Source: Actinotalea soli (GTDB taxonomy: Bacteria; Actinomycetota; Actinomycetes; Actinomycetales; Cellulomonadaceae). From it: a DNA stretch of 64,000 nucleotides. The position numbers and the translations under genes are program-made. Shown in pieces: positions 1 to 64,000 of this stretch. The notes beneath the pieces are model-generated. The model made no database searches. It was not told where the DNA came from and saw only the letters and a program-made list of their open reading frames with translations. How positions within the stretch are numbered: position 1 is the first letter of the stretch; each line of letters starts with the position of its first letter. The stretch covers positions 124,001 through 188,000 of the forward strand of contig NZ_JAGEMK010000002.1 of assembly GCF_017565425.1 (NCBI RefSeq), given 5' to 3'.

Positions 1-205
1 TCGGCCGATCGCCAGAGCCCTCGAGGGTGACGACGTCGGGGTAGGCCTCGTCCGACTCGGCGATGTAGCCCTCGGGCAGGGACGCGTCCAAGCCGTGGAT
101 GCCAGGCCAGTCCTCGCCGTCGGCTGTCGACGCCGCACCGGACGCGCACCCGACGAGCCCTGTCACAAGGGCCAGGCTGACGACAGGGAGGCGGGTCGAT
201 CGCAT
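1..205 (-). CDS. Lipoprotein, N-terminal part only (runs off the window)
   Basis: The first 68 codons of a secreted lipoprotein are visible; the rest lies beyond base 1. It starts at an ATG (complement of 203-205) with Met-Arg-Ser-Thr-Arg, followed by a hydrophobic stretch and the lipobox Leu-Val-Gly-Cys at about residues 18-21. These are the hallmarks of a type II signal peptide that is lipidated on the cysteine and anchored outside the membrane. The mature part seen so far is Ser/Ala/Asp-rich and matches no family I recognise. It is divergent from the arsenate reductase gene, with about 155 bases between them. The lipoprotein call is firm; the function is unknown. Confidence 0.7.
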   Translation of the reverse strand, partial: MRSTRLPVVSLALVTGLVGCASGAASTADGEDWPGIHGLDASLPEGYIAESDEAYPDVVTLEGSGDRP

Positions 206-361
206 GGCGCCGACCGTAGGCGCAGCGCTCGGCGCCGAGGTGGCCGTGGGGTGAACGCGCGTCACGCCGAGGCCTCCGCGGCGTCATCTCCTCGGAGTAG
301 CGTGCGGCCGAGCGTGCCTTCTCCACCGCGTCGTCAGACGCCGACCTGATCGGATCCCGCG

Positions 362-769
362 ATGCCCCAGAGCACCCCCCACGTCACGTTCGTCTGCCAG
401 AAGAACGGCGGCAAGTCTCAGATGGCTGCGGCCCTGATGCGTCACCTGGCGGGGGACGACGTCGTCGTGACGTCTGCGGGGACCGCGCCGGGCGCCTCGT
501 TGAACGCGCAGTCGGTGGAGGCCCTCGAGGAGATCGGGGTGGGGGTGGGGGACGAGCACCCCAAGGCACTGACCGCCGAGATGATCGAGGCCTCTGACCT
601 CGTCGTCGTGCTCGGCGCCGAGGCTCAGGTCGAGGCGACCCCGGGCACGCGGATCGAGACGTGGATCACCGACGAGCCGTCCGAGCGCGGCATCACCGGG
701 ATGGAACGGATGCGGCTCGTGCGCGACGACATCCGCTCGCGGGTCGAGGACCTGCACAGCCGGCTCTGA
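362..769 (+). CDS. arsC: Arsenate-mycothiol transferase (low-molecular-weight phosphatase fold)
   Basis: This 135-residue protein belongs to the low-molecular-weight tyrosine-phosphatase fold, in the variant that joins arsenate to mycothiol in actinobacteria. The phosphate loop at residues 12-20 reads Cys-Gln-Lys-Asn-Gly-Gly-Lys-Ser-Gln. Lys replaces the phosphatase arginine, as I recall from the Corynebacterium ArsC1/ArsC2 enzymes, and Cys12 would be the arsenate nucleophile. A downstream Asp-Glu-Pro (104-106) and the Gly-Met-Glu-Arg-Met-Arg segment near 113-118 also fit that group. Mycothiol plus mycoredoxin would then reduce the adduct. No ArsR, Acr3 or ArsB gene lies beside it, so it is a stand-alone detoxification gene. 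A plain phosphatase is less likely because of the loop variant. Confidence 0.8.
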   Translation: MPQSTPHVTFVCQKNGGKSQMAAALMRHLAGDDVVVTSAGTAPGASLNAQSVEALEEIGVGVGDEHPKALTAEMIEASDLVVVLGAEAQVEATPGTRIETWITDEPSERGITGMERMRLVRDDIRSRVEDLHSRL

Positions 770-792
770 GCTCGGGACCAGTCGCAGATGCC

Positions 793-1350
793 CTACTGCT
801 CGCTGGTCGGACCGACCGCGAGCGGTATCCGCTCTCCCGCATCGCTCTCGTCATGCAGGTCGCGCCTGATGAGGTAGGCGTCGGAGCCGAGGGCCACGAG
901 AGCTGCGGCTCTACGGGCTGCCCGAACCAGTCGAACAGGGTCCGGCCCATAGAGGTAGCAACACATCTCACTGCCCTCCTCCTCGACGTCATCGACGAGG
1001 TCGTTGTCGTCATCGAGGAACTGATGGAGCGCTGCGATCACGTCGTCACTGATCGCGTGACGATCGACGTCGAACCGCAGCTGGACCTCCCAGTTCGTCG
1101 AGCTCGGCCTCGTCGATGAGGGCACCCCCTCGTCGTCGGGGAGGTCGGCGGAGCCGGGCGAGGCGCTCGGCGTCACATAGACCTGAAGGCCCTGTCCGGC
1201 CTCTGCGCTGCCCCTGACCTCCATGACCAGGCCAAGCTTCCCGACCATCTCGTTGATGGGCATCATCAAGGTGTGGATGGACTCACTCAAGAGATCTTCG
1301 GGGACATCACTCCCGAAGGTGAGCAGGACTCCCGACCAACGACTCTGCAT
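793..1350 (-). CDS. Hypothetical acidic protein, 185 residues
   Basis: I do not recognise a family. The protein has no signal peptide or membrane segment and looks cytoplasmic. The N-terminal half (about 1-75) alternates hydrophobic and polar residues like a small alpha/beta domain. A Pro/Ser/Asp-rich linker follows (about 62-86). The C-terminal half contains an acidic run (Asp-Asp-Asn-Asp, then Asp-Asp-Val-Glu-Glu-Glu) followed by Met-Cys-Cys-Tyr-Leu-Tyr-Gly. The start is an ATG with no strong ribosome-binding site visible. Codon third positions are less GC-rich than in neighbouring genes, which hints at recent acquisition. It converges with arsC. Its isolation and acidity would suit an immunity or antitoxin-like protein, but nothing proves this. 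Confidence 0.55.
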   Translation of the reverse strand: MQSRWSGVLLTFGSDVPEDLLSESIHTLMMPINEMVGKLGLVMEVRGSAEAGQGLQVYVTPSASPGSADLPDDEGVPSSTRPSSTNWEVQLRFDVDRHAISDDVIAALHQFLDDDNDLVDDVEEEGSEMCCYLYGPDPVRLVRAARRAAALVALGSDAYLIRRDLHDESDAGERIPLAVGPTSEQ

Positions 1351-1497
1351 CTCGCCATCCCCTCAACCGATGCTGCCCAACACGTGATCGCGAACGGGTC
1401 TGGCCCACGCCCCGTGGCGGGGGTCGGAACAGGAGCTGGACGCTAGCAGCCCCCCGGTGCTGTAGAGGGTGTCAGCGCCCCGCGTCAGGATGGGGGG

Positions 1498-2046
1498 ATG
1501 ACGACCACGCCGACACCCGCCCGCGTCCTCGCCGCTCTCTCCGCCGGGGTGGCGACCACCGCCTTCTACGCGACCCCCGACGTCTTCGCGTCCCGCGCGG
1601 CGCGCGTCTGGGCGAAGGCTGGGATCGGCGCCGTGCTCCTCGCCAGCTCGGCCCCCGAGGTCGTGGCCGCGCGAGAGACCTGGCGCGAGAAGCGGGCCAG
1701 TGCCGCGGAGGCCGCCGAGCAGCTGGCCACCGTTGCCGTCGAGCCCGGCGACCTGCCGGACAACCGCCTCGACGACCCCGTCGTGCCGGTCGACCTGACC
1801 GAGGCGTGGCAGGGCATGAACACCCGGGGCAAGGCCGTCGTCGCCGGGGTCACCGTCGGGGCCGTCGCGTCCTCGGTCGCGCTCATGGTGCTCGGCGAGC
1901 GCTGGGTGTTCCGGCGGGGCGAGTCCCGGGCCGCAGCCGGCAAGACCCTCCCGCACACCGGCCCCGCCCTGCTCTACGGCGTGCTGGCCGCCGGGGTCGC
2001 CCTCCTCCCCGACCCCACGGAGGATGCGTCGGGCAGCGCCGCGTAG
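1498..2046 (+). CDS. Hypothetical membrane protein, 182 residues
   Basis: An unrecognised small integral membrane protein. Hydrophobic segments are visible at about residues 7-25, 38-55, 112-132 and 153-170. These suggest four helices, with a charged, Ala/Glu-rich loop between the second and third that contains an Arg-Glu-Thr-Trp-Arg-Glu-Lys helix. A Lys/Arg-containing stretch (about 136-145) would face the cytoplasm. The ATG start sits just after a GGGG-rich ribosome-binding site. Third-position GC is very high, as expected for a resident gene. It converges with the GAP-family gene and lies about 20 bases from its end. Similar small proteins with no known role are common in Micrococcales; no function is claimed. 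Confidence 0.6.
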   Translation: MTTTPTPARVLAALSAGVATTAFYATPDVFASRAARVWAKAGIGAVLLASSAPEVVAARETWREKRASAAEAAEQLATVAVEPGDLPDNRLDDPVVPVDLTEAWQGMNTRGKAVVAGVTVGAVASSVALMVLGERWVFRRGESRAAAGKTLPHTGPALLYGVLAAGVALLPDPTEDASGSAA

Positions 2047-2066
2047 CGCTCGGCAACGAGCCGGCG

Positions 2067-2816
2067 TCAGCCACCCAGCCCGCCCAGCAGGTCCCCGACC
2101 TCCGGCAGCCGACCCAAGGCGTCGCGGGCCAGCAGAAACCCGACGATGCCCACGATCCACGCCGTCGTCTCCGCCCCGGTGCGCTCCATCCACCCCTGCA
2201 GGCGCAGCAGCGGAGCCTCCACCAGCCGGCGGGCCACCAGTCGCGCCAGGAGCAGGGCGAGGGCCGGCAGCACCATGACCACGCAGTAGGCGGCCAGCAC
2301 CCCGACCTGCTCGACGACGCCCAGGCCCGAGGTCGAGAGCAGCCCGATCGCGCCGAGGTACGGGAGCATCGTCGCGACCTCCGCGGCAGCGGCCCCCAGC
2401 GCGAGGGCAAGCAGCGCACCGCCCCCGCCCTGCCCGCTCATGGCCCGCTCTCGCCACCGCATCAGCCGGCCCTGCCCCCTCCCGGGCCCTGCACCGGCGG
2501 CCTTCCCGCCAACGGGCTTCCTGCCGATGAAGAAGCTCCACACCAGCAGAGCCGCGCCGATGAGCAGCTGCCCCACAGTGCCGCCCGGGGTCTCGAGCGC
2601 ACCCTGGGCGCCGTCGAGCACGGCGTCGGCTCCGGCGAGGAGCGCGACACCCACCGCCAGGTAGAACGCCGCGACGGTGCCGAGGAAGGCCAGCACCCGG
2701 CCCGCCCGCAGCCCGGTGGGGGCGAGCATGAGCCAGAGCGGGATCAGCAGCGTGCCGAAGCTCGTGCTGTCGATGAGGGCGAGGACGGCCAGCGGCCCGA
2801 GGAGCTCGAGGGTCAT
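2067..2816 (-). CDS. GAP-family (Sap-like) membrane protein
   Basis: This polytopic membrane protein of 249 residues begins Met-Thr-Leu-Glu-Leu-Leu and resembles the actinobacterial GAP/Sap family. That family is a LysE-like fold, named for the mycobacterial protein that helps move sulfolipid or glycopeptidolipid across the membrane. About six hydrophobic segments are seen: two near the N-terminus, two in the middle and two near the C-terminus. A basic, Gly-rich cytoplasmic loop lies around residues 110-135. The longer frame upstream overlaps the divergent histidine-kinase gene, so the ATG at 2816 is preferred. It is divergent from the two-component system (109 bases), suggesting it may be a target of that system. 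The transported substrate is unknown. Confidence 0.7.
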   Translation of the reverse strand: MTLELLGPLAVLALIDSTSFGTLLIPLWLMLAPTGLRAGRVLAFLGTVAAFYLAVGVALLAGADAVLDGAQGALETPGGTVGQLLIGAALLVWSFFIGRKPVGGKAAGAGPGRGQGRLMRWRERAMSGQGGGGALLALALGAAAAEVATMLPYLGAIGLLSTSGLGVVEQVGVLAAYCVVMVLPALALLLARLVARRLVEAPLLRLQGWMERTGAETTAWIVGIVGFLLARDALGRLPEVGDLLGGLGG

Positions 2817-2925
2817 ACGTCGAGCCTGGGGCGAGCGGGGCGGCGTCGTCGTCGGGCGAAGGCCGTGCTCGTGCGTACATCCTTCGGCTGACCTGCCCGA
2901 GCGGGCGCTGTGCTGGGATGGCGGG

Positions 2926-4182
2926 ATGGACGGGCCGGTGGGGTGGTGGCGGCGCGAGGCCCGGGGCACCGCGCGACGGCGGGTCGTGAGCGACGCCGCG
3001 GTGACCTTCCTCGTCGGCGTGGCGCTGCTGTGGTTGGGCATGGTGGGGATCTGGACCTCCGGCCCCGGGCCGGTCGAGAACAGCTGGGTGCACCTGGCTC
3101 CCCTGGCCGTCGGCTGCCTGGTGATGCTCGCCAAGAACCGGTACCCGCTAGGGGCCCTGGCCGCCGGTGGGCTGGTGCTCGGGGTCGACGCGGCCCTGGG
3201 TGGCAGCGTCGGGGTCCTGGTGGTGCTGATCGACCTGATCTACTCGGCCGCGCTGCGCACCGGGCCCGCGGCCTTCCGGCGCCTCACCGTGGGGGTCGGC
3301 CTGACCATAGGCGCGGCCGCCGTCGCGGGCCTCGTGACCGAACGGACCGTCGCGGGGACGGTGCTGTTCGCCCTGCAGGCCTTCGCCGTGCTGGGCACAC
3401 CCCTGTGGTGGGGGCTCACCGTCCGCAAGCAGGCCGAGCTCACCGCCCTGGCCGAGGAGCGGGCGGCGGACCTCGAGCGGCTCGCCGAGCTGCGCGAGCG
3501 CGAGGTCCTCGCCGAGGAGCGCACCCGCATGGCCCGTGACCTGCACGACGCCGTCGCCGGGAACCTCTCGGCGATCGCGATCCACGCCGAGGCCGCCCTG
3601 ACCGCCGCGCCGGCCCCCTCCGGCCGGTCCTCCCTCGAGGCGATCCGGGCCGCGAGCGTGCAGTCCCTGCAGGAGATGCGTTCCATGATCATGCTGCTGC
3701 GGGCTGCGGGACCCCCCGGAACGACCGGCACCGTCGGCGCGACGGGGGCCACCGGTCAGGCCGTGCCCGACGACGCGACCTCACCCCCGCGGCTGGGCGA
3801 GGCACGCTCCCTGCTCGCCGCGGTCGCGGCCCAGGGCCTCGACCTGACGCACAGCGGCTGCTCCCTCGACGACCTGCCCGAGCTGCCGGCCGTCGTGGAC
3901 CAGGCCGCCTACCGCGTGCTGCAGGAGGCCCTGACCAACGCGGTCAAGCACGGGGACGGCGCGGGGGTCGAGGTCACCGTGGAGCACGACGACGAGATGC
4001 TCCACCTCCGCATCACCAGCACCGGGGGTGGCGGTGAGCGCGGGACAGGATGGGGGTTGGTGACGATGCGCGAGCGGGCCGAGGCCCTCGGCGGGAGCCT
4101 CGAGGCCGGGCCGGTGGAGGTCAACGGTTGGGTCGTCGACGCCCGCCTGCCGCTCATCGCCTCCGCGGGGCACCCCTCATGA
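2926..4182 (+). CDS. Two-component sensor histidine kinase (NarL/DesK type)
   Basis: A 418-residue membrane histidine kinase. Residues about 20-175 form five or six membrane helices with short loops, so the signal is probably sensed within the membrane. A coiled-coil-like Glu/Arg-rich stretch (about 180-205) leads to the dimerisation domain of the HisKA_3 type. Its motif Arg-Asp-Leu-His-Asp-Ala places the phosphorylated histidine at residue 207. The ATPase domain shows the N-box Asn338-Ala-Val-Lys-His and a G-box ending Trp-Gly-Leu. A Gly/Thr-rich insert separates the two domains. ATG 2926 is chosen because the upstream extension would run into the divergent gene. Its stop overlaps the next gene's start by ATGA, so kinase and regulator are translationally coupled. 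Confidence 0.9.
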   Translation: MDGPVGWWRREARGTARRRVVSDAAVTFLVGVALLWLGMVGIWTSGPGPVENSWVHLAPLAVGCLVMLAKNRYPLGALAAGGLVLGVDAALGGSVGVLVVLIDLIYSAALRTGPAAFRRLTVGVGLTIGAAAVAGLVTERTVAGTVLFALQAFAVLGTPLWWGLTVRKQAELTALAEERAADLERLAELREREVLAEERTRMARDLHDAVAGNLSAIAIHAEAALTAAPAPSGRSSLEAIRAASVQSLQEMRSMIMLLRAAGPPGTTGTVGATGATGQAVPDDATSPPRLGEARSLLAAVAAQGLDLTHSGCSLDDLPELPAVVDQAAYRVLQEALTNAVKHGDGAGVEVTVEHDDEMLHLRITSTGGGGERGTGWGLVTMRERAEALGGSLEAGPVEVNGWVVDARLPLIASAGHPS

Positions 4183-4817
4183 TCCGGGTGCTGCTGGCCG
4201 ACGACCACGCGGCCATCAGGTCAGGGCTGCGGGCCATGCTCAGCCCGCACGAGGACGTCCTCGTGGTGGGCGAGGCGGCCGACGGCGCCGCGGCCGTGGC
4301 CAACGCCCGCGCACTGCAGCCCGACGTCGTCCTCATGGACATCCGGATGCCCGGCACCGACGGGATCGCCGCGACCCGCACGATCGTCGACGCAGGGCTG
4401 GCTGACGTGCTCGTCCTGACCACCTTCGACGTCGACGAGTACGTCTTCGGGGCGCTGCGCGCGGGCGCGGCGGGGTTCCTGCTCAAGACCGTCGGTGCGG
4501 CGGCCCTCGTGGACGCGGTGCGGCGGGTGGCTGCGGGCGAAGGAGTCGTGGCCCCCGAGGTGACGCGGCGGCTGCTCTCCGCCTTCGCCGCCAGCCCGGC
4601 CCCGCCGTCCGCCCCCGCGTGGTTGACCGAGCTCACCGAGCGTGAGCGGGAGGTGCTGGGCTGCCTGGGCCGGGGCCTGTCCAACGCCGAGCTCGCCCTC
4701 GAGCTCTCCGTCTCCGAGGCCACCGCGAAGACCCACGTCTCGCGGGTGCTGGCGAAGACCGGCTGCGCCTCCCGCATGCAGGCCGCGATCGCCGCCCGTG
4801 ACCACGGCCTCGCCTGA
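4179..4817 (+). CDS. LuxR/NarL-family response regulator
   Basis: The partner of the preceding kinase, 212 residues. The receiver domain (1-120) has the acidic pocket Asp8-Asp9, the phosphoacceptor Asp54 in Leu-Met-Asp-Ile-Arg-Met-Pro-Gly, Thr81/82, and Lys103 in Leu-Leu-Lys-Thr. All the residues needed for phosphorylation are present. The C-terminal domain (about 147-205) is a LuxR-type helix-turn-helix starting Leu-Thr-Glu-Arg-Glu-Arg-Glu-Val. Phosphorylation should drive dimerisation and DNA binding. The divergent GAP-family gene is the nearest candidate target besides the operon itself. The ATG at 4179 overlaps the kinase stop. Confidence 0.92.
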   Translation: MIRVLLADDHAAIRSGLRAMLSPHEDVLVVGEAADGAAAVANARALQPDVVLMDIRMPGTDGIAATRTIVDAGLADVLVLTTFDVDEYVFGALRAGAAGFLLKTVGAAALVDAVRRVAAGEGVVAPEVTRRLLSAFAASPAPPSAPAWLTELTEREREVLGCLGRGLSNAELALELSVSEATAKTHVSRVLAKTGCASRMQAAIAARDHGLA

Positions 4818-4829
4818 CGGGCTCAGGCG
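4811..4829. terminator. Short hairpin between convergent genes
   Basis: CGCCTGA (4811-4817) and TCAGGCG (4823-4829) pair around a five-base loop. The two stop codons of the convergent genes lie inside the two arms. With only seven pairs and no T-run it is a weak candidate terminator. Confidence 0.3.
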
Positions 4830-5287
4830 ATGAGGTCGACGCCGATCGCGGCGAGGACGCCGAAGGCCGTGCCCCACAAGATGATCGAGAGGATCTGCCA
4901 GCGGATGACGGCGTCCTTGGAGGCCCCGAAGGAGACCATCGCCATCGAGGTGATCTGGCTGGGCAGGACGGACTGGCCGAGCAGGCTCACCCCCGCGACC
5001 CCGTACTTGTCGAAGGCCCTGCGCAGCTTCTCGCGTCGCGGGGAGCTCTCGCGCTGCCGAGCGACCTTGCCGCGGACCGTGCTGGCCCCGAGCACCAGCG
5101 CGACCATCGAGAGGATGTTGCCGACGACGGCTGCGGCGATCGCGACCACGGGGTTGAGCCCGGCGACGACCCCGATGACGGAACCGAAGTAGGACTCGAC
5201 GAACGGGATGGCCCCCGCGAGCATCACCCCGACCCACTGCAGCAGGGTCGGCAGGGTGGCGGTGAACTCCTGCAGGCTCTCGATCAT
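4823..5287 (-). CDS. Small membrane protein, DedA/small multidrug export-like
   Basis: A 154-residue integral membrane protein. Hydrophobic stretches lie at about residues 15-38, 42-65, 103-122 and 128-152. A basic loop around 70-95 (Arg-Gly-Lys-Val-Ala-Arg, then Arg-Arg-Glu-Lys-Leu-Arg-Arg) separates the halves. The Ile-Pro-Phe-Val-Glu-Ser-Tyr-Phe-Gly and Gln-Ser-Val-Leu-Pro-Ser-Gln segments resemble the small export and SNARE-associated (DedA-like) families, whose re-entrant loops carry such motifs. In actinobacteria such proteins are often labelled small multidrug efflux proteins. The divergent TetR gene and the operator between them support a role in efflux of a compound the TetR senses. 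The substrate is unknown. Confidence 0.65.
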   Translation of the reverse strand: MIESLQEFTATLPTLLQWVGVMLAGAIPFVESYFGSVIGVVAGLNPVVAIAAAVVGNILSMVALVLGASTVRGKVARQRESSPRREKLRRAFDKYGVAGVSLLGQSVLPSQITSMAMVSFGASKDAVIRWQILSIILWGTAFGVLAAIGVDLIA

Positions 5288-5353
5288 GGTGACCCCCGGT
5301 TCCGGTCCGCTCAGGACCCGTTCGTCGTTCTCGTCGGGATGCTGCTCCGTGCG

Positions 5354-5407
5354 TAGTACTGCGTGCTAGTACGGTGTGCTGGACCCAACGCTAGCACACC
5401 GTACTAG
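5354..5407. promoter_or_regulatory. TetR operator: perfect 15-bp inverted repeat plus an extra direct half-site
   Basis: CTAGTACGGTGTGCT at 5366-5380 is exactly complementary to AGCACACCGTACTAG at 5393-5407, with a 12-base spacer. A third, near-identical copy (TAGTACTGCGTGCT) sits at 5354-5367 as a direct repeat abutting the left arm. Each unit is itself close to AGTAC-NNN-GTGCT, the shape of a TetR-family half operator. The array sits between the divergent membrane-protein and TetR starts, so TetR binding should repress both. Confidence 0.8.
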
Positions 5408-5433
5408 GGTGGGCTGCGACGACAGGAGACCCC

Positions 5434-6021
5434 GTGACCACAGACCGACGGCAGCAGATCCTCGCCGCCGCCGACGCGATCGTCTCCGAGCGCGGGTTCC
5501 CCGCCCTGAGCGTCCGCGGCGTGGCCGCGAGAGCCGGCATCGGACCGAGCACCCTGCGCCACTACTTCCCCACCCAGCAGGACCTCTACGACGCCGTCGT
5601 CGGCCGCTCCTTCGACACCAAGGTCGAGGACCTCCGCATCACCGACGAGACCGTCGCCCCCGCCGCGCGCCTCACCGAGTGCCTGCTGCAGTTCATGCCC
5701 GAGGACGAGTCCGCCCTCCCCGCCCTCGGGACGTGGCTGCGGACCTACGCCGCGACCCTCGAGCCCGACCGCAACGAGCACGTGGTCCGGCTCCTCGTCT
5801 CCCTCACGACCCACGCCCGGTCACGGGTCGACAGCTGGCTGGCGACCCTGGAGGCGGAGGGAGTGCTCCGGTCAGGGCCTGCCGACCGGCACCGCACCGC
5901 CCTCCTGGCGGTCGTGGACGGCCTCTGCCTCGCGATGCTCACGCCCGGAGTGAGGACCCCCCTCGCCGAGGCTCGCGCCGTCCTCGCCCACGTCGTCGAG
6001 AACCTCGTCGTGACCCCCTGA
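5434..6021 (+). CDS. TetR-family transcriptional repressor
   Basis: A 195-residue regulator. The helix-turn-helix lies at about residues 25-50, with the signature Val-Ala-Ala-Arg-Ala-Gly-Ile-Gly-Pro-Ser-Thr-Leu-Arg-His-Tyr-Phe. The remaining helical C-terminal domain should bind a small ligand and form the dimer. The GTG start at 5434 follows the ribosome-binding site AGGAG. It is divergent from the small membrane exporter, and the inverted-repeat array just upstream of the start is the obvious binding site. A two-gene, ligand-relieved efflux switch is the simplest reading. Confidence 0.9.
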   Translation: MTTDRRQQILAAADAIVSERGFPALSVRGVAARAGIGPSTLRHYFPTQQDLYDAVVGRSFDTKVEDLRITDETVAPAARLTECLLQFMPEDESALPALGTWLRTYAATLEPDRNEHVVRLLVSLTTHARSRVDSWLATLEAEGVLRSGPADRHRTALLAVVDGLCLAMLTPGVRTPLAEARAVLAHVVENLVVTP

Positions 6022-6207
6022 CCCCTCGCCCCCCTCCCGCAGGTGGCTGCCCCAGGCCGCTGGTCGGGGGCCGAGGGCAGGGGCCATCCGCGGCAGCGAC
6101 TCGCGGGCCAGAGGAGGCGGCGACCGGCGGGCGGGGCGACCGGCCAGCGGGCGGGCGGGCTGGCGCAGCGGGAGCGCGCCCTGCGGGGAGGCCGTAGCGT
6201 CGGGGGC

Positions 6208-7590
6208 GTGACGAGCATCCTGTGGCTGCGCCGTGATCTGCGACGACGGGACCACCCGGCCCTCGGTGCCGCGGCCGAGGCGGCGGGGGACAGCACCGTC
6301 CTCCCGGTGTTCGTCGCCGACCCGACCCTGCTCGGCTCCTCGGGGCCCGCCCGCACCGCTTCCCTGCGCGACGCGCTGACCGAGCTCGACGCCGCCCTCG
6401 ACGGTGCGCTCGTGATCCGGCACGGCCGCCCCGAGGACGTCATCCCGGCCCTGGCCCGCGAGATCGGCGCGACGGGCGTGCACATCAGCGCCGAGACCAC
6501 CCCCTACGGCCGCCGCCGCGACGCCCGGGTCGAGGCGGCCCTGGCGGAGGTGGGCGACGGCGTCCCCCTGGTCGCGACGGGCAGCCCGTACGCGGTCACC
6601 CCCGGCCGGGTGCTCAACGGCAGCGGCGACCCATACAAGGTGTTCACCCCCTTCTCCAGGGCGTGGCGCGACCACGGCTGGCGTCGCCCTGCCGAGGAGC
6701 CCGCAGAGCTGCGGTGGCGCCGCACCGTGGACTCCGAGCCCCTCCCGGACGCCCCCGACGGCGACCTGCCCCCCGACCTCCCGCCCGTGGGGGAGCAGGC
6801 CGCCCTGGACCGGTGGCACGAGTTCTGCGAGGACGACCTCGCCGAGTACGGCTCAGCCCGGGACCGCCCCGACCTGCGCGCGACCTCCGAGCTCTCGGTG
6901 CACCTCAAGTACGGGACGATCCACCCCCGCACCCTGCTCGCCGACGTCGCGAACCACCGGGACGGCCGCACCGACGGCGCCCGCACCTTCGTCACCGAGC
7001 TGGCCTGGCGCGAGTTCTACGCCGACGTCCTGTGGCACGACCCCGCCTCGGCGTGGTCCGACCTGCGCCCCGGCCTGGCCGCCATGGCCTACGACGACGC
7101 CACGGGGCCGGCCGCCGAGGCCTTCGCGGCCTGGCAGGCGGGCCGCACCGGGTTCCCCTTCGTCGACGCCGGGATGCGCCAGCTCCTCCAGGAGGGGTGG
7201 GTGCACAACCGGGTGCGCATGGTGGTCGCGAGCTTCCTGGTCAAGGACCTGCACGTGTGGTGGCCGCACGGTGCCCGGCACTTCCTGACGCACCTGCGCG
7301 ACGGGGACATCGCCTCGAACAACCACGGCTGGCAGTGGGTCGCAGGTACCGGGACCGACGCGTCGCCCTACTTCCGGGTGTTCAACCCGGTGACCCAGGG
7401 CGAGCGCTTCGACCCCGACGGCGAGTACGTGCGCCGGTACGTGCCCGAGCTGCGGCACCTGAGAGGCAAGGCGGCGCACCAGCCGTGGAAGGCCACCGAC
7501 GGCTACGCCCACGGGTACCCCGAGCAGATCGTCGACCACGGTGCCGAGCGGACCGAGGCCTTGCGCCGCTACGAGGCCGCCCGGGGCTGA
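6208..7590 (+). CDS. phr: Deoxyribodipyrimidine photolyase
   Basis: A 460-residue blue-light DNA repair flavoenzyme that splits cyclobutane pyrimidine dimers. The N-terminal antenna domain opens with Leu-Trp-Leu-Arg-Arg-Asp-Leu-Arg (about 5-12). The C-terminal FAD domain carries Glu-Leu-Ala-Trp-Arg-Glu-Phe-Tyr, Trp-Val-His-Asn-Arg-Val-Arg-Met and the Asp-Gly-Asp-Ile-Ala-Ser-Asn-Asn-His-Gly-Trp-Gln-Trp block typical of class I photolyases. A Phe-Asn-Pro-Val-Thr-Gln-Gly motif follows near the end. The GTG start at 6208 puts the antenna motif where the family has it; the longer upstream frame is low-complexity. It appears monocistronic. Function as a repair enzyme rather than a cryptochrome is inferred from its length and intact motifs. 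Confidence 0.93.
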   Translation: MTSILWLRRDLRRRDHPALGAAAEAAGDSTVLPVFVADPTLLGSSGPARTASLRDALTELDAALDGALVIRHGRPEDVIPALAREIGATGVHISAETTPYGRRRDARVEAALAEVGDGVPLVATGSPYAVTPGRVLNGSGDPYKVFTPFSRAWRDHGWRRPAEEPAELRWRRTVDSEPLPDAPDGDLPPDLPPVGEQAALDRWHEFCEDDLAEYGSARDRPDLRATSELSVHLKYGTIHPRTLLADVANHRDGRTDGARTFVTELAWREFYADVLWHDPASAWSDLRPGLAAMAYDDATGPAAEAFAAWQAGRTGFPFVDAGMRQLLQEGWVHNRVRMVVASFLVKDLHVWWPHGARHFLTHLRDGDIASNNHGWQWVAGTGTDASPYFRVFNPVTQGERFDPDGEYVRRYVPELRHLRGKAAHQPWKATDGYAHGYPEQIVDHGAERTEALRRYEAARG

Positions 7591-7773
7591 TCGGCAGCGC
7601 CGAGGCCCCGAAAACGGCTCTGATCAGGACGTTCGTCCTGGGTTACTCCCGGACCTTGGGCCCACAAAATGGGCCTGCGGGGGCGGCAGAGTATTCACCA
7701 GAGGGCGAGAGACGCTCTCACCGAGGACCACCGGCGCGATCCCGGCCTCGCATCCTGGGAAGGGTTCACCACC

Positions 7774-8250
7774 ATGAACGCCACCGTCTCGAACGCCAAG
7801 CCCGTCAAGATCATCGGCCTCATCGCCATGATCGCCGGCGCCGTCCTGATCATCGCCGGCGCCGCCACCGCCCTCGTCGTCCGCGACCAGCTCGTCGCCG
7901 AGAACATCACCCTCGGCGAGGACGCCGCGATGTTCCAGGGCAACGTCGTCGACGGCCCGATCGACGCCTACCTCCAGGCCGAGGTCATCGACATGCACGC
8001 CCGGGAGATGGCCGGCGGCCAGACCTACGCCGAGCTCGACCGCGAGGACCCCATCCGCGCGACCGTCATGAACGGCTCCTTCCTGCGGGCCTCGCTGTTC
8101 ACCTCGATCATCGCCTTCGGCATCGCAGCCTTCGCCGCCGGCATGGGCATCCTGTTCATCCTCGTCGGATGGGCCCTGCGCAAGCTGGTCGACACCGCCC
8201 CCGTCACCACCGCCAACACCCCGGTCGTGAAGGCCGGCGCCAGCGCCTGA
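7774..8250 (+). CDS. Small membrane protein of the kind often mislabelled LigA
   Basis: A 158-residue protein with two clear membrane helices, at about residues 12-35 and 106-136. They are separated by an outside loop of about 65 residues rich in Asp, Glu, Ala and Met. The first helix is Ile/Ala/Gly-rich and the second is Phe/Ala/Gly-rich and followed by a basic cytoplasmic tail. Comparable actinobacterial proteins are often listed as aromatic ring-opening dioxygenase LigA, but nothing in this sequence supports an enzyme. The ATG at 7774 follows GAAGGG. A leader of about 180 bases precedes it and a strong hairpin follows, so it is a single-gene transcript. Role unknown. Confidence 0.7.
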   Translation: MNATVSNAKPVKIIGLIAMIAGAVLIIAGAATALVVRDQLVAENITLGEDAAMFQGNVVDGPIDAYLQAEVIDMHAREMAGGQTYAELDREDPIRATVMNGSFLRASLFTSIIAFGIAAFAAGMGILFILVGWALRKLVDTAPVTTANTPVVKAGASA

Positions 8251-8265
8251 GAACCTCCCAGGGCT

Positions 8266-8303
8266 CGACGGCCCCGTCCCCCACCCGGGGGGCGGGGCCG
8301 TCG
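8266..8303. terminator. Strong GC hairpin terminator
   Basis: CGACGGCCCC (8266-8275) pairs with GGGGCCGTCG (8294-8303), and inner G:C pairs extend the stem. It follows the small membrane-protein gene by 15 bases. No T-run follows, as is usual for actinobacterial hairpin terminators. Confidence 0.7.
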
Positions 8304-8380
8304 GGCGTCCGGGACCGGGGGCCTGCGCGCGGGGTGGGAGCTCTGGGGCCAAGGCCTCCCGCGACGTCTGCTCGGGCCGC

Positions 8381-9565
8381 TCAGCCCTTGGTCGAGGCCG
8401 TGACCGTGAACTTGGGATCGCGGCTGAGCTGCCGGGTCCTGCCCACGGCCCGCTCGAGCACGGGCCGGTACACGAGGTGCGAGTTCCACACGGCCCACAG
8501 CTCCCCGCCGGGGCGCAGCACCCGCGCCGCCTCACCGAAGAGCCGGCGTGCCACGCCCGTGTGCACCGCGGTCCCGGTGTGGAAGGGCGGGTTGAGCACG
8601 ACCAGGTCCACGCTCGCGTCCTCGACCCGGCCCAGGGCGTCGTCGTGGGTCACGGTGATGCGGTCACCGAGGCCGTTGGCCGCGGCGGTGGCGCGGGCCG
8701 AGGCGGCCGCCGCGGCCGAGTCGTCCGTCGCGAGGACGTGCAGGTCCGGGCGGCTGCGGGCGAGGAGGGTCGCGACCACGCCGGAGCCGCAGCCCAGGTC
8801 GACGGCCCGCTCGGCGCGCGGGGCCATGGCGTCGAGGTGCGCGAGCAGCTGGCGGGTGCCGATGTCGATGCGCGTCCCGGCGAAGACCCCGCCGTGGGCG
8901 CAGACGGTGAGGTCGAGGTCCGCGTGGTGCTCGCGCGCCGGCCACCGGGGCGCGGACTCCCCCTCGGTGCCGCCTGTGCTGTCACCGGCGGTGGCGCTGC
9001 GGGTGCTCGCCTGCGGCTGGGACGCGACCAGCACGCGGGACTTCTGCCGCGCGAGCCGCGCCTCGACCTGACCGAAGGACCGGCCGAGCACCTCGTTCAT
9101 CGAGCGGGTCATGTGCTTGATCCGACCCCCGGCGAAGACCTGCACCTCGGGGTGCGCCCACCGGGCGACGAGCTCGGCGGTCTCCTCGAGGGAGTCCAGG
9201 GCCCGCGGCAGCTGCAGGAGCACCACGCGCGCTCCCTCGAGCCCGGCCTGGTCGAGCTCGACCGAGGTCCACGCCTCGTCGAGCCCCGCGCGGGCCGAGT
9301 TCGCCTCGAGGGCGCGTCGGCCGCTGCGGGCGTCCTGGTGCACACGCAGCCCGGTCTGCCCGTGCAGGGCGGCGGCACCGAGGGTGATCGCCCCGTAGCG
9401 GTCCTCGATCACCACGACGCTGCCGGCCGGCGCGGCCACGAGGGCCTCGGCGGCGTCGTCGAGCAGCAGACGGTCGGTCGCATCGACGGCCACCAGCTCG
9501 CGGGACTCGACGTCGGGCCAACGGCGCAGGTCGTCGAAGGAGAAGTCGTTCGCGGGGGGCTCCAT
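8381..9565 (-). CDS. Class I SAM-dependent methyltransferase, RsmC/RlmG-like
   Basis: A 394-residue protein with a degenerate N-terminal methyltransferase-like half (about 1-190) and an active C-terminal half. This two-half layout is that of RsmC/RlmG enzymes, which methylate guanine N2 in ribosomal RNA. The SAM-binding loop Asp-Leu-Gly-Cys-Gly-Ser-Gly-Val lies at about residue 245. The catalytic motif Asn-Pro-Pro-Phe-His-Thr-Gly is at about 316-322. The ATG at 9565 gives Met-Glu-Pro-Pro-Ala-Asn-Asp-Phe-Ser-Phe; the longer frame reads into the divergent intergenic region. I infer a ribosomal RNA substrate from the motif and architecture; whether it is G1207, G1835 or another site cannot be told. 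Confidence 0.8.
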   Translation of the reverse strand: MEPPANDFSFDDLRRWPDVESRELVAVDATDRLLLDDAAEALVAAPAGSVVVIEDRYGAITLGAAALHGQTGLRVHQDARSGRRALEANSARAGLDEAWTSVELDQAGLEGARVVLLQLPRALDSLEETAELVARWAHPEVQVFAGGRIKHMTRSMNEVLGRSFGQVEARLARQKSRVLVASQPQASTRSATAGDSTGGTEGESAPRWPAREHHADLDLTVCAHGGVFAGTRIDIGTRQLLAHLDAMAPRAERAVDLGCGSGVVATLLARSRPDLHVLATDDSAAAAASARATAAANGLGDRITVTHDDALGRVEDASVDLVVLNPPFHTGTAVHTGVARRLFGEAARVLRPGGELWAVWNSHLVYRPVLERAVGRTRQLSRDPKFTVTASTKG

Positions 9566-9726
9566 GGGCCCAGCCTCGCACCTCCGCGCGGGGCCGACCG
9601 CCACGGGTGCGTGGGGTGAGGTGCTTGAACGGAGGGCGCCGCACCGCGACGATCGTGCACGGAGCACTCATCCCGTGGGCGCTCCGGCCGATCACAGGAG
9701 CAGCCCGTCCCGAGAGAGGCACTGCC

Positions 9727-11154
9727 ATGGCGCCCGAGCAGCCCAGCGCCGCTGAGACGCCCCGGCCGCCGCGGCGGCCGCGCGCGACGCGGATCGCCGA
9801 CCTGCTCGACGACGCCCGCGCCCGGATCGGCCCCACCACCCCGCCCACCACGACGGGTCCGCTGCCGGTCAACGAGGTCGAGCGCTCGGTGTTCCGCGAC
9901 CGCCTCACCGGCCTGCCCAACCGGCTCAGCCTCGAGCAGGAGATGACGCGCCTCGAGTCGGCTGCGGCGTCGATGACCGTCGTGGTGCTCGACGTGGACG
10001 ACTTCCGCGCGATCAACGACGCCCGCGGCGCCGAGACCGGGGACGCCGTGCTGCGTGCCATCGGCTCGCGGCTCGCGGGCTACGAGGGCCTGCGGGCCTT
10101 CCACCTGGGCGGTGACGAGTTCGCCCTGCTCGGCGCGGAGGCCAAGGGACCCGCCGGGCTCGGCCTCCTGGTGTCCCGGCTGCAGACCGAGCTCGCCCGC
10201 CCCTGGCTGGTCGGCTCGGTCCCGGTGACGCTGAGCGCGAGCATCGGGGTGGCCACCGGTCCCCTCCACCAGGACATCCGCGGGCACCAGGTGCTGCGGA
10301 TCGCCGACGACGCCATGCACCAGGCCAAGCGTGAGGGGCCGGGACGCGTCGCGGTGCGGGACGAGGACGCGACCCAGCGTCTCGCGCTGCGCACGCGGCT
10401 CGCCGAGCGGCTCGAGGGGGCCGAGGGCCGCGGCGAGCTCGAGGTGTACTACCAGCCGATCCTGCGGGTGGCCGACCGTACCTGGGCGACGGTCGAGGCG
10501 CTGGTCCGGTGGAACGCCCCCGACGGCGTTGTCCCGCCCTCGGAGTTCATCCCCCTGGCCGAGGAGTCCGGTCAGATCAGACGGATCGGCGCCTGGGTCC
10601 TCGAGCGGGCGGTGGCCGACCTCGCTGTGCTGCGCGCCCGCACCGGTCTGACGCCCCGGGTCAACGTCAACGTCTCGGCCGAGCAGCTGACCGACCCCCT
10701 GTTCCTCGGCTCGGCGGCCGACCTGCTGCGCTCCTCGGGCCTCGAGCCACGCTCGGTGGTCCTCGAGCTGACCGAGTCCCTGCTGCTGGTCGACCCCGAG
10801 GCGACGATCTCGGCCCTGACCGAGGCCCACACCGCGGGGCTGGGCCTGGCCCTGGACGACTTCGGCACGGGCTACTCGTCGCTGTCCTACCTGGTGCGCC
10901 TGCCCTTCGACGTGGTCAAGCTGGACCGGTCCTTCGTCACCGAGATCGCGACCTCGACCCGGGCCCAGCGCCTGGTGGGCGCCCTCGTGCAGATCGCCCA
11001 CGACCTGGACATGAGCGTCACGGTCGAGGGCGTCGAGACCGAGGAGCAGCTCGCCGCCCTCGCCGCGGTGGGCTGCGACACGGTGCAGGGCTACCTCTTC
11101 TCCCGCCCCCTGCCGCTCGAGGACCTCATCGCCGCGACGACACCCCGGGCCTGA
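9727..11154 (+). CDS. GGDEF-EAL cyclic-di-GMP enzyme, cytoplasmic
   Basis: A 475-residue protein combining a c-di-GMP synthase and a phosphodiesterase domain. The GGDEF domain (about 55-210) starts near Arg-Asp-Arg-Leu-Thr-Gly-Leu-Pro-Asn-Arg and has the intact signature Gly128-Gly-Asp-Glu-Phe132. No RxxD inhibitory site precedes it. The EAL domain (about 225-470) has Glu257-Ala-Leu, Asn-Val-Asn-Val-Ser, Glu-Leu-Thr-Glu, Asp-Asp-Phe-Gly-Thr-Gly-Tyr-Ser-Ser and the late Glu-Gly-Val-Glu and Gln-Gly-Tyr motifs, so phosphodiesterase activity is expected. There is no membrane segment and only a short N-terminal tail, so no sensor is visible. The c-di-GMP riboswitch about 4.5 kb downstream could read its product. 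The ATG at 9727 follows an AGAGAGG site. Confidence 0.9.
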   Translation: MAPEQPSAAETPRPPRRPRATRIADLLDDARARIGPTTPPTTTGPLPVNEVERSVFRDRLTGLPNRLSLEQEMTRLESAAASMTVVVLDVDDFRAINDARGAETGDAVLRAIGSRLAGYEGLRAFHLGGDEFALLGAEAKGPAGLGLLVSRLQTELARPWLVGSVPVTLSASIGVATGPLHQDIRGHQVLRIADDAMHQAKREGPGRVAVRDEDATQRLALRTRLAERLEGAEGRGELEVYYQPILRVADRTWATVEALVRWNAPDGVVPPSEFIPLAEESGQIRRIGAWVLERAVADLAVLRARTGLTPRVNVNVSAEQLTDPLFLGSAADLLRSSGLEPRSVVLELTESLLLVDPEATISALTEAHTAGLGLALDDFGTGYSSLSYLVRLPFDVVKLDRSFVTEIATSTRAQRLVGALVQIAHDLDMSVTVEGVETEEQLAALAAVGCDTVQGYLFSRPLPLEDLIAATTPRA

Positions 11155-11218
11155 GCCCTCTAGCCTTGGCCACGACCGAACGCCCGCCTGCCCGCCCGAC
11201 GACGACGTGAGGCCACCC

Positions 11219-12298
11219 ATGGTCGACGACCTGACCACCCGAGCCCCCGGACCCCGGAGGCGCACCCCGAGCGCTCGCCAGCTGGCGACCCTCGCCCTGA
11301 CCGTCACGGCCCTGCTCGCGACCGCGGGCCCGGCCGCTGCCCACGGCAAGTGGTTCGCCGAGCACGACGGCGGCGGTGACTGGGGATTCTTCTTCTCCCC
11401 GCTCCCCCTGGCCCTCACCGCCGCGGTGATCGCGGTGACCGTGGTGTGGCGGCTGGTCGCGCGACGTCTGCCCCGGCCCGAGCTCGCCGTCCTGAGCCCG
11501 CTGGGGCGGATCGCCCCCTACATCCCGCGGCTGCTCGCGATCCACATGGGTGTCTCGCTGCTGGCCTTCTCGGTGACCGGCGGCTTCCTCACGCCCTCGC
11601 TGCCCCTCGACGACGTCCCCGGCGGCGACTTCGCCGGGGTGGTCCAGGCGGCGATCGGCGTCTGGCTCATCACGGGCATCCGGCTGCGCATCCCGGCCCT
11701 CGGCGTGGTGCTGCTCGGTCCGCCCGCGCTGCTCGCGGCGGGCCCGGTGGCCCTCCTCGAGACCGCCGACACCCTTGCGGTGGCCCTGTTCCTCGCGGTG
11801 CTGCCGCCCTCCGACGGGGCCTTCGGCCGGGTGACGCCCAGCCCGGAGAAGCTGCGGTGGGCGCTGTTCTGGCTCCGGCTCTTCGTCGCGGTGGCCCTCA
11901 TCACGCTGGCCTTCAGCGAGAAGTTCACCAACCCCGAGCTCGCCCGGAACCTGCTCGAGAACTACCCCGAGCTCAACCTCTTCGCCCTGATCGGCCTCCC
12001 GGTCACCGACGAGGTGTTCATCGTGATCGCGGGGACGATCGAGCTGCTCTTCGGCCTGCTGGTGCTCTCCGGGGCACTGCCCCAGATCGCCGTCCTGGTG
12101 GCCCTCGTGCCCTTCAACCTGACGCTGTTCATCTTCGGCACCACCGAGGTGATCGGGCACCTGCCCGTCTACGGGGTGTTCCTGACGCTGCTGGTCTACG
12201 GCTCGAACAAGGAGACCGCGTCGGCCGTCCCGTGGTTCCCGCGGGCGGCAGACTGGCGCGCCGCCCTCAGACGACCGTCCACCACCGGCGAGCGATGA
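11219..12298 (+). CDS. DoxX-like multi-helix membrane protein
   Basis: A 359-residue integral membrane protein. A hydrophobic N-terminal stretch ending Ala-Ala-Ala-His (about 20-40) may be a cleaved signal or first helix. It is followed by an outside His/Asp/Gly-rich segment and about seven further helices. The C-terminal half (about 205-345) has the DoxX-like pattern Leu-Ala-Phe-Ser-Glu-Lys-Phe, then Gly-Thr-Ile-Glu-Leu-Leu-Phe-Gly-Leu. DoxX-type proteins sit near quinone or thiosulfate oxidation systems, but no such partner is here. GTGAGG seven bases before ATG 11219 decides the start; a GTG twelve bases upstream is the alternative. Its last 32 bases overlap the convergent beta-galactosidase gene. 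Function unknown. Confidence 0.65.
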   Translation: MVDDLTTRAPGPRRRTPSARQLATLALTVTALLATAGPAAAHGKWFAEHDGGGDWGFFFSPLPLALTAAVIAVTVVWRLVARRLPRPELAVLSPLGRIAPYIPRLLAIHMGVSLLAFSVTGGFLTPSLPLDDVPGGDFAGVVQAAIGVWLITGIRLRIPALGVVLLGPPALLAAGPVALLETADTLAVALFLAVLPPSDGAFGRVTPSPEKLRWALFWLRLFVAVALITLAFSEKFTNPELARNLLENYPELNLFALIGLPVTDEVFIVIAGTIELLFGLLVLSGALPQIAVLVALVPFNLTLFIFGTTEVIGHLPVYGVFLTLLVYGSNKETASAVPWFPRAADWRAALRRPSTTGER

Positions 12299-14720
12299 CC
12301 TCGACGCGGTCCACGACCCCGAGCTGATCGCTCGCCCCGGCCAGGCGGACGGCGGCCTCGGTCGGCAGGGCGATGGTCGAGGCCGTCGCGAGCGGCAGCA
12401 GGTGCAGGGTCACGGTGCTCTCGGGGCCGACGCCGAGATCACCCAGGTCGAGGGTCCATCGCGAGCCGTCCCAGAAGCGGTCGGCCACGGTGACCCCGTC
12501 GACCCGGATCTCGGCGACGTCCCCGGCCCAGTCGACGTGCAGCCACACGTCGCGGGGCGCAGCCAGCGCCCACGCGGGCACGGCGAGCTCGTGCACCGCG
12601 GCGAGCGCGTCGACGGCCTCCCGGCCCGGGGCGGACTGCCGACCCTCGTGCCAGCCGTGGTCGGTCGGGACCTGCCCTGCGGCCCTGACCTCGGTGAGGG
12701 CGACGTCCTCCCGTCCAGGGCCCGGGCGCTCGGTCGGCTCGACCGGCCGGTCCGACGACGGTGCGTCGGAGGGCTCGACCGTGTCCTGCGGCCCCGGCTC
12801 GAGGGGTCCTGCGAGCGCGAGCTCCACGACGCTGCGCCGTGACGGGTCGTAGCGCCGCACCTGGGGCGCCCCGGAGGCCGACCGGACCTGCACCGCGCCG
12901 TCGGCCCCCCAGGTCAGCGCGTCGGCGCTGAGCAGCAGGGCCCGGCCGCCCGGCTCGCGGACCCACGCGGTCCGCGCGGTCTCGGCATCCAGCACGAGCA
13001 GATCCACGGCGCCCTCTCCCCGGGTGATCCGGTGCGGGGTGAGCGAGGGCTCGAGGTGGAGCACGTCGTCGGGGGCGAGGGCGACCTCGACGTCGATCCC
13101 GGGCTCGGCGGTCAGCACGAGGGTCGGCACGGCGCGCGTCTCGCCGTCGCCGTCGCTGTCCGTCCCGGGGGCCGGGTCGAGGACCGTGAGGAGCGAGGCG
13201 GTGGCCCAGGCGATGCGCAGGCCCCCGACCGACCACGCGACGGGCCACCGGGCGAGGGTGCCGGGCGGGATGGTGACCGGCCGCGAGGGCAGGGTCAGCA
13301 CCTCGTCGTCGAGGGTGACCTCGAAGCGCGCGTCGACGTAGGGGTCGAGGGGCACGTGGGGCTGGTGCCAGGCGAGGAACAGCACACCGCTGCGACCGTC
13401 CGACCGCAGGGCCCAACGCAGGGTGGTCACGTCCTCGACTCCCGTGGGCATCTCCTCGGGGAGGGTCGAGGGCATGTCCGCGAGGGCGGGGCCGAAGGCC
13501 GCCAGGAAGGCGTGCTGGCGGCGCAGCTCGGCGTGGCTCGGCGCGAGGTCCCCGGCCTCGCCCACGGGGGCGTGGAAGTCGTAGCTGCGGCGCGGCAGGT
13601 CGTTGGGGTAGCCGGTGGCCTGGGACTCCTGCAGGCCGGGGCCCTCGGGACCGGCCAGGCCCCAGGGGTTCGTGCCCCCCGCGTACATGTAGTAGCCCTG
13701 CCAGGCCGAGCCGTTGCCGATCTTGACGTGGGCGACGGTCGCGACGTCGAGGGCCCGGGGCCACGGGCGCCGGTGGTAGGCCGTGGCCATCCCGCCGCCG
13801 AGCTCGCAGGTCGCCGCCGGGAGGTCGGGCGAGGGGGTGCGGTCGGCGGGCGCGAGGCGCGCCTGGGCTGCCGCGCTGCGCAGGTCCGCCCCGATGCCCG
13901 GGTCGTCCCAGACGTGGGAGAACAGGTGGTGCTCGCGGAAGGTCGGGTCCCACGGCTGGTCGGCGTCGACCCAGAACCCGTCGCCGTAGCCACCGAAGAG
14001 GGGCAGCACCTCGCCGACGGGCAGCTGCGCCCCGCCCCAGGCGGTCGCCGTCCACAGCGGAGCGACGAGACCGGCCTCGCGGGCGAGCCCCTTGAGGGTC
14101 GCGACGTGCGTGGGCTGGTCGTAGATCTCGTTCTCGATCTGGATGCCGATCACCGGGCCGTCGGGCCCGCACCGGTCGGCCACCGCGGTGGCCACCTGGC
14201 TGAACCACTCGCGCACGAGCTCGAGGTAGGCGGGGTCGTCGGTGCGGTGCGCGACGTCGGCCTGCTGCACCCAGTCGGGGAAGCCGCCGTTGCGCACCTC
14301 ACCGTGGCACCAGGGCCCGATCCGCAGCACGACGTCGAGGCCGGTCTCGGCGCACAGGTCGACGAAGGCCCCGAGGTCCAGCTCGCCCTCGAAGCGGGGG
14401 CGGCCGCGCTCCTCGACGTGGTGGATCCAGAAGACGTAGGTCGCCACCACGGTGATGCCGCCCGAGCGCATGAGCCGCAGTCGCTCGGCCCAGCGGTCGC
14501 GCGGGACCCGCGAGTAGTGGATCTCCCCCGAGACGGGGATCACGGGGGCGCCGTCGCGCTCGAGGTAGCGGTTGGTCAGGCCCAGGCCGGGGCGCTGGTC
14601 CTGCTCGTTGGCCATGGCCGGGCGGGTCAGAGGCCCCGTCCAGGGGCGGTGCCGGACGGCCGACGGCGCGAGGCCCTCGTGGGTCCGGTTCGTCCCGTCG
14701 TGGGGCACCTGCTCCGTCAT
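12267..14720 (-). CDS. Glycoside hydrolase family 35 beta-galactosidase
   Basis: An 817-residue enzyme that removes terminal beta-galactose from oligosaccharides. The N-terminal barrel (about 40-380) begins Gly-Glu-Ile-His-Tyr-Ser-Arg, a GH35 hallmark. It contains Ile-Gly-Pro-Trp-Cys-His-Gly-Glu and Gln-Ile-Glu-Asn-Glu-Ile, whose last Glu should be the acid/base. The nucleophile is probably the Glu of Thr-Cys-Glu-Leu-Gly-Gly-Gly-Met. The C-terminal half is beta-rich and holds a Pro/Ser/Glu-rich linker (about 620-660) and a jelly-roll-like end. There is no signal peptide, so it acts in the cytoplasm on imported sugars. The ATG at 14720 follows GAGGAGA. No transporter or regulator gene accompanies it. 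Its 3' end overlaps the convergent DoxX-like gene. Confidence 0.88.
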   Translation of the reverse strand: MTEQVPHDGTNRTHEGLAPSAVRHRPWTGPLTRPAMANEQDQRPGLGLTNRYLERDGAPVIPVSGEIHYSRVPRDRWAERLRLMRSGGITVVATYVFWIHHVEERGRPRFEGELDLGAFVDLCAETGLDVVLRIGPWCHGEVRNGGFPDWVQQADVAHRTDDPAYLELVREWFSQVATAVADRCGPDGPVIGIQIENEIYDQPTHVATLKGLAREAGLVAPLWTATAWGGAQLPVGEVLPLFGGYGDGFWVDADQPWDPTFREHHLFSHVWDDPGIGADLRSAAAQARLAPADRTPSPDLPAATCELGGGMATAYHRRPWPRALDVATVAHVKIGNGSAWQGYYMYAGGTNPWGLAGPEGPGLQESQATGYPNDLPRRSYDFHAPVGEAGDLAPSHAELRRQHAFLAAFGPALADMPSTLPEEMPTGVEDVTTLRWALRSDGRSGVLFLAWHQPHVPLDPYVDARFEVTLDDEVLTLPSRPVTIPPGTLARWPVAWSVGGLRIAWATASLLTVLDPAPGTDSDGDGETRAVPTLVLTAEPGIDVEVALAPDDVLHLEPSLTPHRITRGEGAVDLLVLDAETARTAWVREPGGRALLLSADALTWGADGAVQVRSASGAPQVRRYDPSRRSVVELALAGPLEPGPQDTVEPSDAPSSDRPVEPTERPGPGREDVALTEVRAAGQVPTDHGWHEGRQSAPGREAVDALAAVHELAVPAWALAAPRDVWLHVDWAGDVAEIRVDGVTVADRFWDGSRWTLDLGDLGVGPESTVTLHLLPLATASTIALPTEAAVRLAGASDQLGVVDRVEVIARRWWTVV

Positions 14721-14826
14721 GCGTGTCTCCTCAGCTCCACCCCTGCCGCGGACGAGGCTCTCACGACCCGCGGCGCGGCTCGACCTGAGACCAGGAAGAG
14801 GACGCTGCGCCGGGTGGGGGGCGCCG

Positions 14827-15498
14827 TCAGCCTGCGGTGACCTGCGCGGGGGTGGTGCCCGTGATCCGGGCGACGAGGGAGACGGCGCCCTCCCAGTAGC
14901 GGGCGTAGTGCTGGGGATCGGCGTTGCGCTGCACGGTGTGCGCGACGAGGGTCGGGGCCATGGTCTCGCGGCCCTCGACGCGGGCCAGGGCCGAGTAGAA
15001 GCTGCGCGAGCTCGCCGCGGGGTCCATGCGCTCGGCGAGGGTGCCCCAGGCGCCGTTGTCCCGCTGCTGGAAGAGCCCGCGGCTGTCCGGGCCGGCCGTG
15101 TCCCCGTGGTCGAGGACCCGCAGCGAGGACTCCCCCATCGCGGTCATCACGGCGAGGGCCTGGTCGCGCAGGGACAGACCCATGGTGCGGCCGGTCTCGA
15201 CGACGGCGGCCGCGTTGCCCACCTGCTCGGCCGTGTAGCCGGGGACGGTCGGGAGATTCGCCGGGGTCGTCGGCGCAGCGGCCGCCTGGACGGGGGCGGT
15301 CTGCGTCGCGGCGGTCGGCATCGCCACCGTCTGCGTCGGCGCGGTCTGCGTCGCGGCGGTCTGCGCGGCGAGCACCGAGGCGAAGTCCACGGCGGAGGTG
15401 GAGGGGGCGGCCTGGGTCGTCCGAGCGGTCCCGCCGAGGGTGTTGAGGGTGCCCTGGAGGGTCGCGATGCGTGCACTGATCGCGGCGATGCCGTCCAT
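14827..15498 (-). CDS. Transglycosylase-like peptidoglycan hydrolase, possibly flagellar
   Basis: A 223-residue protein. Residues 5-45 form a heptad-like helix (Ile-Ser-Ala-Arg-Ile-Ala-Thr-Leu-Gln) ending Phe-Ala-Ser-Val-Leu-Ala. A low-complexity Ala/Thr/Gln/Pro linker (about 45-85) with a Thr-Gln-Thr-Ala-Pro repeat follows. The C-terminal domain (about 88-223) has a lysozyme-like fold signature, with Gly-Glu123-Ser-Ser-Leu as the likely catalytic glutamate and Asp-Ser-Arg-Gly-Leu-Phe-Gln-Gln. The helix-linker-transglycosylase order resembles muramidases encoded in actinobacterial flagellar operons, which open the wall for the rod. No secretion signal is visible, which fits flagellar export. 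ATG 15498 follows AGGGGG. It is divergent from the c-di-GMP riboswitch, and the motility role is inferred. Confidence 0.7.
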   Translation of the reverse strand: MDGIAAISARIATLQGTLNTLGGTARTTQAAPSTSAVDFASVLAAQTAATQTAPTQTVAMPTAATQTAPVQAAAAPTTPANLPTVPGYTAEQVGNAAAVVETGRTMGLSLRDQALAVMTAMGESSLRVLDHGDTAGPDSRGLFQQRDNGAWGTLAERMDPAASSRSFYSALARVEGRETMAPTLVAHTVQRNADPQHYARYWEGAVSLVARITGTTPAQVTAG

Positions 15499-15608
15499 GA
15501 GCCCCCTGTCCGTGCCGGATGCGGTCACCGGACCCATCGGCCGGGCGGCGGCCGGCGTGAGGGCTCCGCCAGACCTCGCCGCCAGGTGAGGATACGGCCG
15601 GCGCGGCG

Positions 15609-15624
15609 TGTGACATAGATCACT
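15609..15624. promoter_or_regulatory. CRP/GlxR-like binding site
   Basis: TGTGACATAGATCACT matches the consensus TGTGA-N6-TCACA at 9 of 10 fixed bases, including the central TA preferred by actinobacterial GlxR/CRP. It lies about 110 bases upstream of the transglycosylase start and about 80-90 bases upstream of the riboswitch, so it could serve either promoter. Confidence 0.6.
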
Positions 15625-15701
15625 AATGTGATCGCTCAAGGTGTCCGAATTGTCAGACGATGAGAAGAAGGAGTCACGGACGGGGGATCACCGGGACTCA
15701 C

Positions 15702-15785
15702 GTCACGAGAAGGGCAAACCCGCCGAGAGGCGGGGACGCAAAGCCAGGGGCCCCCTCAGGGGCCGCCCAGCCACCGAACGAGCGG
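15702..15785 (+). promoter_or_regulatory. Cyclic-di-GMP-I (GEMM) riboswitch
   Basis: The aptamer core is unmistakable. GGCAAACC (15713-15720) leads into a CCCGCC/GGCGGG stem closed by the GNRA tetraloop GAGA (15725-15728), then the invariant GGGACGCAAAGCC ending at 15745. A second hairpin follows, with GCCCC/GGGGC arms near 15749-15764. The closing tetraloop-receptor side is GCCACCGAA (15770-15778). The start codon of the next gene lies only two or three bases past the aptamer, and the only purine-rich ribosome-binding candidate (GAGCGG, 15780-15785) is in the closing strand. Control of translation is therefore likely. I see no terminator hairpin. Confidence 0.88.
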
Positions 15786-15787
15786 AC

Positions 15788-15973
15788 ATGGACATGAACC
15801 CCGTAGCACCCCTCCCCGCAGTGCTCGCCGCCCAGGCGGCCACCACCCCCACGACCGTCACGGCCCGCTGGGTCCGCGACGGGCTCCAGGTCATCAACGG
15901 CGGGACCGGGGCCCTCGGCTCGGCCGCCGACGCGCGCGCCCTCCTGTCGGGGCTCCCGACCCAGGTGCGCTGA
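15788..15973 (+). CDS. 61-residue orphan protein under the c-di-GMP riboswitch
   Basis: This small gene follows the riboswitch directly, with starts at ATG 15788 or ATG 15794. The product has an Ala/Pro/Thr-rich first 27 residues, then a more structured end containing Trp-Val-Arg-Asp-Gly-Leu-Gln-Val-Ile-Asn-Gly-Gly-Thr-Gly and a short helix ending Thr-Gln-Val-Arg. No clear membrane helix or signal cleavage site is seen. I recognise no family. Its position makes it a probable c-di-GMP-regulated effector, perhaps linked to the divergent transglycosylase. It could instead be a leader peptide, but a convergent gene starts right after it, leaving no downstream partner in its operon. Confidence 0.6.
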   Translation: MDMNPVAPLPAVLAAQAATTPTTVTARWVRDGLQVINGGTGALGSAADARALLSGLPTQVR

Positions 15974-15976
15974 CCC

Positions 15977-16285
15977 TCAGCCGTCCTCGGCCCCGCCGCC
16001 CCGAGTCGGGAAGCCCGTCTCGGGGCGCGGAGCGAGCACCGTGCTCGAGCTGACCGTCGCCGTGCGGCGCAGGATCGCCCACCGACCGTCACGCCGCGCG
16101 TAGAGATCGTCGTACTCCCCCACGCTCAGCCGCCATGTGCCGTCGGCACCACGGGTCAGCGCGTGGGCGACGCTGCGCCCCGACGCGGAGTCGCCGTCGA
16201 CCTCGACCTCGAGGCCCGTGGTCCAGTGCCTGGCCAGGTCACGCTCGTCAGCGCCGCGGCAGTAGTCCACGCCCAGCCGCTGCAC
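15977..16285 (-). pseudogene. SnoaL/NTF2-like protein with an internal deletion
   Basis: The frame encodes 102 residues that match the beginning and end of a SnoaL-type polyketide-cyclase/NTF2 fold. The start has Val-Gln-Arg-Leu-Gly-Val-Asp-Tyr-Cys-Arg-Gly-Ala-Asp-Glu-Arg-Asp, the usual first helix. After Arg-His-Trp it jumps directly to the late strands Glu-Val-Asp-Gly-Asp-Ser-Ala-Ser-Gly-Arg-Ser and Tyr-Asp-Asp-Leu-Tyr-Ala-Arg-Arg-Asp-Gly-Arg-Trp. Some 40-45 residues of middle strands, which form part of the pocket, are absent. The GTG start is uncertain; homology continues upstream of it without a good start codon. The reading frame is intact, so this could be a recent in-frame deletion or a shortened protein. 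I think it is a degraded gene. Confidence 0.5.
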
Positions 16286-16313
16286 CGCAGCGACCGCGTC
16301 CAGGTCCGCGGGC

Positions 16314-16604
16314 TCAGGCGGCCTCGCGGCCGGCCTCCTCGGCGAACAGCGGGCGCAGGGCCGCGATGACGTCGAGCCGGTCCACGTCCTTGATCTGCGC
16401 GACCAGGGCCACGCACACGTTGGCGAGGGTCAGGGCGCCGTAGGCCACGGGCGTGGCCCTGTCCTCCGCGCCGGCGACGAGACCCTCGAGCTGAGCCATC
16501 GCGAGGGGCACCGCCTGGCGCGAGGCGACCCGATCGTCCGGGTCCAGGGCCGTGAGGGCGTCGAGCAGTGCGCGGGCGATGCCTTGCTGCTGCTCCGGGG
16601 TCAC
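16314..16604 (-). CDS. Hypothetical helical protein, 96 residues
   Basis: An all-helical, Ala/Leu-rich cytoplasmic protein with no recognised family. It starts at GTG 16604 (Val-Thr-Pro-Glu-Gln-Gln-Gln-Gly). The longer upstream frame overlaps the GNAT gene on the other strand and has a different composition. The helical segments Leu-Leu-Asp-Ala-Leu-Thr-Ala-Leu and Ala-Ala-Leu-Arg-Pro-Leu-Phe suggest a compact bundle. It lies about 28 bases upstream of the SnoaL-like gene on the same strand, so the two were probably co-transcribed. It is divergent from the acetyltransferase gene by about 105 bases. Confidence 0.5.
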   Translation of the reverse strand: MTPEQQQGIARALLDALTALDPDDRVASRQAVPLAMAQLEGLVAGAEDRATPVAYGALTLANVCVALVAQIKDVDRLDVIAALRPLFAEEAGREAA

Positions 16605-16710
16605 AAAACGACCATACGGGGCACCGGGCCACCGCCGCGCCCCCCGGAGCGCGGCTTCACCCGAAGGGGGGACCAGGGCTCGGTCCGCGCGCCGGTGGCA
16701 GACTCCGGGC

Positions 16711-17277
16711 ATGGTTACCGGGACCACGACGACGCCGCGGCTCGTCCTCTCCCCACCCAGGCAGGCCGACCTCGCCGAGCTCCATGCCCTGCACGCCGAC
16801 CCCGGGGTGTGGGCGCACTTCCCCTCCGGGCGGCACGCCACGGTCGAGGCCACCGCGCGGATCCTCACCGAGACCATCGCCGGGTGGGAGGAGCGCGGCC
16901 TGGACTTCTGGACTGTGCGCGCCCGGCTCGACGAAGGGCCCGGCGCCCTGGTCGGGATGGGCGGGTGCCGCCTGCACCGCGGTCCCGTGTGGAACCTCTA
17001 CTACCGCCTCGCCCCGACGGTCTGGGGCCAGGGCCTGGCCCAGGAGCTCATCGCCGCTGCCCGCGCAGCCGCCGCCGCGCAGCACCCCGAGGTCCCCGTC
17101 GTCGCCTACCTCCTCGAGCACAACGACGGGTCACGGCGGGCGGCCGAGCGCGCGGGGCTGCAGCAGGTGTGGCGCGGGCCCGACGTCGGCAACCCCGACC
17201 CCGACGCCGTCCGGCTGGTCTACGCCGACCGGGAGGTCGACGTCGGGATGCTGGGGGTCGTCACCGGGCAGGCGTGA
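16711..17277 (+). CDS. GNAT-family N-acetyltransferase
   Basis: A 188-residue acetyltransferase of the RimJ/RimL-like type, moving acetyl from acetyl-CoA to an amino group. The fold's first strand is Pro-Arg-Leu-Val-Leu-Ser. The acceptor-side Trp-Asn-Leu-Tyr-Tyr-Arg-Leu and the CoA-binding turn Val-Trp-Gly-Gln-Gly-Leu-Ala (about 105-111) follow. A C-terminal Asn-Asp-Gly-Ser-Arg-Arg-Ala-Ala-Glu-Arg-Ala-Gly-Leu completes the pattern, equivalent to the Asn-x-x-Ser-x-x-x-x-Glu-Lys-x-Gly-Phe block of this family. ATG 16711 is the only start that removes low-complexity upstream sequence. The substrate is unknown; these enzymes act on ribosomal proteins, antibiotics or small amines. Confidence 0.85.
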   Translation: MVTGTTTTPRLVLSPPRQADLAELHALHADPGVWAHFPSGRHATVEATARILTETIAGWEERGLDFWTVRARLDEGPGALVGMGGCRLHRGPVWNLYYRLAPTVWGQGLAQELIAAARAAAAAQHPEVPVVAYLLEHNDGSRRAAERAGLQQVWRGPDVGNPDPDAVRLVYADREVDVGMLGVVTGQA

Positions 17278-17314
17278 CGGCGGGCCAGTCGATCGAGGGC
17301 GACCCACCGACCGT

Positions 17315-18337
17315 TCAGCTGAACAGCGCGCTGTACCCGTTGAGCGCGGGCTGACCGCCGAGGTGGGCGTAGAGGACCGTCGACCCGGCGGGGATCTCGC
17401 CGTCGCGCACCAGCTGGATGGTCGCGGCCATCGACTTCCCTTCGTAGACGGGGTCGGTGACCATGCCCTCGGTGCGGGCCGCGAGGCGCATCGCGTCGAG
17501 CGTCACCTCGTCAGGGATGCCGTAGGTGCCGGCGTGGAAGCGCTCGTCGAGCTCGACGTCCTCGAGGGTCAGCCCGCGCTCGAGGCCGATCCGCCGACCC
17601 GTGCTCTGCGCGATGCGCAGCACCTGGTCACGGGTCTTCGCCGGGTCGGCCGAGGCGTCGACGCCGAGCACCCGTCGGGGCCGGGCGCCCTGCTCCTCGG
17701 CGAGGGCGAAGCCGGCGACCATCCCGGCCTGGGTGGATCCGGTGACCGAGCAGACCACCACGGTGTCGAAGAAGACGCCGAGCTCCTCCTCCTGCTGGGC
17801 GACCTCGCGGGCCCACCCGGCGAACCCCAGGCCGCCGAGCGGGTGGTCCGAGGCCCCCGCGGGGATCGCGTAGGGCCTGCCGCCGTCGGCCTCGATCTGG
17901 GCCAGGGCGCGCTCCCAGCTCTCGCGGAAGCCGATGTCGAACCCGGCGCGGACCAGGTGCACCTCGGCCCCGGCCAGACGGGAGATGAGGATGTTGCCGA
18001 CCTTGTCGTAGACCGGGTCCGGCCAGTCGACCCAGCTCTCCTGGACCAGGACGCAGCGCAGGCCGGCCCGGGCGGCGACCGCGGCGACCTGGCGCGTGTG
18101 GTTGGACTGCACGCCCCCGATCGAGACGAGGGTGTCGCAGCCCTGGACGAGGGCGTCGGCCACGAGGTACTCGAGCTTGCGGGTCTTGTTGCCGCCGTAG
18201 GCGATGCCTGAGTTGCAGTCCTCACGCTTGGCCCACACCTCGGCGCCGCCGAGCTCGGCGGTGAGCCGGTCGAGGCGGTGCACCGGGGAGGGGCCGAAGA
18301 GCAGCGGGTAGCGGGGGTGGTCGTCGAGGGTGGTCAT
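17315..18337 (-). CDS. acdS: 1-aminocyclopropane-1-carboxylate (ACC) deaminase
   Basis: A 340-residue PLP enzyme that breaks ACC, the plant ethylene precursor, into ammonia and 2-oxobutyrate. The length matches the family (about 338). Key residues fall at the standard positions: Lys51 in Gly-Gly-Asn-Lys (PLP lysine), Ser78 in Gln-Ser-Asn-His, and Tyr-Glu in Val-Tyr-Glu-Gly-Lys-Ser-Met near 294-295. The leucine in Pro-Ala-Leu-Asn-Gly-Tyr also separates true ACC deaminases from D-cysteine desulfhydrases. The start overlaps the stop of the upstream GntR gene by ATGA, so they form one operon. It suggests a plant-associated or soil life style and use of ACC as nitrogen source. Confidence 0.9.
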
Positions 18338-19002
18338 GTCGCCTCCGGGTGGGCGCGGTCCAGCTCGAGCACGAGCGTGGTCCAGATCGCGGTGGTCAGG
18401 GCGACGGCGGCGTCGACGTCGGTCGAGCACGCCTCGATGAGGCGCGCGTGCAGGTCCACGGAGTCGTGACCGTGGGGGGCGGCGAAGCGCTGGCGCTCGA
18501 GCCGCCGGATCATCGGGGTGAAGCGGGTGACGGTGGCCTGGGCCGCGGCGTTGGCCGCGCGGTCGAGGAGCACCTGGTGCAGGTCGTCGTCGGCCGCGAG
18601 GGCCGCCTCGGTGTCCCCCGAGCGGACCGCCGCGGCGAAACGCTCGTTGGCGGCGCGCATGCGGTCGAGGTCCTCGGCGGTCAGGTGCGGGGCGGCCTCG
18701 CGGGTCGCGACCTCGTGCATCGACCGGACCACGACGGCGGCCCCGCGCACGGCCTCGGCGTCGAGCGGGGTGACGCGGGTGTGGCTCTGGGGCTTGGTCT
18801 CGACCAGGCCCTCGTCCCCGAGGGTCACCAGGGCGGCGCGGACGGGGGCGACCGAGAGGCCCAGCTGGGCCGCGAGGGCGGTGTCCTTGATGACGTGGCC
18901 CGGGGCGAGGTCCCCGTCGACGATCGCGGACCGGATGCGCGCGGCGGCCTGGTCGCGCAGCAGGACGCGGCGGACGGGGGGCAGGTGATGCATGGTTGAC
19001 AT
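18334..19002 (-). CDS. GntR-family (FCD) regulator of ACC deaminase
   Basis: A 222-residue regulator. The winged helix-turn-helix (about 15-75) shows [13 protein letters not shown] and [10 protein letters not shown], typical of the FadR subgroup. The helical FCD ligand domain (about 85-215) carries His residues, in Asp-Leu-His and near Asp-Leu-His-Ala-Arg-Leu, that often bind a metal and a carboxylate ligand. It is translationally coupled to acdS and so probably controls it in response to ACC or a product. Its first codon lies inside an inverted repeat, consistent with self-regulation. Many acdS genes instead sit beside an Lrp-type regulator (AcdR), so this pairing is notable. Confidence 0.88.
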
Positions 19003-19013
19003 CTAACATGTCA
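18997..19013. promoter_or_regulatory. Inverted repeat over the GntR start codon (candidate operator)
   Basis: TGACAT (18997-19002) and ATGTCA (19008-19013) flank a five-base spacer. The ATG of the GntR gene is part of the first arm. There is no ribosome-binding site upstream of that ATG, so a leaderless transcript is possible, and a bound repressor would then block it directly. Confidence 0.45.
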
Positions 19014-19120
19014 GTGGCCAGGTGAACAAGGGTCGGGCTGTGCCTGATGACGACGAGCCGCCTGGGCGGCGCTCAGCTGCTGGCTACCCTGGGCGGACCA
19101 GCATCGAGGGGACCCTGAGC

Positions 19121-19921
19121 GTGGACAGCACCGGAACCGCGAGCGTGGTCGAGCGGATCGCCGTCGTCTCCGACGTGCACGGCAACATGACCGCCTACGA
19201 CGCGGTGCTCGCCGACATCGACGCGCGGGGCATCCGCACGGTCATCAACCTGGGGGACGTGGCCGGCAAGGGTCCGCGGGGGTCGGCGGCCGTGGCCCGG
19301 ACCCGCGAGCGCTGCGCGGTCACGGTGCGCGGCAACTGGGACGACCTGCTGCCCACCAAGGAGTTCCCGCCCGGAGACCCGATGACCTGGTGGAAGGAGG
19401 AGCTCACCGACGCCGACCGCACCTGGCTCGCCGAGCTTCCTCTGGTGCACCACCTCGAGCTGAGCGGTCGCCGCATCCGGCTGCTGCACGCCTCGGCCGA
19501 GAGCGTCCACGTGCGCGTCCACGCCCGGCACACCGACGAGCAGTTCGACGGCATGTTCGCGACCACGCCACTCACGGGCGAGGGGCCCGAGCCCACGATG
19601 GTCGTCTACGGCGACATCCACGACGCGTTCGTCAAGGTCCGCGACGGCCGCACCCTGGTCAACGCCGGGAGCGCAGGCAACCCGCTCGACGAGACCGCGG
19701 CCTCCTACGTGGTGCTCGAAGGGGTTCCGGGGGGCAGCGCGACGGACGTCTTCAGCCTGCAGATGGTGCGCGTCCCCTTCGACGTCGAGGCCGAGATCGC
19801 GGTGGCCCGGGGGGTGGGGATGCCGTCGCTGGAGGCCTACGCCGTGGAGCTCCGCACCGGGGTGTACCGCGGGTGGCACGCCGAGCGGGGACTGCGGGCT
19901 CCGGACGTCCTGGGACGCTGA
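19121..19921 (+). CDS. Calcineurin-like metallophosphoesterase
   Basis: A 266-residue cytoplasmic phosphoesterase of the YfcE/PrpE-like type. The metal-binding motifs are in order: Val-Ser-Asp-Val-His-Gly-Asn (about 12-18), Asn-Leu-Gly-Asp-Val-Ala-Gly-Lys-Gly-Pro (about 43-52), Val-Arg-Gly-Asn-Trp-Asp (GNxD, about 70-75), a later His in Leu-Leu-His-Ala-Ser, and Val-Tyr-Gly-Asp-Ile-His. These would hold two metal ions. Substrates of this group include cyclic nucleotides, dinucleotides and phosphoproteins, and none can be assigned here. GTG 19121 follows GAGGGG; an earlier GTG at 19022 overlaps the GntR promoter and is less likely. A phosphodiesterase role in nucleotide signalling is possible but not shown. 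Confidence 0.8.
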   Translation: MDSTGTASVVERIAVVSDVHGNMTAYDAVLADIDARGIRTVINLGDVAGKGPRGSAAVARTRERCAVTVRGNWDDLLPTKEFPPGDPMTWWKEELTDADRTWLAELPLVHHLELSGRRIRLLHASAESVHVRVHARHTDEQFDGMFATTPLTGEGPEPTMVVYGDIHDAFVKVRDGRTLVNAGSAGNPLDETAASYVVLEGVPGGSATDVFSLQMVRVPFDVEAEIAVARGVGMPSLEAYAVELRTGVYRGWHAERGLRAPDVLGR

Positions 19922-19981
19922 CGAGGCGGCCTGGCTCATCGCCGCCCACCGACCCCAGCCCGAGACGCAGCAGCGGGTGAG

Positions 19982-20095
19982 GTGTTCATCGGGCGCGACG
20001 ATCCGCGACGCGCACGGAACCACCTGTCCGAGTCGATCGACCTCTTGGTCCAGCAGGACTGGCCGGAGATTCTCGACGTACCGATCACGCGATGA
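19982..20095 (+). other. Short 37-codon frame, probable gene remnant
   Basis: From GTG 19982 a frame reads Val-Phe-Ile-Gly-Arg-Asp-Asp-Pro and ends Asp-Val-Pro-Ile-Thr-Arg, with a stop that overlaps the ATG of the OmpA-like gene (ATGA). The amino-acid pattern looks like the tail of a real protein. It has less GC-rich third positions than most genes here. No good ribosome-binding site is present. It may be the truncated end of a gene that once preceded the OmpA-like gene. Confidence 0.25.
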
Positions 20096-20688
20096 CCGCG
20101 ACTGTGCAGCCTAGGAACCGGGTGGCCGCCATCGCGGTGACTGCCGTCCTGGTGACCACCCTCGCGACCGGGCCCGCGCAGGCGGAGGACTTCCGCGACC
20201 CGGAGGACTTGCCCGAGGCGAGCAACCAGATGGTCGCGGATGCCGTGCGGGTCTTCGACGTGCGGGACGCCGTGCGGGCGTTCACGCCGAACGACTCGGT
20301 GCAGGTCGTCAAGGAGCAGGTCCGCCGCGTGGACGGGGACACCCTCATCACGCTGTCCTCGGACATCTTGTTCGAGCCGGAGAGGGCCGAGCTCCCGGAC
20401 ACGGCCCCGGACAACCTCGAACCGGTCCTGCGCGACGTCCCGCGAGCCGCCGAGGTGAGCGTCACGGGGCACACCGACTCGGTCGGCGACGACGCGAGCA
20501 ACCAGACGTTGTCCGAGGAACGTGCCCAGGCCGTGGCGAACGCGATCGCGGCGGCCCGGCCCGACCTCGTCCTGACGGTCGCCGGACGTGGCGAGACCGA
20601 GCCGGTCGCGACCGAGGTGGTCGGCGACAGCGTCGACGTGTCCGCGCGCGCGAAGAACAGGCGCGTGGAGATCCGCTACGGCACCTGA
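20092..20688 (+). CDS. Secreted OmpA/MotB-domain protein
   Basis: A 198-residue exported protein. A signal peptide with a basic start and hydrophobic core ends near Ala-Gln-Ala-Glu (about 32). The C-terminal domain (about 90-198) is an OmpA/MotB peptidoglycan-binding fold. It shows Leu-Ser-Ser-Asp-Ile-Leu-Phe, Val-Thr-Gly-His-Thr-Asp-Ser-Val-Gly, Asn-Gln-Thr-Leu-Ser-Glu-Glu-Arg-Ala-Gln-Ala-Val and a closing Asn-Arg-Arg-Val-Glu-Ile, which are the peptidoglycan-contact motifs. It probably anchors to the cell wall. The function is unknown; in Gram-positive bacteria such proteins are wall-associated or part of envelope systems. The ATG overlaps the end of a short upstream frame. Confidence 0.85.
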   Translation: MTATVQPRNRVAAIAVTAVLVTTLATGPAQAEDFRDPEDLPEASNQMVADAVRVFDVRDAVRAFTPNDSVQVVKEQVRRVDGDTLITLSSDILFEPERAELPDTAPDNLEPVLRDVPRAAEVSVTGHTDSVGDDASNQTLSEERAQAVANAIAAARPDLVLTVAGRGETEPVATEVVGDSVDVSARAKNRRVEIRYGT

Positions 20689-20711
20689 TCCTCGCCACCC
20701 GTGATGCGGGA

Positions 20712-20744
20712 TGCGGCCCCCGGACCCTCGGTGCGGGGGCCGCA
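20712..20744. terminator. Bidirectional hairpin terminator
   Basis: TGCGGCCCCCG (20712-20722) pairs perfectly with CGGGGGCCGCA (20734-20744) across an 11-base loop. It lies between the convergent OmpA-like gene and dnaB and can end both transcripts. Confidence 0.7.
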
Positions 20745-20996
20745 CCCGGGCCGAGGGGCGACGTCGGAGCGCTCGATCGGCAACCGCGTCCCTCGCGGGC
20801 TGAGATCAACGGCTCCAGCGGGGCCTGGTCGAGTCAGGTGAGACCTGCGCGACGCCACGAGGAGCTCTCTCGACTCACGCGCCCCCGTGCCCGACGACGT
20901 CGACCCGGCGAGACTCCGCCACGAGATCCCGAGGCCAGCGACCCGCGTCTCTGTCGGTTCCCGAAACCCCGTTCCCGAACTCGACGAAGCCCGGCA
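20745..20996. other. Intergenic stretch after the terminator, no gene seen
   Basis: Together with the hairpin, about 308 bases separate the OmpA-like gene and dnaB. Apart from that hairpin I see no open frame with plausible composition, no RNA motif and no repeat. Confidence 0.5.
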
Positions 20997-22376
20997 CTAC
21001 ATCCCCGACGGAGCCATGTCGACGAAGCGGGCGTAGTGGCCCTGGAAGGCCACGACGATGGTGTCGGTGGGGCCGTTGCGGTGCTTGGCGACGATGATGT
21101 CGGCCTCGCCCGCACGCGGGGACTCGCGCTCGTAGGCGTCCTCGCGGTGCAGCAGCATGACGATGTCGGCGTCCTGCTCGATGGAGCCGGACTCACGCAG
21201 GTCGCTCATCTGGGGCTTCTTGTCGGTGCGCTGCTCGGCGCCACGGTTCAGCTGGGAGATGGCGATCACGGGGACCTCGAGCTCCTTGGCCAGGAGCTTG
21301 AGGGCGCGGGAGAACTCCGAGACCTCCTGCTGGCGGGACTCGACGCGCTTGCCCGAGCTCATCAGCTGCAGGTAGTCGATCACCACGAGCTTGAGGTCGT
21401 GGCGCTGCTTGAGCCGCCGGCACTTGGCACGGATCTCCATGAGCGACATGTTCGGTGAGTCGTCGATGAACAGCGGGGCCTGGGAGAGCTTGCCCATGGT
21501 CGAGGCGAGCTTCTGCCAGTCCTCGTCGCGCATGGTGCCCTTGCGCATGTTCTGCAGGGGCACGCGGGCCTCGGCGGAGAGCATGCGCATGGTGATCTCG
21601 TTGCGGCTCATCTCCAGGGAGAAGACCACCGACGTGAGGCCGTGCTTGATCGACGCCGACCGGACGATGTCGAGCCCGATCGTCGACTTGCCCATAGCAG
21701 GGCGCGCGGCGATGACGACCATCTGGCCCGGGTGGAGGCCGTTGGTGAGCTTGTCGAGCTCGATGAAGCCGGTGGGCACGCCGATCATGCCCTCGCCGCG
21801 CTGGCCGGCGGCCTCGATCTCCTCCATGGTGCCGTTGATGATCTCGGCGAGGGGAAGGTAGTCCTCGCTGGTGCGCTGCTCGGTGACGGCGTAGATCTCG
21901 GCCTGGGCGTTGTTGACGAGGTCGTCGACGTCGCCGCCCTCGGTCGCGTAGCCGAGCTGGACGATGCGGGTCCCGGCCTCGACCAGGCGGCGCAGCACGG
22001 CCCGCTCGCGGACGATGCGGGCGTAGTAGCCGGCGTTGGCCGCGGTGGGCACGGTCGAGATGAGGGTGTGCAGGTAGGGCGCCCCACCGATGCGCCCGAT
22101 CTCGCCGCGCTTGGTGAGCTCGGCCGAGACGGTGACGGCGTCGGCCGGCTCGCCGCGCCCGTAGAGGTCGAGGATCGCGTCGTAGACGAGCTCGTGGGCC
22201 GGCTTGTAGAAGTCGGTGCCCTTGATCTGCTCGACGACGTCGGCGATCGCGTCCTTCGACAGCATCATGCCGCCGAGCACGCTCTGCTCGGCACCCACGT
22301 CCTGCGGGGGGGTGCGGTCGAAGCTTGCCTCGGGGCGACGTGCGCTCAGACCCTGCTCGAGCTCGTCGATGCTCAC
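20997..22376 (-). CDS. dnaB: Replicative DNA helicase DnaB
   Basis: The hexameric helicase that unwinds DNA at the fork, 459 residues, with no intein. The N-terminal domain (about 20-125) begins Pro-Gln-Asp-Val-Gly-Ala-Glu-Gln-Ser-Val-Leu-Gly. A linker helix leads to the RecA-like ATPase (about 185-455). Walker A is Ala-Arg-Pro-Ala-Met-Gly-Lys-Ser-Thr; Walker B is Leu-Val-Val-Ile-Asp-Tyr-Leu-Gln-Leu-Met. The DNA-loop and arginine finger region includes Leu-Arg-Glu-Ser-Gly-Ser-Ile-Glu-Gln-Asp-Ala-Asp. It belongs to the rpsF-ssb-rpsR-rplI-dnaB block, but here two plus-strand transporter genes separate it from rplI, so it needs its own promoter. The DnaA-box-like cluster just upstream could tie its expression to DnaA. 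Confidence 0.97.
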   Translation of the reverse strand: MSIDELEQGLSARRPEASFDRTPPQDVGAEQSVLGGMMLSKDAIADVVEQIKGTDFYKPAHELVYDAILDLYGRGEPADAVTVSAELTKRGEIGRIGGAPYLHTLISTVPTAANAGYYARIVRERAVLRRLVEAGTRIVQLGYATEGGDVDDLVNNAQAEIYAVTEQRTSEDYLPLAEIINGTMEEIEAAGQRGEGMIGVPTGFIELDKLTNGLHPGQMVVIAARPAMGKSTIGLDIVRSASIKHGLTSVVFSLEMSRNEITMRMLSAEARVPLQNMRKGTMRDEDWQKLASTMGKLSQAPLFIDDSPNMSLMEIRAKCRRLKQRHDLKLVVIDYLQLMSSGKRVESRQQEVSEFSRALKLLAKELEVPVIAISQLNRGAEQRTDKKPQMSDLRESGSIEQDADIVMLLHREDAYERESPRAGEADIIVAKHRNGPTDTIVVAFQGHYARFVDMAPSGM

Positions 22377-22679
22377 CGATCACCCTCCACCAGCGCTTGC
22401 GTACGTGTCGAACTGACGTTCTATCGCACGCCGCTGACACACTGCCTGCGCCGCCGACGACGAACTCCGTCGTGCTTCCTGCGCGAGGCTACGGGCAAGC
22501 TGGCGATGCCCCAAGCGGCGGGACCTCGGTCCTGTGCACGACCCTGGGGACGAGCTGTGGACAGCGTGCCCCGAAGTTGTGCACAGGCCGGGGACAACAC
22601 TGTGGATAGCGTGGGAGAACTCGTGGGAACACGCGCTGAGCACCGTGTTCGCCGTACACCTGCTGTGGATAGGAACCCG
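22377..22679. promoter_or_regulatory. dnaB upstream region with a cluster of DnaA-box-like 9-mers
   Basis: Within 22530-22675 there are four sequences close to the DnaA box TTGTCCACA. They are TGTGGACAG (22556-22564), TTGTGCACA (22577-22585), and two copies of TGTGGATAG (22601-22609 and 22664-22672), plus a weaker TGTGCAC at 22533. Three read as boxes on the minus strand. The stretch separates divergent dnaB and the MATE gene and contains no plausible gene. DnaA control of dnaB, or titration of DnaA, are the two readings. Confidence 0.5.
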
Positions 22680-24035
22680 TTGTCGAACCGTTCACCTGAT
22701 GGACAGCCCGTCCCGTCTGGCGCGCCGTCCCTCGACCGTCAGATCCTGTCCCTCGCGGTCCCCGCGCTCGGGGCCCTGGTCGCCGAGCCGCTCTTCGTGC
22801 TGGTCGACTCTGCGGTCGTCGGGCGCCTCGGCACCTCCCAGCTCGCCGGGCTCGCCCTCGCCGGCACCGTGCTCACCACCGTCGTCGGCCTGTGCGTGTT
22901 CCTCGCCTACGCGACCACCGCGAGCGTGGCCCGCACCCTGGGCGCCGGGGACCGCCGTCGGGCCCTGGGCGCCGGGATCGACGGCATGTGGCTGGCCCTC
23001 GGGCTGGGCGTCCTGCTCGCGGCGGCCCTGTGGCTCGCGGGTCCCACCGTCGTGCAGGCCCTCGGCGCCCCGCCCGACGTCGTGCCGCACGCGGTCGCGT
23101 ACCTCCGGTGGTCCGCCCCGGGCCTGCCGGGGATGCTCGTGGTCCTGGCCGCCACGGGGGTGCTGCGAGGCATGCTCGACACCCGCACGCCCCTGTGGGT
23201 CGCGGCCTCGGGGGCGGTCCTCAACGCGATCCTCTCGGTCGTGCTGGTCCTGGGCCTGGGGATGGGGGTCGCGGGCTCAGGCCTGGGGACGACGATCGCC
23301 CAGCTCGCCATGGGGGTCACCCTCGCCGCGGTCGTGGCCCGTGGCGCCCGGGCCGAGCGCGTCTCGATGCGGCCGACCCGCAGCGGGCTCCTGGCCGGGG
23401 CTCGGACCGGCGCACCGCTGCTGGTCCGCACCGTCTCGTTGCGCATCGCGATCCTCCTCGCCGTCTGGGTCGCGGCCGGCCTCGGCACCGTCACCCTCGC
23501 CGGCCACCAGGTGGTGATGGCCGTGTGGGGACTGATGGCCTTCGCCCTGGACGCCCTCGCGATCGCCGCCCAGGCCCTCGTCGGGCGAGGACTCGGAGCG
23601 GCCGACATCTCGACCACCCGCGCGGTGCTCCGACGCACCCTGCAGTGGGGTACCGGTGCCGGGGCCGTGCTGGGGCTCGTGGTGGGTGCGGCCGGGTGGT
23701 GGATCGGACCCCTGTTCAGCGCCGACCCCGACGTGAGACGCGCGGTCGCCCTCGCCCTGGTCGTCGTGGCGGTGACCATGCCCGTGGCCGGGTGGGTCTT
23801 CGTGCTCGACGGCGTGCTCATCGGGGCCGGGGACGGGCGCTACCTCGCCGTCGTCGGGCTCCTCACGCTGGCCGTGTACCTGCCGGCCGCCCTCGCGGTC
23901 CGGGCGTGGGCCGAGGACGGCGCGAGCGGGCTGGCGTGGTCCTGGGCGGCCTTCGCCGGGATCTTCATGCTCGCCCGCGCGGTCACCACCGGCCTGCGGG
24001 CCCGCGGCGAGGCGTGGATGGTCACCGGGGGCTGA
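22680..24035 (+). CDS. MATE-family efflux transporter (DinF-like)
   Basis: A 451-residue, twelve-helix transporter of the multidrug and toxin extrusion family, driven by a proton or sodium gradient. The first helix motif is Ala-Val-Pro-Ala-Leu-Gly-Ala-Leu-Val-Ala-Glu-Pro-Leu-Phe, followed by Val-Asp-Ser-Ala-Val-Val-Gly-Arg-Leu-Gly-Thr, both typical of the DinF branch. The second half repeats the pattern around Leu-Ala-Gly-His-Gln-Val. The start is uncertain: TTG 22680 is preferred because AGGAA lies five bases upstream; GTG 22665 is the alternative. It is divergent from dnaB and interrupts the usual rplI-dnaB neighbourhood together with the FUSC gene. The substrate is unknown. Confidence 0.88.
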   Translation: MSNRSPDGQPVPSGAPSLDRQILSLAVPALGALVAEPLFVLVDSAVVGRLGTSQLAGLALAGTVLTTVVGLCVFLAYATTASVARTLGAGDRRRALGAGIDGMWLALGLGVLLAAALWLAGPTVVQALGAPPDVVPHAVAYLRWSAPGLPGMLVVLAATGVLRGMLDTRTPLWVAASGAVLNAILSVVLVLGLGMGVAGSGLGTTIAQLAMGVTLAAVVARGARAERVSMRPTRSGLLAGARTGAPLLVRTVSLRIAILLAVWVAAGLGTVTLAGHQVVMAVWGLMAFALDALAIAAQALVGRGLGAADISTTRAVLRRTLQWGTGAGAVLGLVVGAAGWWIGPLFSADPDVRRAVALALVVVAVTMPVAGWVFVLDGVLIGAGDGRYLAVVGLLTLAVYLPAALAVRAWAEDGASGLAWSWAAFAGIFMLARAVTTGLRARGEAWMVTGG

Positions 24036-24083
24036 GGGCGCCCTCCGGTGGTGACCCCGGGCCCCCTGCGCTGAACTAGGGCC

Positions 24084-25193
24084 ATGCCCCCTGCGCCCCC
24101 CTCGCACCGGCCGCGGCGCCTGGCAGCCCTGCTCCGCCACCCCCGGATGGGCCTGGCCCTCAAGGCGGCGCTGGCCGCGAGCATCGCGTGGGAGATCGCC
24201 CTGCGTCTCCCCGAGCCCTTCGCCGAGTACTCCTTCTACGCCCCCTTCGGCGCGATCGCGATGATGTACCCGACCGTCGCGGGCTCGACCAACCAGGCCC
24301 TGCGCGCCCTCGCCGCCGTGGCGGTCGGTGGGCTCATCGCCGTCGGCGCGGACGCGGCCGTGGGGTCGGGGTTCCCCGTCGTGACGATCGTCGTGCTGCT
24401 GGGGATGCTCCTGGGCGGTCTGCGGATGCTCGGAGAGCACGCCGTGTACGTGCCGATGGCTGCCGTCTTCATCCTGCTGCTCGGGCAGGGTGACGAGTTC
24501 GAGTACGCGGCCGCCTACGCGGGGCTCTTCGCCATGGGCGCCGCGTTGTCGATCCTCATCAACGCCGCGTTCCCCAGCCTGCCGTTCAGGCAGCTCGATG
24601 GTGCTCTCGCCGGTCTACGGGCCGCGGTGACGGCGCACCTCGAGCACCTCGCCGAGCAGTTCGACGAGCTGGCGGAGGACGACGACGGGCACGTCGAGCG
24701 TGCTGCCCTGGGACGCCCGGACCTCGACGTGCCCACCGCCGCCGCCCGCGAGGCGATACAGCACGCCCAGCTCGCGACGCGAGGGAACCTGCGCGCCAGA
24801 CGCAGTGGCCGGCGGTCGGTCGACGAGGACTACGAAGCCTTCCGCAGCCTCGAGCGTGTGGTCCTCCTCATCGACGACCTCTACGACCTCCTGGAGGACC
24901 AGCCCTGGGGGCACGACCTCAGCGCATCCCCTGAGGACCTGCGAGAGCCGGTCACCCGTGCGCTGCGCGCCCTGGTGCCCACGATCGAGCAGGTCGGCGT
25001 CGAGCCGCCCTCCGAGGACCTGCAGAAGGAGGTGGACGAGGCCATCGCCGATCTCACGCACGCGCTCCGTCGCCGGCAGAGCGACGGCGGGACCGACGCC
25101 GAGGCCTTCGTGGTCGCCACGATCATCACCTCGCTGCGGCGCTGCCTCGCCGCGACGATCTCGCCCGACCAGCTGCCGGCCTCCCCCTCCTGA
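24084..25193 (+). CDS. FUSC-like membrane protein (putative aromatic-acid exporter)
   Basis: A 369-residue protein whose first half (about 20-165) contains five or six hydrophobic helices. The pattern includes Phe-Tyr-Ala-Pro-Phe-Gly-Ala-Ile and Gln-Ala-Leu-Arg-Ala-Leu-Ala-Ala-Val, which resembles the fusaric-acid-resistance and aromatic acid exporter family. The second half (about 170-369) is a charged, helical cytoplasmic domain with Leu-Glu-His-Leu-Ala-Glu-Gln-Phe and Leu-Leu-Ile-Asp-Asp-Leu-Tyr-Asp-Leu-Leu-Glu stretches. The ATG at 24084 is 48 bases after the MATE stop, so they may share a transcript, ending at the long hairpin downstream. An exporter role is inferred from the fold only. 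Confidence 0.7.
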   Translation: MPPAPPSHRPRRLAALLRHPRMGLALKAALAASIAWEIALRLPEPFAEYSFYAPFGAIAMMYPTVAGSTNQALRALAAVAVGGLIAVGADAAVGSGFPVVTIVVLLGMLLGGLRMLGEHAVYVPMAAVFILLLGQGDEFEYAAAYAGLFAMGAALSILINAAFPSLPFRQLDGALAGLRAAVTAHLEHLAEQFDELAEDDDGHVERAALGRPDLDVPTAAAREAIQHAQLATRGNLRARRSGRRSVDEDYEAFRSLERVVLLIDDLYDLLEDQPWGHDLSASPEDLREPVTRALRALVPTIEQVGVEPPSEDLQKEVDEAIADLTHALRRRQSDGGTDAEAFVVATIITSLRRCLAATISPDQLPASPS

Positions 25194-25200
25194 ACGTGCG

Positions 25201-25237
25201 ACGAGGCCCGGCCCCCGTGGTGGGGGCCGGGCCTCGT
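25201..25237. terminator. 16-bp perfect hairpin, bidirectional terminator
   Basis: ACGAGGCCCGGCCCCC (25201-25216) pairs without mismatch with GGGGGCCGGGCCTCGT (25222-25237) over the loop GTGGT. It separates the convergent FUSC and rplI genes and can stop both. Confidence 0.88.
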
Positions 25238-25284
25238 CGGTGCTGCGTGACGCCGGGGCGTCAGGGTGCTGCGCGGGTCGAGGC

Positions 25285-25737
25285 TCAGGCCTCGGGGACC
25301 ACGCGGACGTCGATCTGCGCCGAGACGTCCTCGTGCAGGCGGACCTGCACCTGGAACTCGCCGAGGGCCTTGATCGGCTGACCGATCTCGACCTTCCGCT
25401 TGTCGATCGAGGGACCGCCCTGGGCCGTGACGGCCTCGGCGATGTCGGTCGTGGTGACGGCGCCGAAGAGGCGGCCCGAGGCACCAGCCCGGACGGTGAC
25501 CGTCACGGGCTTGGCCTGGAGCGAGTCACGCACGGCGCGCGCCTCGTCGAGGGTCGCGATCTCGCGGGCCTTGCGGGCCTTGCGGATCCCGGCGATCTGC
25601 TTCTCGGCGCCCTTGGACCACGGGGTCGCCAGGTTGCGCGGCAGGAGGAAGTTCCGGGCGTACCCGTCCTTCACCTCGACCACGTCACCGGGGGCACCGA
25701 GGCCGGTCACCTCATGGGTCAGGATGAGCTTTGCCAT
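25285..25737 (-). CDS. rplI: Ribosomal protein L9
   Basis: The 150-residue L9 protein binds 23S ribosomal RNA near the L1 stalk and helps keep the reading frame. The N-terminal RNA-binding domain starts [10 protein letters not shown], with [10 protein letters not shown] at about 27-36. A long charged connecting helix (about 45-75) follows, then the C-terminal domain with Arg-Leu-Phe-Gly-Ala-Val-Thr. Length and motifs are standard. It is the last gene of the rpsF-ssb-rpsR-rplI operon and lies 15 bases after rpsR. Confidence 0.97.
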
Positions 25738-25752
25738 CTCGATCAGCCTTTC

Positions 25753-25989
25753 TCAGCGAGCCGAGCTCGAGTACGGCAGCAGGGCCATCTCACGGGCGTT
25801 CTTGACGGCCCGTGCGATCGCGCGCTGCTCCTGGACGGTGACACCGGTCACCCGGCGAGCGCGGATCTTGCCGCGGTCGGAGATGAACTTGCGCAGCAGC
25901 GCGGTGTCCTTGTAGTCGACCACGTCGATCTTGGCGGCCTTGAGAGGGTTCTGCTTCTTCTTGGGCTTACGGACGACGGGCTTCGCCAT
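25753..25989 (-). CDS. rpsR: Ribosomal protein S18, cysteine-free form
   Basis: A 78-residue S18 that pairs with S6 on the 30S platform. The core [12 protein letters not shown] and [11 protein letters not shown] is standard, as is the C-terminal Met-Ala-Leu-Leu-Pro-Tyr. The N-terminal region, where zinc-binding S18 proteins carry Cys-x-x-Cys, instead reads Lys-Lys-Gln-Asn-Pro-Leu-Lys, and there is no cysteine at all. This is therefore a zinc-independent form sitting in the main operon. The gene lies between ssb and rplI. Confidence 0.96.
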
Positions 25990-26072
25990 CGTGATGCTCC
26001 TTCGGTCTTCACCCCGCTCGCGTCGGTTCTCTCACCGTCGCGCCGCGGGACAGGTACGTGTCTGGGGTCAGA

Positions 26073-26597
26073 TCAGAACGGGGGCTCGTCCGAGGACGCG
26101 CCACCCGCCGAGGGTCCCGGTGTGGCCCACGGGTCGTTGTCGAAGGACGACGACCCGCCCTGGCCACCCTGGCCGCCGTAGCCACCGCCACCGCCACCAC
26201 CGCTGAACCCGCCACCGCCGCCGCCACCCGAGCGCTGGGCGCGGGTGACCTTGGCCGAGGCGTAACGCAGCGACGGGCCGACCTCGTCGACCTGGAGCTC
26301 GACGACGGTCCGCTTCTCGCCCTCGCGGGTCTCGTAGGACCGCTGGACGAGACGACCCTGGGCGACCACGCGCATGCCCTTGGTCAGGGACTCCGCGACG
26401 TTCTCGGCAGCCTCGCGCCAGATCGAGCAGCGCATGAACAGCGTGTCGCCGTCCTTCCACTCGTTGCTCTGACGGTCGAACTGCCGGGGGGTCGACGCGA
26501 TCGTGAAGTTCGCGACCGCCGCACCCGACGGGGTGAAGCGCAGCTCGGGGTCTCCGGTCAGGTTCCCGACCACCGTGATGATGGTGTCACCAGCCAT
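26073..26597 (-). CDS. ssb: Single-stranded DNA-binding protein
   Basis: A 174-residue SSB that coats single strands at the fork and gathers repair enzymes. The OB fold (about 1-115) has [12 protein letters not shown], Phe-Met-Arg-Cys-Ser-Ile-Trp and Ala-Gln-Gly-Arg-Leu-Val-Gln-Arg-Ser. A glycine-rich, disordered linker (about 120-160) with several Gly runs precedes the acidic tip Ser-Asp-Glu-Pro-Pro-Phe, which binds partner proteins. It is in the conserved rpsF-ssb-rpsR-rplI operon, supplying SSB together with ribosomal proteins. Confidence 0.97.
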
Positions 26598-26650
26598 GCC
26601 AGCTCCTCGTGCTCGGATCGTGGGGGTGGATCAGTGCCGTGGGACGACGC

Positions 26651-26941
26651 TCAGTGGGCGTCGGGGCGCATGACCTTCGTGCGCACCACGGCCTCGTTGA
26701 GGCCGAGCTGCCGGTCGAGCTCCTTGGCGGTGGCCGGGGTGGCGGTGAAGTCGACCACCGCGTAGATGCCCTCGGCCTTCTTGTTGATCTCGTAGGCGAG
26801 GCGGCGACGGCCCCAGATGTCGACCTTGTCGACGGTCCCACCGGAGGTGGTGACCACCGAGAGGTACTTGTCGAGCGAAGGGGCGACGGTGCGCTCCTCG
26901 ATCTCGGGGTCGAGGATGATCATCATCTCGTACTGACGCAT
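26651..26941 (-). CDS. rpsF: Ribosomal protein S6
   Basis: A 96-residue S6 protein that forms a heterodimer with S18. It starts at ATG 26941 (Met-Arg-Gln-Tyr-Glu-Met-Met). A GTG 12 bases upstream is in frame but falls on the strong AGGAGG ribosome-binding site (about 26953-26958), which decides for the ATG. The sequence includes Ile-Leu-Asp-Pro-Glu-Ile-Glu-Glu-Arg, [16 protein letters not shown] and [10 protein letters not shown]. It is the first gene of the operon. The leader upstream has a small hairpin that might take part in S6:S18 feedback. Confidence 0.97.
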
Positions 26942-26971
26942 GCGAGTACCCACCTCCTGTGGACTCAGCGG

Positions 26972-26988
26972 TCACGGTCTCTCCGTGA
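26972..26988 (-). promoter_or_regulatory. Hairpin in the rpsF leader
   Basis: TCACGG (26972-26977) and CCGTGA (26983-26988) pair over a five-base loop in the 5' untranslated region of rpsF. A TAGACT -10-like hexamer lies further upstream (complement of 27061-27066). S6:S18 leaders in many bacteria have a short stem with a conserved CCG; whether this one qualifies needs alignment. Confidence 0.3.
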
Positions 26989-27088
26989 CAGGAGGGTGTT
27001 GCGCGTCTGCTGCGCGGCCCGTGCGGTGATGGCACCGCCGTCTCCACGCAGCAACGGCGCAGTCTATCGGCTCAGACGGACCGCCACG

Positions 27089-27130
27089 ACCACGGGGCCG
27101 GGGAGGGGTGGGCCTCCCCGGCCCCGTGGT
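27089..27130. terminator. 18-bp perfect hairpin terminator after the PBP gene
   Basis: The arm 27089-27106 (ACCACGGGGCCGGGGAGG) is exactly complementary to 27113-27130 over a six-base loop. It lies 14 bases past the PBP stop on the minus strand and separates that gene from the rpsF operon promoter. Confidence 0.88.
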
Positions 27131-27143
27131 CAGGGACGGTGGG

Positions 27144-29960
27144 TCAGGAGTTCGGGTTCGGCTCGGCCGGCGGGACGGGTTCCGGTTCTGGGTCCGGCTC
27201 CGGCTCCTCGGGGGCGGGCTCCGGCTCCGGCTCCGGCGACGGCCGCTCGACGACCTCCGGCGGCCCGCTCGAGACCACGATGCTGACGGTGCTGCCCGGC
27301 TCGGCCTCGCCACCGCTGGGGCTCGCGCTGATCACACGACCCTCCGCGACGGAGGTGCTCTCCTGCCGGGAGACCGACACCGAGAAGCCGGCGGCCTCGA
27401 GCCGCGCGACGGCGTCGGCCTCGGGCAGCCCGGTGACGTCCGGGACCTCCGCGGTGCTCGGACCCGTGGAGACCGAGATCGAGATCGCGCTGCCGGCCTG
27501 CGCCTCGCCCGTCGGGCTCTGCGAGATCACGGTGCCCGGGGCGGCCGCGTCGGCCACCTCGGTCCCGGCCACGGCGAAGCCGGCTCCCTCGAGGGCAGCC
27601 CGCGCCTCGTCCACGTGCATCCCGACCACGTTGGGGACGGGGACCATCGGGGGCACGTTGGGCTCGCCGACGTCGGCCCGCGGCGGGAACTGCAGCACCT
27701 CCATGCCGTCCATGGCCCGGGTCATGTAGCTCGTCCACAGGTTGATCGGGACCGAGCCACCGGTGATCTGGCTGTAGCCGCCGAACGGGGTGATGGTCTC
27801 GGCCGTCCTCCCGTCCTCGCTGACCTGGTACATCGCGACGGCGGTGGTCAGCTGGGGCGTGTAGCCCACGAACCAGGCCGAGCGGTTGTCGTTCGAGGTG
27901 CCGGTCTTGCCGGCCACGGGCCGCCCGAGCGCCTGGGCCGCGGTGCCGGACCCGCGCTGCACCACCTGCGTCATGGCGTACGTGGTGTCCGCCATGACCC
28001 CCTCCTCGAACACCCGCTCCGGGAGCTCGGCGCCCTCGTAGACCTGGCCGCCGTCGAGGTACTCGACCGTCTCGACGATGTACGGCTCGGTGCGGATGCC
28101 CTGGGCGGCGAAGGTGTTGTAGGCGTGGGCCATGTCGAGCGGGTGCGGGGAGGCCGTGCCGAGCACGTTGGCGGGCACCGGGTCCATGCCGCTCGCGTCC
28201 TCGGGCACGCCTGCCCGGACCGCGGCCTCGAGGGTCGCCTCCGGTCCGACCTCGACGTTCATCTGCGCGTACACGGAGTTGATCGAGTCGGCGGTCGCCC
28301 GGACCACGTCGACGTTGCCGAAGCTGCTGTCCCCGAAGTTGCGGACCCCCTCCTCACCGAAGCCCTCGACCCGCACCCGGTTGTTGCCGTCGTACCGCGA
28401 GGTCAGGGCGTTGCCCGCCTCGAGGTACGCCACCAGGGTGAAGGGCTTGAAGGTCGAGCCGGCCTGGGCCTCGTCCTGGGTCACGGCGTTGCGGGAGACC
28501 TCGAGGTAGTCCGGACCGCCGTACAGCGCACGGATGGCTCCGGTCTGCGGGTCCAGGGTCACCATCGCGGTGCGCAGGTTCTCGGGGGCGTCCTCGGGCA
28601 GCTCGGCCACGGAGTCGACGGCGGCCTGCTGCATGGCCGGGTCGATGCTCGTGGTGATCCGGTAGCCCCGCTGACGCAGCTCGTCCGAGCTGATCGAGGA
28701 CCTGGTCGTCAGCTCGCTCTCGACCATCGAGAGCAGGTAGCCCTGCGGGCCGGCCATGGTGTCCGAGCGCGAGTACTCCACCACCTCGTCGATCGGGAAG
28801 GTCTCGGCGTCGCGCTCGGCCTGGGTGATGGCGCCGGTCTCGACCATGCCGTCCATGACGTAGTCCCAGCGCTGCTCGGCCCGCTCGGGGTTCACGTGCG
28901 GGTCCCAGTTGTTGGGCGAGGGGACGATCCCGGCGATCAGGGCGGCCTGGGCGCGGGTGAGGTCCGCCACCCCGACGCCGAAGTACGACTGCGCCGCGAC
29001 CTCGATGCCGTAGGAGTCCCGGCCGAAGTAGATCGTGTTGAGGTAGTTCTCGAGGATCTCGTCCTTGTCCTGCTGCCGCGCGAGCTTGACGGCGAGCAGG
29101 GCCTCCTGGGCCTTGCCGCGGTAGTCGTCGACCGTGGTGCCGAAGTAGTAGCGCTCGGCGTACTGCTGGGTGATCGAGGACCCACCCTGGGTGGCCCCGC
29201 CCCGCACGTTGTTCCACACCGCACGGACCAGGCCCGTCGGGTTGATGCCCGGGTTCTCGTAGAAGGTGCGGTCCTCGGCCGCGACGATCGCCTCGCGCAT
29301 GTGGTCGGGGATCTGCTCGCCGCTGACGAGCACGCGGTTCTGGACGCCGAAGGTGCCCATCTCGGTCGCGTCGTCGGCGTAGTAGACCGTCGTGGTCTGC
29401 GCCTCGGCGAAGTCGTCCGGCTGCGGCACCTCGGTCGAGGCGTAGGCCCACACCACGAAGCCGACCAGCAGCAGCACGAAGAAGAGGATGACCCCGAGCA
29501 CGAGGCGCCACGAGGGCAGCCAGCGGCGGATCCCGGTCTTGCCCGCCCGCGGGTAGTCGATGAGACGACGGCGCGACCCCTTGCCGGCCCCTGCCGCCCC
29601 GCCCGAGCGTCCGCCGCCCGACCGTCCACCGCCCGAGCCGCCCCGACCCCCGCCCGAGCCGCGGCCGCCACGCCCGCCCGTGCCGCCCGAGGCCGCCGTC
29701 GTGCGCGTCGACGCACCTGTGGCCGTGCGCGCGCGAGCCGGGCCAGACCCGCCTGACCGTGCCGCTGCCGAGCCCGACGCGGCGGCGCCGGCCTGGGGGC
29801 TGGTGGGTGCCCACTGGGGCCGTCCGGCCGCCGGGGGCGTCCCCGGCCCGGTGCGCGCGGCGTTGCCGCCCTGCGCCCCGCTGATGACGCTGCGGCGCTG
29901 CGGCCCGGCGGGACCGCCTGTGCTCGCGGGTCCGTGGGGAGGGGGGTTGCCCGGTGCCAC
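27144..29960 (-). CDS. Class A penicillin-binding protein with two PASTA domains
   Basis: A bifunctional cell-wall synthase of 938 residues. The cytoplasmic tail (about 1-150) is Gly/Arg/Ser-rich and disordered. One membrane helix follows (about 165-190), then the glycosyltransferase domain with Ala-Ala-Glu-Asp-Arg-Thr-Phe-Tyr (catalytic Glu near 230) and Gly-Gly-Ser-Ser-Ile-Thr-Gln-Gln. The transpeptidase domain has Ser-Thr-Phe-Lys near residue 500, Ser-Ile-Asn, and Lys-Thr-Gly-Thr. Two PASTA domains (Val-Pro-Asn-Val-Val-Gly, Val-Pro-Asp-Val-Thr-Gly) precede a Pro-Glu-Pro tail. The GTG at 29960 is chosen because GAAAGG lies six bases before it; a longer frame to 30095 lacks such a site. Its place upstream of rpsF is conserved in actinobacteria. 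Confidence 0.94.
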   Translation of the reverse strand: MAPGNPPPHGPASTGGPAGPQRRSVISGAQGGNAARTGPGTPPAAGRPQWAPTSPQAGAAASGSAAARSGGSGPARARTATGASTRTTAASGGTGGRGGRGSGGGRGGSGGGRSGGGRSGGAAGAGKGSRRRLIDYPRAGKTGIRRWLPSWRLVLGVILFFVLLLVGFVVWAYASTEVPQPDDFAEAQTTTVYYADDATEMGTFGVQNRVLVSGEQIPDHMREAIVAAEDRTFYENPGINPTGLVRAVWNNVRGGATQGGSSITQQYAERYYFGTTVDDYRGKAQEALLAVKLARQQDKDEILENYLNTIYFGRDSYGIEVAAQSYFGVGVADLTRAQAALIAGIVPSPNNWDPHVNPERAEQRWDYVMDGMVETGAITQAERDAETFPIDEVVEYSRSDTMAGPQGYLLSMVESELTTRSSISSDELRQRGYRITTSIDPAMQQAAVDSVAELPEDAPENLRTAMVTLDPQTGAIRALYGGPDYLEVSRNAVTQDEAQAGSTFKPFTLVAYLEAGNALTSRYDGNNRVRVEGFGEEGVRNFGDSSFGNVDVVRATADSINSVYAQMNVEVGPEATLEAAVRAGVPEDASGMDPVPANVLGTASPHPLDMAHAYNTFAAQGIRTEPYIVETVEYLDGGQVYEGAELPERVFEEGVMADTTYAMTQVVQRGSGTAAQALGRPVAGKTGTSNDNRSAWFVGYTPQLTTAVAMYQVSEDGRTAETITPFGGYSQITGGSVPINLWTSYMTRAMDGMEVLQFPPRADVGEPNVPPMVPVPNVVGMHVDEARAALEGAGFAVAGTEVADAAAPGTVISQSPTGEAQAGSAISISVSTGPSTAEVPDVTGLPEADAVARLEAAGFSVSVSRQESTSVAEGRVISASPSGGEAEPGSTVSIVVSSGPPEVVERPSPEPEPEPAPEEPEPDPEPEPVPPAEPNPNS

Positions 29961-30266
29961 GCTGTGCCTTTCGACGACGGAAGTGCGGGGTCGCAGGGGG
30001 CGACCCTCGCCCAGGGTACGGATGCGGGGGGCCGACCGACGCCGGTCAGACCCGCCCCAGTATGCGGATCCGTCGGTGAAGGCCGTGTGCGTCACGGTGC
30101 AGGAACGGGGGAGATCGAGGCGTTGGTTGCGAGAGCCCGGATCGCGTCCTACTGTTCCGATGTATCAGTTCGATACATCGGGTCCGAAGGTACCGCCTGA
30201 TCCCGATCATGACCATCGGCCGTGCGCAGGCACCTGGACCGAGCACGAGGAACGAGGAGGCCGAGG
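29961..30266. promoter_or_regulatory. Divergent promoter region between the PBP and padR genes
   Basis: About 306 bases separate the two starts. The only clear structure is the PadR-like inverted repeat at 30157-30181. The first part (29961-30095) is an in-frame extension of the PBP that looks untranslated. No RNA gene or repeat is seen. Confidence 0.5.
30157..30181. promoter_or_regulatory. PadR-type operator, perfect 10-bp inverted repeat
   Basis: CCGATGTATC (30157-30166) is exactly complementary to GATACATCGG (30172-30181) across AGTTC. The ATGT...ACAT ends and the ATAC core match known PadR-family operators. It lies about 90 bases upstream of the padR start, so PadR should regulate its own operon with ino1. 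Confidence 0.75.
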
Positions 30267-30896
30267 GTGCGAAGCCGTTCCGACGTCCTCGAGCTCGCCA
30301 TCCTCGGCCTGCTCCACGAGGCGCCGATGCACGGGTACGAGCTTCGCAAGCGGCTCAACATGACCCTCGGCTCGTTCCGGGCGTTCTCCTACGGCTCGCT
30401 CTACCCCTGCCTCAAGAGCCTCGTGCAGCGCGGGCTCATCGTGGGCAGCTCGACCGTCGGCTCGCCTCCGCCGCACGCGCTGAGCGGCAAGCGGGCCCGG
30501 ATCGTGTACGAGCTCACCGCTGACGGCAAGGAGCACCTCTCGGGGATCCTGGCCAGCTCCGGCCCGGCGGCGTGGGAGGACGAGCACTTCGACGTGCGGT
30601 TCACGCTCTTCGGCCAGACCGACGCCGAGACCCGGCTGCGGATCCTCGAAGGGCGCCGCACCCGGCTCACCGAGCGGCTCGAGCAGGTACGGCAGTCGGC
30701 CACCCGGACCCGTGAGCGTCTTGACGACTACACCCTCGAGCTGCAGCGTCACGGCCTCGAGCAGGTCGAGCGCGAGGTCCGCTGGCTCGACGGACTGATC
30801 GACGACGAGCGTGGCAACCGCCGCGCCGAGCACCGCGGGACCGGTCAGCCGACCGGTCCTGTCCCCGCCGACGACGCAGACGCGTCACGGCACTGA
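30267..30896 (+). CDS. PadR-family transcriptional regulator
   Basis: A 209-residue PadR regulator. The N-terminal winged helix (about 1-85) has Leu-Ala-Ile-Leu-Gly-Leu-Leu-His-Glu-Ala-Pro-Met-His-Gly-Tyr-Glu-Leu and Tyr-Gly-Ser-Leu-Tyr-Pro-Cys-Leu. The C-terminal half (about 115-190) is a long charged helical region with Arg-Leu-Thr-Glu-Arg-Leu-Glu-Gln-Val, forming the dimer arm. GTG 30267 follows GAGGAGG by six bases. The ino1 gene starts 20 bases after its stop, a pairing widely seen in actinobacteria. It probably controls inositol-phosphate and hence mycothiol and phosphatidylinositol supply. Confidence 0.92.
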   Translation: MRSRSDVLELAILGLLHEAPMHGYELRKRLNMTLGSFRAFSYGSLYPCLKSLVQRGLIVGSSTVGSPPPHALSGKRARIVYELTADGKEHLSGILASSGPAAWEDEHFDVRFTLFGQTDAETRLRILEGRRTRLTERLEQVRQSATRTRERLDDYTLELQRHGLEQVEREVRWLDGLIDDERGNRRAEHRGTGQPTGPVPADDADASRH

Positions 30897-30916
30897 GAGA
30901 GATCTGAGGAGCGAGG

Positions 30917-32008
30917 ATGAGTTCGATCCGCGTCGCCATCGTGGGCGTCGGCAACTGCGCCGCATCGCTGGTCCAGGGCGTCCACTTCTACGCGGACGCC
31001 GACCCGCAGAGCACGGTGCCAGGCCTGATGCACGTCCAGTTCGGCCAGTACCACATCTCTGACGTCGAGTTCGTCGCAGCCTTCGACGTCGACGCGAAGA
31101 AGGTCGGCTTCGACCTCTCCGAGGCCATCGGCGCCAGCGAGAACAACACCATCAAGATCGCCGACGTCCCGCCGCTCGGCGTGACCGTGCAGCGTGGCCC
31201 GACCCTCGACGGCATCGGCAAGTACTACGCCGAGACCATCGAGCAGTCCGACGCCGAGCCGGTCGACGTCGTCGCGGCCCTCAAGGAGGCCCAGGTCGAC
31301 GTCCTGGTCTGCTACCTCCCCGTGGGCTCGGAGGACGCCGCCAAGTTCTACGCGCAGTGCGCGATCGACGCGGGTGTGGCCTTCGTCAACGCGCTGCCCG
31401 TGTTCATCGCCTCGGACCCCGAGTGGGCCAAGAAGTTCGAGGACGCCGGCGTCCCGATCGTCGGCGACGACATCAAGTCCCAGGTGGGCGCGACCATCAC
31501 GCACCGCGTCATGGCCAAGCTCTTCGAGGACCGCGGCGTCGCGCTGGACCGCACGTACCAGCTGAACGTCGGCGGCAACATGGACTTCAAGAACATGCTC
31601 GAGCGGGACCGTCTGCAGTCCAAGAAGATCTCCAAGACGCAGTCGGTGACCTCGAACCTCGAGGGCTCGCTCGCAGGCAAGACCGAGGACCGCAACGTCC
31701 ACATCGGCCCGTCGGACTACGTCCAGTGGCTCGACGACCGCAAGTGGGCCTACGTCCGCCTCGAGGGCCGCGCCTTCGGCGAGGTCCCCCTGAACCTCGA
31801 GTACAAGCTCGAGGTCTGGGACTCGCCCAACTCGGCCGGCATCATCATCGACGCCCTGCGCGCCGCGAAGATCGCCAAGGACCGCGGCATCGGCGGGCCC
31901 ATCCTGTCCGCGTCGACGTACTTCATGAAGTCCCCCCCGGTCCAGATGGAGGACTCGAAGGGCCGTCGCCAGCTCGAGGCGTTCATCGCCGGGGACGCCG
32001 AGCGCTAG
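30917..32008 (+). CDS. ino1: Inositol-3-phosphate synthase
   Basis: A 363-residue NAD-dependent enzyme that turns glucose-6-phosphate into L-myo-inositol-3-phosphate. In actinobacteria this feeds mycothiol and phosphatidylinositol synthesis. The NAD-binding Gly-Val-Gly-Asn-Cys-Ala-Ala-Ser-Leu is at residues 10-18. Conserved blocks Cys-Tyr-Leu-Pro-Val-Gly-Ser-Glu, [11 protein letters not shown] and Leu-Asn-Val-Gly-Gly-Asn-Met-Asp-Phe match the family. Ser-Pro-Asn-Ser-Ala-Gly near 305 and the ending Tyr-Phe-Met-Lys-Ser-Pro-Pro are also typical. It is the second gene of the padR operon, followed by a strong terminator. It fits with the mycothiol-dependent arsenate reductase in the window. Confidence 0.96.
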
Positions 32009-32027
32009 TCCCCCCAGCAGTGCACGA

Positions 32028-32062
32028 CGAAGGCCCCGGGCGCACGCCACCCGGGGCCTTCG
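32028..32062. terminator. 13-bp hairpin terminator after ino1
   Basis: CGAAGGCCCCGGG (32028-32040) pairs with CCCGGGGCCTTCG (32050-32062) over a nine-base loop, 20 bases after the ino1 stop. Confidence 0.82.
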
Positions 32063-32165
32063 CCATACCCAGCCCTCGTCCCCTCCAGCCCCTCCGCCGC
32101 GGGCGGCACCCGGCCGCGGCACCGGCCGAGGTGACCGGCGGATAGCCTGCGGGGGTGAGTGCGTC

Positions 32166-33494
32166 GTGAGCGTCCTGGGTGACCTGCGGGTCGTCGCGGT
32201 CCATCGGGACTTCCGCAAGCTGTTCGCGGTGCGGCTCGTCTCGCAGTGCGGGGACGGCATGTTCCAGATCGGGCTCGCGACCCTGTTCTTCTTCTCCCCC
32301 GAGCGGATGGCCACGGCCTCCGACGTCGCGATCGCCTTCGCGGTCCTGCTGCTGCCCTTCACGATCGTCGGTCCCTTCGCCGGGCCGTTGCTGGACCGGT
32401 GGCGGCGCCGTCAGGTGCTGCTGCTGGGGAACGCCCTGCGGGTGGTGCTCGCGCTGAGCCTCGCGTGGCTGCTCGTGACGGTGGGCGTCGGACCCGCCGT
32501 GTACGTGCTGGCCCTGGTGACCCTCGGCGTGAACCGCTTCCTCCTGGCTGCCCTCTCGGCGAGCCTGCCGCGCGTCGTCCCGCGCGAGCAGCTGCTCATC
32601 GCCAATGCCCTGACCCCGACCCTGGGCGCCGTCTCAGCGGTGGTGGGCGCAGGGCTCGGCCTCCTCATCGGGTGGCTCGTCCCGTCGGGGGGCGGCGAGG
32701 ACGGCGCGGTCCTGGTCGCCGCGGCGCTGCTCTTCGGCGGGGCCTCGGCCCTCGCCCTGCGCCTCGGTCGGGACCAGCTCGGACCGGTCGGCCGGGCCGC
32801 GCCGCTGGCGAGCGAGCTGCGCGCCACCGTCACCGACCTGGTCGACGGCGCCCGCTACCTCGTCCGGCGCCGCACCCCCGGGCTGGGTCTCGGGGTCATG
32901 GCCGTGCACCGCTTCCTCTACGGCGCGAACTTCATCGCGCTGATCCTCATCTCCCGCAACCTGCTCGCGGACCCGGCCGACGCCGACGCAGGGCTGGCGA
33001 TGTTCGGGCTCCTCACCGGGATCTCCTTCGCCGGGAACGGCCTCGCGATCCTGCTGACCCCTGTGGCCCACGAGCGGATGACCCCGGCGACGTGGATCCT
33101 CGTGTGCCTGAGCCTGGGGGCGGTGAGCCAGGTGGTGCTCACCACCACCCCGACCTTCGGCGTGGTCGCTGCGAGCGCGGTGCTGCTGGGCCTCGCGGTG
33201 CAGGGGGCCAAGATCGCGGTGGACACGATCGTCCAGCGCGACACCCACGACGACTACCGGGGCCGCGCCTTCTCCCTGTACGACATGCTCTACAACGCGG
33301 CCTTCGTCGCGGCCGCTGCCCTCGCAGCGGTGGCGCTGCCGGACACGGGCTGGTCACGGGGGGTGTTCGCCGGGATCGCCGTGGCCTACGTGCTCGCGGC
33401 CGTGGGCTACCGCGTGGGCACGGTCCGCTCGGGGGCCGCGGCGGGGACCTTCACCCCGGAGCCCGAGCCCGACGACGGCGCCCGCTCGCGCTGA
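32166..33494 (+). CDS. Major facilitator superfamily transporter
   Basis: A 442-residue membrane transporter with about twelve helices in two halves. The loop after helix 2 reads Gly-Pro-Leu-Leu-Asp-Arg-Trp-Arg-Arg-Arg, the MFS loop motif. The central loop (about 195-230) is charged. Helices in the second half include Ala-Val-Gln-Gly-Ala-Lys-Ile-Ala-Val-Asp, followed by Gly-Arg-Ala-Phe-Ser-Leu-Tyr-Asp, typical of the MFS_3 (MefA-like) branch, which often exports drugs. The N-terminus shows Arg-Asp-Phe-Arg-Lys-Leu-Phe-Ala. The GTG start at 32166 is weakly supported; an earlier GTG lies at 32155 but out of frame. The substrate is unknown. It converges with cca. Confidence 0.88.
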   Translation: MSVLGDLRVVAVHRDFRKLFAVRLVSQCGDGMFQIGLATLFFFSPERMATASDVAIAFAVLLLPFTIVGPFAGPLLDRWRRRQVLLLGNALRVVLALSLAWLLVTVGVGPAVYVLALVTLGVNRFLLAALSASLPRVVPREQLLIANALTPTLGAVSAVVGAGLGLLIGWLVPSGGGEDGAVLVAAALLFGGASALALRLGRDQLGPVGRAAPLASELRATVTDLVDGARYLVRRRTPGLGLGVMAVHRFLYGANFIALILISRNLLADPADADAGLAMFGLLTGISFAGNGLAILLTPVAHERMTPATWILVCLSLGAVSQVVLTTTPTFGVVAASAVLLGLAVQGAKIAVDTIVQRDTHDDYRGRAFSLYDMLYNAAFVAAAALAAVALPDTGWSRGVFAGIAVAYVLAAVGYRVGTVRSGAAAGTFTPEPEPDDGARSR

Positions 33495-33537
33495 GCCTCG
33501 CCGTCACCGCGGGCCGGGCGCGCGCACCCGATGGCCC

Positions 33538-35070
33538 TCAGCCCTGCTGCTCGGCCCACCAGGCGCGCAGGTCGGCCTCGGCCTCCTCGGGGGTCCGCGG
33601 CCCGAGCTCCATGCGCAGCTCGAGCAGGTGCTTGTACGCCTGCCCGACCAGAGGCCCAGGGCTCAGGCCGAGGATCTCCATGATCTGCTGACCGTCGAGG
33701 TCGGGGCGGATCGCGGCGAGGGACTCCTTCTCACGGAGCTCGGCGATGCGGTGCTCGAGGTCGTCGTAGGCGAAGGACAGGCGATCGGCCTTGCGCCGGT
33801 TGCGGGTGGTGCAGTCCGAGCGGGTCAGCCGGTGCAGGCGCTCGAGGTGAGGCCCGGCGTCGGTGACGTAGCGGCGCACGGCCGAGTCGGTCCAGGCCCC
33901 GTCGCCGTAGCCGTGGAAGCGCAGGTGCAGCTCGGTGAGCCGGGCGACGGCCTGGACCGTCTCCTTGTCGAAGCGCAGGGCCTTGAGCCGGCGGGCGGCC
34001 ATCTTGGCGCCGACCACCTCGTGGTGGTGGAAGCTCACGCCGCCACCGGGCTCGAAGCGTCGGGTCGGGGGCTTGCCGATGTCGTGCAGCAGGGCAGCCA
34101 GGCGCAGCACCAGGTCGGGGCCGGGCACGGGGCCGGTGGGCTGCTCGTGGGTGCCGGTCTCGAGGTCGATGGCCTGGGCCAGGACGGTGAGCGAGTGCTG
34201 GTAGACGTCCTTGTGCCGGTGGTGCTCGTCGATCTCGAGCCGCAGGGCCGGCAGCTCGGGCAGCACGTGCTCGGCGAGGCCCGTCTGGACCAGCACCTCG
34301 AGCCCGGGGCGCGGGTCGGTCGCGAGCATCAGCTTGACCAGCTCGTCACGCACCCGCTCGGCCGAGACGATCTCGATCCGCGCGGCCATGGCCTCGACGG
34401 CGGCGCGCACGTCCGGCGTGAGGTCGAACCCGAGCTGGGCGGCGAACCGGGCGGCGCGCATCATCCGCAGCGGGTCGTCGTCGAAGGACTGCTCGGCGGT
34501 GACGGGGGTGCGCAGGCGGCGCCCGGCGAGGTCCGCGAGCCCGTCGAACGGGTCGACGAAGGTCAGCGAGGGCAGCCGCACGGCCATGGCGTTGACGGTG
34601 AAGTCCCGCCGCGAGAGGTCGCCCTCGAGGGTGTCCCCGAAGACGACGTCGGGCTTGCGGGAGCCGGCCTCGTAGGCGTCGGTGCGGTAGGTCGTGACCT
34701 CGACGACGACGTCGGGCCTCGGCTCCGCCCCGGGGCCGGCCGGTCGGGCGTGACGGCGGGCGCCGATCGTGCCGAAGGCCTTGCCGATGTCCCAGTGGGC
34801 GTCGCCCCAGCGCGCGAGGAGCTGCTCGGTCTGGTCCGGGGAGGCCGAGGTCGCGAAGTCGAGGTCGGCGCTGACGCGTCCGAGGAAGGCATCGCGCACG
34901 GGCCCGCCGACGAGGGCGAGCTCGTGCCCCGCTGCCGCGAAGACCTCGCCGAGCTCGAGGGCTGCGGGGGCCAGGTCGGCGAGGACCTGCAGGGCACGAC
35001 GCTGCAGCGTGAGCAGGTCGGAACCCGGGGAGGACGAGGAGGTGGACACGACCACGAGCCTGCCAGACAC
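33538..35070 (-). CDS. cca: CCA tRNA nucleotidyltransferase
   Basis: A 510-residue polymerase-beta-like enzyme that adds or repairs the CCA end of transfer RNAs. The head (about 40-170) has Gly-Gly-Pro-Val-Arg-Asp-Ala-Phe-Leu-Gly-Arg and Asp-Leu-Asp-Phe-Ala-Thr (the two metal-binding acids), then Arg-Arg-Asp-Phe-Thr-Val-Asn-Ala-Met-Ala. The RNA-binding segment Asp-Asp-Pro-Leu-Arg-Met-Met-Arg-Ala-Ala-Arg-Phe follows. A C-terminal HD domain (about 280-390) shows Leu-Leu-His-Asp-Ile-Gly-Lys-Pro, so it may have an extra phosphohydrolase activity. The GTG at 35070 follows GGAGG. This gene is at its usual actinobacterial place, divergent from the NUDIX-DUF6049-murJ operon. Confidence 0.95.
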   Translation of the reverse strand: MSGRLVVVSTSSSSPGSDLLTLQRRALQVLADLAPAALELGEVFAAAGHELALVGGPVRDAFLGRVSADLDFATSASPDQTEQLLARWGDAHWDIGKAFGTIGARRHARPAGPGAEPRPDVVVEVTTYRTDAYEAGSRKPDVVFGDTLEGDLSRRDFTVNAMAVRLPSLTFVDPFDGLADLAGRRLRTPVTAEQSFDDDPLRMMRAARFAAQLGFDLTPDVRAAVEAMAARIEIVSAERVRDELVKLMLATDPRPGLEVLVQTGLAEHVLPELPALRLEIDEHHRHKDVYQHSLTVLAQAIDLETGTHEQPTGPVPGPDLVLRLAALLHDIGKPPTRRFEPGGGVSFHHHEVVGAKMAARRLKALRFDKETVQAVARLTELHLRFHGYGDGAWTDSAVRRYVTDAGPHLERLHRLTRSDCTTRNRRKADRLSFAYDDLEHRIAELREKESLAAIRPDLDGQQIMEILGLSPGPLVGQAYKHLLELRMELGPRTPEEAEADLRAWWAEQQG

Positions 35071-35140
35071 CCCGCCTCCGGCCCCACCCGAGAACCCCGC
35101 GCGGTGAGGAGGGCGCAGTGGCGGTCGTTACAGTGTCGGC

Positions 35141-35692
35141 ATGTCCAGCGCCGCTCCTCGTCCCAGGCCGGGCCCCGTGCCCTCGCCGCCGGGTGGGCAC
35201 GCGCTGCGCATCGACCCTCAGGGCTCCCGGCGCCCGAGCGCCCGCGCCCTGCCCGTGGTCGAGGAGACCTCCGCCGGCGGCCTGGTCATCGAGCACGCGC
35301 GCGGGCTGCCCCATGCCGCGGTGATCGCTCGCCGCAACCGTGCGGGTCGCCTCGAGTGGTGCCTGCCCAAGGGGCACCTCGAGGGTCCGGAGACCCCCGA
35401 GCAGGCAGCCGTCCGGGAGATCGCCGAGGAGACCGGCATCCACGGCGAGGTGGTCCAGGCCCTCGGGACGATCGACTACTGGTTCACCGGGGACGACCGG
35501 CGCGTGCACAAGGTGGTGCACCACTTCCTGCTCGACGCCCAGGGCGGCGAGCTCACGGTCGAGGGAGACCCCGACGGCGAGGCCGAGGACGTGGCGTGGA
35601 TCGCGATCCTTGACCTGCCCGACAGGCTGGCCTACCCCAACGAGCGCCGACTGGCCATCGCCGCCTCCGCGGTGCTCTCCCGTCGCGCATGA
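35141..35692 (+). CDS. NUDIX hydrolase
   Basis: A 183-residue hydrolase. The Nudix box, Gly-x5-Glu-x7-Arg-Glu-x-x-Glu-Glu-x-Gly, runs from Gly-His-Leu-Glu-Gly-Pro-Glu to Glu-Glu-Thr-Gly-Ile at about residues 85-107 and holds the magnesium. The N-terminal 40 residues are Pro/Arg-rich and look disordered. The enzyme should split a nucleoside diphosphate linked to another group; the substrate is unknown, and actinobacterial homologues at this locus have been proposed to act on oxidised nucleotides or dinucleoside polyphosphates. The stop overlaps the next start by ATGA, so it is the first gene of the NUDIX-DUF6049-murJ operon. Confidence 0.9.
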   Translation: MSSAAPRPRPGPVPSPPGGHALRIDPQGSRRPSARALPVVEETSAGGLVIEHARGLPHAAVIARRNRAGRLEWCLPKGHLEGPETPEQAAVREIAEETGIHGEVVQALGTIDYWFTGDDRRVHKVVHHFLLDAQGGELTVEGDPDGEAEDVAWIAILDLPDRLAYPNERRLAIAASAVLSRRA

Positions 35693-38142
35693 GAGCACCT
35701 GCGGGTCGCTCCCGCCGGGCTGCCGTCCTGGCGGGCCTCGCGCTGACCTCGGCCCTGACCCTGGGGCCCCTCGCCGCCGTCGCCGTGCTCACCGCGGGGC
35801 CCGCGGCAGCGGGCACCTCGGGCACGCCGGGCAGCGCGGGCACCCCGAGCACCCTGCCGGCCACGGTCGAGGGTGGCGGCCTCCCGGTCTCGGTGACGGT
35901 CGACGCCATCACCCCCCAGGTCCTCACCCCTGGCGAGGACCTGCGCCTGCGGGTGACCCTGGACAACCTCGGCGGCACCACGGTCGCCGAGCCCCGCGTC
36001 CTGGTCCGCCTCGACCCCCGCTCCTTCATCTCGCGCACCTCCCTGGACCGCTGGCGCACGGCCGGCTCCGAGGACTCCCTGGGCACCGTCGTGCTCCAGG
36101 TGGACCTCGAGGCACCGCTGCGGGCCGGGTCGAGCACCTCCCAGACCCTCACGGTCCCCGCCGACTCCCACGGTCTCAGCCCGAGCGCGACCGCGTGGGG
36201 CGCCCGGGGCGTCTCGGTCCAGGTCGTCGACGTCGACGACGCGGCCCGGCGCACCCAGGGCGTGACCCGCACCTTCGCGCTGTGGTTCCCCGTCGAGGAG
36301 GTGACGGCGACCCGGGTCAGCGTGCTGGTCCCCGTCGTCGGCCCTGCACCGGACCAGAGCGAGGAGGGCTGGACGGACGAGCTCGACGAGCTCACGGCCC
36401 CCGACGGGCGTCTCACCGCCCTGCTCAAGGCCACCGGTGAGCACCGCCAGGTGACCTGGGCCGTCGACCCCTGGCTGGTGGACGCGGCGTCGGGGGCGCT
36501 CGGCGGCACGAGCGCCCAGGACCCGAGCCTCGGCGAGGACGGGGGCACGGCCGACCAGGACCTGGACGGCGCGACCAGCACCGCAGCACCCGAGGACCCC
36601 GAGGCCGGGGGCGCAGGGACCGAGGAGACCGAGCAGGGTTCCTCGAACGGCGCCACCACCGACCCCGACGACGCGGAGGCCGGTCCCGAGGAGGGCGGTG
36701 ACGTCCCCTCGACCACGGCCGAGGCCTGGGCGGCGGACCTCGTCGAGGACACCACCAACCGTGACGTGCAGCTGCTGCCCTACACGGACCTCGACCTCGC
36801 GGCCCTCGCACACACCCAGGACGAGGACCTCCTGGATCTGGGCGTGGCGCGCTCCCAGTCCCGCGCGGTCGACGGCCCGCTGCCCGACGGCGCGGCGTCC
36901 TCCGTGGCCTGGCCCCTCGAGGAGTCCCCCGACCTGACGACCGCAGCGCTGGTCGCGGACCGTGGCGCCCTCGTCGTCGGCCCCGGGACGCTGCCCGCGC
37001 CGGCCGTCCTGACCTACACCCCCACGGGCCGGACCACGGTCACGACCGCGAACGGCGACGCGACGGTGCTGGTCCCCGACGAGCGCCTCTCGACGGCCCT
37101 GCGCACGGGCGGCATGGCCCTGCCCCTGCCCACCGCGGACCCCGCGAGCACCGAGGGCGGGGTCGAGGCCGGCGCGCTCGACCTCAGCCCCGCCGAGAAC
37201 CTCGAGCTCGCGACGCTCTCGCCGGCCGAGGCGGCGCAGGACCTCCTCGCCGAGCTCGCGGTCATCACCCGCGAGCGGCCCAGCGACGGCCGGCACATGC
37301 TGCTGACCGTCCCCCGGGACTGGGATCCCGACCCCGCCGTGGCCTCGGCCCAGCTCGAGGCCCTCGAGACGGCGCCGTGGGTCGAGACCTCGCCGATCTC
37401 GGCCCTGGTCGGGGCCCCGGACCCCGGGCTGGACCGCGGCTCGCTGCCCCTGGACCTCGAGTCCGGCGCCGAGGTCGCCGCGAGCGAGCTCGCTCGGGTG
37501 CGGGCGGCCATCGAGGAGCGCGAGGCGATCTCGACGATGCTCGAGGACCCCGAGTCGGTCCTCGGCGACCCCGAGCTCGAGCTGCTGAGCGCGGCCTCGG
37601 CGGCATGGCGCTCGGACCCTGAGGGGCGCCAGGCCTCGATCGCGGGGGTCGAGGCGGTCACCGCGACGCTCCGCAGCGCCGTGGCGGTGGTCCCGGGCGG
37701 TGACGTCAACCTCATCTCGACCTCGGGGGAGCTGCCGATCCGGGTGGCCAACACCCTCGACCAGGCCGTCGAGGTGCGGATCGGGCTACGCCCTGGCGAC
37801 TCCCGCCTGCGCTCCGACGACGACGTCGACGTCACCATCGCCGCCGACAGCGAGGTCACGGTCGCGATCCCGGTGCACGGCATCCAGAGTGCCGACGTGA
37901 CGGCCGCTGTCGAGGTCCGCACCCCCGAGGGGGTCGTGGTCGACGACAGCACCGTGCTCACGGTCCGCGTGCGGGCCGAGTGGGAGAGCATCGGCACGGC
38001 GATCATCGGCGCCCTGCTGGCTGTCGGCGTCGTGATCGGCGTGATCCGGACCGTGCGCCGCGGGCGCCGCACCGGCACGCGCGCCGAGCCCCGTGCCGAC
38101 TCGGGTCCGGACGACCTCTCCCCCGAGGAGCACCAGGCATGA
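35689..38142 (+). CDS. DUF6049 secreted, membrane-anchored protein
   Basis: An 817-residue exported protein of unknown role, conserved next to murJ in actinobacteria. The N-terminal signal peptide (about 1-42) ends Ala-Ala-Ala-Gly. A beta-rich first domain (about 60-200) follows. The central part (about 200-600) has an acidic, Gly/Glu/Thr-rich disordered insert at about 270-345. The end has a second beta-rich domain (about 665-755) with Val-Asn-Leu-Ile-Ser-Thr-Ser-Gly-Glu-Leu-Pro-Ile. One membrane helix (about 768-786) and a short basic tail place most of the protein outside. The genomic link with murJ suggests a part in exporting or using the lipid II precursor. Starts and stops overlap on both sides. 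Confidence 0.82.
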   Translation: MRAPAGRSRRAAVLAGLALTSALTLGPLAAVAVLTAGPAAAGTSGTPGSAGTPSTLPATVEGGGLPVSVTVDAITPQVLTPGEDLRLRVTLDNLGGTTVAEPRVLVRLDPRSFISRTSLDRWRTAGSEDSLGTVVLQVDLEAPLRAGSSTSQTLTVPADSHGLSPSATAWGARGVSVQVVDVDDAARRTQGVTRTFALWFPVEEVTATRVSVLVPVVGPAPDQSEEGWTDELDELTAPDGRLTALLKATGEHRQVTWAVDPWLVDAASGALGGTSAQDPSLGEDGGTADQDLDGATSTAAPEDPEAGGAGTEETEQGSSNGATTDPDDAEAGPEEGGDVPSTTAEAWAADLVEDTTNRDVQLLPYTDLDLAALAHTQDEDLLDLGVARSQSRAVDGPLPDGAASSVAWPLEESPDLTTAALVADRGALVVGPGTLPAPAVLTYTPTGRTTVTTANGDATVLVPDERLSTALRTGGMALPLPTADPASTEGGVEAGALDLSPAENLELATLSPAEAAQDLLAELAVITRERPSDGRHMLLTVPRDWDPDPAVASAQLEALETAPWVETSPISALVGAPDPGLDRGSLPLDLESGAEVAASELARVRAAIEEREAISTMLEDPESVLGDPELELLSAASAAWRSDPEGRQASIAGVEAVTATLRSAVAVVPGGDVNLISTSGELPIRVANTLDQAVEVRIGLRPGDSRLRSDDDVDVTIAADSEVTVAIPVHGIQSADVTAAVEVRTPEGVVVDDSTVLTVRVRAEWESIGTAIIGALLAVGVVIGVIRTVRRGRRTGTRAEPRADSGPDDLSPEEHQA

Positions 38143-41100
38143 GCCCGGGCGGGGCTGGCCTCGGCCGCAGCACCGCGGTCATGGCGGCGGGCACCGCGAC
38201 CTCCCGGGTGCTGGGGCTGGTGCGCGGAGCGGTCCTCGCCGGGGCCATCGGCCTCAACATCGGGGCGGCGAACGCCTTCGCGGTCGCGAACTGGCTGCCC
38301 AACATGATCTACATGCTGCTCGCGGGCGGCGTCCTCAACGCGGTGCTCGTGCCGCAGGTGGTCAAGGCCTACAAGAGCGACCAGGGCCAGGAGTTCGTCG
38401 ACCGGCTGCTCACCCTGGCCGCCGCCATCCTGCTGGGCGTCGCGGTCACCGTGACCATCGCCGCCCCGCTCGTGATCCGGGTGGCCACGAACTCGAGCGA
38501 CCCCGAGTTCGTCTCCCTCGCGACGACCTTCGCGGTCTGGTGCCTGCCGCAGATCTTCTTCTACGGCGTCTACACGCTGCTCGGCCAGGTGCTCAACGCC
38601 CGCGGCAGCTTCGGCCCGTTCATGTGGGCCCCGGTGGCCAACAACGTCGTGGCCATCGCCGGTCTCGCCGTGTTCATCGCGGTGTTCGGCAGCTACGACC
38701 CCGACGCGCCGGCAAACCTCTCGGGGTGGGACACCTCGAGGGTGGCGCTGCTCGCGGGGACCGCGACCCTCGGCGTGATCGTGCAGGCGACGGTGCTCGT
38801 GGTCCCGCTGTGGCGCAGCGGCTTCCGCTACCGCCCCCGCTTCGCCTGGCGCGGCACGGGCCTGTCGAGCGCGGGCCGCGTGGCCGGATGGACCTTCGCG
38901 GCCCTCGCCGTCGGCCAGCTCGGCATCCTCACGGTCACCCGGATCACCTCGTCGGCGAGCACGGCCGGGGACGGCGGCCTCGAGATCGCCGGGAACAACG
39001 CGTACAACTACGCCTTCCTCGTCTTCATGCTGCCGCACTCGCTGGTCACGGTCTCCCTCCTGACGGCGCTCTTCACGCGGCTCTCGGGCCACGCCGTCGC
39101 CCAGGACGTCGAGGCGGTCCGCCGCGACACCTCCTACGGGATGCGCACCATCGGGGTCTTCACGATCTTCGCGACGGCGGTGCTCGCGGTCCTGGCCCTG
39201 CCGGTCGCCCGCCTCGTCGCACCGTCGGTCACCGCGACGGAGGTCGCGGCCCTGGCCCCGGTGATCGTGGCCCTGGTCGCGGGGCTGGTGGCCCTGGGCA
39301 TCTGGTCCCTCGTGCAGCGCGTGCACTACGCCTACGAGGACGCCCGCTCGCTGTTCTGGCTGCAGCTGCCGATGTCCGTGCTGGTCGCCGCGGGCACCTT
39401 CGCGGGGTCCCTGCTGCTCGCCCCCGAGCGGTGGACCCTCGCCGCGGGGGCCTCGATCGCGGCCTCGTACGTGCTCGGGGCGGTGCGGGGGGTGCTCGCG
39501 GTCCGCCGCCGGCTGGGGGGCTCCGGGCGACGGGTGCTGCAGCTGCACGTGCGCGCCGGGCTGGCGGCGCTCGTCTCGGCCGCGGTGGGCTGGCCCGTGA
39601 GCCTGCTCTTCGGGGACCTCTCGCGGGCTGGCTTCGGCCTGGCGGCCGTGGTGTGCGTGGTGGTGGGGCTGGTGATGCTCGGTGCGTACCTCGGGATGCT
39701 GCGGGTGCTGCGGGTACGCGAGGTCGCGGACCTGCTGGCTCCTGCGATGGCCCGCGTGGCACGTAGCATGGGCAGGCCCGGACCCGGGGACGACGACCGT
39801 CGCGACCAGGGAGCGGGCCAGAGCCTGCGCGGAGGTGATCGTCTGGACGGCGTGGTGATCGGGCACGGCACCTTGCTGGCTGGGCGCTACCGCCTCGACC
39901 AGCCGGTGCCCAGCGACCTGCCCGGCGTCGAGGCGTGGAGCGCGCAGGACCAGATCCTCGACCGTCCGGTGCGCGCCATGGTGCTGCGCGAGGGACGGAT
40001 CGTCGAGGCCCAGGACGCCGCCCGCCGGGCCGCGCTGGTGACCGACCCGCGCCTGCTGAGAGTGCTCGACGTGGGCGACCACGAGGGTGTGCCCTACACC
40101 GTCACCGAGCGTGTCGAGGGTCGGGACCTGGGCGAGCTCACCCAGCACGGCCCGATCCCCGGAGACCAGGCCCGGGCGATCATCGGCGAGGCTGCCGTGG
40201 CCCTCGAGGTCGCGCGACGCCGCGGGGTGCACCACCTGGCCCTGCGCCCCTCGAGCGTGCGGGTGACCGAGGACGGTCGCGTGGTCGTCACGGGCCTCGG
40301 GATCGACGGCGAGGTCATGGGCCGAGGCATCGGTGACGCCCGCTCGACCACCCGGGCGGACACGGTCGGCCTCGTGGCCCTGCTCTACCTGGCCCTGACC
40401 GGTCGCTGGCCCGCCCCGCACGGCGGCACCGGCCCGGCGCAGGTCACGGCCGCCCCCGTCGTCGGCGGCAGCCCCGTCGCCCCCGCCGAGCTGTCCCCGG
40501 GCGTCCCGAACGACCTCGACACCCTGTGCTCGGTGACCCTCGGCCCGCACGACGACGGCCCGCACAGCCCCGGTGAGCTCGTGCGTGAGCTCGAGCCCTG
40601 GGACCAGGTCGCGGCCGCCGAGCTGCTCCGTCGCCTGGACGCCGCGGGCCCGCCGACCAGCGTGATGCCCGCTGTCGCCCCCCTCGCCGTCATCCGGCCG
40701 ACCCCCGCCGCCTCCTCGGAGGTGGTGGCGGAGAGCCCGCCCGAGCCCTCCGTCGGGCCGGGCGGTGAGGACGCTGCCGTCGACGACGGTGCCGATGACG
40801 ACAGCGAGGATGCGGGCGGCGCCGACGACGCGACCCCGTCCGCCGGTGTCGAGGTGGTCAGCGCGAGCACGGCCTCGGTGGTCGCGCGGCAGTCCGTCCG
40901 CAGCGCCGTGGTCGGTCAGGCTCCCCCGGCTCCTCCCGGGACCCCCCCGCCGGCCGTGCCTCCCGTCGGGCCGGCGCGTGCGTCGCGTCCCGCCGCCCAG
41001 TCCGCGTCCAACCCCACTGCCCAGCCCGTCCACGGCCGTGCGCCCGCCTCGGGAAGCCCGGCGCGCTCGTCGGCTGCCCCCTCTCCTGCGCCGGACCGGC

Positions 41101-41810
41101 AGGACTTCGACTCCCTGATCGGACGGTCTCCTGCCGTGCTGACCCGCCGCCGCTTCGACCCCACCCCGTTCGTCCTGGTCCTCATCGCCCTCGTCGTGGT
41201 GGTCGGCGTGGTCATGGCCTACAACCGGCTGACGGCCCCCCTGCCCCCGATCGGCGGCTCGGACGGCTTCGGCGACGTCCAGGCCGAGGAGACCGAGGAG
41301 GGCGAGGCGCCCCCCGAGGAGGACGGCGGTGAGGGCGAGGGCGAGGCTCCCGTCGAGGAGGAGGAGGCCCCGGAGGTCGCCGCCCCCGTAATCGCCTCGG
41401 CGCAGCAGATCGACCCGCCCCCGGACGGCGACAACAACGAGCACCCCGAGGCCGTGGACCGCGCGATCGACGGGGACCCGACCACCTTCTGGTTCACCCG
41501 GACCTACGTGTCCCCCACCTACGGCTTGAAGGACGGGGTCGGCTTCGCCGTGACCCTCGAGGAGCCCGCGCTGGTCAGCGCCGTGAACCTCGCCTTCAAC
41601 GGCGCGGGCGGGCGGGTCGAGGTCCGTGCGACCGATCCGAGCACGCCGACCGAGGGACCCGTGCTCGTCGAGAGCCCGCTGGGCCCTGACATGGTGCTGC
41701 AGCTGCCCGAGCCGACCCAGGCCGAGCACATCGTGCTCTGGTTCCCCGAGCTCCCGCAGACCCCGGACGGGCTCAACCGCGTCGAGCTCTACGAGATCTC
41801 GCTCTCCTGA
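38139..41810 (+). CDS. murJ: Lipid II flippase MurJ fused to a pseudokinase and an outer carbohydrate-binding-like domain
   Basis: A 1,223-residue fusion. Residues 1-545 are a 14-helix MurJ/MviN flippase (Ala-Gly-Thr-Ala-Thr-Ser-Arg-Val-Leu-Gly; Ala-Phe-Ala-Val-Ala-Asn-Trp-Leu-Pro-Asn). About 577-827 form a kinase-like domain (Leu-Leu-Ala-Gly-Arg-Tyr-Arg-Leu) that lacks the ATP lysine in its third strand and has Leu-Arg-Pro-Ser where active kinases have His-Arg-Asp, and Thr-Gly-Leu-Gly for Asp-Phe-Gly, so it is a pseudokinase. A disordered acidic/Pro linker leads to a single helix (about 1010-1030). The end (about 1085-1223) is a discoidin-like external domain. This matches the Mycobacterium Rv3910 layout, in which phosphorylation recruits FhaA. 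It shows wall-precursor export under kinase control in this organism. Confidence 0.92.
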   Translation: MSPGGAGLGRSTAVMAAGTATSRVLGLVRGAVLAGAIGLNIGAANAFAVANWLPNMIYMLLAGGVLNAVLVPQVVKAYKSDQGQEFVDRLLTLAAAILLGVAVTVTIAAPLVIRVATNSSDPEFVSLATTFAVWCLPQIFFYGVYTLLGQVLNARGSFGPFMWAPVANNVVAIAGLAVFIAVFGSYDPDAPANLSGWDTSRVALLAGTATLGVIVQATVLVVPLWRSGFRYRPRFAWRGTGLSSAGRVAGWTFAALAVGQLGILTVTRITSSASTAGDGGLEIAGNNAYNYAFLVFMLPHSLVTVSLLTALFTRLSGHAVAQDVEAVRRDTSYGMRTIGVFTIFATAVLAVLALPVARLVAPSVTATEVAALAPVIVALVAGLVALGIWSLVQRVHYAYEDARSLFWLQLPMSVLVAAGTFAGSLLLAPERWTLAAGASIAASYVLGAVRGVLAVRRRLGGSGRRVLQLHVRAGLAALVSAAVGWPVSLLFGDLSRAGFGLAAVVCVVVGLVMLGAYLGMLRVLRVREVADLLAPAMARVARSMGRPGPGDDDRRDQGAGQSLRGGDRLDGVVIGHGTLLAGRYRLDQPVPSDLPGVEAWSAQDQILDRPVRAMVLREGRIVEAQDAARRAALVTDPRLLRVLDVGDHEGVPYTVTERVEGRDLGELTQHGPIPGDQARAIIGEAAVALEVARRRGVHHLALRPSSVRVTEDGRVVVTGLGIDGEVMGRGIGDARSTTRADTVGLVALLYLALTGRWPAPHGGTGPAQVTAAPVVGGSPVAPAELSPGVPNDLDTLCSVTLGPHDDGPHSPGELVRELEPWDQVAAAELLRRLDAAGPPTSVMPAVAPLAVIRPTPAASSEVVAESPPEPSVGPGGEDAAVDDGADDDSEDAGGADDATPSAGVEVVSASTASVVARQSVRSAVVGQAPPAPPGTPPPAVPPVGPARASRPAAQSASNPTAQPVHGRAPASGSPARSSAAPSPAPDRQDFDSLIGRSPAVLTRRRFDPTPFVLVLIALVVVVGVVMAYNRLTAPLPPIGGSDGFGDVQAEETEEGEAPPEEDGGEGEGEAPVEEEEAPEVAAPVIASAQQIDPPPDGDNNEHPEAVDRAIDGDPTTFWFTRTYVSPTYGLKDGVGFAVTLEEPALVSAVNLAFNGAGGRVEVRATDPSTPTEGPVLVESPLGPDMVLQLPEPTQAEHIVLWFPELPQTPDGLNRVELYEISLS

Positions 41811-41883
41811 CGCGGGGCACCGGCGACCGGGTGGACCGGCCGAGGTGAACACGCGCTGAACTCGCTGAGGACCGCCGGTGGCA

Positions 41884-41909
41884 GGAACACGGGAGCCCTA
41901 GGATCTGTT
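41884..41909 (+). promoter_or_regulatory. SigR/SigH-type promoter in front of trxB-trxA
   Basis: GGAAC (41884-41888) and GTT (41907-41909) are separated by exactly 18 bases, the spacing of the thiol-stress sigma factor SigR/SigH (GGAAY-N18-GTT). The trxBA operon is a classic target of that sigma factor, so the match is credible. It lies about 55 bases upstream of the start codon. Confidence 0.65.
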
Positions 41910-41965
41910 GACGTGGTCGCAGGCGAACCTCCTGCGGCAGATCCACGACAGACAGAGGGATGCAC

Positions 41966-42964
41966 GTGACCCAGACCCGTGACCTGGTCATCATCGGCTC
42001 AGGCCCGGCCGGATACACCGCCGCCGTCTACGCCGCACGCGCCGGCCTCGCGCCCGTCGTCGTCGCCGGGGCGGTGACCGCCGGTGGCGCCCTGATGAAC
42101 ACCACCGAGGTCGAGAACTTCCCCGGTTTCGTCGACGGCATCATGGGCCCTGAGCTCATGGAGAACATGCAGAAGCAGGCCGAGCGCTTCGGGGCCGAGG
42201 TCCTCTACGACGACGTGATCGAGGCAGACCTCACCGGGCCGCTCAAGACGGTCCGTACCGGCAACGGGGACACCTTCGTCGCACGTTCCGTGATCCTCGC
42301 GACCGGCTCGGCGTACCGCGAGCTGGGCCTGCCGGACGAGAAGCGGCTCTCGGGCCATGGCGTCTCCTGGTGCGCGACCTGTGACGGCTTCTTCTTCCGC
42401 GGCCAGGACGTCGTCGTCGTGGGTGGTGGGGACTCGGCCGTCGAGGAGGCCACCTTCCTCACCCGCTTCGCCAACAAGGTGACGATGGTCCACCGTCGGG
42501 ACGAGCTGCGGGCCTCCAAGATCATGGCGGACCGTGCGCACAACGACCCGAAGATCGAGTTCGCCTGGAACAGCGAGGTCGTCGCGATCCACGGCGAGGA
42601 CAAGCTCTCCGGCCTCACCCTGCGGGACACGGTCACCGGCGAGCTGCGCGAGCACGCGGCCACCGGGCTGTTCGTGGCCATCGGGCACATCCCGCGCAAC
42701 GAGCTGCTGATCGGCCAGGTCGACCTCGACGACAACGGCTACGTGCTCGTCGGCGGTCCCGACGCCCGCGGTACCCAGACCAACGTCGAAGGTGTCTTCG
42801 CCTGCGGCGACCTGGTCGACCACGTCTACCGGCAGGCCATCACCGCGGCTGGCACCGGGTGCGCTGCCGCGCTGGACGCCCAGCACTACCTGGCGGACCT
42901 GGTCGGCGCCGTCGCGCCGCCCGCCCCTGAGAGCCTGCCTGAGAAGATCGAGGAGACCCTGTGA
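41966..42964 (+). CDS. trxB: Thioredoxin reductase
   Basis: A 332-residue FAD enzyme that uses NADPH to reduce thioredoxin. The FAD loop [10 protein letters not shown] is near the start. The redox site is Cys-Ala-Thr-Cys (about 136-139), the NADPH loop is [10 protein letters not shown], and the closing Gly-Val-Phe-Ala-Cys-Gly-Asp is present. GTG 41966 is preferred because GAGGG is correctly spaced; an ATG six bases earlier abuts that site. The stop overlaps the trxA start. A SigR-like promoter upstream suggests induction by thiol oxidation. Confidence 0.96.
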
Positions 42965-43284
42965 GCACCGTCCCCGTCACCGACGCCACCTTCAAGTCCG
43001 AGGTCCTCGAGTCCTCGGTCCCCGTGCTGGTCGACTTCTGGGCCCCGTGGTGCGGTCCCTGCCGCCAGGTCGCCCCGGTCCTCGAGGAGCTCTCCGGGGT
43101 CTACGAGGGTCGGCTGACCATCGCGAAGGTCAACACCGACGAGAACCCCGAGGTCACGGCCGCCTACGGGATCACCTCGATCCCGACGATCAACATCTAC
43201 TCGGGGGGCGAGCTGGTCAAGCAGATCGTCGGCGCCCGGCCCAAGCCGGCCCTGGTCACCGAGATCGACGCCATCCTGGCCTGA
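42961..43284 (+). CDS. trxA: Thioredoxin
   Basis: A 107-residue thioredoxin that reduces protein disulfides in the cytoplasm. The active site Trp-Cys-Gly-Pro-Cys is at about residues 30-34, in the frame Phe-Trp-Ala-Pro-Trp-Cys-Gly-Pro-Cys. The cis-proline loop Ser-Ile-Pro-Thr is near 74-77. The GTG start overlaps the trxB stop by GTGA, making a two-gene thiol-redox operon, ended by a hairpin. In many relatives cwlM follows; here a metal-sensor and exporter pair follows instead. Confidence 0.97.
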
Positions 43285-43294
43285 GCCTCGATCG

Positions 43295-43326
43295 AGAGCC
43301 CTGGATCCCGAGGGGTCCAGGGCTCT
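43295..43326. terminator. Hairpin terminator after trxA
   Basis: AGAGCCCTGGA (43295-43305) pairs with TCCAGGGCTCT (43316-43326). The ten bases between can pair further with one bulge. It sits 11 bases after the trxA stop. Confidence 0.75.
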
Positions 43327-43360
43327 TGGCGTGCCCGCTCAGGAGGGCTAACATCGCCGA

Positions 43361-43729
43361 GTGACGATGCTAGCGGTGGATACCGATGTGTTGCCCCACG
43401 ACCCTGCTCACCTCGCGACGGCTGCCTGCCTCTTCCGCGGCCTGGGTGACGTCAACCGGTTGGCGATCCTGCAGCACCTGACCCTGGGCGAGCACCGGGT
43501 CCGGGACCTCACCGAGCATCTCGGGCTCGCGCAGAGCACGGTCTCCGCCCACTGCCTGTGCCTCGCGGACTGCGGACTGGTGACCTCACGCCCTGAGGGA
43601 CGCTCGACCCTCTACTCCCTCGCCGGGCCCGAGGTGCTCGACCTGCTCGCCGCCGCCGAACGCCTGCTCGGTCTCGCGGGCGAGACCGTCCGTCTGTGCC
43701 CCCGCTACGGGACGCAGGCACCGGCATGA
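43361..43729 (+). CDS. ArsR-family metal sensor, CmtR-like
   Basis: A 122-residue winged-helix repressor. The helix-turn-helix (about 45-75) includes Leu-Thr-Glu-His-Leu-Gly-Leu-Ala-Gln-Ser-Thr-Val-Ser-Ala-His. Within it Cys-Leu-Cys-Leu-Ala-Asp-Cys-Gly-Leu places two cysteines three residues apart, as in the mycobacterial cadmium/lead sensor CmtR (Cys57, Cys61). A further Cys in Arg-Leu-Cys-Pro near the end matches CmtR Cys102. It likely binds Cd(II) or Pb(II) and lets go of DNA. The stop overlaps the exporter start by ATGA, so they are one operon. The GTG start is the only one that fits; no strong ribosome-binding site is seen. Confidence 0.85.
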   Translation: MTMLAVDTDVLPHDPAHLATAACLFRGLGDVNRLAILQHLTLGEHRVRDLTEHLGLAQSTVSAHCLCLADCGLVTSRPEGRSTLYSLAGPEVLDLLAAAERLLGLAGETVRLCPRYGTQAPA

Positions 43730-44478
43730 GCGGGGCCGTCACGCTCACCGCGGCGGTCCCGGCACCGTCCCGGCGGGACCTCCTCCGTCGTCGGGTGCGC
43801 CTGATCGTCGCGGCCACCATCGGCTACAACGTGGTCGAGGCCGTGGTGGCGATCGGCGCGGGTGCCGCGGCCTCGTCGACCGCCCTGATCGGCTTCGGCC
43901 TCGACTCCGCCGTCGAGGTGCTCTCCGCAACGGCGATCGCCTGGCAGTTCGCGGGCGGGGGCGACCACGAGGAGCGTGAGCACCGGGCGCTGCGGGTCGT
44001 GGCCTTCTCCTTCTTCGCCCTGGCCGCCCTGGTCGGCTTCCACGCCGTGCGGGCGCTGCTCGGCGGCGCCGAGGCCGACCACAGCACGGTGGGGATCGTG
44101 CTCGCCGCCGTGAGCCTGGTGGTCATGCCGGGACTGGCCTGGTGGGAGCGGCGGACCGGCCGGGAGCTGGGTTCTGCCAGCGTCGTCGCCGACAGCGCCC
44201 AGCTGCTCGTGTGCTCGGCCCTGAGTGCCGTGCTCCTCGGCGGGCTGGTCGCCACGTCGGCCCTGGGATGGGTCTGGGCCGATCCTGTCGCGGCCCTCGT
44301 GATCGCCGCGGTGGCCGTCCGGGAGGGCATCAAGGCTCTGCGAGGGGACACCTGCTGCTCCCCCGTCGCCCTCCTCGGCCCCGAGACCACCGAGCTCGCC
44401 GACGACGCCCACGGGTGCGCTCAGTACGGTCCTGGAGGTGGGTGCTGCGGCCCGGGCACGACCGTGGAGCCGTCCTGA
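43726..44478 (+). CDS. Cation diffusion facilitator metal exporter
   Basis: A 250-residue, six-helix exporter of the CDF family. The conserved site Gly-Phe-Gly-Leu-Asp-Ser-Ala-Val-Glu-Val lies in helix 2, and the matching Val-Ala-Asp-Ser-Ala-Gln in helix 5 completes a metal-binding set. It lacks the usual long cytoplasmic ferredoxin-like domain. Instead it ends with a Cys-rich tail: Cys-Cys, Cys and Cys-Cys pairs, with a His, in the last 40 residues. That tail may capture a soft metal such as cadmium, in line with the CmtR-like regulator. The operon is arsR-type sensor plus exporter, driven by a proton gradient. Confidence 0.85.
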   Translation: MSGAVTLTAAVPAPSRRDLLRRRVRLIVAATIGYNVVEAVVAIGAGAAASSTALIGFGLDSAVEVLSATAIAWQFAGGGDHEEREHRALRVVAFSFFALAALVGFHAVRALLGGAEADHSTVGIVLAAVSLVVMPGLAWWERRTGRELGSASVVADSAQLLVCSALSAVLLGGLVATSALGWVWADPVAALVIAAVAVREGIKALRGDTCCSPVALLGPETTELADDAHGCAQYGPGGGCCGPGTTVEPS

Positions 44479-44553
44479 GGTCTGCCGGAGCACCGTGAGG
44501 CCGGGCACGGACACCTCCGCCCGGCCCGCAGGGGCCCGTGGCAGACTCGGCCC

Positions 44554-45915
44554 ATGACACCCGCGAACGGCGAGCCGATGGGGCAGGTGACTCCTGCCCC
44601 TCGCAGCGCCGCCCCCCACGCCCGCCCGTCGACCGGGACCCGCCTCGACCCGTGGATCGACTCCTACGCCGACCGTACCCACGGCATGCGGGCCTCGGAG
44701 ATCCGAGCCCTCTTCGCCGTCGCCAGCCGGCCCGAGGTCGTGTCCCTCGCGGGTGGCATGCCGAACCTCGCCGGACTCCCCCTCGACTCCCTCGCCGAGT
44801 CTGCGCAGCGACTCATCGCGACCAGGGGCGCCACCGCCCTGCAGTACGGCTCGGGGCAGGGCGACCAGACCCTGCGCGAGCAGATCCTCGAGGTGATGCG
44901 CCTGGAGGGCATCGACGCCCACCCTGACGACGTGGTGGTCACCACCGGCTCGCAACAAGCCTTGGACCTGGTGACGAGACTCTTCATCAACCCCGGTGAC
45001 GTCATCGTCGCCGAGGCACCGAGCTATGTCGGGGCCCTCGGCGTCTTCCGCGCCTACCAGGCCGAGGTCGTGCACGTGCCGCTCGACGAGCACGGCCTGG
45101 TCCCCGAGGCTCTCGACGAGGCCCTCACCCGGCTCGCCGCCGAGGGCCGCACCGTCAAGCTCATCTACACCGTGCCCAACTTCCACAACCCCGCCGGGGT
45201 CACGCTGAGCCTCGAGCGGCGCCCTCGCGTCCTCGAGATCGCGCAGCGTCACGGCGTCCTCCTCGTGGAGGACAACCCGTACGGGCTCCTCGGCTTCTCG
45301 GGAGAGCCCCTGCCGGCGATGCGCTCCCTCGACGACGAGGGGGTCATCTACCTCGGGTCCTTCTCCAAGACCTTCGCCCCGGGCTACCGGGTGGGATGGG
45401 CCGTGGCCCCGCACGCCGTCCGCGAGAAGCTGGTCCTGGCGAGCGAGTCCGCGATCCTGTGCCCCTCGAACGCCTCGCAGCTGGCCATCTCGACCTACCT
45501 CGCCGAGCACGACTGGAAGGGGCAGATCAAGGCCTTCCGGGAGATGTACCGCGAGCGGCGCGACGCCATGGTCAGTGCCCTGAGCGAGCACATCCCCGAG
45601 GCATCCTGGACCGTGCCCGACGGCGGTTTCTACACCTGGGTCAGGCTCCCGGACGGTCTCGACGCCCAGGCCATGCTCCCGCGGGCCATCACGGCCCTGG
45701 TCGCCTACGTCTCGGGGACCGCCTTCTACGCCGACGGTCAAGGAGCCGATCACATGCGCCTGTCCTTCTGCTACCCGACCCCGGAGCGCATCCGCGAGGG
45801 TGTGCGCCGGCTGTCCACGGTGGTGGACGGCGAGCGTGAGCTCGTCGAGATCTTCGGCACCGCCGCCACCCGCGAGGGTCGCATCGTCGAGTCCCCCTCC
45901 CCGGACCTCGCATGA
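44554..45915 (+). CDS. PLP-dependent class I/II aminotransferase
   Basis: A 453-residue aminotransferase related to 2-aminoadipate/MocR-type enzymes but without a DNA-binding domain. The N-terminal 40 residues are Pro/Arg-rich. Motifs include Leu-Ala-Gly-Gly-Met-Pro, Leu-Gln-Tyr-Gly, Thr-Thr-Gly-Ser-Gln-Gln-Ala-Leu-Asp-Leu and Pro-Asn-Phe-His-Asn-Pro-Ala-Gly-Val. The PLP lysine is in Gly-Ser-Phe-Ser-Lys-Thr-Phe-Ala-Pro-Gly. The closing Arg in His-Met-Arg-Leu-Ser-Phe-Cys contacts the substrate carboxyl. The next gene's ATG overlaps its stop, so it is co-translated with D-Ala-D-Ala ligase. An amino donor role in amino-acid or D-alanine supply is possible but not shown. Confidence 0.9.
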   Translation: MTPANGEPMGQVTPAPRSAAPHARPSTGTRLDPWIDSYADRTHGMRASEIRALFAVASRPEVVSLAGGMPNLAGLPLDSLAESAQRLIATRGATALQYGSGQGDQTLREQILEVMRLEGIDAHPDDVVVTTGSQQALDLVTRLFINPGDVIVAEAPSYVGALGVFRAYQAEVVHVPLDEHGLVPEALDEALTRLAAEGRTVKLIYTVPNFHNPAGVTLSLERRPRVLEIAQRHGVLLVEDNPYGLLGFSGEPLPAMRSLDDEGVIYLGSFSKTFAPGYRVGWAVAPHAVREKLVLASESAILCPSNASQLAISTYLAEHDWKGQIKAFREMYRERRDAMVSALSEHIPEASWTVPDGGFYTWVRLPDGLDAQAMLPRAITALVAYVSGTAFYADGQGADHMRLSFCYPTPERIREGVRRLSTVVDGERELVEIFGTAATREGRIVESPSPDLA

Positions 45916-46853
45916 GCGCCCCGAACGTCCTTGTCCTCGCCGGAGGGCTCTCCCACGAGCGGGACGTGTCGTTGCGCTCGGGGCGTCGCGTCGCCGAAGC
46001 CCTGCGAGGAGCAGGGCTCGAGGTCGCGGTGCACGACGTCGACGCCGATCTCATCCCTGCCCTGCGCCAGGTGGAGCCGAGCATCGTGTGGCCGCTGCTG
46101 CACGGGGCGAGCGGCGAGGACGGCTCGGTCCGCGACATCCTCGAGATGATGGGTCTCCCCTACGTCGGCGCGGATCCCCGAGCGAGCCGCTGCGCGTGGA
46201 GCAAGCCCGTGACGAAGACCATCGTCGCAGCGGCTGGGCTCAGCACCCCGCGCTTCGTGACCCTCCCCCAGAGTCTCTTCCGCGAGCTCGGCGCCGGCAA
46301 GGTTCTCGAGACGGTGCTCGCCAGCCTCGGGCTGCCGCTCGCCGTGAAGCCCTCACGGGGTGGCTCAGCCCTGGGCGTCACGGTCGTCCGGGAGGCCGAG
46401 CAGCTCCCACGGGCGATGGTCGACTGCTTCGCCTACGGCGACACCGCCCTGATCGAGCAGGCCGTGGACGGCATCGAGCTCGCCGTGAGCGTGGTCGACA
46501 CCGGGGACGGCCCGCAGGCCCTCCCACCCGTCGAGCTGGTGACCGATGGTCCCTACGACTACGACGCGCGGTACGTCCCTGGCCGCACCGAGTACTTCAC
46601 CCCGGCACGCCTCTCCGACGAGGACTCTGCGCGGGTCCGTGCCGCCGCTGTCGCCGTGCACGAGGCACTGGGGCTCCGGCACCTGTCACGCACCGACCTC
46701 ATCCTCGATCGTGACGGGGTCCCGCAGTTCCTCGACCTCAACACCGCGCCGGGGATGACCGAGACCTCCCTGCTCCCCCAGGCTGCGACGGCCGCGGGGC
46801 ACGACCTCGGCACGCTCTACCGCGCGATCGTGGAGAACGCCGCCGCAGGCTGA
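45912..46853 (+). CDS. ddl: D-alanine--D-alanine ligase
   Basis: A 313-residue ATP-grasp enzyme that joins two D-alanines for the peptidoglycan stem. The N-terminal Gly-Gly-Leu-Ser-His-Glu-Arg-Asp-Val-Ser-Leu-Arg-Ser-Gly is the family start. Leu-His-Gly-Ala-Ser-Gly-Glu-Asp-Gly and Val-Lys-Pro-Ser-Arg-Gly-Gly-Ser-Ala-Leu-Gly-Val line the substrate and ATP sites. Phe-Leu-Asp-Leu-Asn-Thr-Ala-Pro-Gly-Met-Thr near the end holds magnesium; the third residue of the usual Glu-x-Asn-Thr-x-Pro-Gly is conserved except that Glu is replaced by Asp. The gene pairs with the aminotransferase and converges with parB. Its stop codon is the loop of the terminator hairpin. Confidence 0.9.
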   Translation: MSAPNVLVLAGGLSHERDVSLRSGRRVAEALRGAGLEVAVHDVDADLIPALRQVEPSIVWPLLHGASGEDGSVRDILEMMGLPYVGADPRASRCAWSKPVTKTIVAAAGLSTPRFVTLPQSLFRELGAGKVLETVLASLGLPLAVKPSRGGSALGVTVVREAEQLPRAMVDCFAYGDTALIEQAVDGIELAVSVVDTGDGPQALPPVELVTDGPYDYDARYVPGRTEYFTPARLSDEDSARVRAAAVAVHEALGLRHLSRTDLILDRDGVPQFLDLNTAPGMTETSLLPQAATAAGHDLGTLYRAIVENAAAG

Positions 46854-46865
46854 GCCTGCGGCGGC
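46839..46865. terminator. Convergent terminator whose loop is the ddl stop codon
   Basis: GCCGCCGCAGGC (46839-46850) pairs perfectly with GCCTGCGGCGGC (46854-46865). The three-base loop TGA (46851-46853) is the ddl stop codon. It stands 8-34 bases before the end of parB and can stop both genes. Confidence 0.8.
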
Positions 46866-46872
46866 ACCGAGG

Positions 46873-48144
46873 TCAGCGCAGCAGGCCTGGGTCCTCCGGG
46901 GAGAGCGTCTCCAGGATGCGGTTGAGGTCCTGGACCGAGGCGAACTCCACGGTGAGCCTGCCCTTGCTCTTGCCCAGGGCGATCTTGACCCGGGTGTCGA
47001 ACCTGTCGGAGAGCCGCCCGGCGAGGTCGTCGAGGGCAGCGTTCCGATCCCCCGCTCGCGGTCGGCGCTGGACCGCGGGCTTCTCGGGGTCCCCTCCGAG
47101 GGTCACGATCTCCTCGGTGGCGCGGACCGAGAGTCCTTCGGCCACGATGCGCTGCGCCAACCGCTCCATGGCAGCGGCATCCGGCAGGCCGAGCAGGGCC
47201 CGTGCGTGACCGGCGGAGAGCACACCGGCAGCCACGCGACGCTGCACCAGGGGTGGGAGCCGGAGCAGTCGCAGGGTGTTGCTGATCTGCGGGCGTGACC
47301 GGTGGATGCGTCGCGCGAGGTCGTCGTGGGTGCAACCGAAGTCGTCGAGCAGCTGCTGGTAGGCCGCTGCCTCCTCGAGGGGGTTCAGCTGGCTGCGGTG
47401 CAGGTTCTCGAGCAGCGCGTCCCGCAGCAGGTCGGCGTCATCGGTCTCCCGGACGATCGCCGGCACCGTCTCCAGGCCGGCTTCCTGCGTGGCCCGCCAC
47501 CGACGCTCGCCCATGATGAGCTCGTAGGTGAACCCGTCGTGCTCGGCTCCGTCCTCCCGCAGGGGACGCACGACGATCGGCTGGAGCACTCCGATCTCGC
47601 GGATGGAGCTGACCAGCTCACTCAGTGCGTCCTCGTCGAACACGGTGCGGGGCTGGCGGGGGTTCGGTCGGATCGACCCGACCGGGACCTCCGCGAAGTG
47701 CACGCCGGGGACCGGGACGAGGCCTTCGGGCAGCTCCGCTGCAGGACCATCAGCAGACCCGGCGACGGCCGGTCCCCCGGCACCGTCGTCGCTGGAGGTC
47801 GGAGCTGTTGCCCCGGTCGCCGGAGACGAGTCGGTAGAGCTGGTGGTCGACGGCCCGTCATCTGCCGTTCCCTCGTCCGTCTCGCCATCAGCCGACGGCG
47901 CGGTCGGCTGACCCTCCGGTGTGGTGATGGCAGCAGCCGAGGCTGTATCGCGCGTCGGCTCCGCGGCGGTGTGGTCCTCACCTGCAGTGTCGTCCTGCGT
48001 CGGTGGGACGTCGGCCTCCTCGGGGCTGACCTTGGCCGCCGGGCCCCCGGGGAAGAACACGTCGACGGGACGCGCATCACCCGTCGGCGCACTGGGGATG
48101 AGAGCTCCGAGTCCGCGGCCCAGGCCGCGACGCTTCTCCGCCAT
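46873..48144 (-). CDS. parB: Chromosome partitioning protein ParB
   Basis: A 423-residue centromere-binding CTP-switch protein that loads onto parS and spreads. The first 150 residues are acidic, Thr/Ser/Pro-rich and disordered, longer than usual. Only Arg-Arg-Gly-Leu-Gly-Arg-Gly-Leu-Gly near the start is conserved. The ParB N-terminal domain (about 165-250) includes Ile-Arg-Pro-Asn-Pro-Arg-Gln-Pro-Arg and the CTP motif Gly-Glu-Arg-Arg-Trp-Arg-Ala. A helix-turn-helix follows (about 270-300, [11 protein letters not shown]), then the dimer end. ATG 48144 overlaps the parA stop. Five parS sites near 49.2-51.2 kb are its targets. Confidence 0.95.
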
Positions 48145-49220
48145 CAGTTGTCCTCCGTCGTCGTGCTCGGCTGCAAGGGGGCGTTCTCGGGCTGGGCGCC
48201 CTGGGGTTCGACCCCGTCACGGGACGAGGCTGCCGCGAGGACGCCCCTGTCGGCGAGCTCCCGCGCCGCTGCCAGGTAGGACAACGCTCCGGTCGATCCC
48301 GGGTCGTAGGTCATGACTGTCTGGGCGTAGCTGGGTGCCTCGGAGATGCGGACCGACCGCGGCACTGTGGTGCGGAGCGTCTGCTCGGGGAAGTGCTCGC
48401 GCACCTCGGCGGCCACCTGCTGGGCGAGGTTGGTGCGGGAGTCGTACATGGTGAGCAGGATCGTCGACACGTGCAGGGCCGGGTTGAGGTGGTTCTTGAT
48501 GAGCTGGACGTTCTTGAGGAGCTGGCTCAGACCTTCCAGGGCGTAGTACTCGCACTGGATCGGGATCAGCACCTCACGGGCCGCGACGAAGGCGTTGACC
48601 GTGAGGAGCCCGAGGCTCGGGGGGCAGTCGATGAAGATGTAGTCGAGCCGGTCGAGCCCCTGATGAGCACGGTGCTCGAGGTACGCATCGATGGCGTTGC
48701 GCAGCCGGTTCTCCCGAGCGACCAGGGAGACGAGCTCGATCTCGGCACCCGAGAGGTCGATCGTGGCCGGCGCGCACCACAGGCGCGGGAGCTGCGGGGT
48801 CTGCTGCACGACTGCAGCGAGCTCCTCGTCCTCGACGAGGACCTCGTAGACCGAGGGGGTTCCCGCGCGGTGATCGATCCCGAGGGCCGTCGACGCGTTG
48901 CCCTGCGGGTCGTTGTCGATGACCAGCACGTTCAGGCCGGCCTGGGAGAGCGCCGCGGCGAGGTTCACCGTGGTGGTGGTCTTGCCCACGCCGCCCTTCT
49001 GGTTGGCGATCGTCAGGATCCGGGTCGCCTCGGGGCGCGGGAAGCGTCGGCCTGAGAGGTCGATCCGACGGCGGGCATCAGCCGCGAGCTGGGCTGCGAG
49101 GGGGGTCGAGTCGTCCACGGCCGGAAGGCTCTGGATCAGGGCCGCCCGTCGATGTTCGTCGTTCCACCCCTCCGTTTCACGTGAAACGCCGGGGCCAGGC
49201 GTCGGGTCCTGCTGCTCCAC
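48144..49220 (-). CDS. parA: Chromosome partitioning ATPase ParA
   Basis: A 358-residue Walker-type ATPase that moves ParB-parS complexes. The deviant Walker A is [12 protein letters not shown], with the second lysine of MinD/ParA proteins. Asp-Asn-Asp-Pro-Gln-Gly-Asn and Ile-Asp-Cys-Pro-Pro-Ser-Leu complete the nucleotide site. The N-terminal about 90 residues contain a basic segment (Asp-Ala-Arg-Arg-Arg-Ile) before the ATPase. GTG 49220 is chosen because AGGAG lies five bases upstream; a longer frame reads through to rsmG. A parS palindrome is embedded in codons 11-16, which spell Gly-Val-Ser-Arg-Glu-Thr. Confidence 0.95.
49173..49188. other. parS site 1, inside parA
   Basis: CGTTTCACGTGAAACG is a perfect palindrome and matches the parS consensus TGTTTCACGTGAAACA at 14 of 16 bases. 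It lies in the first 16 codons of parA. Confidence 0.9.
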
Positions 49221-49402
49221 CAGATCTCCTGTCCTTGCGTGGTCACATCCTGCCATCGTCCAGCGACATCGCCGACCGCCATGGGTCGTCGAGCCGCCCG
49301 GAGAGCCGCGACGGTCCCGGCAGTGTCCGATCGCGACTGGGAGGGAGATCGGTCTGGACCTCGACGCCAGGGCACGCCGCTGCTGGTCGACGGCGTCCGC
49401 CG

Positions 49403-50209
49403 TCAGCTCGGGGCGCCCGCTCCCCCACGCTTCCGCCGAGGAGCGGATCGTCCACCCGCACCCCCCTGCGGGCGGCGTCCCCGACCTGGCGCGGGGCGTG
49501 TGGTGCTCGTCGGTGCGCCCTCTCCGCGCGGTGCCTCCGGCCGCACCGGAAGCGCCGGGGCCAGTCGGCGCACGCGAACCACGGTCGTCGGTTCCCCTCC
49601 CGTGACCGTCGCGGCCTCGAGCACCTCGCCGGAGTCCCCACCGAGCTCTGCGATGGAGTCCCGCGCCTGCGTCAGCTCGTCGTTCGCACGTGAACCCTTG
49701 AGCGCCAACAGCACACCACCCTGCCTGAGCAGGGGGATCGTCCACGCGCCCAGGCGGTCCATGGGGGCAACGGCGCGGGCCGTGACCGCGTCAGCGACGA
49801 TCGCACCGACGAGGTCCTCGGCCCGACCGCGAACTACTCGTGCGTTCGTGAGGTCCAGTCGAGCGATCACGTCCGTGAGCCAGGTGACCCGGCGCTGCAT
49901 CGGCTCGAGGAGGACGATGTCGAGGTCGGGCCGCATCGCCGCCAGGACGACCCCAGGAAGTCCCGCCCCGCTACCGACATCCACCACGACGCCTTCCGAC
50001 GGGAGGAACGTGGCCACCGCCGCGGAGTTGACCAGATGCCGCTCCCACAGGCGAGGAACCTCCCGTGGACCGATGAGCCCACGGGTCACGCCCTCGTCGG
50101 CCAACAGAGCGTGGAACGCGACCATCTGCGGAAGCGCTGGTCCGAAGAGCTCAGCAACGGCGGGGGTGTCCTGATCGAGCGCTACCGCTTGGCCATCGTC
50201 GTCGGCCAC
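49403..50209 (-). CDS. rsmG: 16S rRNA (guanine-527-N7)-methyltransferase
   Basis: A 268-residue SAM enzyme of the RsmG/GidB family that methylates G527 of 16S rRNA; loss gives streptomycin resistance in relatives. The substrate-binding Leu-Trp-Glu-Arg-His-Leu-Val-Asn-Ser-Ala and the SAM loop Val-Asp-Val-Gly-Ser-Gly-Ala-Gly-Leu-Pro-Gly are standard (about 50-85). Thr-Ala-Arg-Ala-Val-Ala-Pro is in the C-terminal part. The last about 45 residues are a basic, Pro/Gly/Arg-rich tail beyond the family's usual end. ATG 50209 is taken as start. It lies in the conserved jag-rsmG-parA-parB order. Confidence 0.93.
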   Translation of the reverse strand: MADDDGQAVALDQDTPAVAELFGPALPQMVAFHALLADEGVTRGLIGPREVPRLWERHLVNSAAVATFLPSEGVVVDVGSGAGLPGVVLAAMRPDLDIVLLEPMQRRVTWLTDVIARLDLTNARVVRGRAEDLVGAIVADAVTARAVAPMDRLGAWTIPLLRQGGVLLALKGSRANDELTQARDSIAELGGDSGEVLEAATVTGGEPTTVVRVRRLAPALPVRPEAPRGEGAPTSTTRPAPGRGRRPQGGAGGRSAPRRKRGGAGAPS

Positions 50210-50263
50210 GAACGCTCCCTACGGTTGATAGTCACGGACAGGGCACCACCGTACGAGGGATCG

Positions 50264-50279
50264 TGTTCCACGTGAAACC
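50264..50279. other. parS site 2
   Basis: TGTTCCACGTGAAACC matches the parS consensus at 14 of 16 bases, with the CACGTG core intact. It is about 55 bases upstream of the rsmG start. Confidence 0.85.
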
Positions 50280-50431
50280 GAGTCGTGCATGCACTGCTCG
50301 TGACACCGCACCCGGACGTGGACGTGCCCCGGGACCGCCTCGTACCGTTGGCCGTTCTGCCGGCGGGAGGTCCCCACGATCTCCGCCCTCAGCTCGGTGC
50401 GGTGTCGTTGACCGTCGCGGACACCCAGGCG

Positions 50432-50447
50432 TGTTTCACGTGGAACG
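50432..50447. other. parS site 3
   Basis: TGTTTCACGTGGAACG matches the parS consensus at 14 of 16 bases. Confidence 0.85.
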
Positions 50448-51055
50448 GAGCCCTAGCGCCCGTCGACGGTCTCGCCAGAGGCGTCGTGCACCCCACGCCC
50501 GGGGTCGGGGACGTACGCCGTCGGTCCTGTCGCCCTGCCCAACCGCGTGTCATCCACACCGGCACCCCTGCTCCGACGCTCTCGAGCCCTGGTCCCGTCC
50601 ACCGCCCCCTCGGCCGGTTCCTCGCACGAGGCGTTCTCGTCTCGGTGGAGCCACCGCGAAGCGCTGACATGCTAGCCAGCGACAGGCGGCGTCTGTACAG
50701 GTCAGTCGACGGTACTCCGGGCACGGACGTGCGGGTGGGCTACCTCCTATTCACTGCCTCTCCGTGCCAGCCCTGCGTCCATGGGAACCTATCGCGGGAG
50801 ATCGCACGCGACGCGTGAGGCCGCTGGTGCGCGATGGCCCCCGTCGCAGCATGCACATCGTCGCCAGCCGCGATCCACGGCCCCCGGGGACCCGCCCTCG
50901 TTCCCGAGCTCACGCGAGCGCTGCAGTGGCGGTGACCTACGCGGGTGCGTTCGCGGGACTCGACCTGCGCACCCACGTCACGTGTCGCGGGGAATCCGCG
51001 GCAGGACGGCTCTCCCCCAGCGCCGGCAGATGACCAGCCTCGCGCTACATCTCGA

Positions 51056-51071
51056 CGTTCCACGTGAAACA
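51056..51071. other. parS site 4
   Basis: CGTTCCACGTGAAACA matches the parS consensus at 14 of 16 bases. Confidence 0.85.
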
Positions 51072-51229
51072 CGGGGGGCGCAGGGGACGAACCCTTCAGA
51101 TGTGTGTGCCCCTGACCCGGCCCGTAACGCCTCCGCTCGATCCGGAAGAGGTAACGCCACGGACCAGCTACAGGCCGTGAGCCACGATCAAGCGGACGGT
51201 CGCTCCTGGCCCCTGGCGACGTGATGCGG

Positions 51230-51245
51230 GTTTCACGTGGAACAA
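51230..51245. other. parS site 5
   Basis: GGTTTCACGTGGAACA matches the parS consensus at 14 of 16 bases and is close to a mirror image of site 2. Confidence 0.85.
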
Positions 51246-51531
51246 CGGCGGCGACCGTCGAACCTGCCACGGAGGAAGTCCCTGCCACGAGAGTGCACCG
51301 ACGGTCGCACCGGCGCCGACAGGTCATGGGACGCATCCACTGGCTCCGTCACGCGGGTCCATCCCGTGGGGTGCAGTCGTGACACCACCTGAGACGAACC
51401 CATGCAGACGCGCGCCTCTGTCCGGATCCGGAAGCGCTGATACTTGCGTGCTGCTGGGCTGCGAAGGCCTCGCTGTCGCACACCCTCCGGCGCGGGATGC
51501 CACAAGGAGAAGTGAATGGCTCCGGAATGCA

Positions 51532-51566
51532 CGAGGCCCCCGTGACCAGGTGTCACGGGGGCCTCG
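51532..51566 (-). terminator. 15-bp hairpin terminator after jag
   Basis: CGAGGCCCCCGTGAC (51532-51546) pairs with GTCACGGGGGCCTCG (51552-51566) over CAGGT. It starts ten bases after the jag stop on the minus strand and ends the rpmH-yidC-jag transcript. Confidence 0.85.
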
Positions 51567-51576
51567 CTGAACGTGC

Positions 51577-52092
51577 TCAGGCAGGCTTGATCACGACGTG
51601 TCGAGCCGGCTCGACCCCATCGCTGTCGCTGACGAGCCCAGACTCGGCCACGACGTCGTGGACGACCTTGCGCTCGAAGGGGTTCATGGGTTCGAGGGCC
51701 ACGGCCTCACCGGAGGACCGCACCTCGGCGACGGCCTTCTTGGCGACCTCCGTCAGCTCCGCCCGTCGAGCCGCGCGGTACCCGGCGATGTCGAGCATCA
51801 ACCGACTCCGCTCCCCCGTCTTGGTCTGCACGGCGAGGCGTGTCAGCTCCTGGACCGCGTCGAGTACCTCCCCCTCGGTCCCCACGAGCCGCCGGAGGGC
51901 CCGCTCGGACCCTGCTTCGGCCACGATCTCCACCGCGGCGCGGCCGTGGTCCACGTCGATGTCGATGTCGCCATCCAGGTCCGCGATGTCCAGCAGCTCT
52001 TCGAGGTAGTCCGCGGCGATCTCGCCCTCCTCCTCGAGGCGTCGCGTGACAGATACGTCGTTCTGCTCCGTGGGAGCACTGCTCTCGGTCAT
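51577..52092 (-). CDS. jag: KH/R3H RNA-binding protein Jag (KhpB-like)
   Basis: A 171-residue RNA-binding protein. A short acidic N-terminus (Glu-Glu-Glu-Gly-Glu-Ile) leads to a KH domain (about 30-100) with Leu-Val-Gly-Thr-Glu-Gly-Glu-Val-Leu-Asp-Ala-Val in place of the classic Gly-x-x-Gly loop. The R3H domain (about 110-171) has Met-Asn-Pro-Phe-Glu-Arg-Lys-Val-Val-His-Asp-Val-Val. The Jag-N domain found in Firmicutes is absent, as in other actinobacteria. The ATG at 52092 follows AGGAGA. It is downstream of yidC, and such proteins bind small and messenger RNAs that affect division and wall growth. Confidence 0.92.
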   Translation of the reverse strand: MTESSAPTEQNDVSVTRRLEEEGEIAADYLEELLDIADLDGDIDIDVDHGRAAVEIVAEAGSERALRRLVGTEGEVLDAVQELTRLAVQTKTGERSRLMLDIAGYRAARRAELTEVAKKAVAEVRSSGEAVALEPMNPFERKVVHDVVAESGLVSDSDGVEPARHVVIKPA

Positions 52093-52132
52093 GACGATCT
52101 CCTGATCAGGAACTGCGCAGCCCTGTTGCTGC

Positions 52133-53500
52133 TCACGTCGTGGGGTTCTCAGGTGTCCCCTTGTCGGGGGTGCCCTTGCCCTTGGCCCGTCCGCTGGGGG
52201 ACGAGGTACCCGGCTTGCCCGTGGCGCCGTCGGGCTTGGTCCCGCTGGGCTTGGTCCGTCCCGGCTTGGCTCCGCTCGGCCGAGCGCCGCCTGTCGTCGC
52301 CCCCGAAGACTTGGTCCCGCCGGCCCTGGTCCCCGAGGTCTTCGACCCAGGGGTCTTGGCACCTGCGGACTTCGATCCCGGGGACTTCGCCCCTGTCGTC
52401 CTCGAGCCTGGCGCTCCGCCTCCGGCCTTGGTCTTTCCTGGAGCGGCGGTGTCCCCAGAGACAGACTCGCCATCCTCGGAGGACGAGCTCGCATCCGGAC
52501 CATCGCCAGAGGCCGCCGCACCGGCAGCAGCGCCGCCCGTCACCGGCTTCGTACGGTGCTTGCGCTTCGGCTGCTGACGCTGGCCACGGGGCTTCTCCTC
52601 GACGGCCGGCTTCTCCTCCTCGAGCACGATGCCCTTGGCTGCCGCCTTGCGTGCCCGGCGCTCCTTGAGCTGACGCTCCGCCTCCGACCCCGGGGTGGGG
52701 TTCCGACGGATGACGTAGAACTGCTGTCCCATCGACCAGAGGTTGGTCGTGGTCCAGTAGATGAGCACACCGATCGGGAAGTTCACGCCCGTCACCGCGA
52801 AGATCACCGGCAGCAGGTAGAGCAGCATCTTCTGCTGCTGAGCCATCGGCCCCTGCAGGGCCGAGGCCGGCATGTTCTTCTGCGTCAGCTGACGCTGGGT
52901 GAGGAAGGTCGTCGCCGACATCGCGATGATGAGCAGGACGGTGACGACACGGGTCGCCCCCGTGGCCCCTGTCTCGAGGAAGAACGAGGAGATCGGCGCG
53001 CCGAAGATCGTCGCCGCGTTCGCCTCAGCAGCAAGATCCTGCGTCAGCGGACCGATCTGCAGCCGGTCGCCCCCTTGATACTCACCGCGAGCCACGTCGC
53101 CCAGGGAGTACAGCACCCGGAAGAGGGCGAAGAAGATGGGGGACTGGGCGAGGATCGGCAGGCACGAGGCGAAGGGGTTCGTCCCGTGCTTGCGGTAGAG
53201 CTCCATCGTCTCGCGGCTCATGGCTTCCCGGGAGGCCGGGTCGCTCTTGCCCTTGTACTTCTTCTGGATCTTCTGCATGTCCGGGGCGAGCAGTTGCATC
53301 CCTCGGGACGCCTTGATCTGCTTCACGAACAAGGGGATCAGCAGGATGCGGATCACGACCACCAGGCCGACGATCGACCCTGCCCAGGCCAGACCGGACT
53401 CCGAGGGGACGCCGAGGGCCACGAACAGGGAGTGGAACTGGACCATGATCCAGGCCACGGCCACCTTGAGGGGCCAGAGGATGGTGTCGAACCAGCTCAT
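52133..53500 (-). CDS. yidC: Membrane protein insertase YidC with a repetitive C-terminal tail
   Basis: A 455-residue insertase that places proteins in the membrane with or without SecYEG. The Gram-positive-type core (about 20-265) has five helices and segments such as [10 protein letters not shown] and [12 protein letters not shown]. A basic cytoplasmic stretch Lys-Glu-Arg-Arg-Ala-Arg-Lys-Ala-Ala follows, then a long tail (about 300-455) of Gly/Ser/Lys/Thr-rich repeats of the form Gly-x-Lys-x-x-Gly, unusual for the family. ATG 53500 overlaps the yidD stop. Confidence 0.95.
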
Positions 53501-53850
53501 GCTGCGGTGCTCCTCGAGGGTCGTTCGTCGTTCCCGTCATGACGGGTGGTCTGAGGGTCGTTGCGGACCGGGGGGACGTCGTCCACACCACCGGCCGCCC
53601 ACGGGTGGCATCGCAGCAAGCGACGAGCCGCCAGCCAGGTCCCGCGTACTGCGCCGTGACGCTGCACCGCGATGAGCGCGTAGGAGGAACAGCTCGGGTA
53701 GTACCGGCAGGTCGGCCCCGTCATCGGGGAGATCACGCTCTGGTAGACCCTCAGCGCAGCGACCAGCACCAGCCGTGGAACCGATCGGACTCCGGCGATC
53801 AGGCCGGACACCCGCGGGACCTCGGACCCCGTGGCGGTCGCCGAGGTCAT
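53497..53850 (-). CDS. yidD: Membrane protein insertion efficiency factor YidD
   Basis: A 117-residue partner of YidC. The core has Val-Tyr-Gln-Ser-Val-Ile-Ser-Pro-Met, [11 protein letters not shown] and [12 protein letters not shown], all diagnostic. An amphipathic N-terminal helix (about 20-40) would attach it to the membrane. The C-terminal 20 residues are polar and variable. The ATG overlaps rnpA's stop, and its own stop overlaps the yidC start, so rnpA-yidD-yidC are translationally coupled. Confidence 0.95.
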
Positions 53851-54206
53851 GCTCGGGCCCGGGAGCTCGCTCGTCGCACCGCGCTGCTCAGCGCACCGAC
53901 GTATTCGTCGCGCAGCACGCTGTAGCTCGCTCGGTGCGCCGGCGGCAGAGCGCGCAGCACGAGGTCGGTGCCCGGCGGAACGACATCCACCTGCTCGACG
54001 ACCACGGCGCGCAACCTCCGTCTGACCCGGTTCCGGACGACGGCGTTACCCACCGTCTTGGCGACGACGAGCCCGACCCGTCGCTCGGCACCGCCCTCGA
54101 CCAGGCGGCAGTGCACGACGAGCGTGTCACGTCCGGCCCGGGTGCCCCGTCTGATCGTCTGCGCGAAGTCCTCGGACCGGCGCATCCGCAGCGGGGCGGG
54201 CAGCAC
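53847..54206 (-). CDS. rnpA: Ribonuclease P protein component
   Basis: A 119-residue basic protein that helps the RNase P RNA cut transfer RNA precursors. The family opening Arg-Arg-Ser-Glu-Asp-Phe and the RNA-binding [13 protein letters not shown] (about 50-65) are present. The start is a GTG (54206), nine bases past the rpmH stop. It lies in the rpmH-rnpA-yidD-yidC-jag operon, as in nearly all bacteria. Confidence 0.95.
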
Positions 54207-54215
54207 CTGGGGTTA

Positions 54216-54353
54216 TCAGGCGGAGAGCTCGGAGCGACCCTTGCGCCGACGAGCGGCGAGGATCGCGCGGCCGGCCCGGGTGCGCATGCGCAGACGGAAG
54301 CCGTGGGTCTTGGCCCGGCGCCGGTTGTTCGGCTGGAAGGTGCGCTTCGACAC
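54216..54353 (-). CDS. rpmH: Ribosomal protein L34
   Basis: A 45-residue basic ribosomal protein: [20 protein letters not shown], then Arg-Met-Arg-Thr-Arg-Ala-Gly. It starts at GTG 54353; the longer frame has no support. It is the first gene of the minus-strand origin cluster and faces dnaA. Confidence 0.97.
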
Positions 54354-54848
54354 GTCAGACTCCACAAAGGTTGGTTCAGGTCGCCGTCGGAGGACGGACA
54401 CGAGGTTGCGCCCGTCGTCCTCGGCCCGGGATCGTGACCTGCACACGGTCACGACATCCGTCATCACGGTGTCGTGGCCGCCTGTGGGCACGCAGACTGA
54501 GGCCGTCACGAACGGCTGTGCAACGGTACGCGCGACCGGCGCGCCGGTCAAACCTGCGACCAGCCGCCGGCGGCAGAAGGACCCTTCCGTGGGCGAACCC
54601 CTGATCATCCATCGGGATCCGTCCTCGTCGTGGTCCGACACTCCGAGACTACCGAGGAGCTCCCCGGACGGTTCTGACGAGGATCGGCTCGCCGTGCGCA
54701 GGGACACCACGACGGCCCCCTCGTCCTCCGTCCGCGGATCTGGTATCGCGCGAGCCCACAGCTTGTGGACAACTATGTGGATCGTGCCGCACCATGCCAG
54801 GGTGCGAGGCGGATCCCCGCCCGCCGCGCAGACCTATGGAGCTCCCCC
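54354..54848. promoter_or_regulatory. rpmH-dnaA divergent region with DnaA boxes
   Basis: About 495 bases separate rpmH and dnaA and contain no plausible gene. Near the right end, TGTGGACAA (54764-54772) is a perfect reverse match to the DnaA box TTGTCCACA, with a second near-match TGTGGATCG at 54776-54784. They lie about 70-85 bases before the dnaA start, fitting autoregulation of dnaA by DnaA. The rpmH promoter should lie in the left part. Confidence 0.65.
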
Positions 54849-56438
54849 GTGCCAGCACAGGACGTCTCGATCGCCCAGGTGTGGGACCGAGCAGTAGGAC
54901 AGATCGCCACCGATCCCTCGACCAGCGCACAGCAGCTGGCCTTCATCAGGTTGGTCCGGCCCGTCGGTCTGCTGGACGACACCGTCCTCCTCGCCGTCGG
55001 CAACGACTTCACCAAGGACTACCTCGAGTCCAGGGTGCGCAACGAGCTGACCACGGCGTTGAGCGACGTCCTCGGTGTCGACGCCCGCTTCGCGGTGACC
55101 GTCGACCCGTCCCTCGAGGATGCCGACAGCCGGACCCCGTCCGCCCAGACCGCATCGACCCATGGTGATCCTCGCGACACCGAGCCAGGTCCCGGAGACC
55201 GCTCCGACCGCGAGAGCTCGCGTCGCCGCCACGACGAGGAGCGCGACCACCGCGACGACCGCGACCATGACCGGCGATCCCGCCGGGACAGCGCCTTCGA
55301 CGACGACGAGGAGGACCGCCCCCGTCGTCGCTCCTCGGCTGAGCGGACCCCCTTCGACGAAGCACCCCACGGCAGGTCCTCGTCGCAGCGGCCGCCGGTC
55401 GAGCCGGCTCGCCTCAACCCGAAGTACCTCTTCGAGACCTTCGTCATCGGATCCTCCAACCGCTTCGCCCACGCTGCAGCCGTCGCGGTGGCCGAGGCAC
55501 CCGCCAAGGCCTACAACCCGCTGTTCATCTACGGGGACTCCGGCCTGGGCAAGACCCACCTGCTGCACGCCATCGGCCACTACGCCTTCTCGCTGTACCC
55601 AGGGGTCCGGGTGCGCTACGTGAACTCCGAGGAGTTCACCAACGACTTCATCAACTCGATCAGCGAGGGCAAGGCCGGGGCGTTCCAGCGCCGGTACCGC
55701 GACGTCGACCTGCTCCTCATCGACGACATCCAGTTCCTGCAGGGCAAAGAGCAGACGATGGAGGAGTTCTTCCACACCTTCAACACGCTGCACAACACGA
55801 ACAAGCAGGTCGTGATCACCTCCGACCTGCCGCCCAAGCAGCTGAACGGCTTCGAGGACCGGATGAGGTCACGCTTCGAGTGGGGTCTCATCACCGACGT
55901 GCAGCCGCCCGACCTCGAGACGCGCATCGCGATCCTTCGCAAGAAGGCCGGCAACGAGAGGCTCCAGGCCCCGGACGACGTGCTGGAGTACATCGCCTCG
56001 AAGATCTCGACGAACATCCGCGAGCTCGAGGGCGCTCTCATCCGGGTGACTGCCTTCGCCAACCTCAACCGTCAGCACGTGGACCTCGCCCTGGCGGAGA
56101 TCGTCCTCAAGGACCTCATCACCGACGAGGACACCGCCGAGATCACCGCAGCCGCGATCATCGCCCAGACCGCCAACTACTTCGGCCTGACCATCGACGA
56201 CCTCTGCGGGTCCTCACGGTCCCGTGTCCTGGTCACCGGGCGTCAGATCGCGATGTACCTGTGCCGCGAGCTGACCGACATGAGCCTGCCCAAGATCGGC
56301 CAGCAGTTCGGTGGCCGCGACCACACCACGGTCATGCACGCGAACCGCAAGATCCGCGAGCTGATGGCGGAGCGGCGGTCGATCTACAACCAGGTGACCG
56401 AGCTCACGAACCGGATCAAGCAGCAGCACCGTGGGTGA
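54849..56438 (+). CDS. dnaA: Chromosomal replication initiator DnaA
   Basis: A 529-residue initiator that binds oriC boxes and opens the duplex. Domain I (about 1-85) begins Val-Pro-Ala-Gln-Asp-Val. Domain II (about 90-185) is a long, highly charged linker of Arg, Asp and Glu. Domain III AAA+ has Walker A Gly-Asp-Ser-Gly-Leu-Gly-Lys-Thr-His at about residue 227, and Walker B Leu-Leu-Leu-Ile-Asp-Asp-Ile-Gln. Domain IV has Leu-Cys-Gly-Ser-Ser-Arg-Ser and [11 protein letters not shown], the DNA-binding signature. GTG 54849 (GGAG six bases before) gives the family start; the longer frame is upstream region. Confidence 0.97.
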
Positions 56439-56905
56439 AACCCACCCATAGGACGACTGTTCACACCTGTGGACATCCCTGTGGACGTCGGTGGACCGCC
56501 CCACAGCCTGCTGTGGACAGAACTTGGCATTTCGGTGGACGGCCGATGAACGGAATCACACGATCCACCGACCGAGCGTCCTGTCGACAGCGCCGTCCTC
56601 AAGCGCTCCACAGTCCGCCGGGCCTGGTGACCTGCACGCGGACAGGATGTCCACACACTCCACACCACCGATGACAACGACGAATCTTGTTATCCATGGA
56701 GATCCACAGCGCCTTCATGGGGACGGGGCGCGAACCCGGACTCCGGTCCCCACGCACCAGATCCCTGCGCCCGCTACGGTCGTCCTGCGCCGTACCCGCA
56801 GAACACCGGTCTCGCGTACTGTGCTCACAGATCAGGGCTCGGCAGGCCCGCACGTGTCGTGCTGCGCTGCCAGGAGCCGTACCAGCTGGGCGAGAGGGAT
56901 GCGAC
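56439..56905. other. oriC: Probable replication origin oriC (dnaA-dnaN spacer)
   Basis: The 467 bases between dnaA and dnaN hold a dense set of DnaA-box-like 9-mers: TGTGGACAT (56468-56476), TGTGGACGT (56480-56488), TGTGGACAG (56512-56520), ATGTCCACA (56647-56655), TTATCCATG (56690-56698) and weaker ones near 56536, 56608 and 56701. This spacer is the known oriC position in Mycobacterium and Streptomyces. Gene direction switches to mainly leading-strand on both sides here. The stretch 56660-56700 is the least GC-rich part and might be the unwinding element. Confidence 0.8.
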
Positions 56906-58036
56906 ATGAGGTTCAGGGTCGATCGTGACGTCCTGGCGGAGGCCGTCACCTGGACCGCCCGGTCGCTGCCGACCCGGCCTCCCGTCCCGGTCCTGGCCGG
57001 CGTCCGGCTCGAGGCCGACGCCAACGGGCTCGTCCAGCTCTCGAGCTTCGACTACGAGGTCTCCGCCAGGTCGGAGATCGCTGCTGACGTCGTCGAGGCC
57101 GGCACGGTGCTGGTCTCCGGTCGGCTCCTCGCCGAGATCTCCCGGGCGCTGCCGGCCAAGCCCGTCGACGTGGTCCTCGAGGGCTCGAAGGTCACCGTCA
57201 CCTGCGGCGCCAGCCGCTTCACCCTGCTGACCATGCCCGTCGAGGACTACCCGGCCCTGCCGGCGATGCCCGCGGTGGTCGGGACGATCGCCGGGCCCGA
57301 GCTCACCGAGGCCGTCGCGCAGGTCACCGTCGCCGCGAGCCGGGACGACACCCTCCCGCTCCTGACCGGGGTCAGGATGGAGATCGAGGGGGAGAAGATC
57401 ACCCTCCTCGCCACCGACCGGTACCGCCTCGCCCTGCGCGAGCTGAGCTGGACCCCGGCCACCCCCGGGCACGAGTCGATCGCCCTCGTCCGGGCCCGCA
57501 CCCTGTCCGACGCCGCGAAGTCCCTCGGCAGCTCGGAGCAGGTCACCGTTGCCCTCTCGACCGGTGCCGGGGTCGACCTCATCGGCTTCGAGGCCGGAGG
57601 ACGTCACACCACCTCGCTGCTGGTCGACGGGGACTACCCCGCTGTGCGGCGTCTCTTCCCCGACGAGACGCCGATCCACGCCGTCGTCTCCCGGCAGGCG
57701 CTCACCGAAGCCTCTCGGCGCGTGGCCCTGGTGGCCGAGCGCAACACCTCGATCAGGCTCGCGTTCTCCGAGGGTCAGGTCGTCCTGAACGCCGGGCAGG
57801 GCGACGACGCCCAGGCCTCGGAGGCCCTCGAGGCGGCTCTCACCGGCGAGGACATCACGGTGGCCTTCAACCCCCAGTTCCTGCTCGACGGGCTCGGTGC
57901 CCTGAGCACCGAGTTCGTCCGGATGTCCTTCACCCATCCCAACAAGCCTGTCGAGTTCACCGGGCAGGCCGCCCTCGACGGGGATGACGACTCGAGCTAC
58001 CGCTACCTGCTGGTGCCCATCCGTTTCGCCAGCTGA
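56906..58036 (+). CDS. dnaN: DNA polymerase III beta sliding clamp
   Basis: A 376-residue clamp that holds the polymerase on DNA. It starts Met-Arg-Phe-Arg-Val-Asp-Arg-Asp-Val-Leu and shows the three repeated domains (about 1-120, 125-245, 250-376). The ending Tyr-Leu-Leu-Val-Pro-Ile-Arg matches the family. ATG 56906 follows GAGAGGG. Spacing to dnaA leaves room for oriC. Conserved segments Val-Pro-Val-Leu-Ala-Gly-Val and Leu-Pro-Leu-Leu-Thr-Gly-Val support the call. Confidence 0.97.
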   Translation: MRFRVDRDVLAEAVTWTARSLPTRPPVPVLAGVRLEADANGLVQLSSFDYEVSARSEIAADVVEAGTVLVSGRLLAEISRALPAKPVDVVLEGSKVTVTCGASRFTLLTMPVEDYPALPAMPAVVGTIAGPELTEAVAQVTVAASRDDTLPLLTGVRMEIEGEKITLLATDRYRLALRELSWTPATPGHESIALVRARTLSDAAKSLGSSEQVTVALSTGAGVDLIGFEAGGRHTTSLLVDGDYPAVRRLFPDETPIHAVVSRQALTEASRRVALVAERNTSIRLAFSEGQVVLNAGQGDDAQASEALEAALTGEDITVAFNPQFLLDGLGALSTEFVRMSFTHPNKPVEFTGQAALDGDDDSSYRYLLVPIRFAS

Positions 58037-58087
58037 GCGCTCCCGCGCCAACCGGCACCAGCAGCCGCGCACCAGGAGGTGCCCCGC

Positions 58088-58981
58088 ATGCACATCGGAA
58101 TCGTCGGACTGGGTCGCATGGGCGCAAACATGCGTCAGCGACTGCGCAACCACGACCTCGAGGTCACCGGCTACGACCCCAACCCTGAGGTCTCGGACGT
58201 CGCCAGCCTCGCCGCCCTCGTCGAGACGCTGCCCGCTGGTCGGCGCGCCGTGTGGGTGATGGTGCCCGCGGGTGACGTCACCCGGGGGGTCGTGACCGAG
58301 CTCGCGGATCTCCTCGCCGAGGGCGACATCGTCATCGAGGGTGGGAACTCGCACTTCCTGGACGACCGCAAGCACGCCGAGCAGCTCGCCGAGCGCGGCA
58401 TCCGCTACGTCGACGTCGGCGTCTCGGGCGGGGTGTGGGGCCTCGAGAACGGCTACGGACTCATGGCGGGCGGCGAGAAGGACGACGTCGAGCACCTGAT
58501 GCCCGTCTTCGACGCCTTGCGCCCGCCCGGGGAGAGGGCCAACGGGTTCGTGCACGCCGGGGCCATCGGTGCAGGTCACTACGCCAAGATGGTCCACAAC
58601 GGCATCGAGTACGGGCTGATGCAGGCCTATGCCGAGGGGTACGAGCTGCTCGAGGCCCAGGAGATCGTCACCGATGTCACGGGCACCCTCAAGGCCTGGA
58701 CCCAGGGGACCGTCGTCCGCTCCTGGTTGCTCGACCTTCTCGTCGCAGCCCTCGAGGAGGACCCGCAGCTGGGGTCCATCGACGACTACGTCGAGGACTC
58801 GGGTGAGGGCCGGTGGACCGTCGACGAGGCGATCGACCAGGCCGTTCCGCTCCCGGTGATCTCGGCCGCCCTGTTCGCGCGCTTCTCCTCGCGCCAGGTC
58901 GACTCCCCGGCGATGAAGGCCGTGGCCGCGCTGCGCCAGCAGTTCGGAGGTCACGCGGTCCGCCCCGCGGGCGACGCGTAG
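58088..58981 (+). CDS. gnd: 6-phosphogluconate dehydrogenase, decarboxylating (short form)
   Basis: A 297-residue dehydrogenase of the YqeC/GndA short type, acting in the pentose-phosphate pathway to give ribulose-5-phosphate and reduced cofactor. The nucleotide fold opens with [11 protein letters not shown]. Active-site segments [10 protein letters not shown] and [18 protein letters not shown] contain the catalytic lysine and substrate contacts. ATG 58088 follows AGGAGGT. It lies between dnaN and recF, as in other actinobacteria, and its stop overlaps recF's GTG by one base. Confidence 0.93.
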
Positions 58982-60222
58982 TGCACGTCAGCCATCTCTC
59001 CCTGACCGACTACCGGTCCTACGAGCAGGTCGAGCTCCCGCTCGAGCCCGGGGTCAGCGCCCTGGTCGGTCCCAACGGGCAGGGCAAGACCAACCTCGTC
59101 GAGGCGGTCGGCTACGTCGCCACGCTGGGCAGCCACCGCGTCTCCTCGGACGCCGCCCTCGTGCGGGCCGGCGCGTCGCGCGCCGTCGTCAGGCTCCGGG
59201 CGGACCGGAACGACAGGTCGACCCTGGTCGAGCTCGAGCTGAACCCGGGGAAGGCCAACAGGGCGCAGGTGAACCGCTCCCCCGTGCGCCGCCCCCGTGA
59301 CGTCCTCGGCATCCTGCGGACGGTGCTCTTCGCCCCCGAAGACCTCGCCCTGGTCAAGGGGGACCCTGAGGGGAGGCGTCGCCTCCTCGACGAACTCGCG
59401 GTGCAGGTCTCACCACGCATCGTGGCCGTGCTGAGCGACTACGACCGGGTGCTCCGTCAGCGAGGTGCCCTGCTCAAGTCCGCCGGCGCGGCCCGGCGTG
59501 GGGGCCGCCGCGGAGGATCAGCCGAGGACTCCGCACCCGACCTGCGCACCCTCGACGTGTGGGATGCCAAGCTCGCGCAGATCGGTGCCCAGATCCTGCG
59601 GAACCGTGTCCGGCTCGTCGACCAGCTGCGCCCGCACGTGGCGCGGGCATACGAGCAGGTCAGTGACGGTCAGGGCGCCGCGGTCCTGGGGTACCGGTCC
59701 TCCCTCGAGGCCAGTGTGGACGACGGTCGTCCCGCCCCCTCCCCCCTCGACGAGCCCGGGGTCCCCCACCTGGACGTGAGCATCGAGCTGCTCGAGGCAC
59801 AGCTGCTCGAGGCGATGAGCAGGATGCGGCGTCAGGAGATCGAGCGCGGGGTCAACCTCGTCGGCCCGCACCGTGACGACCTGCTGCTCCACCTGGGTGG
59901 GATGCCCGCCAAGGGTTATGCGAGCCACGGGGAGTCGTGGTCCTACGCCCTCGCGCTCCGCCTCGCCTCCTACGAGCTGCTGACCCACGGGACCCCCGAG
60001 GACGAGACGGGGATCTCGGGCTGGGGGGATGGTGCCGAGCCCGTCCTCATCCTCGACGACGTCTTCGCCGAGCTGGACTCCCGGCGCCGAGGCCGGCTCG
60101 CGACCCTCGTGGCCAAGGCCGAGCAGGTGCTCGTCACGGCGGCCGTCGCGGAGGACGTGCCCGAGCAGCTCGACGGGGCGCGGATCGACGTCATGGGTGG
60201 GCAGGTGACCCGTGTCCGGTGA
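58981..60222 (+). CDS. recF: Recombination protein RecF
   Basis: A 413-residue SMC-like ATPase that helps RecA load at gaps and stalled forks. It starts at GTG 58981 with [14 protein letters not shown]. Walker A is Gly-Pro-Asn-Gly-Gln-Gly-Lys-Thr-Asn (about 30-38). The signature and Walker B regions appear as Gly-Pro-His-Arg-Asp-Asp and [11 protein letters not shown], near the C-terminus. A Gly/Arg/Ala-rich insertion at about 165-185 is family-variable. Starts and stops overlap gnd and dciA, making a tightly packed gnd-recF-dciA run. Confidence 0.95.
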
Positions 60223-60856
60223 GGGTGGTCCGCCCACCGACCCGACCGACCCGGCGAACCCGCCGAGCAGCGGCCCCGGTGAGGGGCCGGCAGATCGGGA
60301 CGAGCACGTGGGATCGACGACCGACCACTGGGACCCGGCACGTCCCGTCGCCGAGCAGCTCGGTCTGACCCCTGCCTCCGAGGTGGCCCGGGCCTCCCTC
60401 AACCGTGCCAAGGCAGCGGCTCGGGCGAGGGGCTTCCGCCCGGGTCAGCCGGGACGACGCCATCCCGTGGCCGACCAGCGTTCGGGGGCCGGGCGAGACG
60501 GGCGTGACCCCGCCCTGCTGGGCGACACCCTCTCGCGGCTGGCGGCCGAGCGTGGCTGGCGCACCGAGCTCTCGGTGGGCAGCGTGGTCGGGAGGTGGCG
60601 GGAGGTGGTGGGCGACCAGGTCGCCGACCACTGCACGCCCGAGACCTTCGAGGACGGGGTGCTGGTGGTGCGAACCGACTCGACGACGTGGGCCACCAAC
60701 CTGCGTCTGCTGGGTCCCACCCTGCTGAGCCGGCTCGCCGAGGAGGTCGGGCCCGACGTCGTCGTCGAGGTCCAGGTGCTGGGTCCGTCGGGGCCGAGCT
60801 GGAAGCGCGGCCAGCGTCGGGTCCCGGGGCGGGGACCCCGCGACACCTACGGCTGA
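60212..60856 (+). CDS. dciA: DciA (DUF721) helicase-loading factor
   Basis: A 214-residue protein of the DciA family, which loads the replicative helicase DnaB in bacteria lacking DnaC or DnaI. The N-terminal third is Pro/Gly/Asp/Arg-rich and disordered. The DUF721 core (about 110-190) has [10 protein letters not shown], [11 protein letters not shown] and a closing Val-Gln-Val-Leu-Gly-Pro. A basic C-terminal tail follows. GTG 60212 overlaps recF. DnaB is encoded about 38 kb away in the same window, which fits a role in helicase loading. A ribosome-binding site is not obvious. Confidence 0.88.
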
Positions 60857-61190
60857 GCTGACCGCGCCCGGTCACGGGTGGACGAAGATCGCCCATCGGC
60901 GGGAAGGCCCCTGGGAGCCTCCCGCGCGATCCTCGATACCTCCGGATCACCCTCGCGCATCCCTAGCGCGCCGGATGGGCGTGGACGCCGCTCTGAGCGG
61001 CGTCACGGGGTAGACTGACGGTTGTCATTCCTGGCGCTCGGAGACGTGCGGGGGGTGGGACGCCCGAACGACGAGCGCGCCCATCATCCGCGTGCCCGTC
61101 TCCGACGCCGCCGGGAACACCTGTGCGTGCGGCAGGGTCGGTCCCGGCCTCGCGTCCGCGCGCGCGACACCTGAAGGAGCACCCGCGCCC
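60857..61190. promoter_or_regulatory. dciA-gyrB spacer with a hairpin and the gyrB promoter
   Basis: These 334 bases hold no plausible gene. GCGGGAAGGC/GCCTCCCGC at about 60899-60925 is a weak hairpin with one bulge after dciA. GACGCCGCT (60984-60992) and AGCGGCGTC (60996-61004) form a perfect palindrome with loop CTG, just upstream of the -10-like TAGACT (61011-61016). AAGGAG at 61174-61179 precedes gyrB. Confidence 0.5.
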
Positions 61191-63278
61191 GTGGTTGACC
61201 AGAGCTCGACACCGTCCGGAAGCACTCCTCCGACCCCCGCGGCGAACGGCTCGAGCAACAGCTACGACGCCAGCGCGATCACGGTCCTCGAGGGGCTCGA
61301 GGCGGTGCGCAAGCGTCCTGGCATGTACATCGGCTCGACCGGACCGCGCGGGTTGCACCACCTGGTCTACGAGGTGGTCGACAACTCGGTCGACGAGGCC
61401 CTCGCCGGGTACTGCAGCCACATCGAGGTCACCCTCCAGGCCGACGGCGGTGTGCGCACCAGCGACGACGGTCGCGGGATCCCGGTCGCGATCCACCCCA
61501 CCGAGGGGCGCCCGACCGTCGAGGTCGTCATGACGATCCTGCACGCTGGCGGCAAGTTCGGCGGCAGCGGGTACGCGGTCTCGGGCGGCCTGCACGGCGT
61601 GGGCATCTCGGTCGTGAACGCGTTGTCCACGCGGGTCGAGACGGTCGTGAAGCGTGACGGGCACGTCTGGACCCAGCGGTTCGCCGACGGCGGCAAGCCC
61701 GTGGGTGAGCTCGAGCGTGGCGCGGCGACCCAGGAGACCGGCACCACGCAGACCTTCTACCCCGACGACTCGATCTTCGAGACCGTCGACTTCGACTTCG
61801 AGACCCTCCGGGCTCGTTTCCAGCAGATGGCCTTCCTCAACAAGGGCCTGCAGATCACGCTGACCGACGAGCGTCCCGAGCACACGGGCACCGAGGACGA
61901 GGTCACCGAGCCCGACCACTCCCACGACGCCGAGGACGAGGTCGCCGAGACGACGGCGCCCTCGGGCGGGACCGCGCGCTCGGTGACCTACCGGTACGAC
62001 GGCGGCCTGGTCGACTACGTCAAGCACCTCAACAGCGCCAAGAAGGTCGAGCTGATCCACCCGGACGTCATCGACGTCGAGGCCGAGGACACCGAGCGCA
62101 AGATCTCGGTCGAGATCGCGCTGCAGTGGACCGGTGCCTACTCCGAGTCGGTGCACACCTACGCCAACACGATCTCGACCACCGAGGGAGGCACCCACGA
62201 GGAGGGCTTCCGCGCGGCGATGACCACCTTGGTCAACAGGTACGCCCGGGCGAAGAACCTCCTGAAGGAGAAGGACGACGCCCTGACCGGGGACGACGTC
62301 CGCGAGGGCCTGACCGCCGTCATCTCGGTCAAGCTCGGTGAGCCGCAGTTCGAGGGTCAGACCAAGACCAAGCTCGGCAACACCGTGGCCAAGACTTTCG
62401 TGCAGAAGGTGGTCCACGAGCAGCTCGGCGACTGGCTCGACGCGCACCCGAACGAGGCGCGGGACATCATCCGCAAGGCGATCCAGGCCTCCCAGGCCCG
62501 CCTGGCCGCGCGGAAGGCTCGCGAGGCCACGCGGCGCAAGGGACTGCTCGAGTCCGGGGGCATGCCCGGCAAGCTGCGCGACTGCCAGTCGAACAACCCC
62601 GTCGAGTGCGAGGTCTTCGTCGTCGAGGGTGACTCGGCCGGCGGCTCGGCTGTCCGTGGGCGCAACCCCCGCACCCAGGCGATCCTCCCGATCCGCGGCA
62701 AGATCCTCAACGTCGAGCGGGCCCGGCTGGACCGTGCGCTGGGCAACCAGGAGGTCCAGGCGCTGATCACCGCCTTCGGGACGGGTATCGGCGAGGACTT
62801 CGACCTCGCCAAGCTCAGGTACCACAAGATCGTGCTGATGGCCGATGCCGACGTCGACGGCCAGCACATCTCGACCCTGCTGCTGACCCTGCTCTTCCGG
62901 TACATGCGGCCGCTCATCGAGAAGGGCCACGTCTACCTGGCGCAGCCGCCTCTCTACAAGCTCAAGTGGTCCAACGCCCCGCACAACTACGTCTACACCG
63001 ACCGCGAGCGGGACGCCTTCCTCGCCGAGGGCCAGGCCACGGGCAAGCGGATCCCCAAGGAGAACGGGATCCAGCGCTACAAGGGCCTGGGCGAGATGGA
63101 CTACAAGGAGCTGTGGGAGACCACCATGGACCCCGACGAGCGCACGCTCCTCCAGGTCACCCTGGACGACGCCGCCGCGGCCGACGAGATCTTCTCGGTC
63201 CTCATGGGCGAGGACGTCGAGTCCCGCCGCTCCTTCATCCAGCGCAACGCCAAGGACGTCCGCTTCCTCGACATCTGA
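61191..63278 (+). CDS. gyrB: DNA gyrase subunit B
   Basis: The 695-residue ATPase subunit of gyrase, which introduces negative supercoils. The GHKL ATPase has [10 protein letters not shown], Asp-Asp-Gly-Arg-Gly-Ile and the lid [13 protein letters not shown]. TOPRIM is seen as Val-Glu-Gly-Asp-Ser-Ala-Gly-Gly and Asp-Ala-Asp-Val-Asp-Gly. The ending Arg-Phe-Leu-Asp-Ile is typical. GTG 61191 (Val-Val-Asp-Gln) is chosen because AAGGAG lies about 11 bases before it; the longer frame starts in promoter. An acidic insert of about 35 residues near 230-265 is variable in the family. It is 55 bases upstream of gyrA. Confidence 0.97.
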
Positions 63279-63332
63279 GGCGCGAGCACGGTCCTCCCAG
63301 CAGCACCCCCCGACAGAACGAGGTAGACCAGC

Positions 63333-64000
<668 letters not shown>

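Follow-up and report, generated by a model that had tools for sequence, protein, structure and literature searches.

A putative c-di-GMP-sensing BldC cassette with an apparently eroded coding sequence in Actinotalea soli

Within the 64-kb stretch of Actinotalea soli DNA that we analyzed, hereafter the window, a 61-amino-acid open reading frame (ORF61) lies directly behind a cyclic-di-GMP-I riboswitch, and we consider it likely that this locus is a c-di-GMP-sensing BldC cassette, probably belonging to the motility regulon, and that erosion has left its protein as a remnant or derivative without the helix-turn-helix (HTH). The computations yielded the aptamer match, the relationship of the cassette to other cassettes of the genus, its promoter-like and CRP-like motifs, and the similarity of ORF61 to the bldC-type genes of one cassette class, type B (Table 1).

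Table 1 Features of the locus and its neighborhood in the window.
Feature	Position	Strand	Evidence
Promoter-like site of FliA type, upstream of the GGDEF-EAL gene	9667-9692	+	Pattern match
GGDEF-EAL c-di-GMP enzyme	9727-11154	+	Pfam EAL 235 bits, GGDEF 92 bits
Divergent muramidase-like wall hydrolase	14827-15498	-	Sequence likeness to 8b2e/8b2h
Promoter-like site of FliA type for the wall-hydrolase gene, CTCA-N16-GCCGAT	15536-15561	-	Pattern match
CRP-like palindrome TGTGACATAGATCACT	15609-15624	+	Single match in the window (0.08 expected); at least 1 in 5/100 shuffles
FliA/WhiG-type promoter-like site upstream of the riboswitch, CTCA-N17-GACGAT	15635-15661	+	Pattern match, one base off GCCGAT
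c-di-GMP-I (GEMM-I) riboswitch aptamer, type-B variant	15703-15778	+	RF01051 score; type-B clade of the aptamer tree
61-aa ORF (ORF61), putative eroded BldC-family paralogue without recognizable HTH	15788-15973	+	ORF list, family searches, profile and DNA comparison, codon usage

The identity of the aptamer is firm. The Rfam covariance model RF01051 (c-di-GMP-I, GEMM-I) matched at 56.4 bits against a gathering cut-off of 35 (E = 2.4 × 10−8), with an alignment spanning the full model (positions 1-87), and this was the sole Rfam match at the gathering threshold in the window. The core elements, namely the GNRA loop, GGCAAACC and GGGACGCAAAGCC, were present both in the sequence and in the covariance alignment. 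A preliminary description of this DNA had called the element a c-di-GMP-I riboswitch with the same core motifs and suggested a check with the GEMM-I model; that check bore the call out, and the coordinates were correct to within one base. Folding of positions 15669-15830 gave an uninformative z of −0.69. The source genome contains three RF01051 matches in all.

Every genus genome that we searched contained RF01051 riboswitches (19 of 19, with 85 matches). Wider sampling detected them in 96 of 200 genomes from the family and, at the level of the order, in 31 of 297 (29 above the cut-off). We sorted 80 of the 85 genus loci by rule and five by hand, confirming the ORFs of the latter; the rule left six loci unplaced, the sixth (L015) being from outside the genus, and L061 and L081, which the rule had classed as small, were entered under other loci. 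Type A, a riboswitch followed by bldC, comprised 21 loci with at least one in each of the 19 genomes (for example L003, L087, L100-L105 and L111), and type B, another bldC-type cassette behind a riboswitch, with FliA-type promoter motifs and CRP-like motifs, comprised 13 loci in 11 genomes. Ten of the type-B loci are intact, one is decayed (L097) and two carry ORF61; nine further genus genomes have this type of cassette with a BldC-type gene. Class C, a riboswitch followed by a microprotein of 47-58 aa, comprised 19 loci, one per genome; the preliminary description had thought a riboswitch operon with a single tiny gene unusual, and in this genus a riboswitch ahead of so short an ORF occurs in each of the 19 genomes. 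The other 32 loci precede larger proteins (17) or short or unclear ORFs (15). At one locus (L090 in G066) two type-B cassettes stand in tandem, 436 nt apart, and at L048, L051, L062, L063, L078 and L119 the riboswitch is followed by a larger protein, some secreted-looking and some EAL-like by eye. Behind the order-level riboswitches of other families, no bldC-like ORF was detected by the motif used at 20 loci (20 of 25 listed matches, one of them contig-shortened).

Both the aptamer and the region upstream of it place the window locus in type B. In a tree of 101 distinct aptamer rows and 79 kept columns, in which many forks are unresolved, the aptamers of the window and of Actinotalea sp. C106 (G125) fell into a 13-row type-B clade with 11 BldC-type rows, L097 among them, and with no other class (support 100/96), and the window aptamer stood beside three intact BldC cassettes (95/81). 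The CRP-like pattern TGTGA-N6-TCACA, with at most one mismatch, occurred in 13 of 13 type-B cassettes, and the FliA/WhiG-type pattern in 6 of 13 in its strict and 12 of 13 in its loose form. Neither the strict promoter pattern nor the CRP pattern turned up at any of 20 loci of type A, 20 of class C, among which two come from other genera, or 12 of the g20 class-C group. Elsewhere outside type B, each of the two patterns was found in 3 of 18 'big' loci, the promoter pattern in 1 of 13 'other' loci and the CRP pattern in 2 of 11 other bldC loci.

ORF61, whose coordinates include its stop codon, begins with an ATG 9 nt past the aptamer, consistent with the start codon a few bases beyond it that had been noted before. 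The single-gene layout also stands, for the ORF list, as we read it, has an acetyltransferase at ~16711 as the following gene in that orientation. The adjoining SnoaL-like gene (window 15977-16285, minus strand) encodes 102 aa. Its alignment with G125 covers 141 positions, and the window copy lacks ~39 aa internally. Family searches with ORF61 returned no Pfam family at E ≤ 1, and thus no helix-turn-helix (HTH_17 or MerR) match, and no meaningful NCBIfam match, with nothing at E ≤ 1 to the BldC model NF033787 (cut-off 77 bits). One type-A and one intact type-B protein score 103 and 97 bits to that model, and the decayed copy L097 in G089 scores 49.6 bits, an intermediate form. Direct scoring with a BldC profile gave 7.6 bits for the window ORF61 and 9.8 bits for that of G125; among 2000 shuffles the best reached 8.2, with one exceeding 7.6 and none 9.8, and none of 2939 real segments of 61 aa, drawn from ten genes of the window, reached 7.6 (highest 2.8). 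The alignment of ORF61 to the BldC profile is collinear up to the C-terminus (hhalign P = 4.7 × 10−4, probability 32%), and vestiges of both the recognition-helix stretch (TVT-RW) and the C-terminal segment (LLSGLPTQ) persist in ORF61. Taken alone, this likeness between the proteins is weak.

At the DNA level the similarity exceeded that of the controls. Scored against ten type-B bldC-type genes, with the decayed L097 included and L118 left out, ORF61 reached 12.9 (window) and 16.8 (G125), values that none of 300 codon shuffles attained in either case; 400 of the 2939 real in-frame segments were scored as well, and none reached 12.9 (highest 10.8). DNA similarity beyond these controls, together with the aptamer clade, argues that ORF61 descends from bldC-type genes. 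The gene neighborhood points the same way: in G119 an intact type-B cassette lies on a contig of 17.9 kb that also carries homologues of window genes, namely a methyltransferase (62%), the muramidase-like gene (59%), the gene at 16314-16601 (70%) and DnaB (91%). The order of these genes differs from that in the window, so positional orthology of the two cassettes is unsupported. Because aptamer clade, upstream region, DNA similarity and the G119 neighborhood all lead to BldC, we read ORF61 as a putative eroded BldC paralogue; the preliminary description of its product as a protein of no known family is right in that no curated family matches, but not in leaving its origin obscure.

Whether such a paralogue still acts is a separate matter, and we give somewhat less than an even chance to ORF61 being a decaying bldC pseudogene, with riboswitch and promoter as leftovers without present output. 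Between the window and G125, ORF61 shows 3 synonymous changes at 53 sites and 7 nonsynonymous changes at 130 (dN/dS ~0.95, Fisher P = 1.0), as decay would predict. In the same genome pair, constraint is evident for bldC of type A (15 synonymous, 1 nonsynonymous; P = 6 × 10−9) and for the microprotein of class C (10 and 5; P = 4 × 10−4), and six neighboring genes have dN/dS of 0.04-0.42; the test on ORF61, however, has little power because it draws on only 10 substitutions. ORF61 has a poor match at the ribosome-binding site (−2.2 kcal/mol; the median is −7.7 in type A and −4.0 in type B, ORF61 rows included), and L097 provides a partly decayed sister copy. Decay sits less easily with a frame that is intact in both species, without frameshift or stop, and with an aptamer and promoter that differ by few bases between them. 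Codon usage is also gene-like, with a GC3 of 0.95 and a codon score of 0.50 that falls within the range of nine neighboring genes (0.46-0.84), while the other five frames score negative.

The same codon usage would suit a working, perhaps fast-changing HTH-less microprotein derived from BldC, for example an antagonist of BldC or of the flagellar program that acts when c-di-GMP changes, a reading that we hold to be possible rather than probable. No constraint was detected on ORF61, and among the 19 genus genomes searched its only close homologue outside the source genome is in G125; the remaining matches (E 0.008-0.05) are none of them beside a riboswitch match. The expectation that the small gene would follow the riboswitch in relatives thus holds for the source genome and G125, and the other 17 of 19 have no close homologue there.

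A precedent for such a microprotein may lie in class C, whose members are separate from ORF61, present once in each of the 19 genomes, and resemble the BldC recognition stretch. Class-C loci (including L001, L004, L007, L011, L012, L021, L028 and L045) share the pattern ..VPPQVLARWAA..PxQ.., in which P-x-Q near the C-terminus is invariant in 14 aligned members, and their dN/dS ranges from 0.14 to 0.70 (17 pairs). The mean profile score of 21 sequences, two from other genera, was 3.9, against −1.17 (sd 0.48) for column-permuted alignments (0 of 300), and the best single score was reached in 1 of 300. By hhalign, ORF61 aligned to class C with P = 4.9 × 10−4 (probability 32%), but class C resembled BldC only weakly (P = 0.026, probability 1.9%). 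In our survey of the divergent strand, which covered 18 of the 19 genus class-C loci (L088 absent), 15 had a strict FliA-type site and 11 the N-terminal signature of the hydrolase, and neither was found at 16 small-ORF loci from other genera. We considered ORF61 as kin of class C on account of its similar tail and similar divergent hydrolase and rejected this, as its aptamer and upstream motifs are of type B; a distant link through BldC may exist. The g20 microprotein (L005, L006, L013, L020, L022-L025, L029, L030, L032 and L033) mostly starts with MDQRG and mostly ends in AA (AAA, LAA or VAA), an ending that we take to resemble putative ssrA-like degradation tails.

That ORF61 is instead a new orphan small gene unrelated to BldC, in line with the preliminary description, is improbable: the lack of a Pfam family or meaningful NCBIfam match and the single close relative would fit an orphan, but its aptamer clade, upstream region and DNA similarity lead to type-B bldC. 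It is very improbable that the divergent wall-hydrolase gene is the target of the aptamer, or that the aptamer functions as an untranslated RNA. The two have an intergenic region in common, with FliA-type matches pointing both ways, but the aptamer is on the strand opposite the hydrolase, 9 nt before an ORF, and the hydrolase has a promoter-like site of its own.

The neighboring genes would link the locus to c-di-GMP and to a flagellar-type promoter class. Pfam matches confirm the GGDEF-EAL enzyme that had been recognized upstream, whose gene ends 4.5 kb before the aptamer. The divergent gene, previously called a transglycosylase, does appear to encode a wall hydrolase, but it had no Pfam match at E ≤ 1 and a single meaningless NCBIfam match (9.6 bits), and by sequence its product resembles the solved muramidase-type proteins 8b2e (E = 4.8 × 10−7) and 8b2h (E = 9.6 × 10−7); homologues occur in G125 (84%) and G119 (59%). 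The pattern CTCA-N15-17-GMCGAT has four matches in the window, where 1.0 is expected and 2 of 100 shuffles reach four, the fourth being at 4822. As one match precedes each of the GGDEF-EAL gene, the hydrolase gene and the riboswitch (in its GACGAT form), the three can be linked, in keeping with the module that had been proposed.

Across the source genome, CTCA-N15-17-GCCGAT occurs 55 times against 4 for a reversed control; the riboswitch's own site is outside these 55 because its −10 element is GACGAT. Nine of them lie within C22:257955-299467, around a flagellin gene (the genome has two flagellin matches), and the first of the nine, CTCA-N16-GCCGAT, lies ~100 nt before that gene. The FliA/WhiG model matched six times at E ≤ 0.001, with one match over the cut-off (C26, 264.8 bits); that at C22:256771 reached 167.8 bits, below the cut-off of 189.6, and lies 0.6 kb before the flagellin gene, and the remaining matches are weaker.

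These elements suggest a cassette that recurs in the genus, in which a CRP-like site and a FliA/WhiG-type promoter precede a c-di-GMP-I aptamer and a small gene of the BldC family (MerR-like HTH). It would be transcribed probably by a flagellar-type sigma factor, and c-di-GMP, presumably bound by the leader, would probably set the translation level of the downstream protein. Direct control of translation by the aptamer, as the preliminary description proposed, is plausible, and translational control is probable because the 9 nt between aptamer and start codon would hardly accommodate a separate terminator. For one specific form, an OFF switch in which the P1 helix masks the Shine-Dalgarno sequence, within-locus pairing exceeded between-locus pairing in none of seven groups (at least 48/300), so the switch may work in either direction. 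Compared with letter shuffles, the same pairing gave 0/300 in the g20 microprotein group, 10/300 in type A, 8/300 in type B, 6/300 in other bldC and at least 54 in the remaining groups. In the lineage common to the window and Actinotalea sp. C106, this paralogue of BldC would have lost its HTH and persist as a 61-aa ORF.

The occurrence of both a riboswitch-bldC and a riboswitch-microprotein locus in every genus genome searched is a more interesting result than the single locus. A wider pattern could be drawn from it, which we regard as speculative and rather unlikely: in the family, c-di-GMP would govern BldC-type regulators directly through RNA, and BldC genes under such riboswitches would repeatedly have been reduced to microproteins without the HTH (ORF61, with class C as a possible further case) that are made or withheld by c-di-GMP and temper BldC or flagellar control. 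If this were true, the second messenger of the choice between motile and sessile life would act through the leader RNA of a conserved regulator, near the promoter class of flagellar genes, and a transcription-factor gene could shrink to a microprotein beneath an intact switch; the one-per-genome microprotein family would be a tractable target for experiments. A search of the open-licence literature found no publication joining c-di-GMP, riboswitch and bldC, and two naming both riboswitch and bldC.

Set beside known systems, the aptamer resembles other RF01051 riboswitches in its full-length match over the curated cut-off and its conserved core, and differs in its targets, which here are bldC, bldC-type and microprotein genes. 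ORF61 is collinear with BldC-family regulators of both type A and type B, but has no match to NF033787 and has lost the HTH core and the GGHRR segment. FliA-type promoters of Actinoplanes missouriensis read CTCA-N15-17-GCCGAA; a CTCA-N16-GCCGAT site likewise precedes the flagellin gene here, differing in the last base of the −10 element and being a prediction. In Streptomyces development, c-di-GMP exerts control through BldD and RsiG-WhiG, and here too it would act near Bld-type and WhiG/FliA-type control, but with a leader RNA rather than a protein as the proposed sensor.
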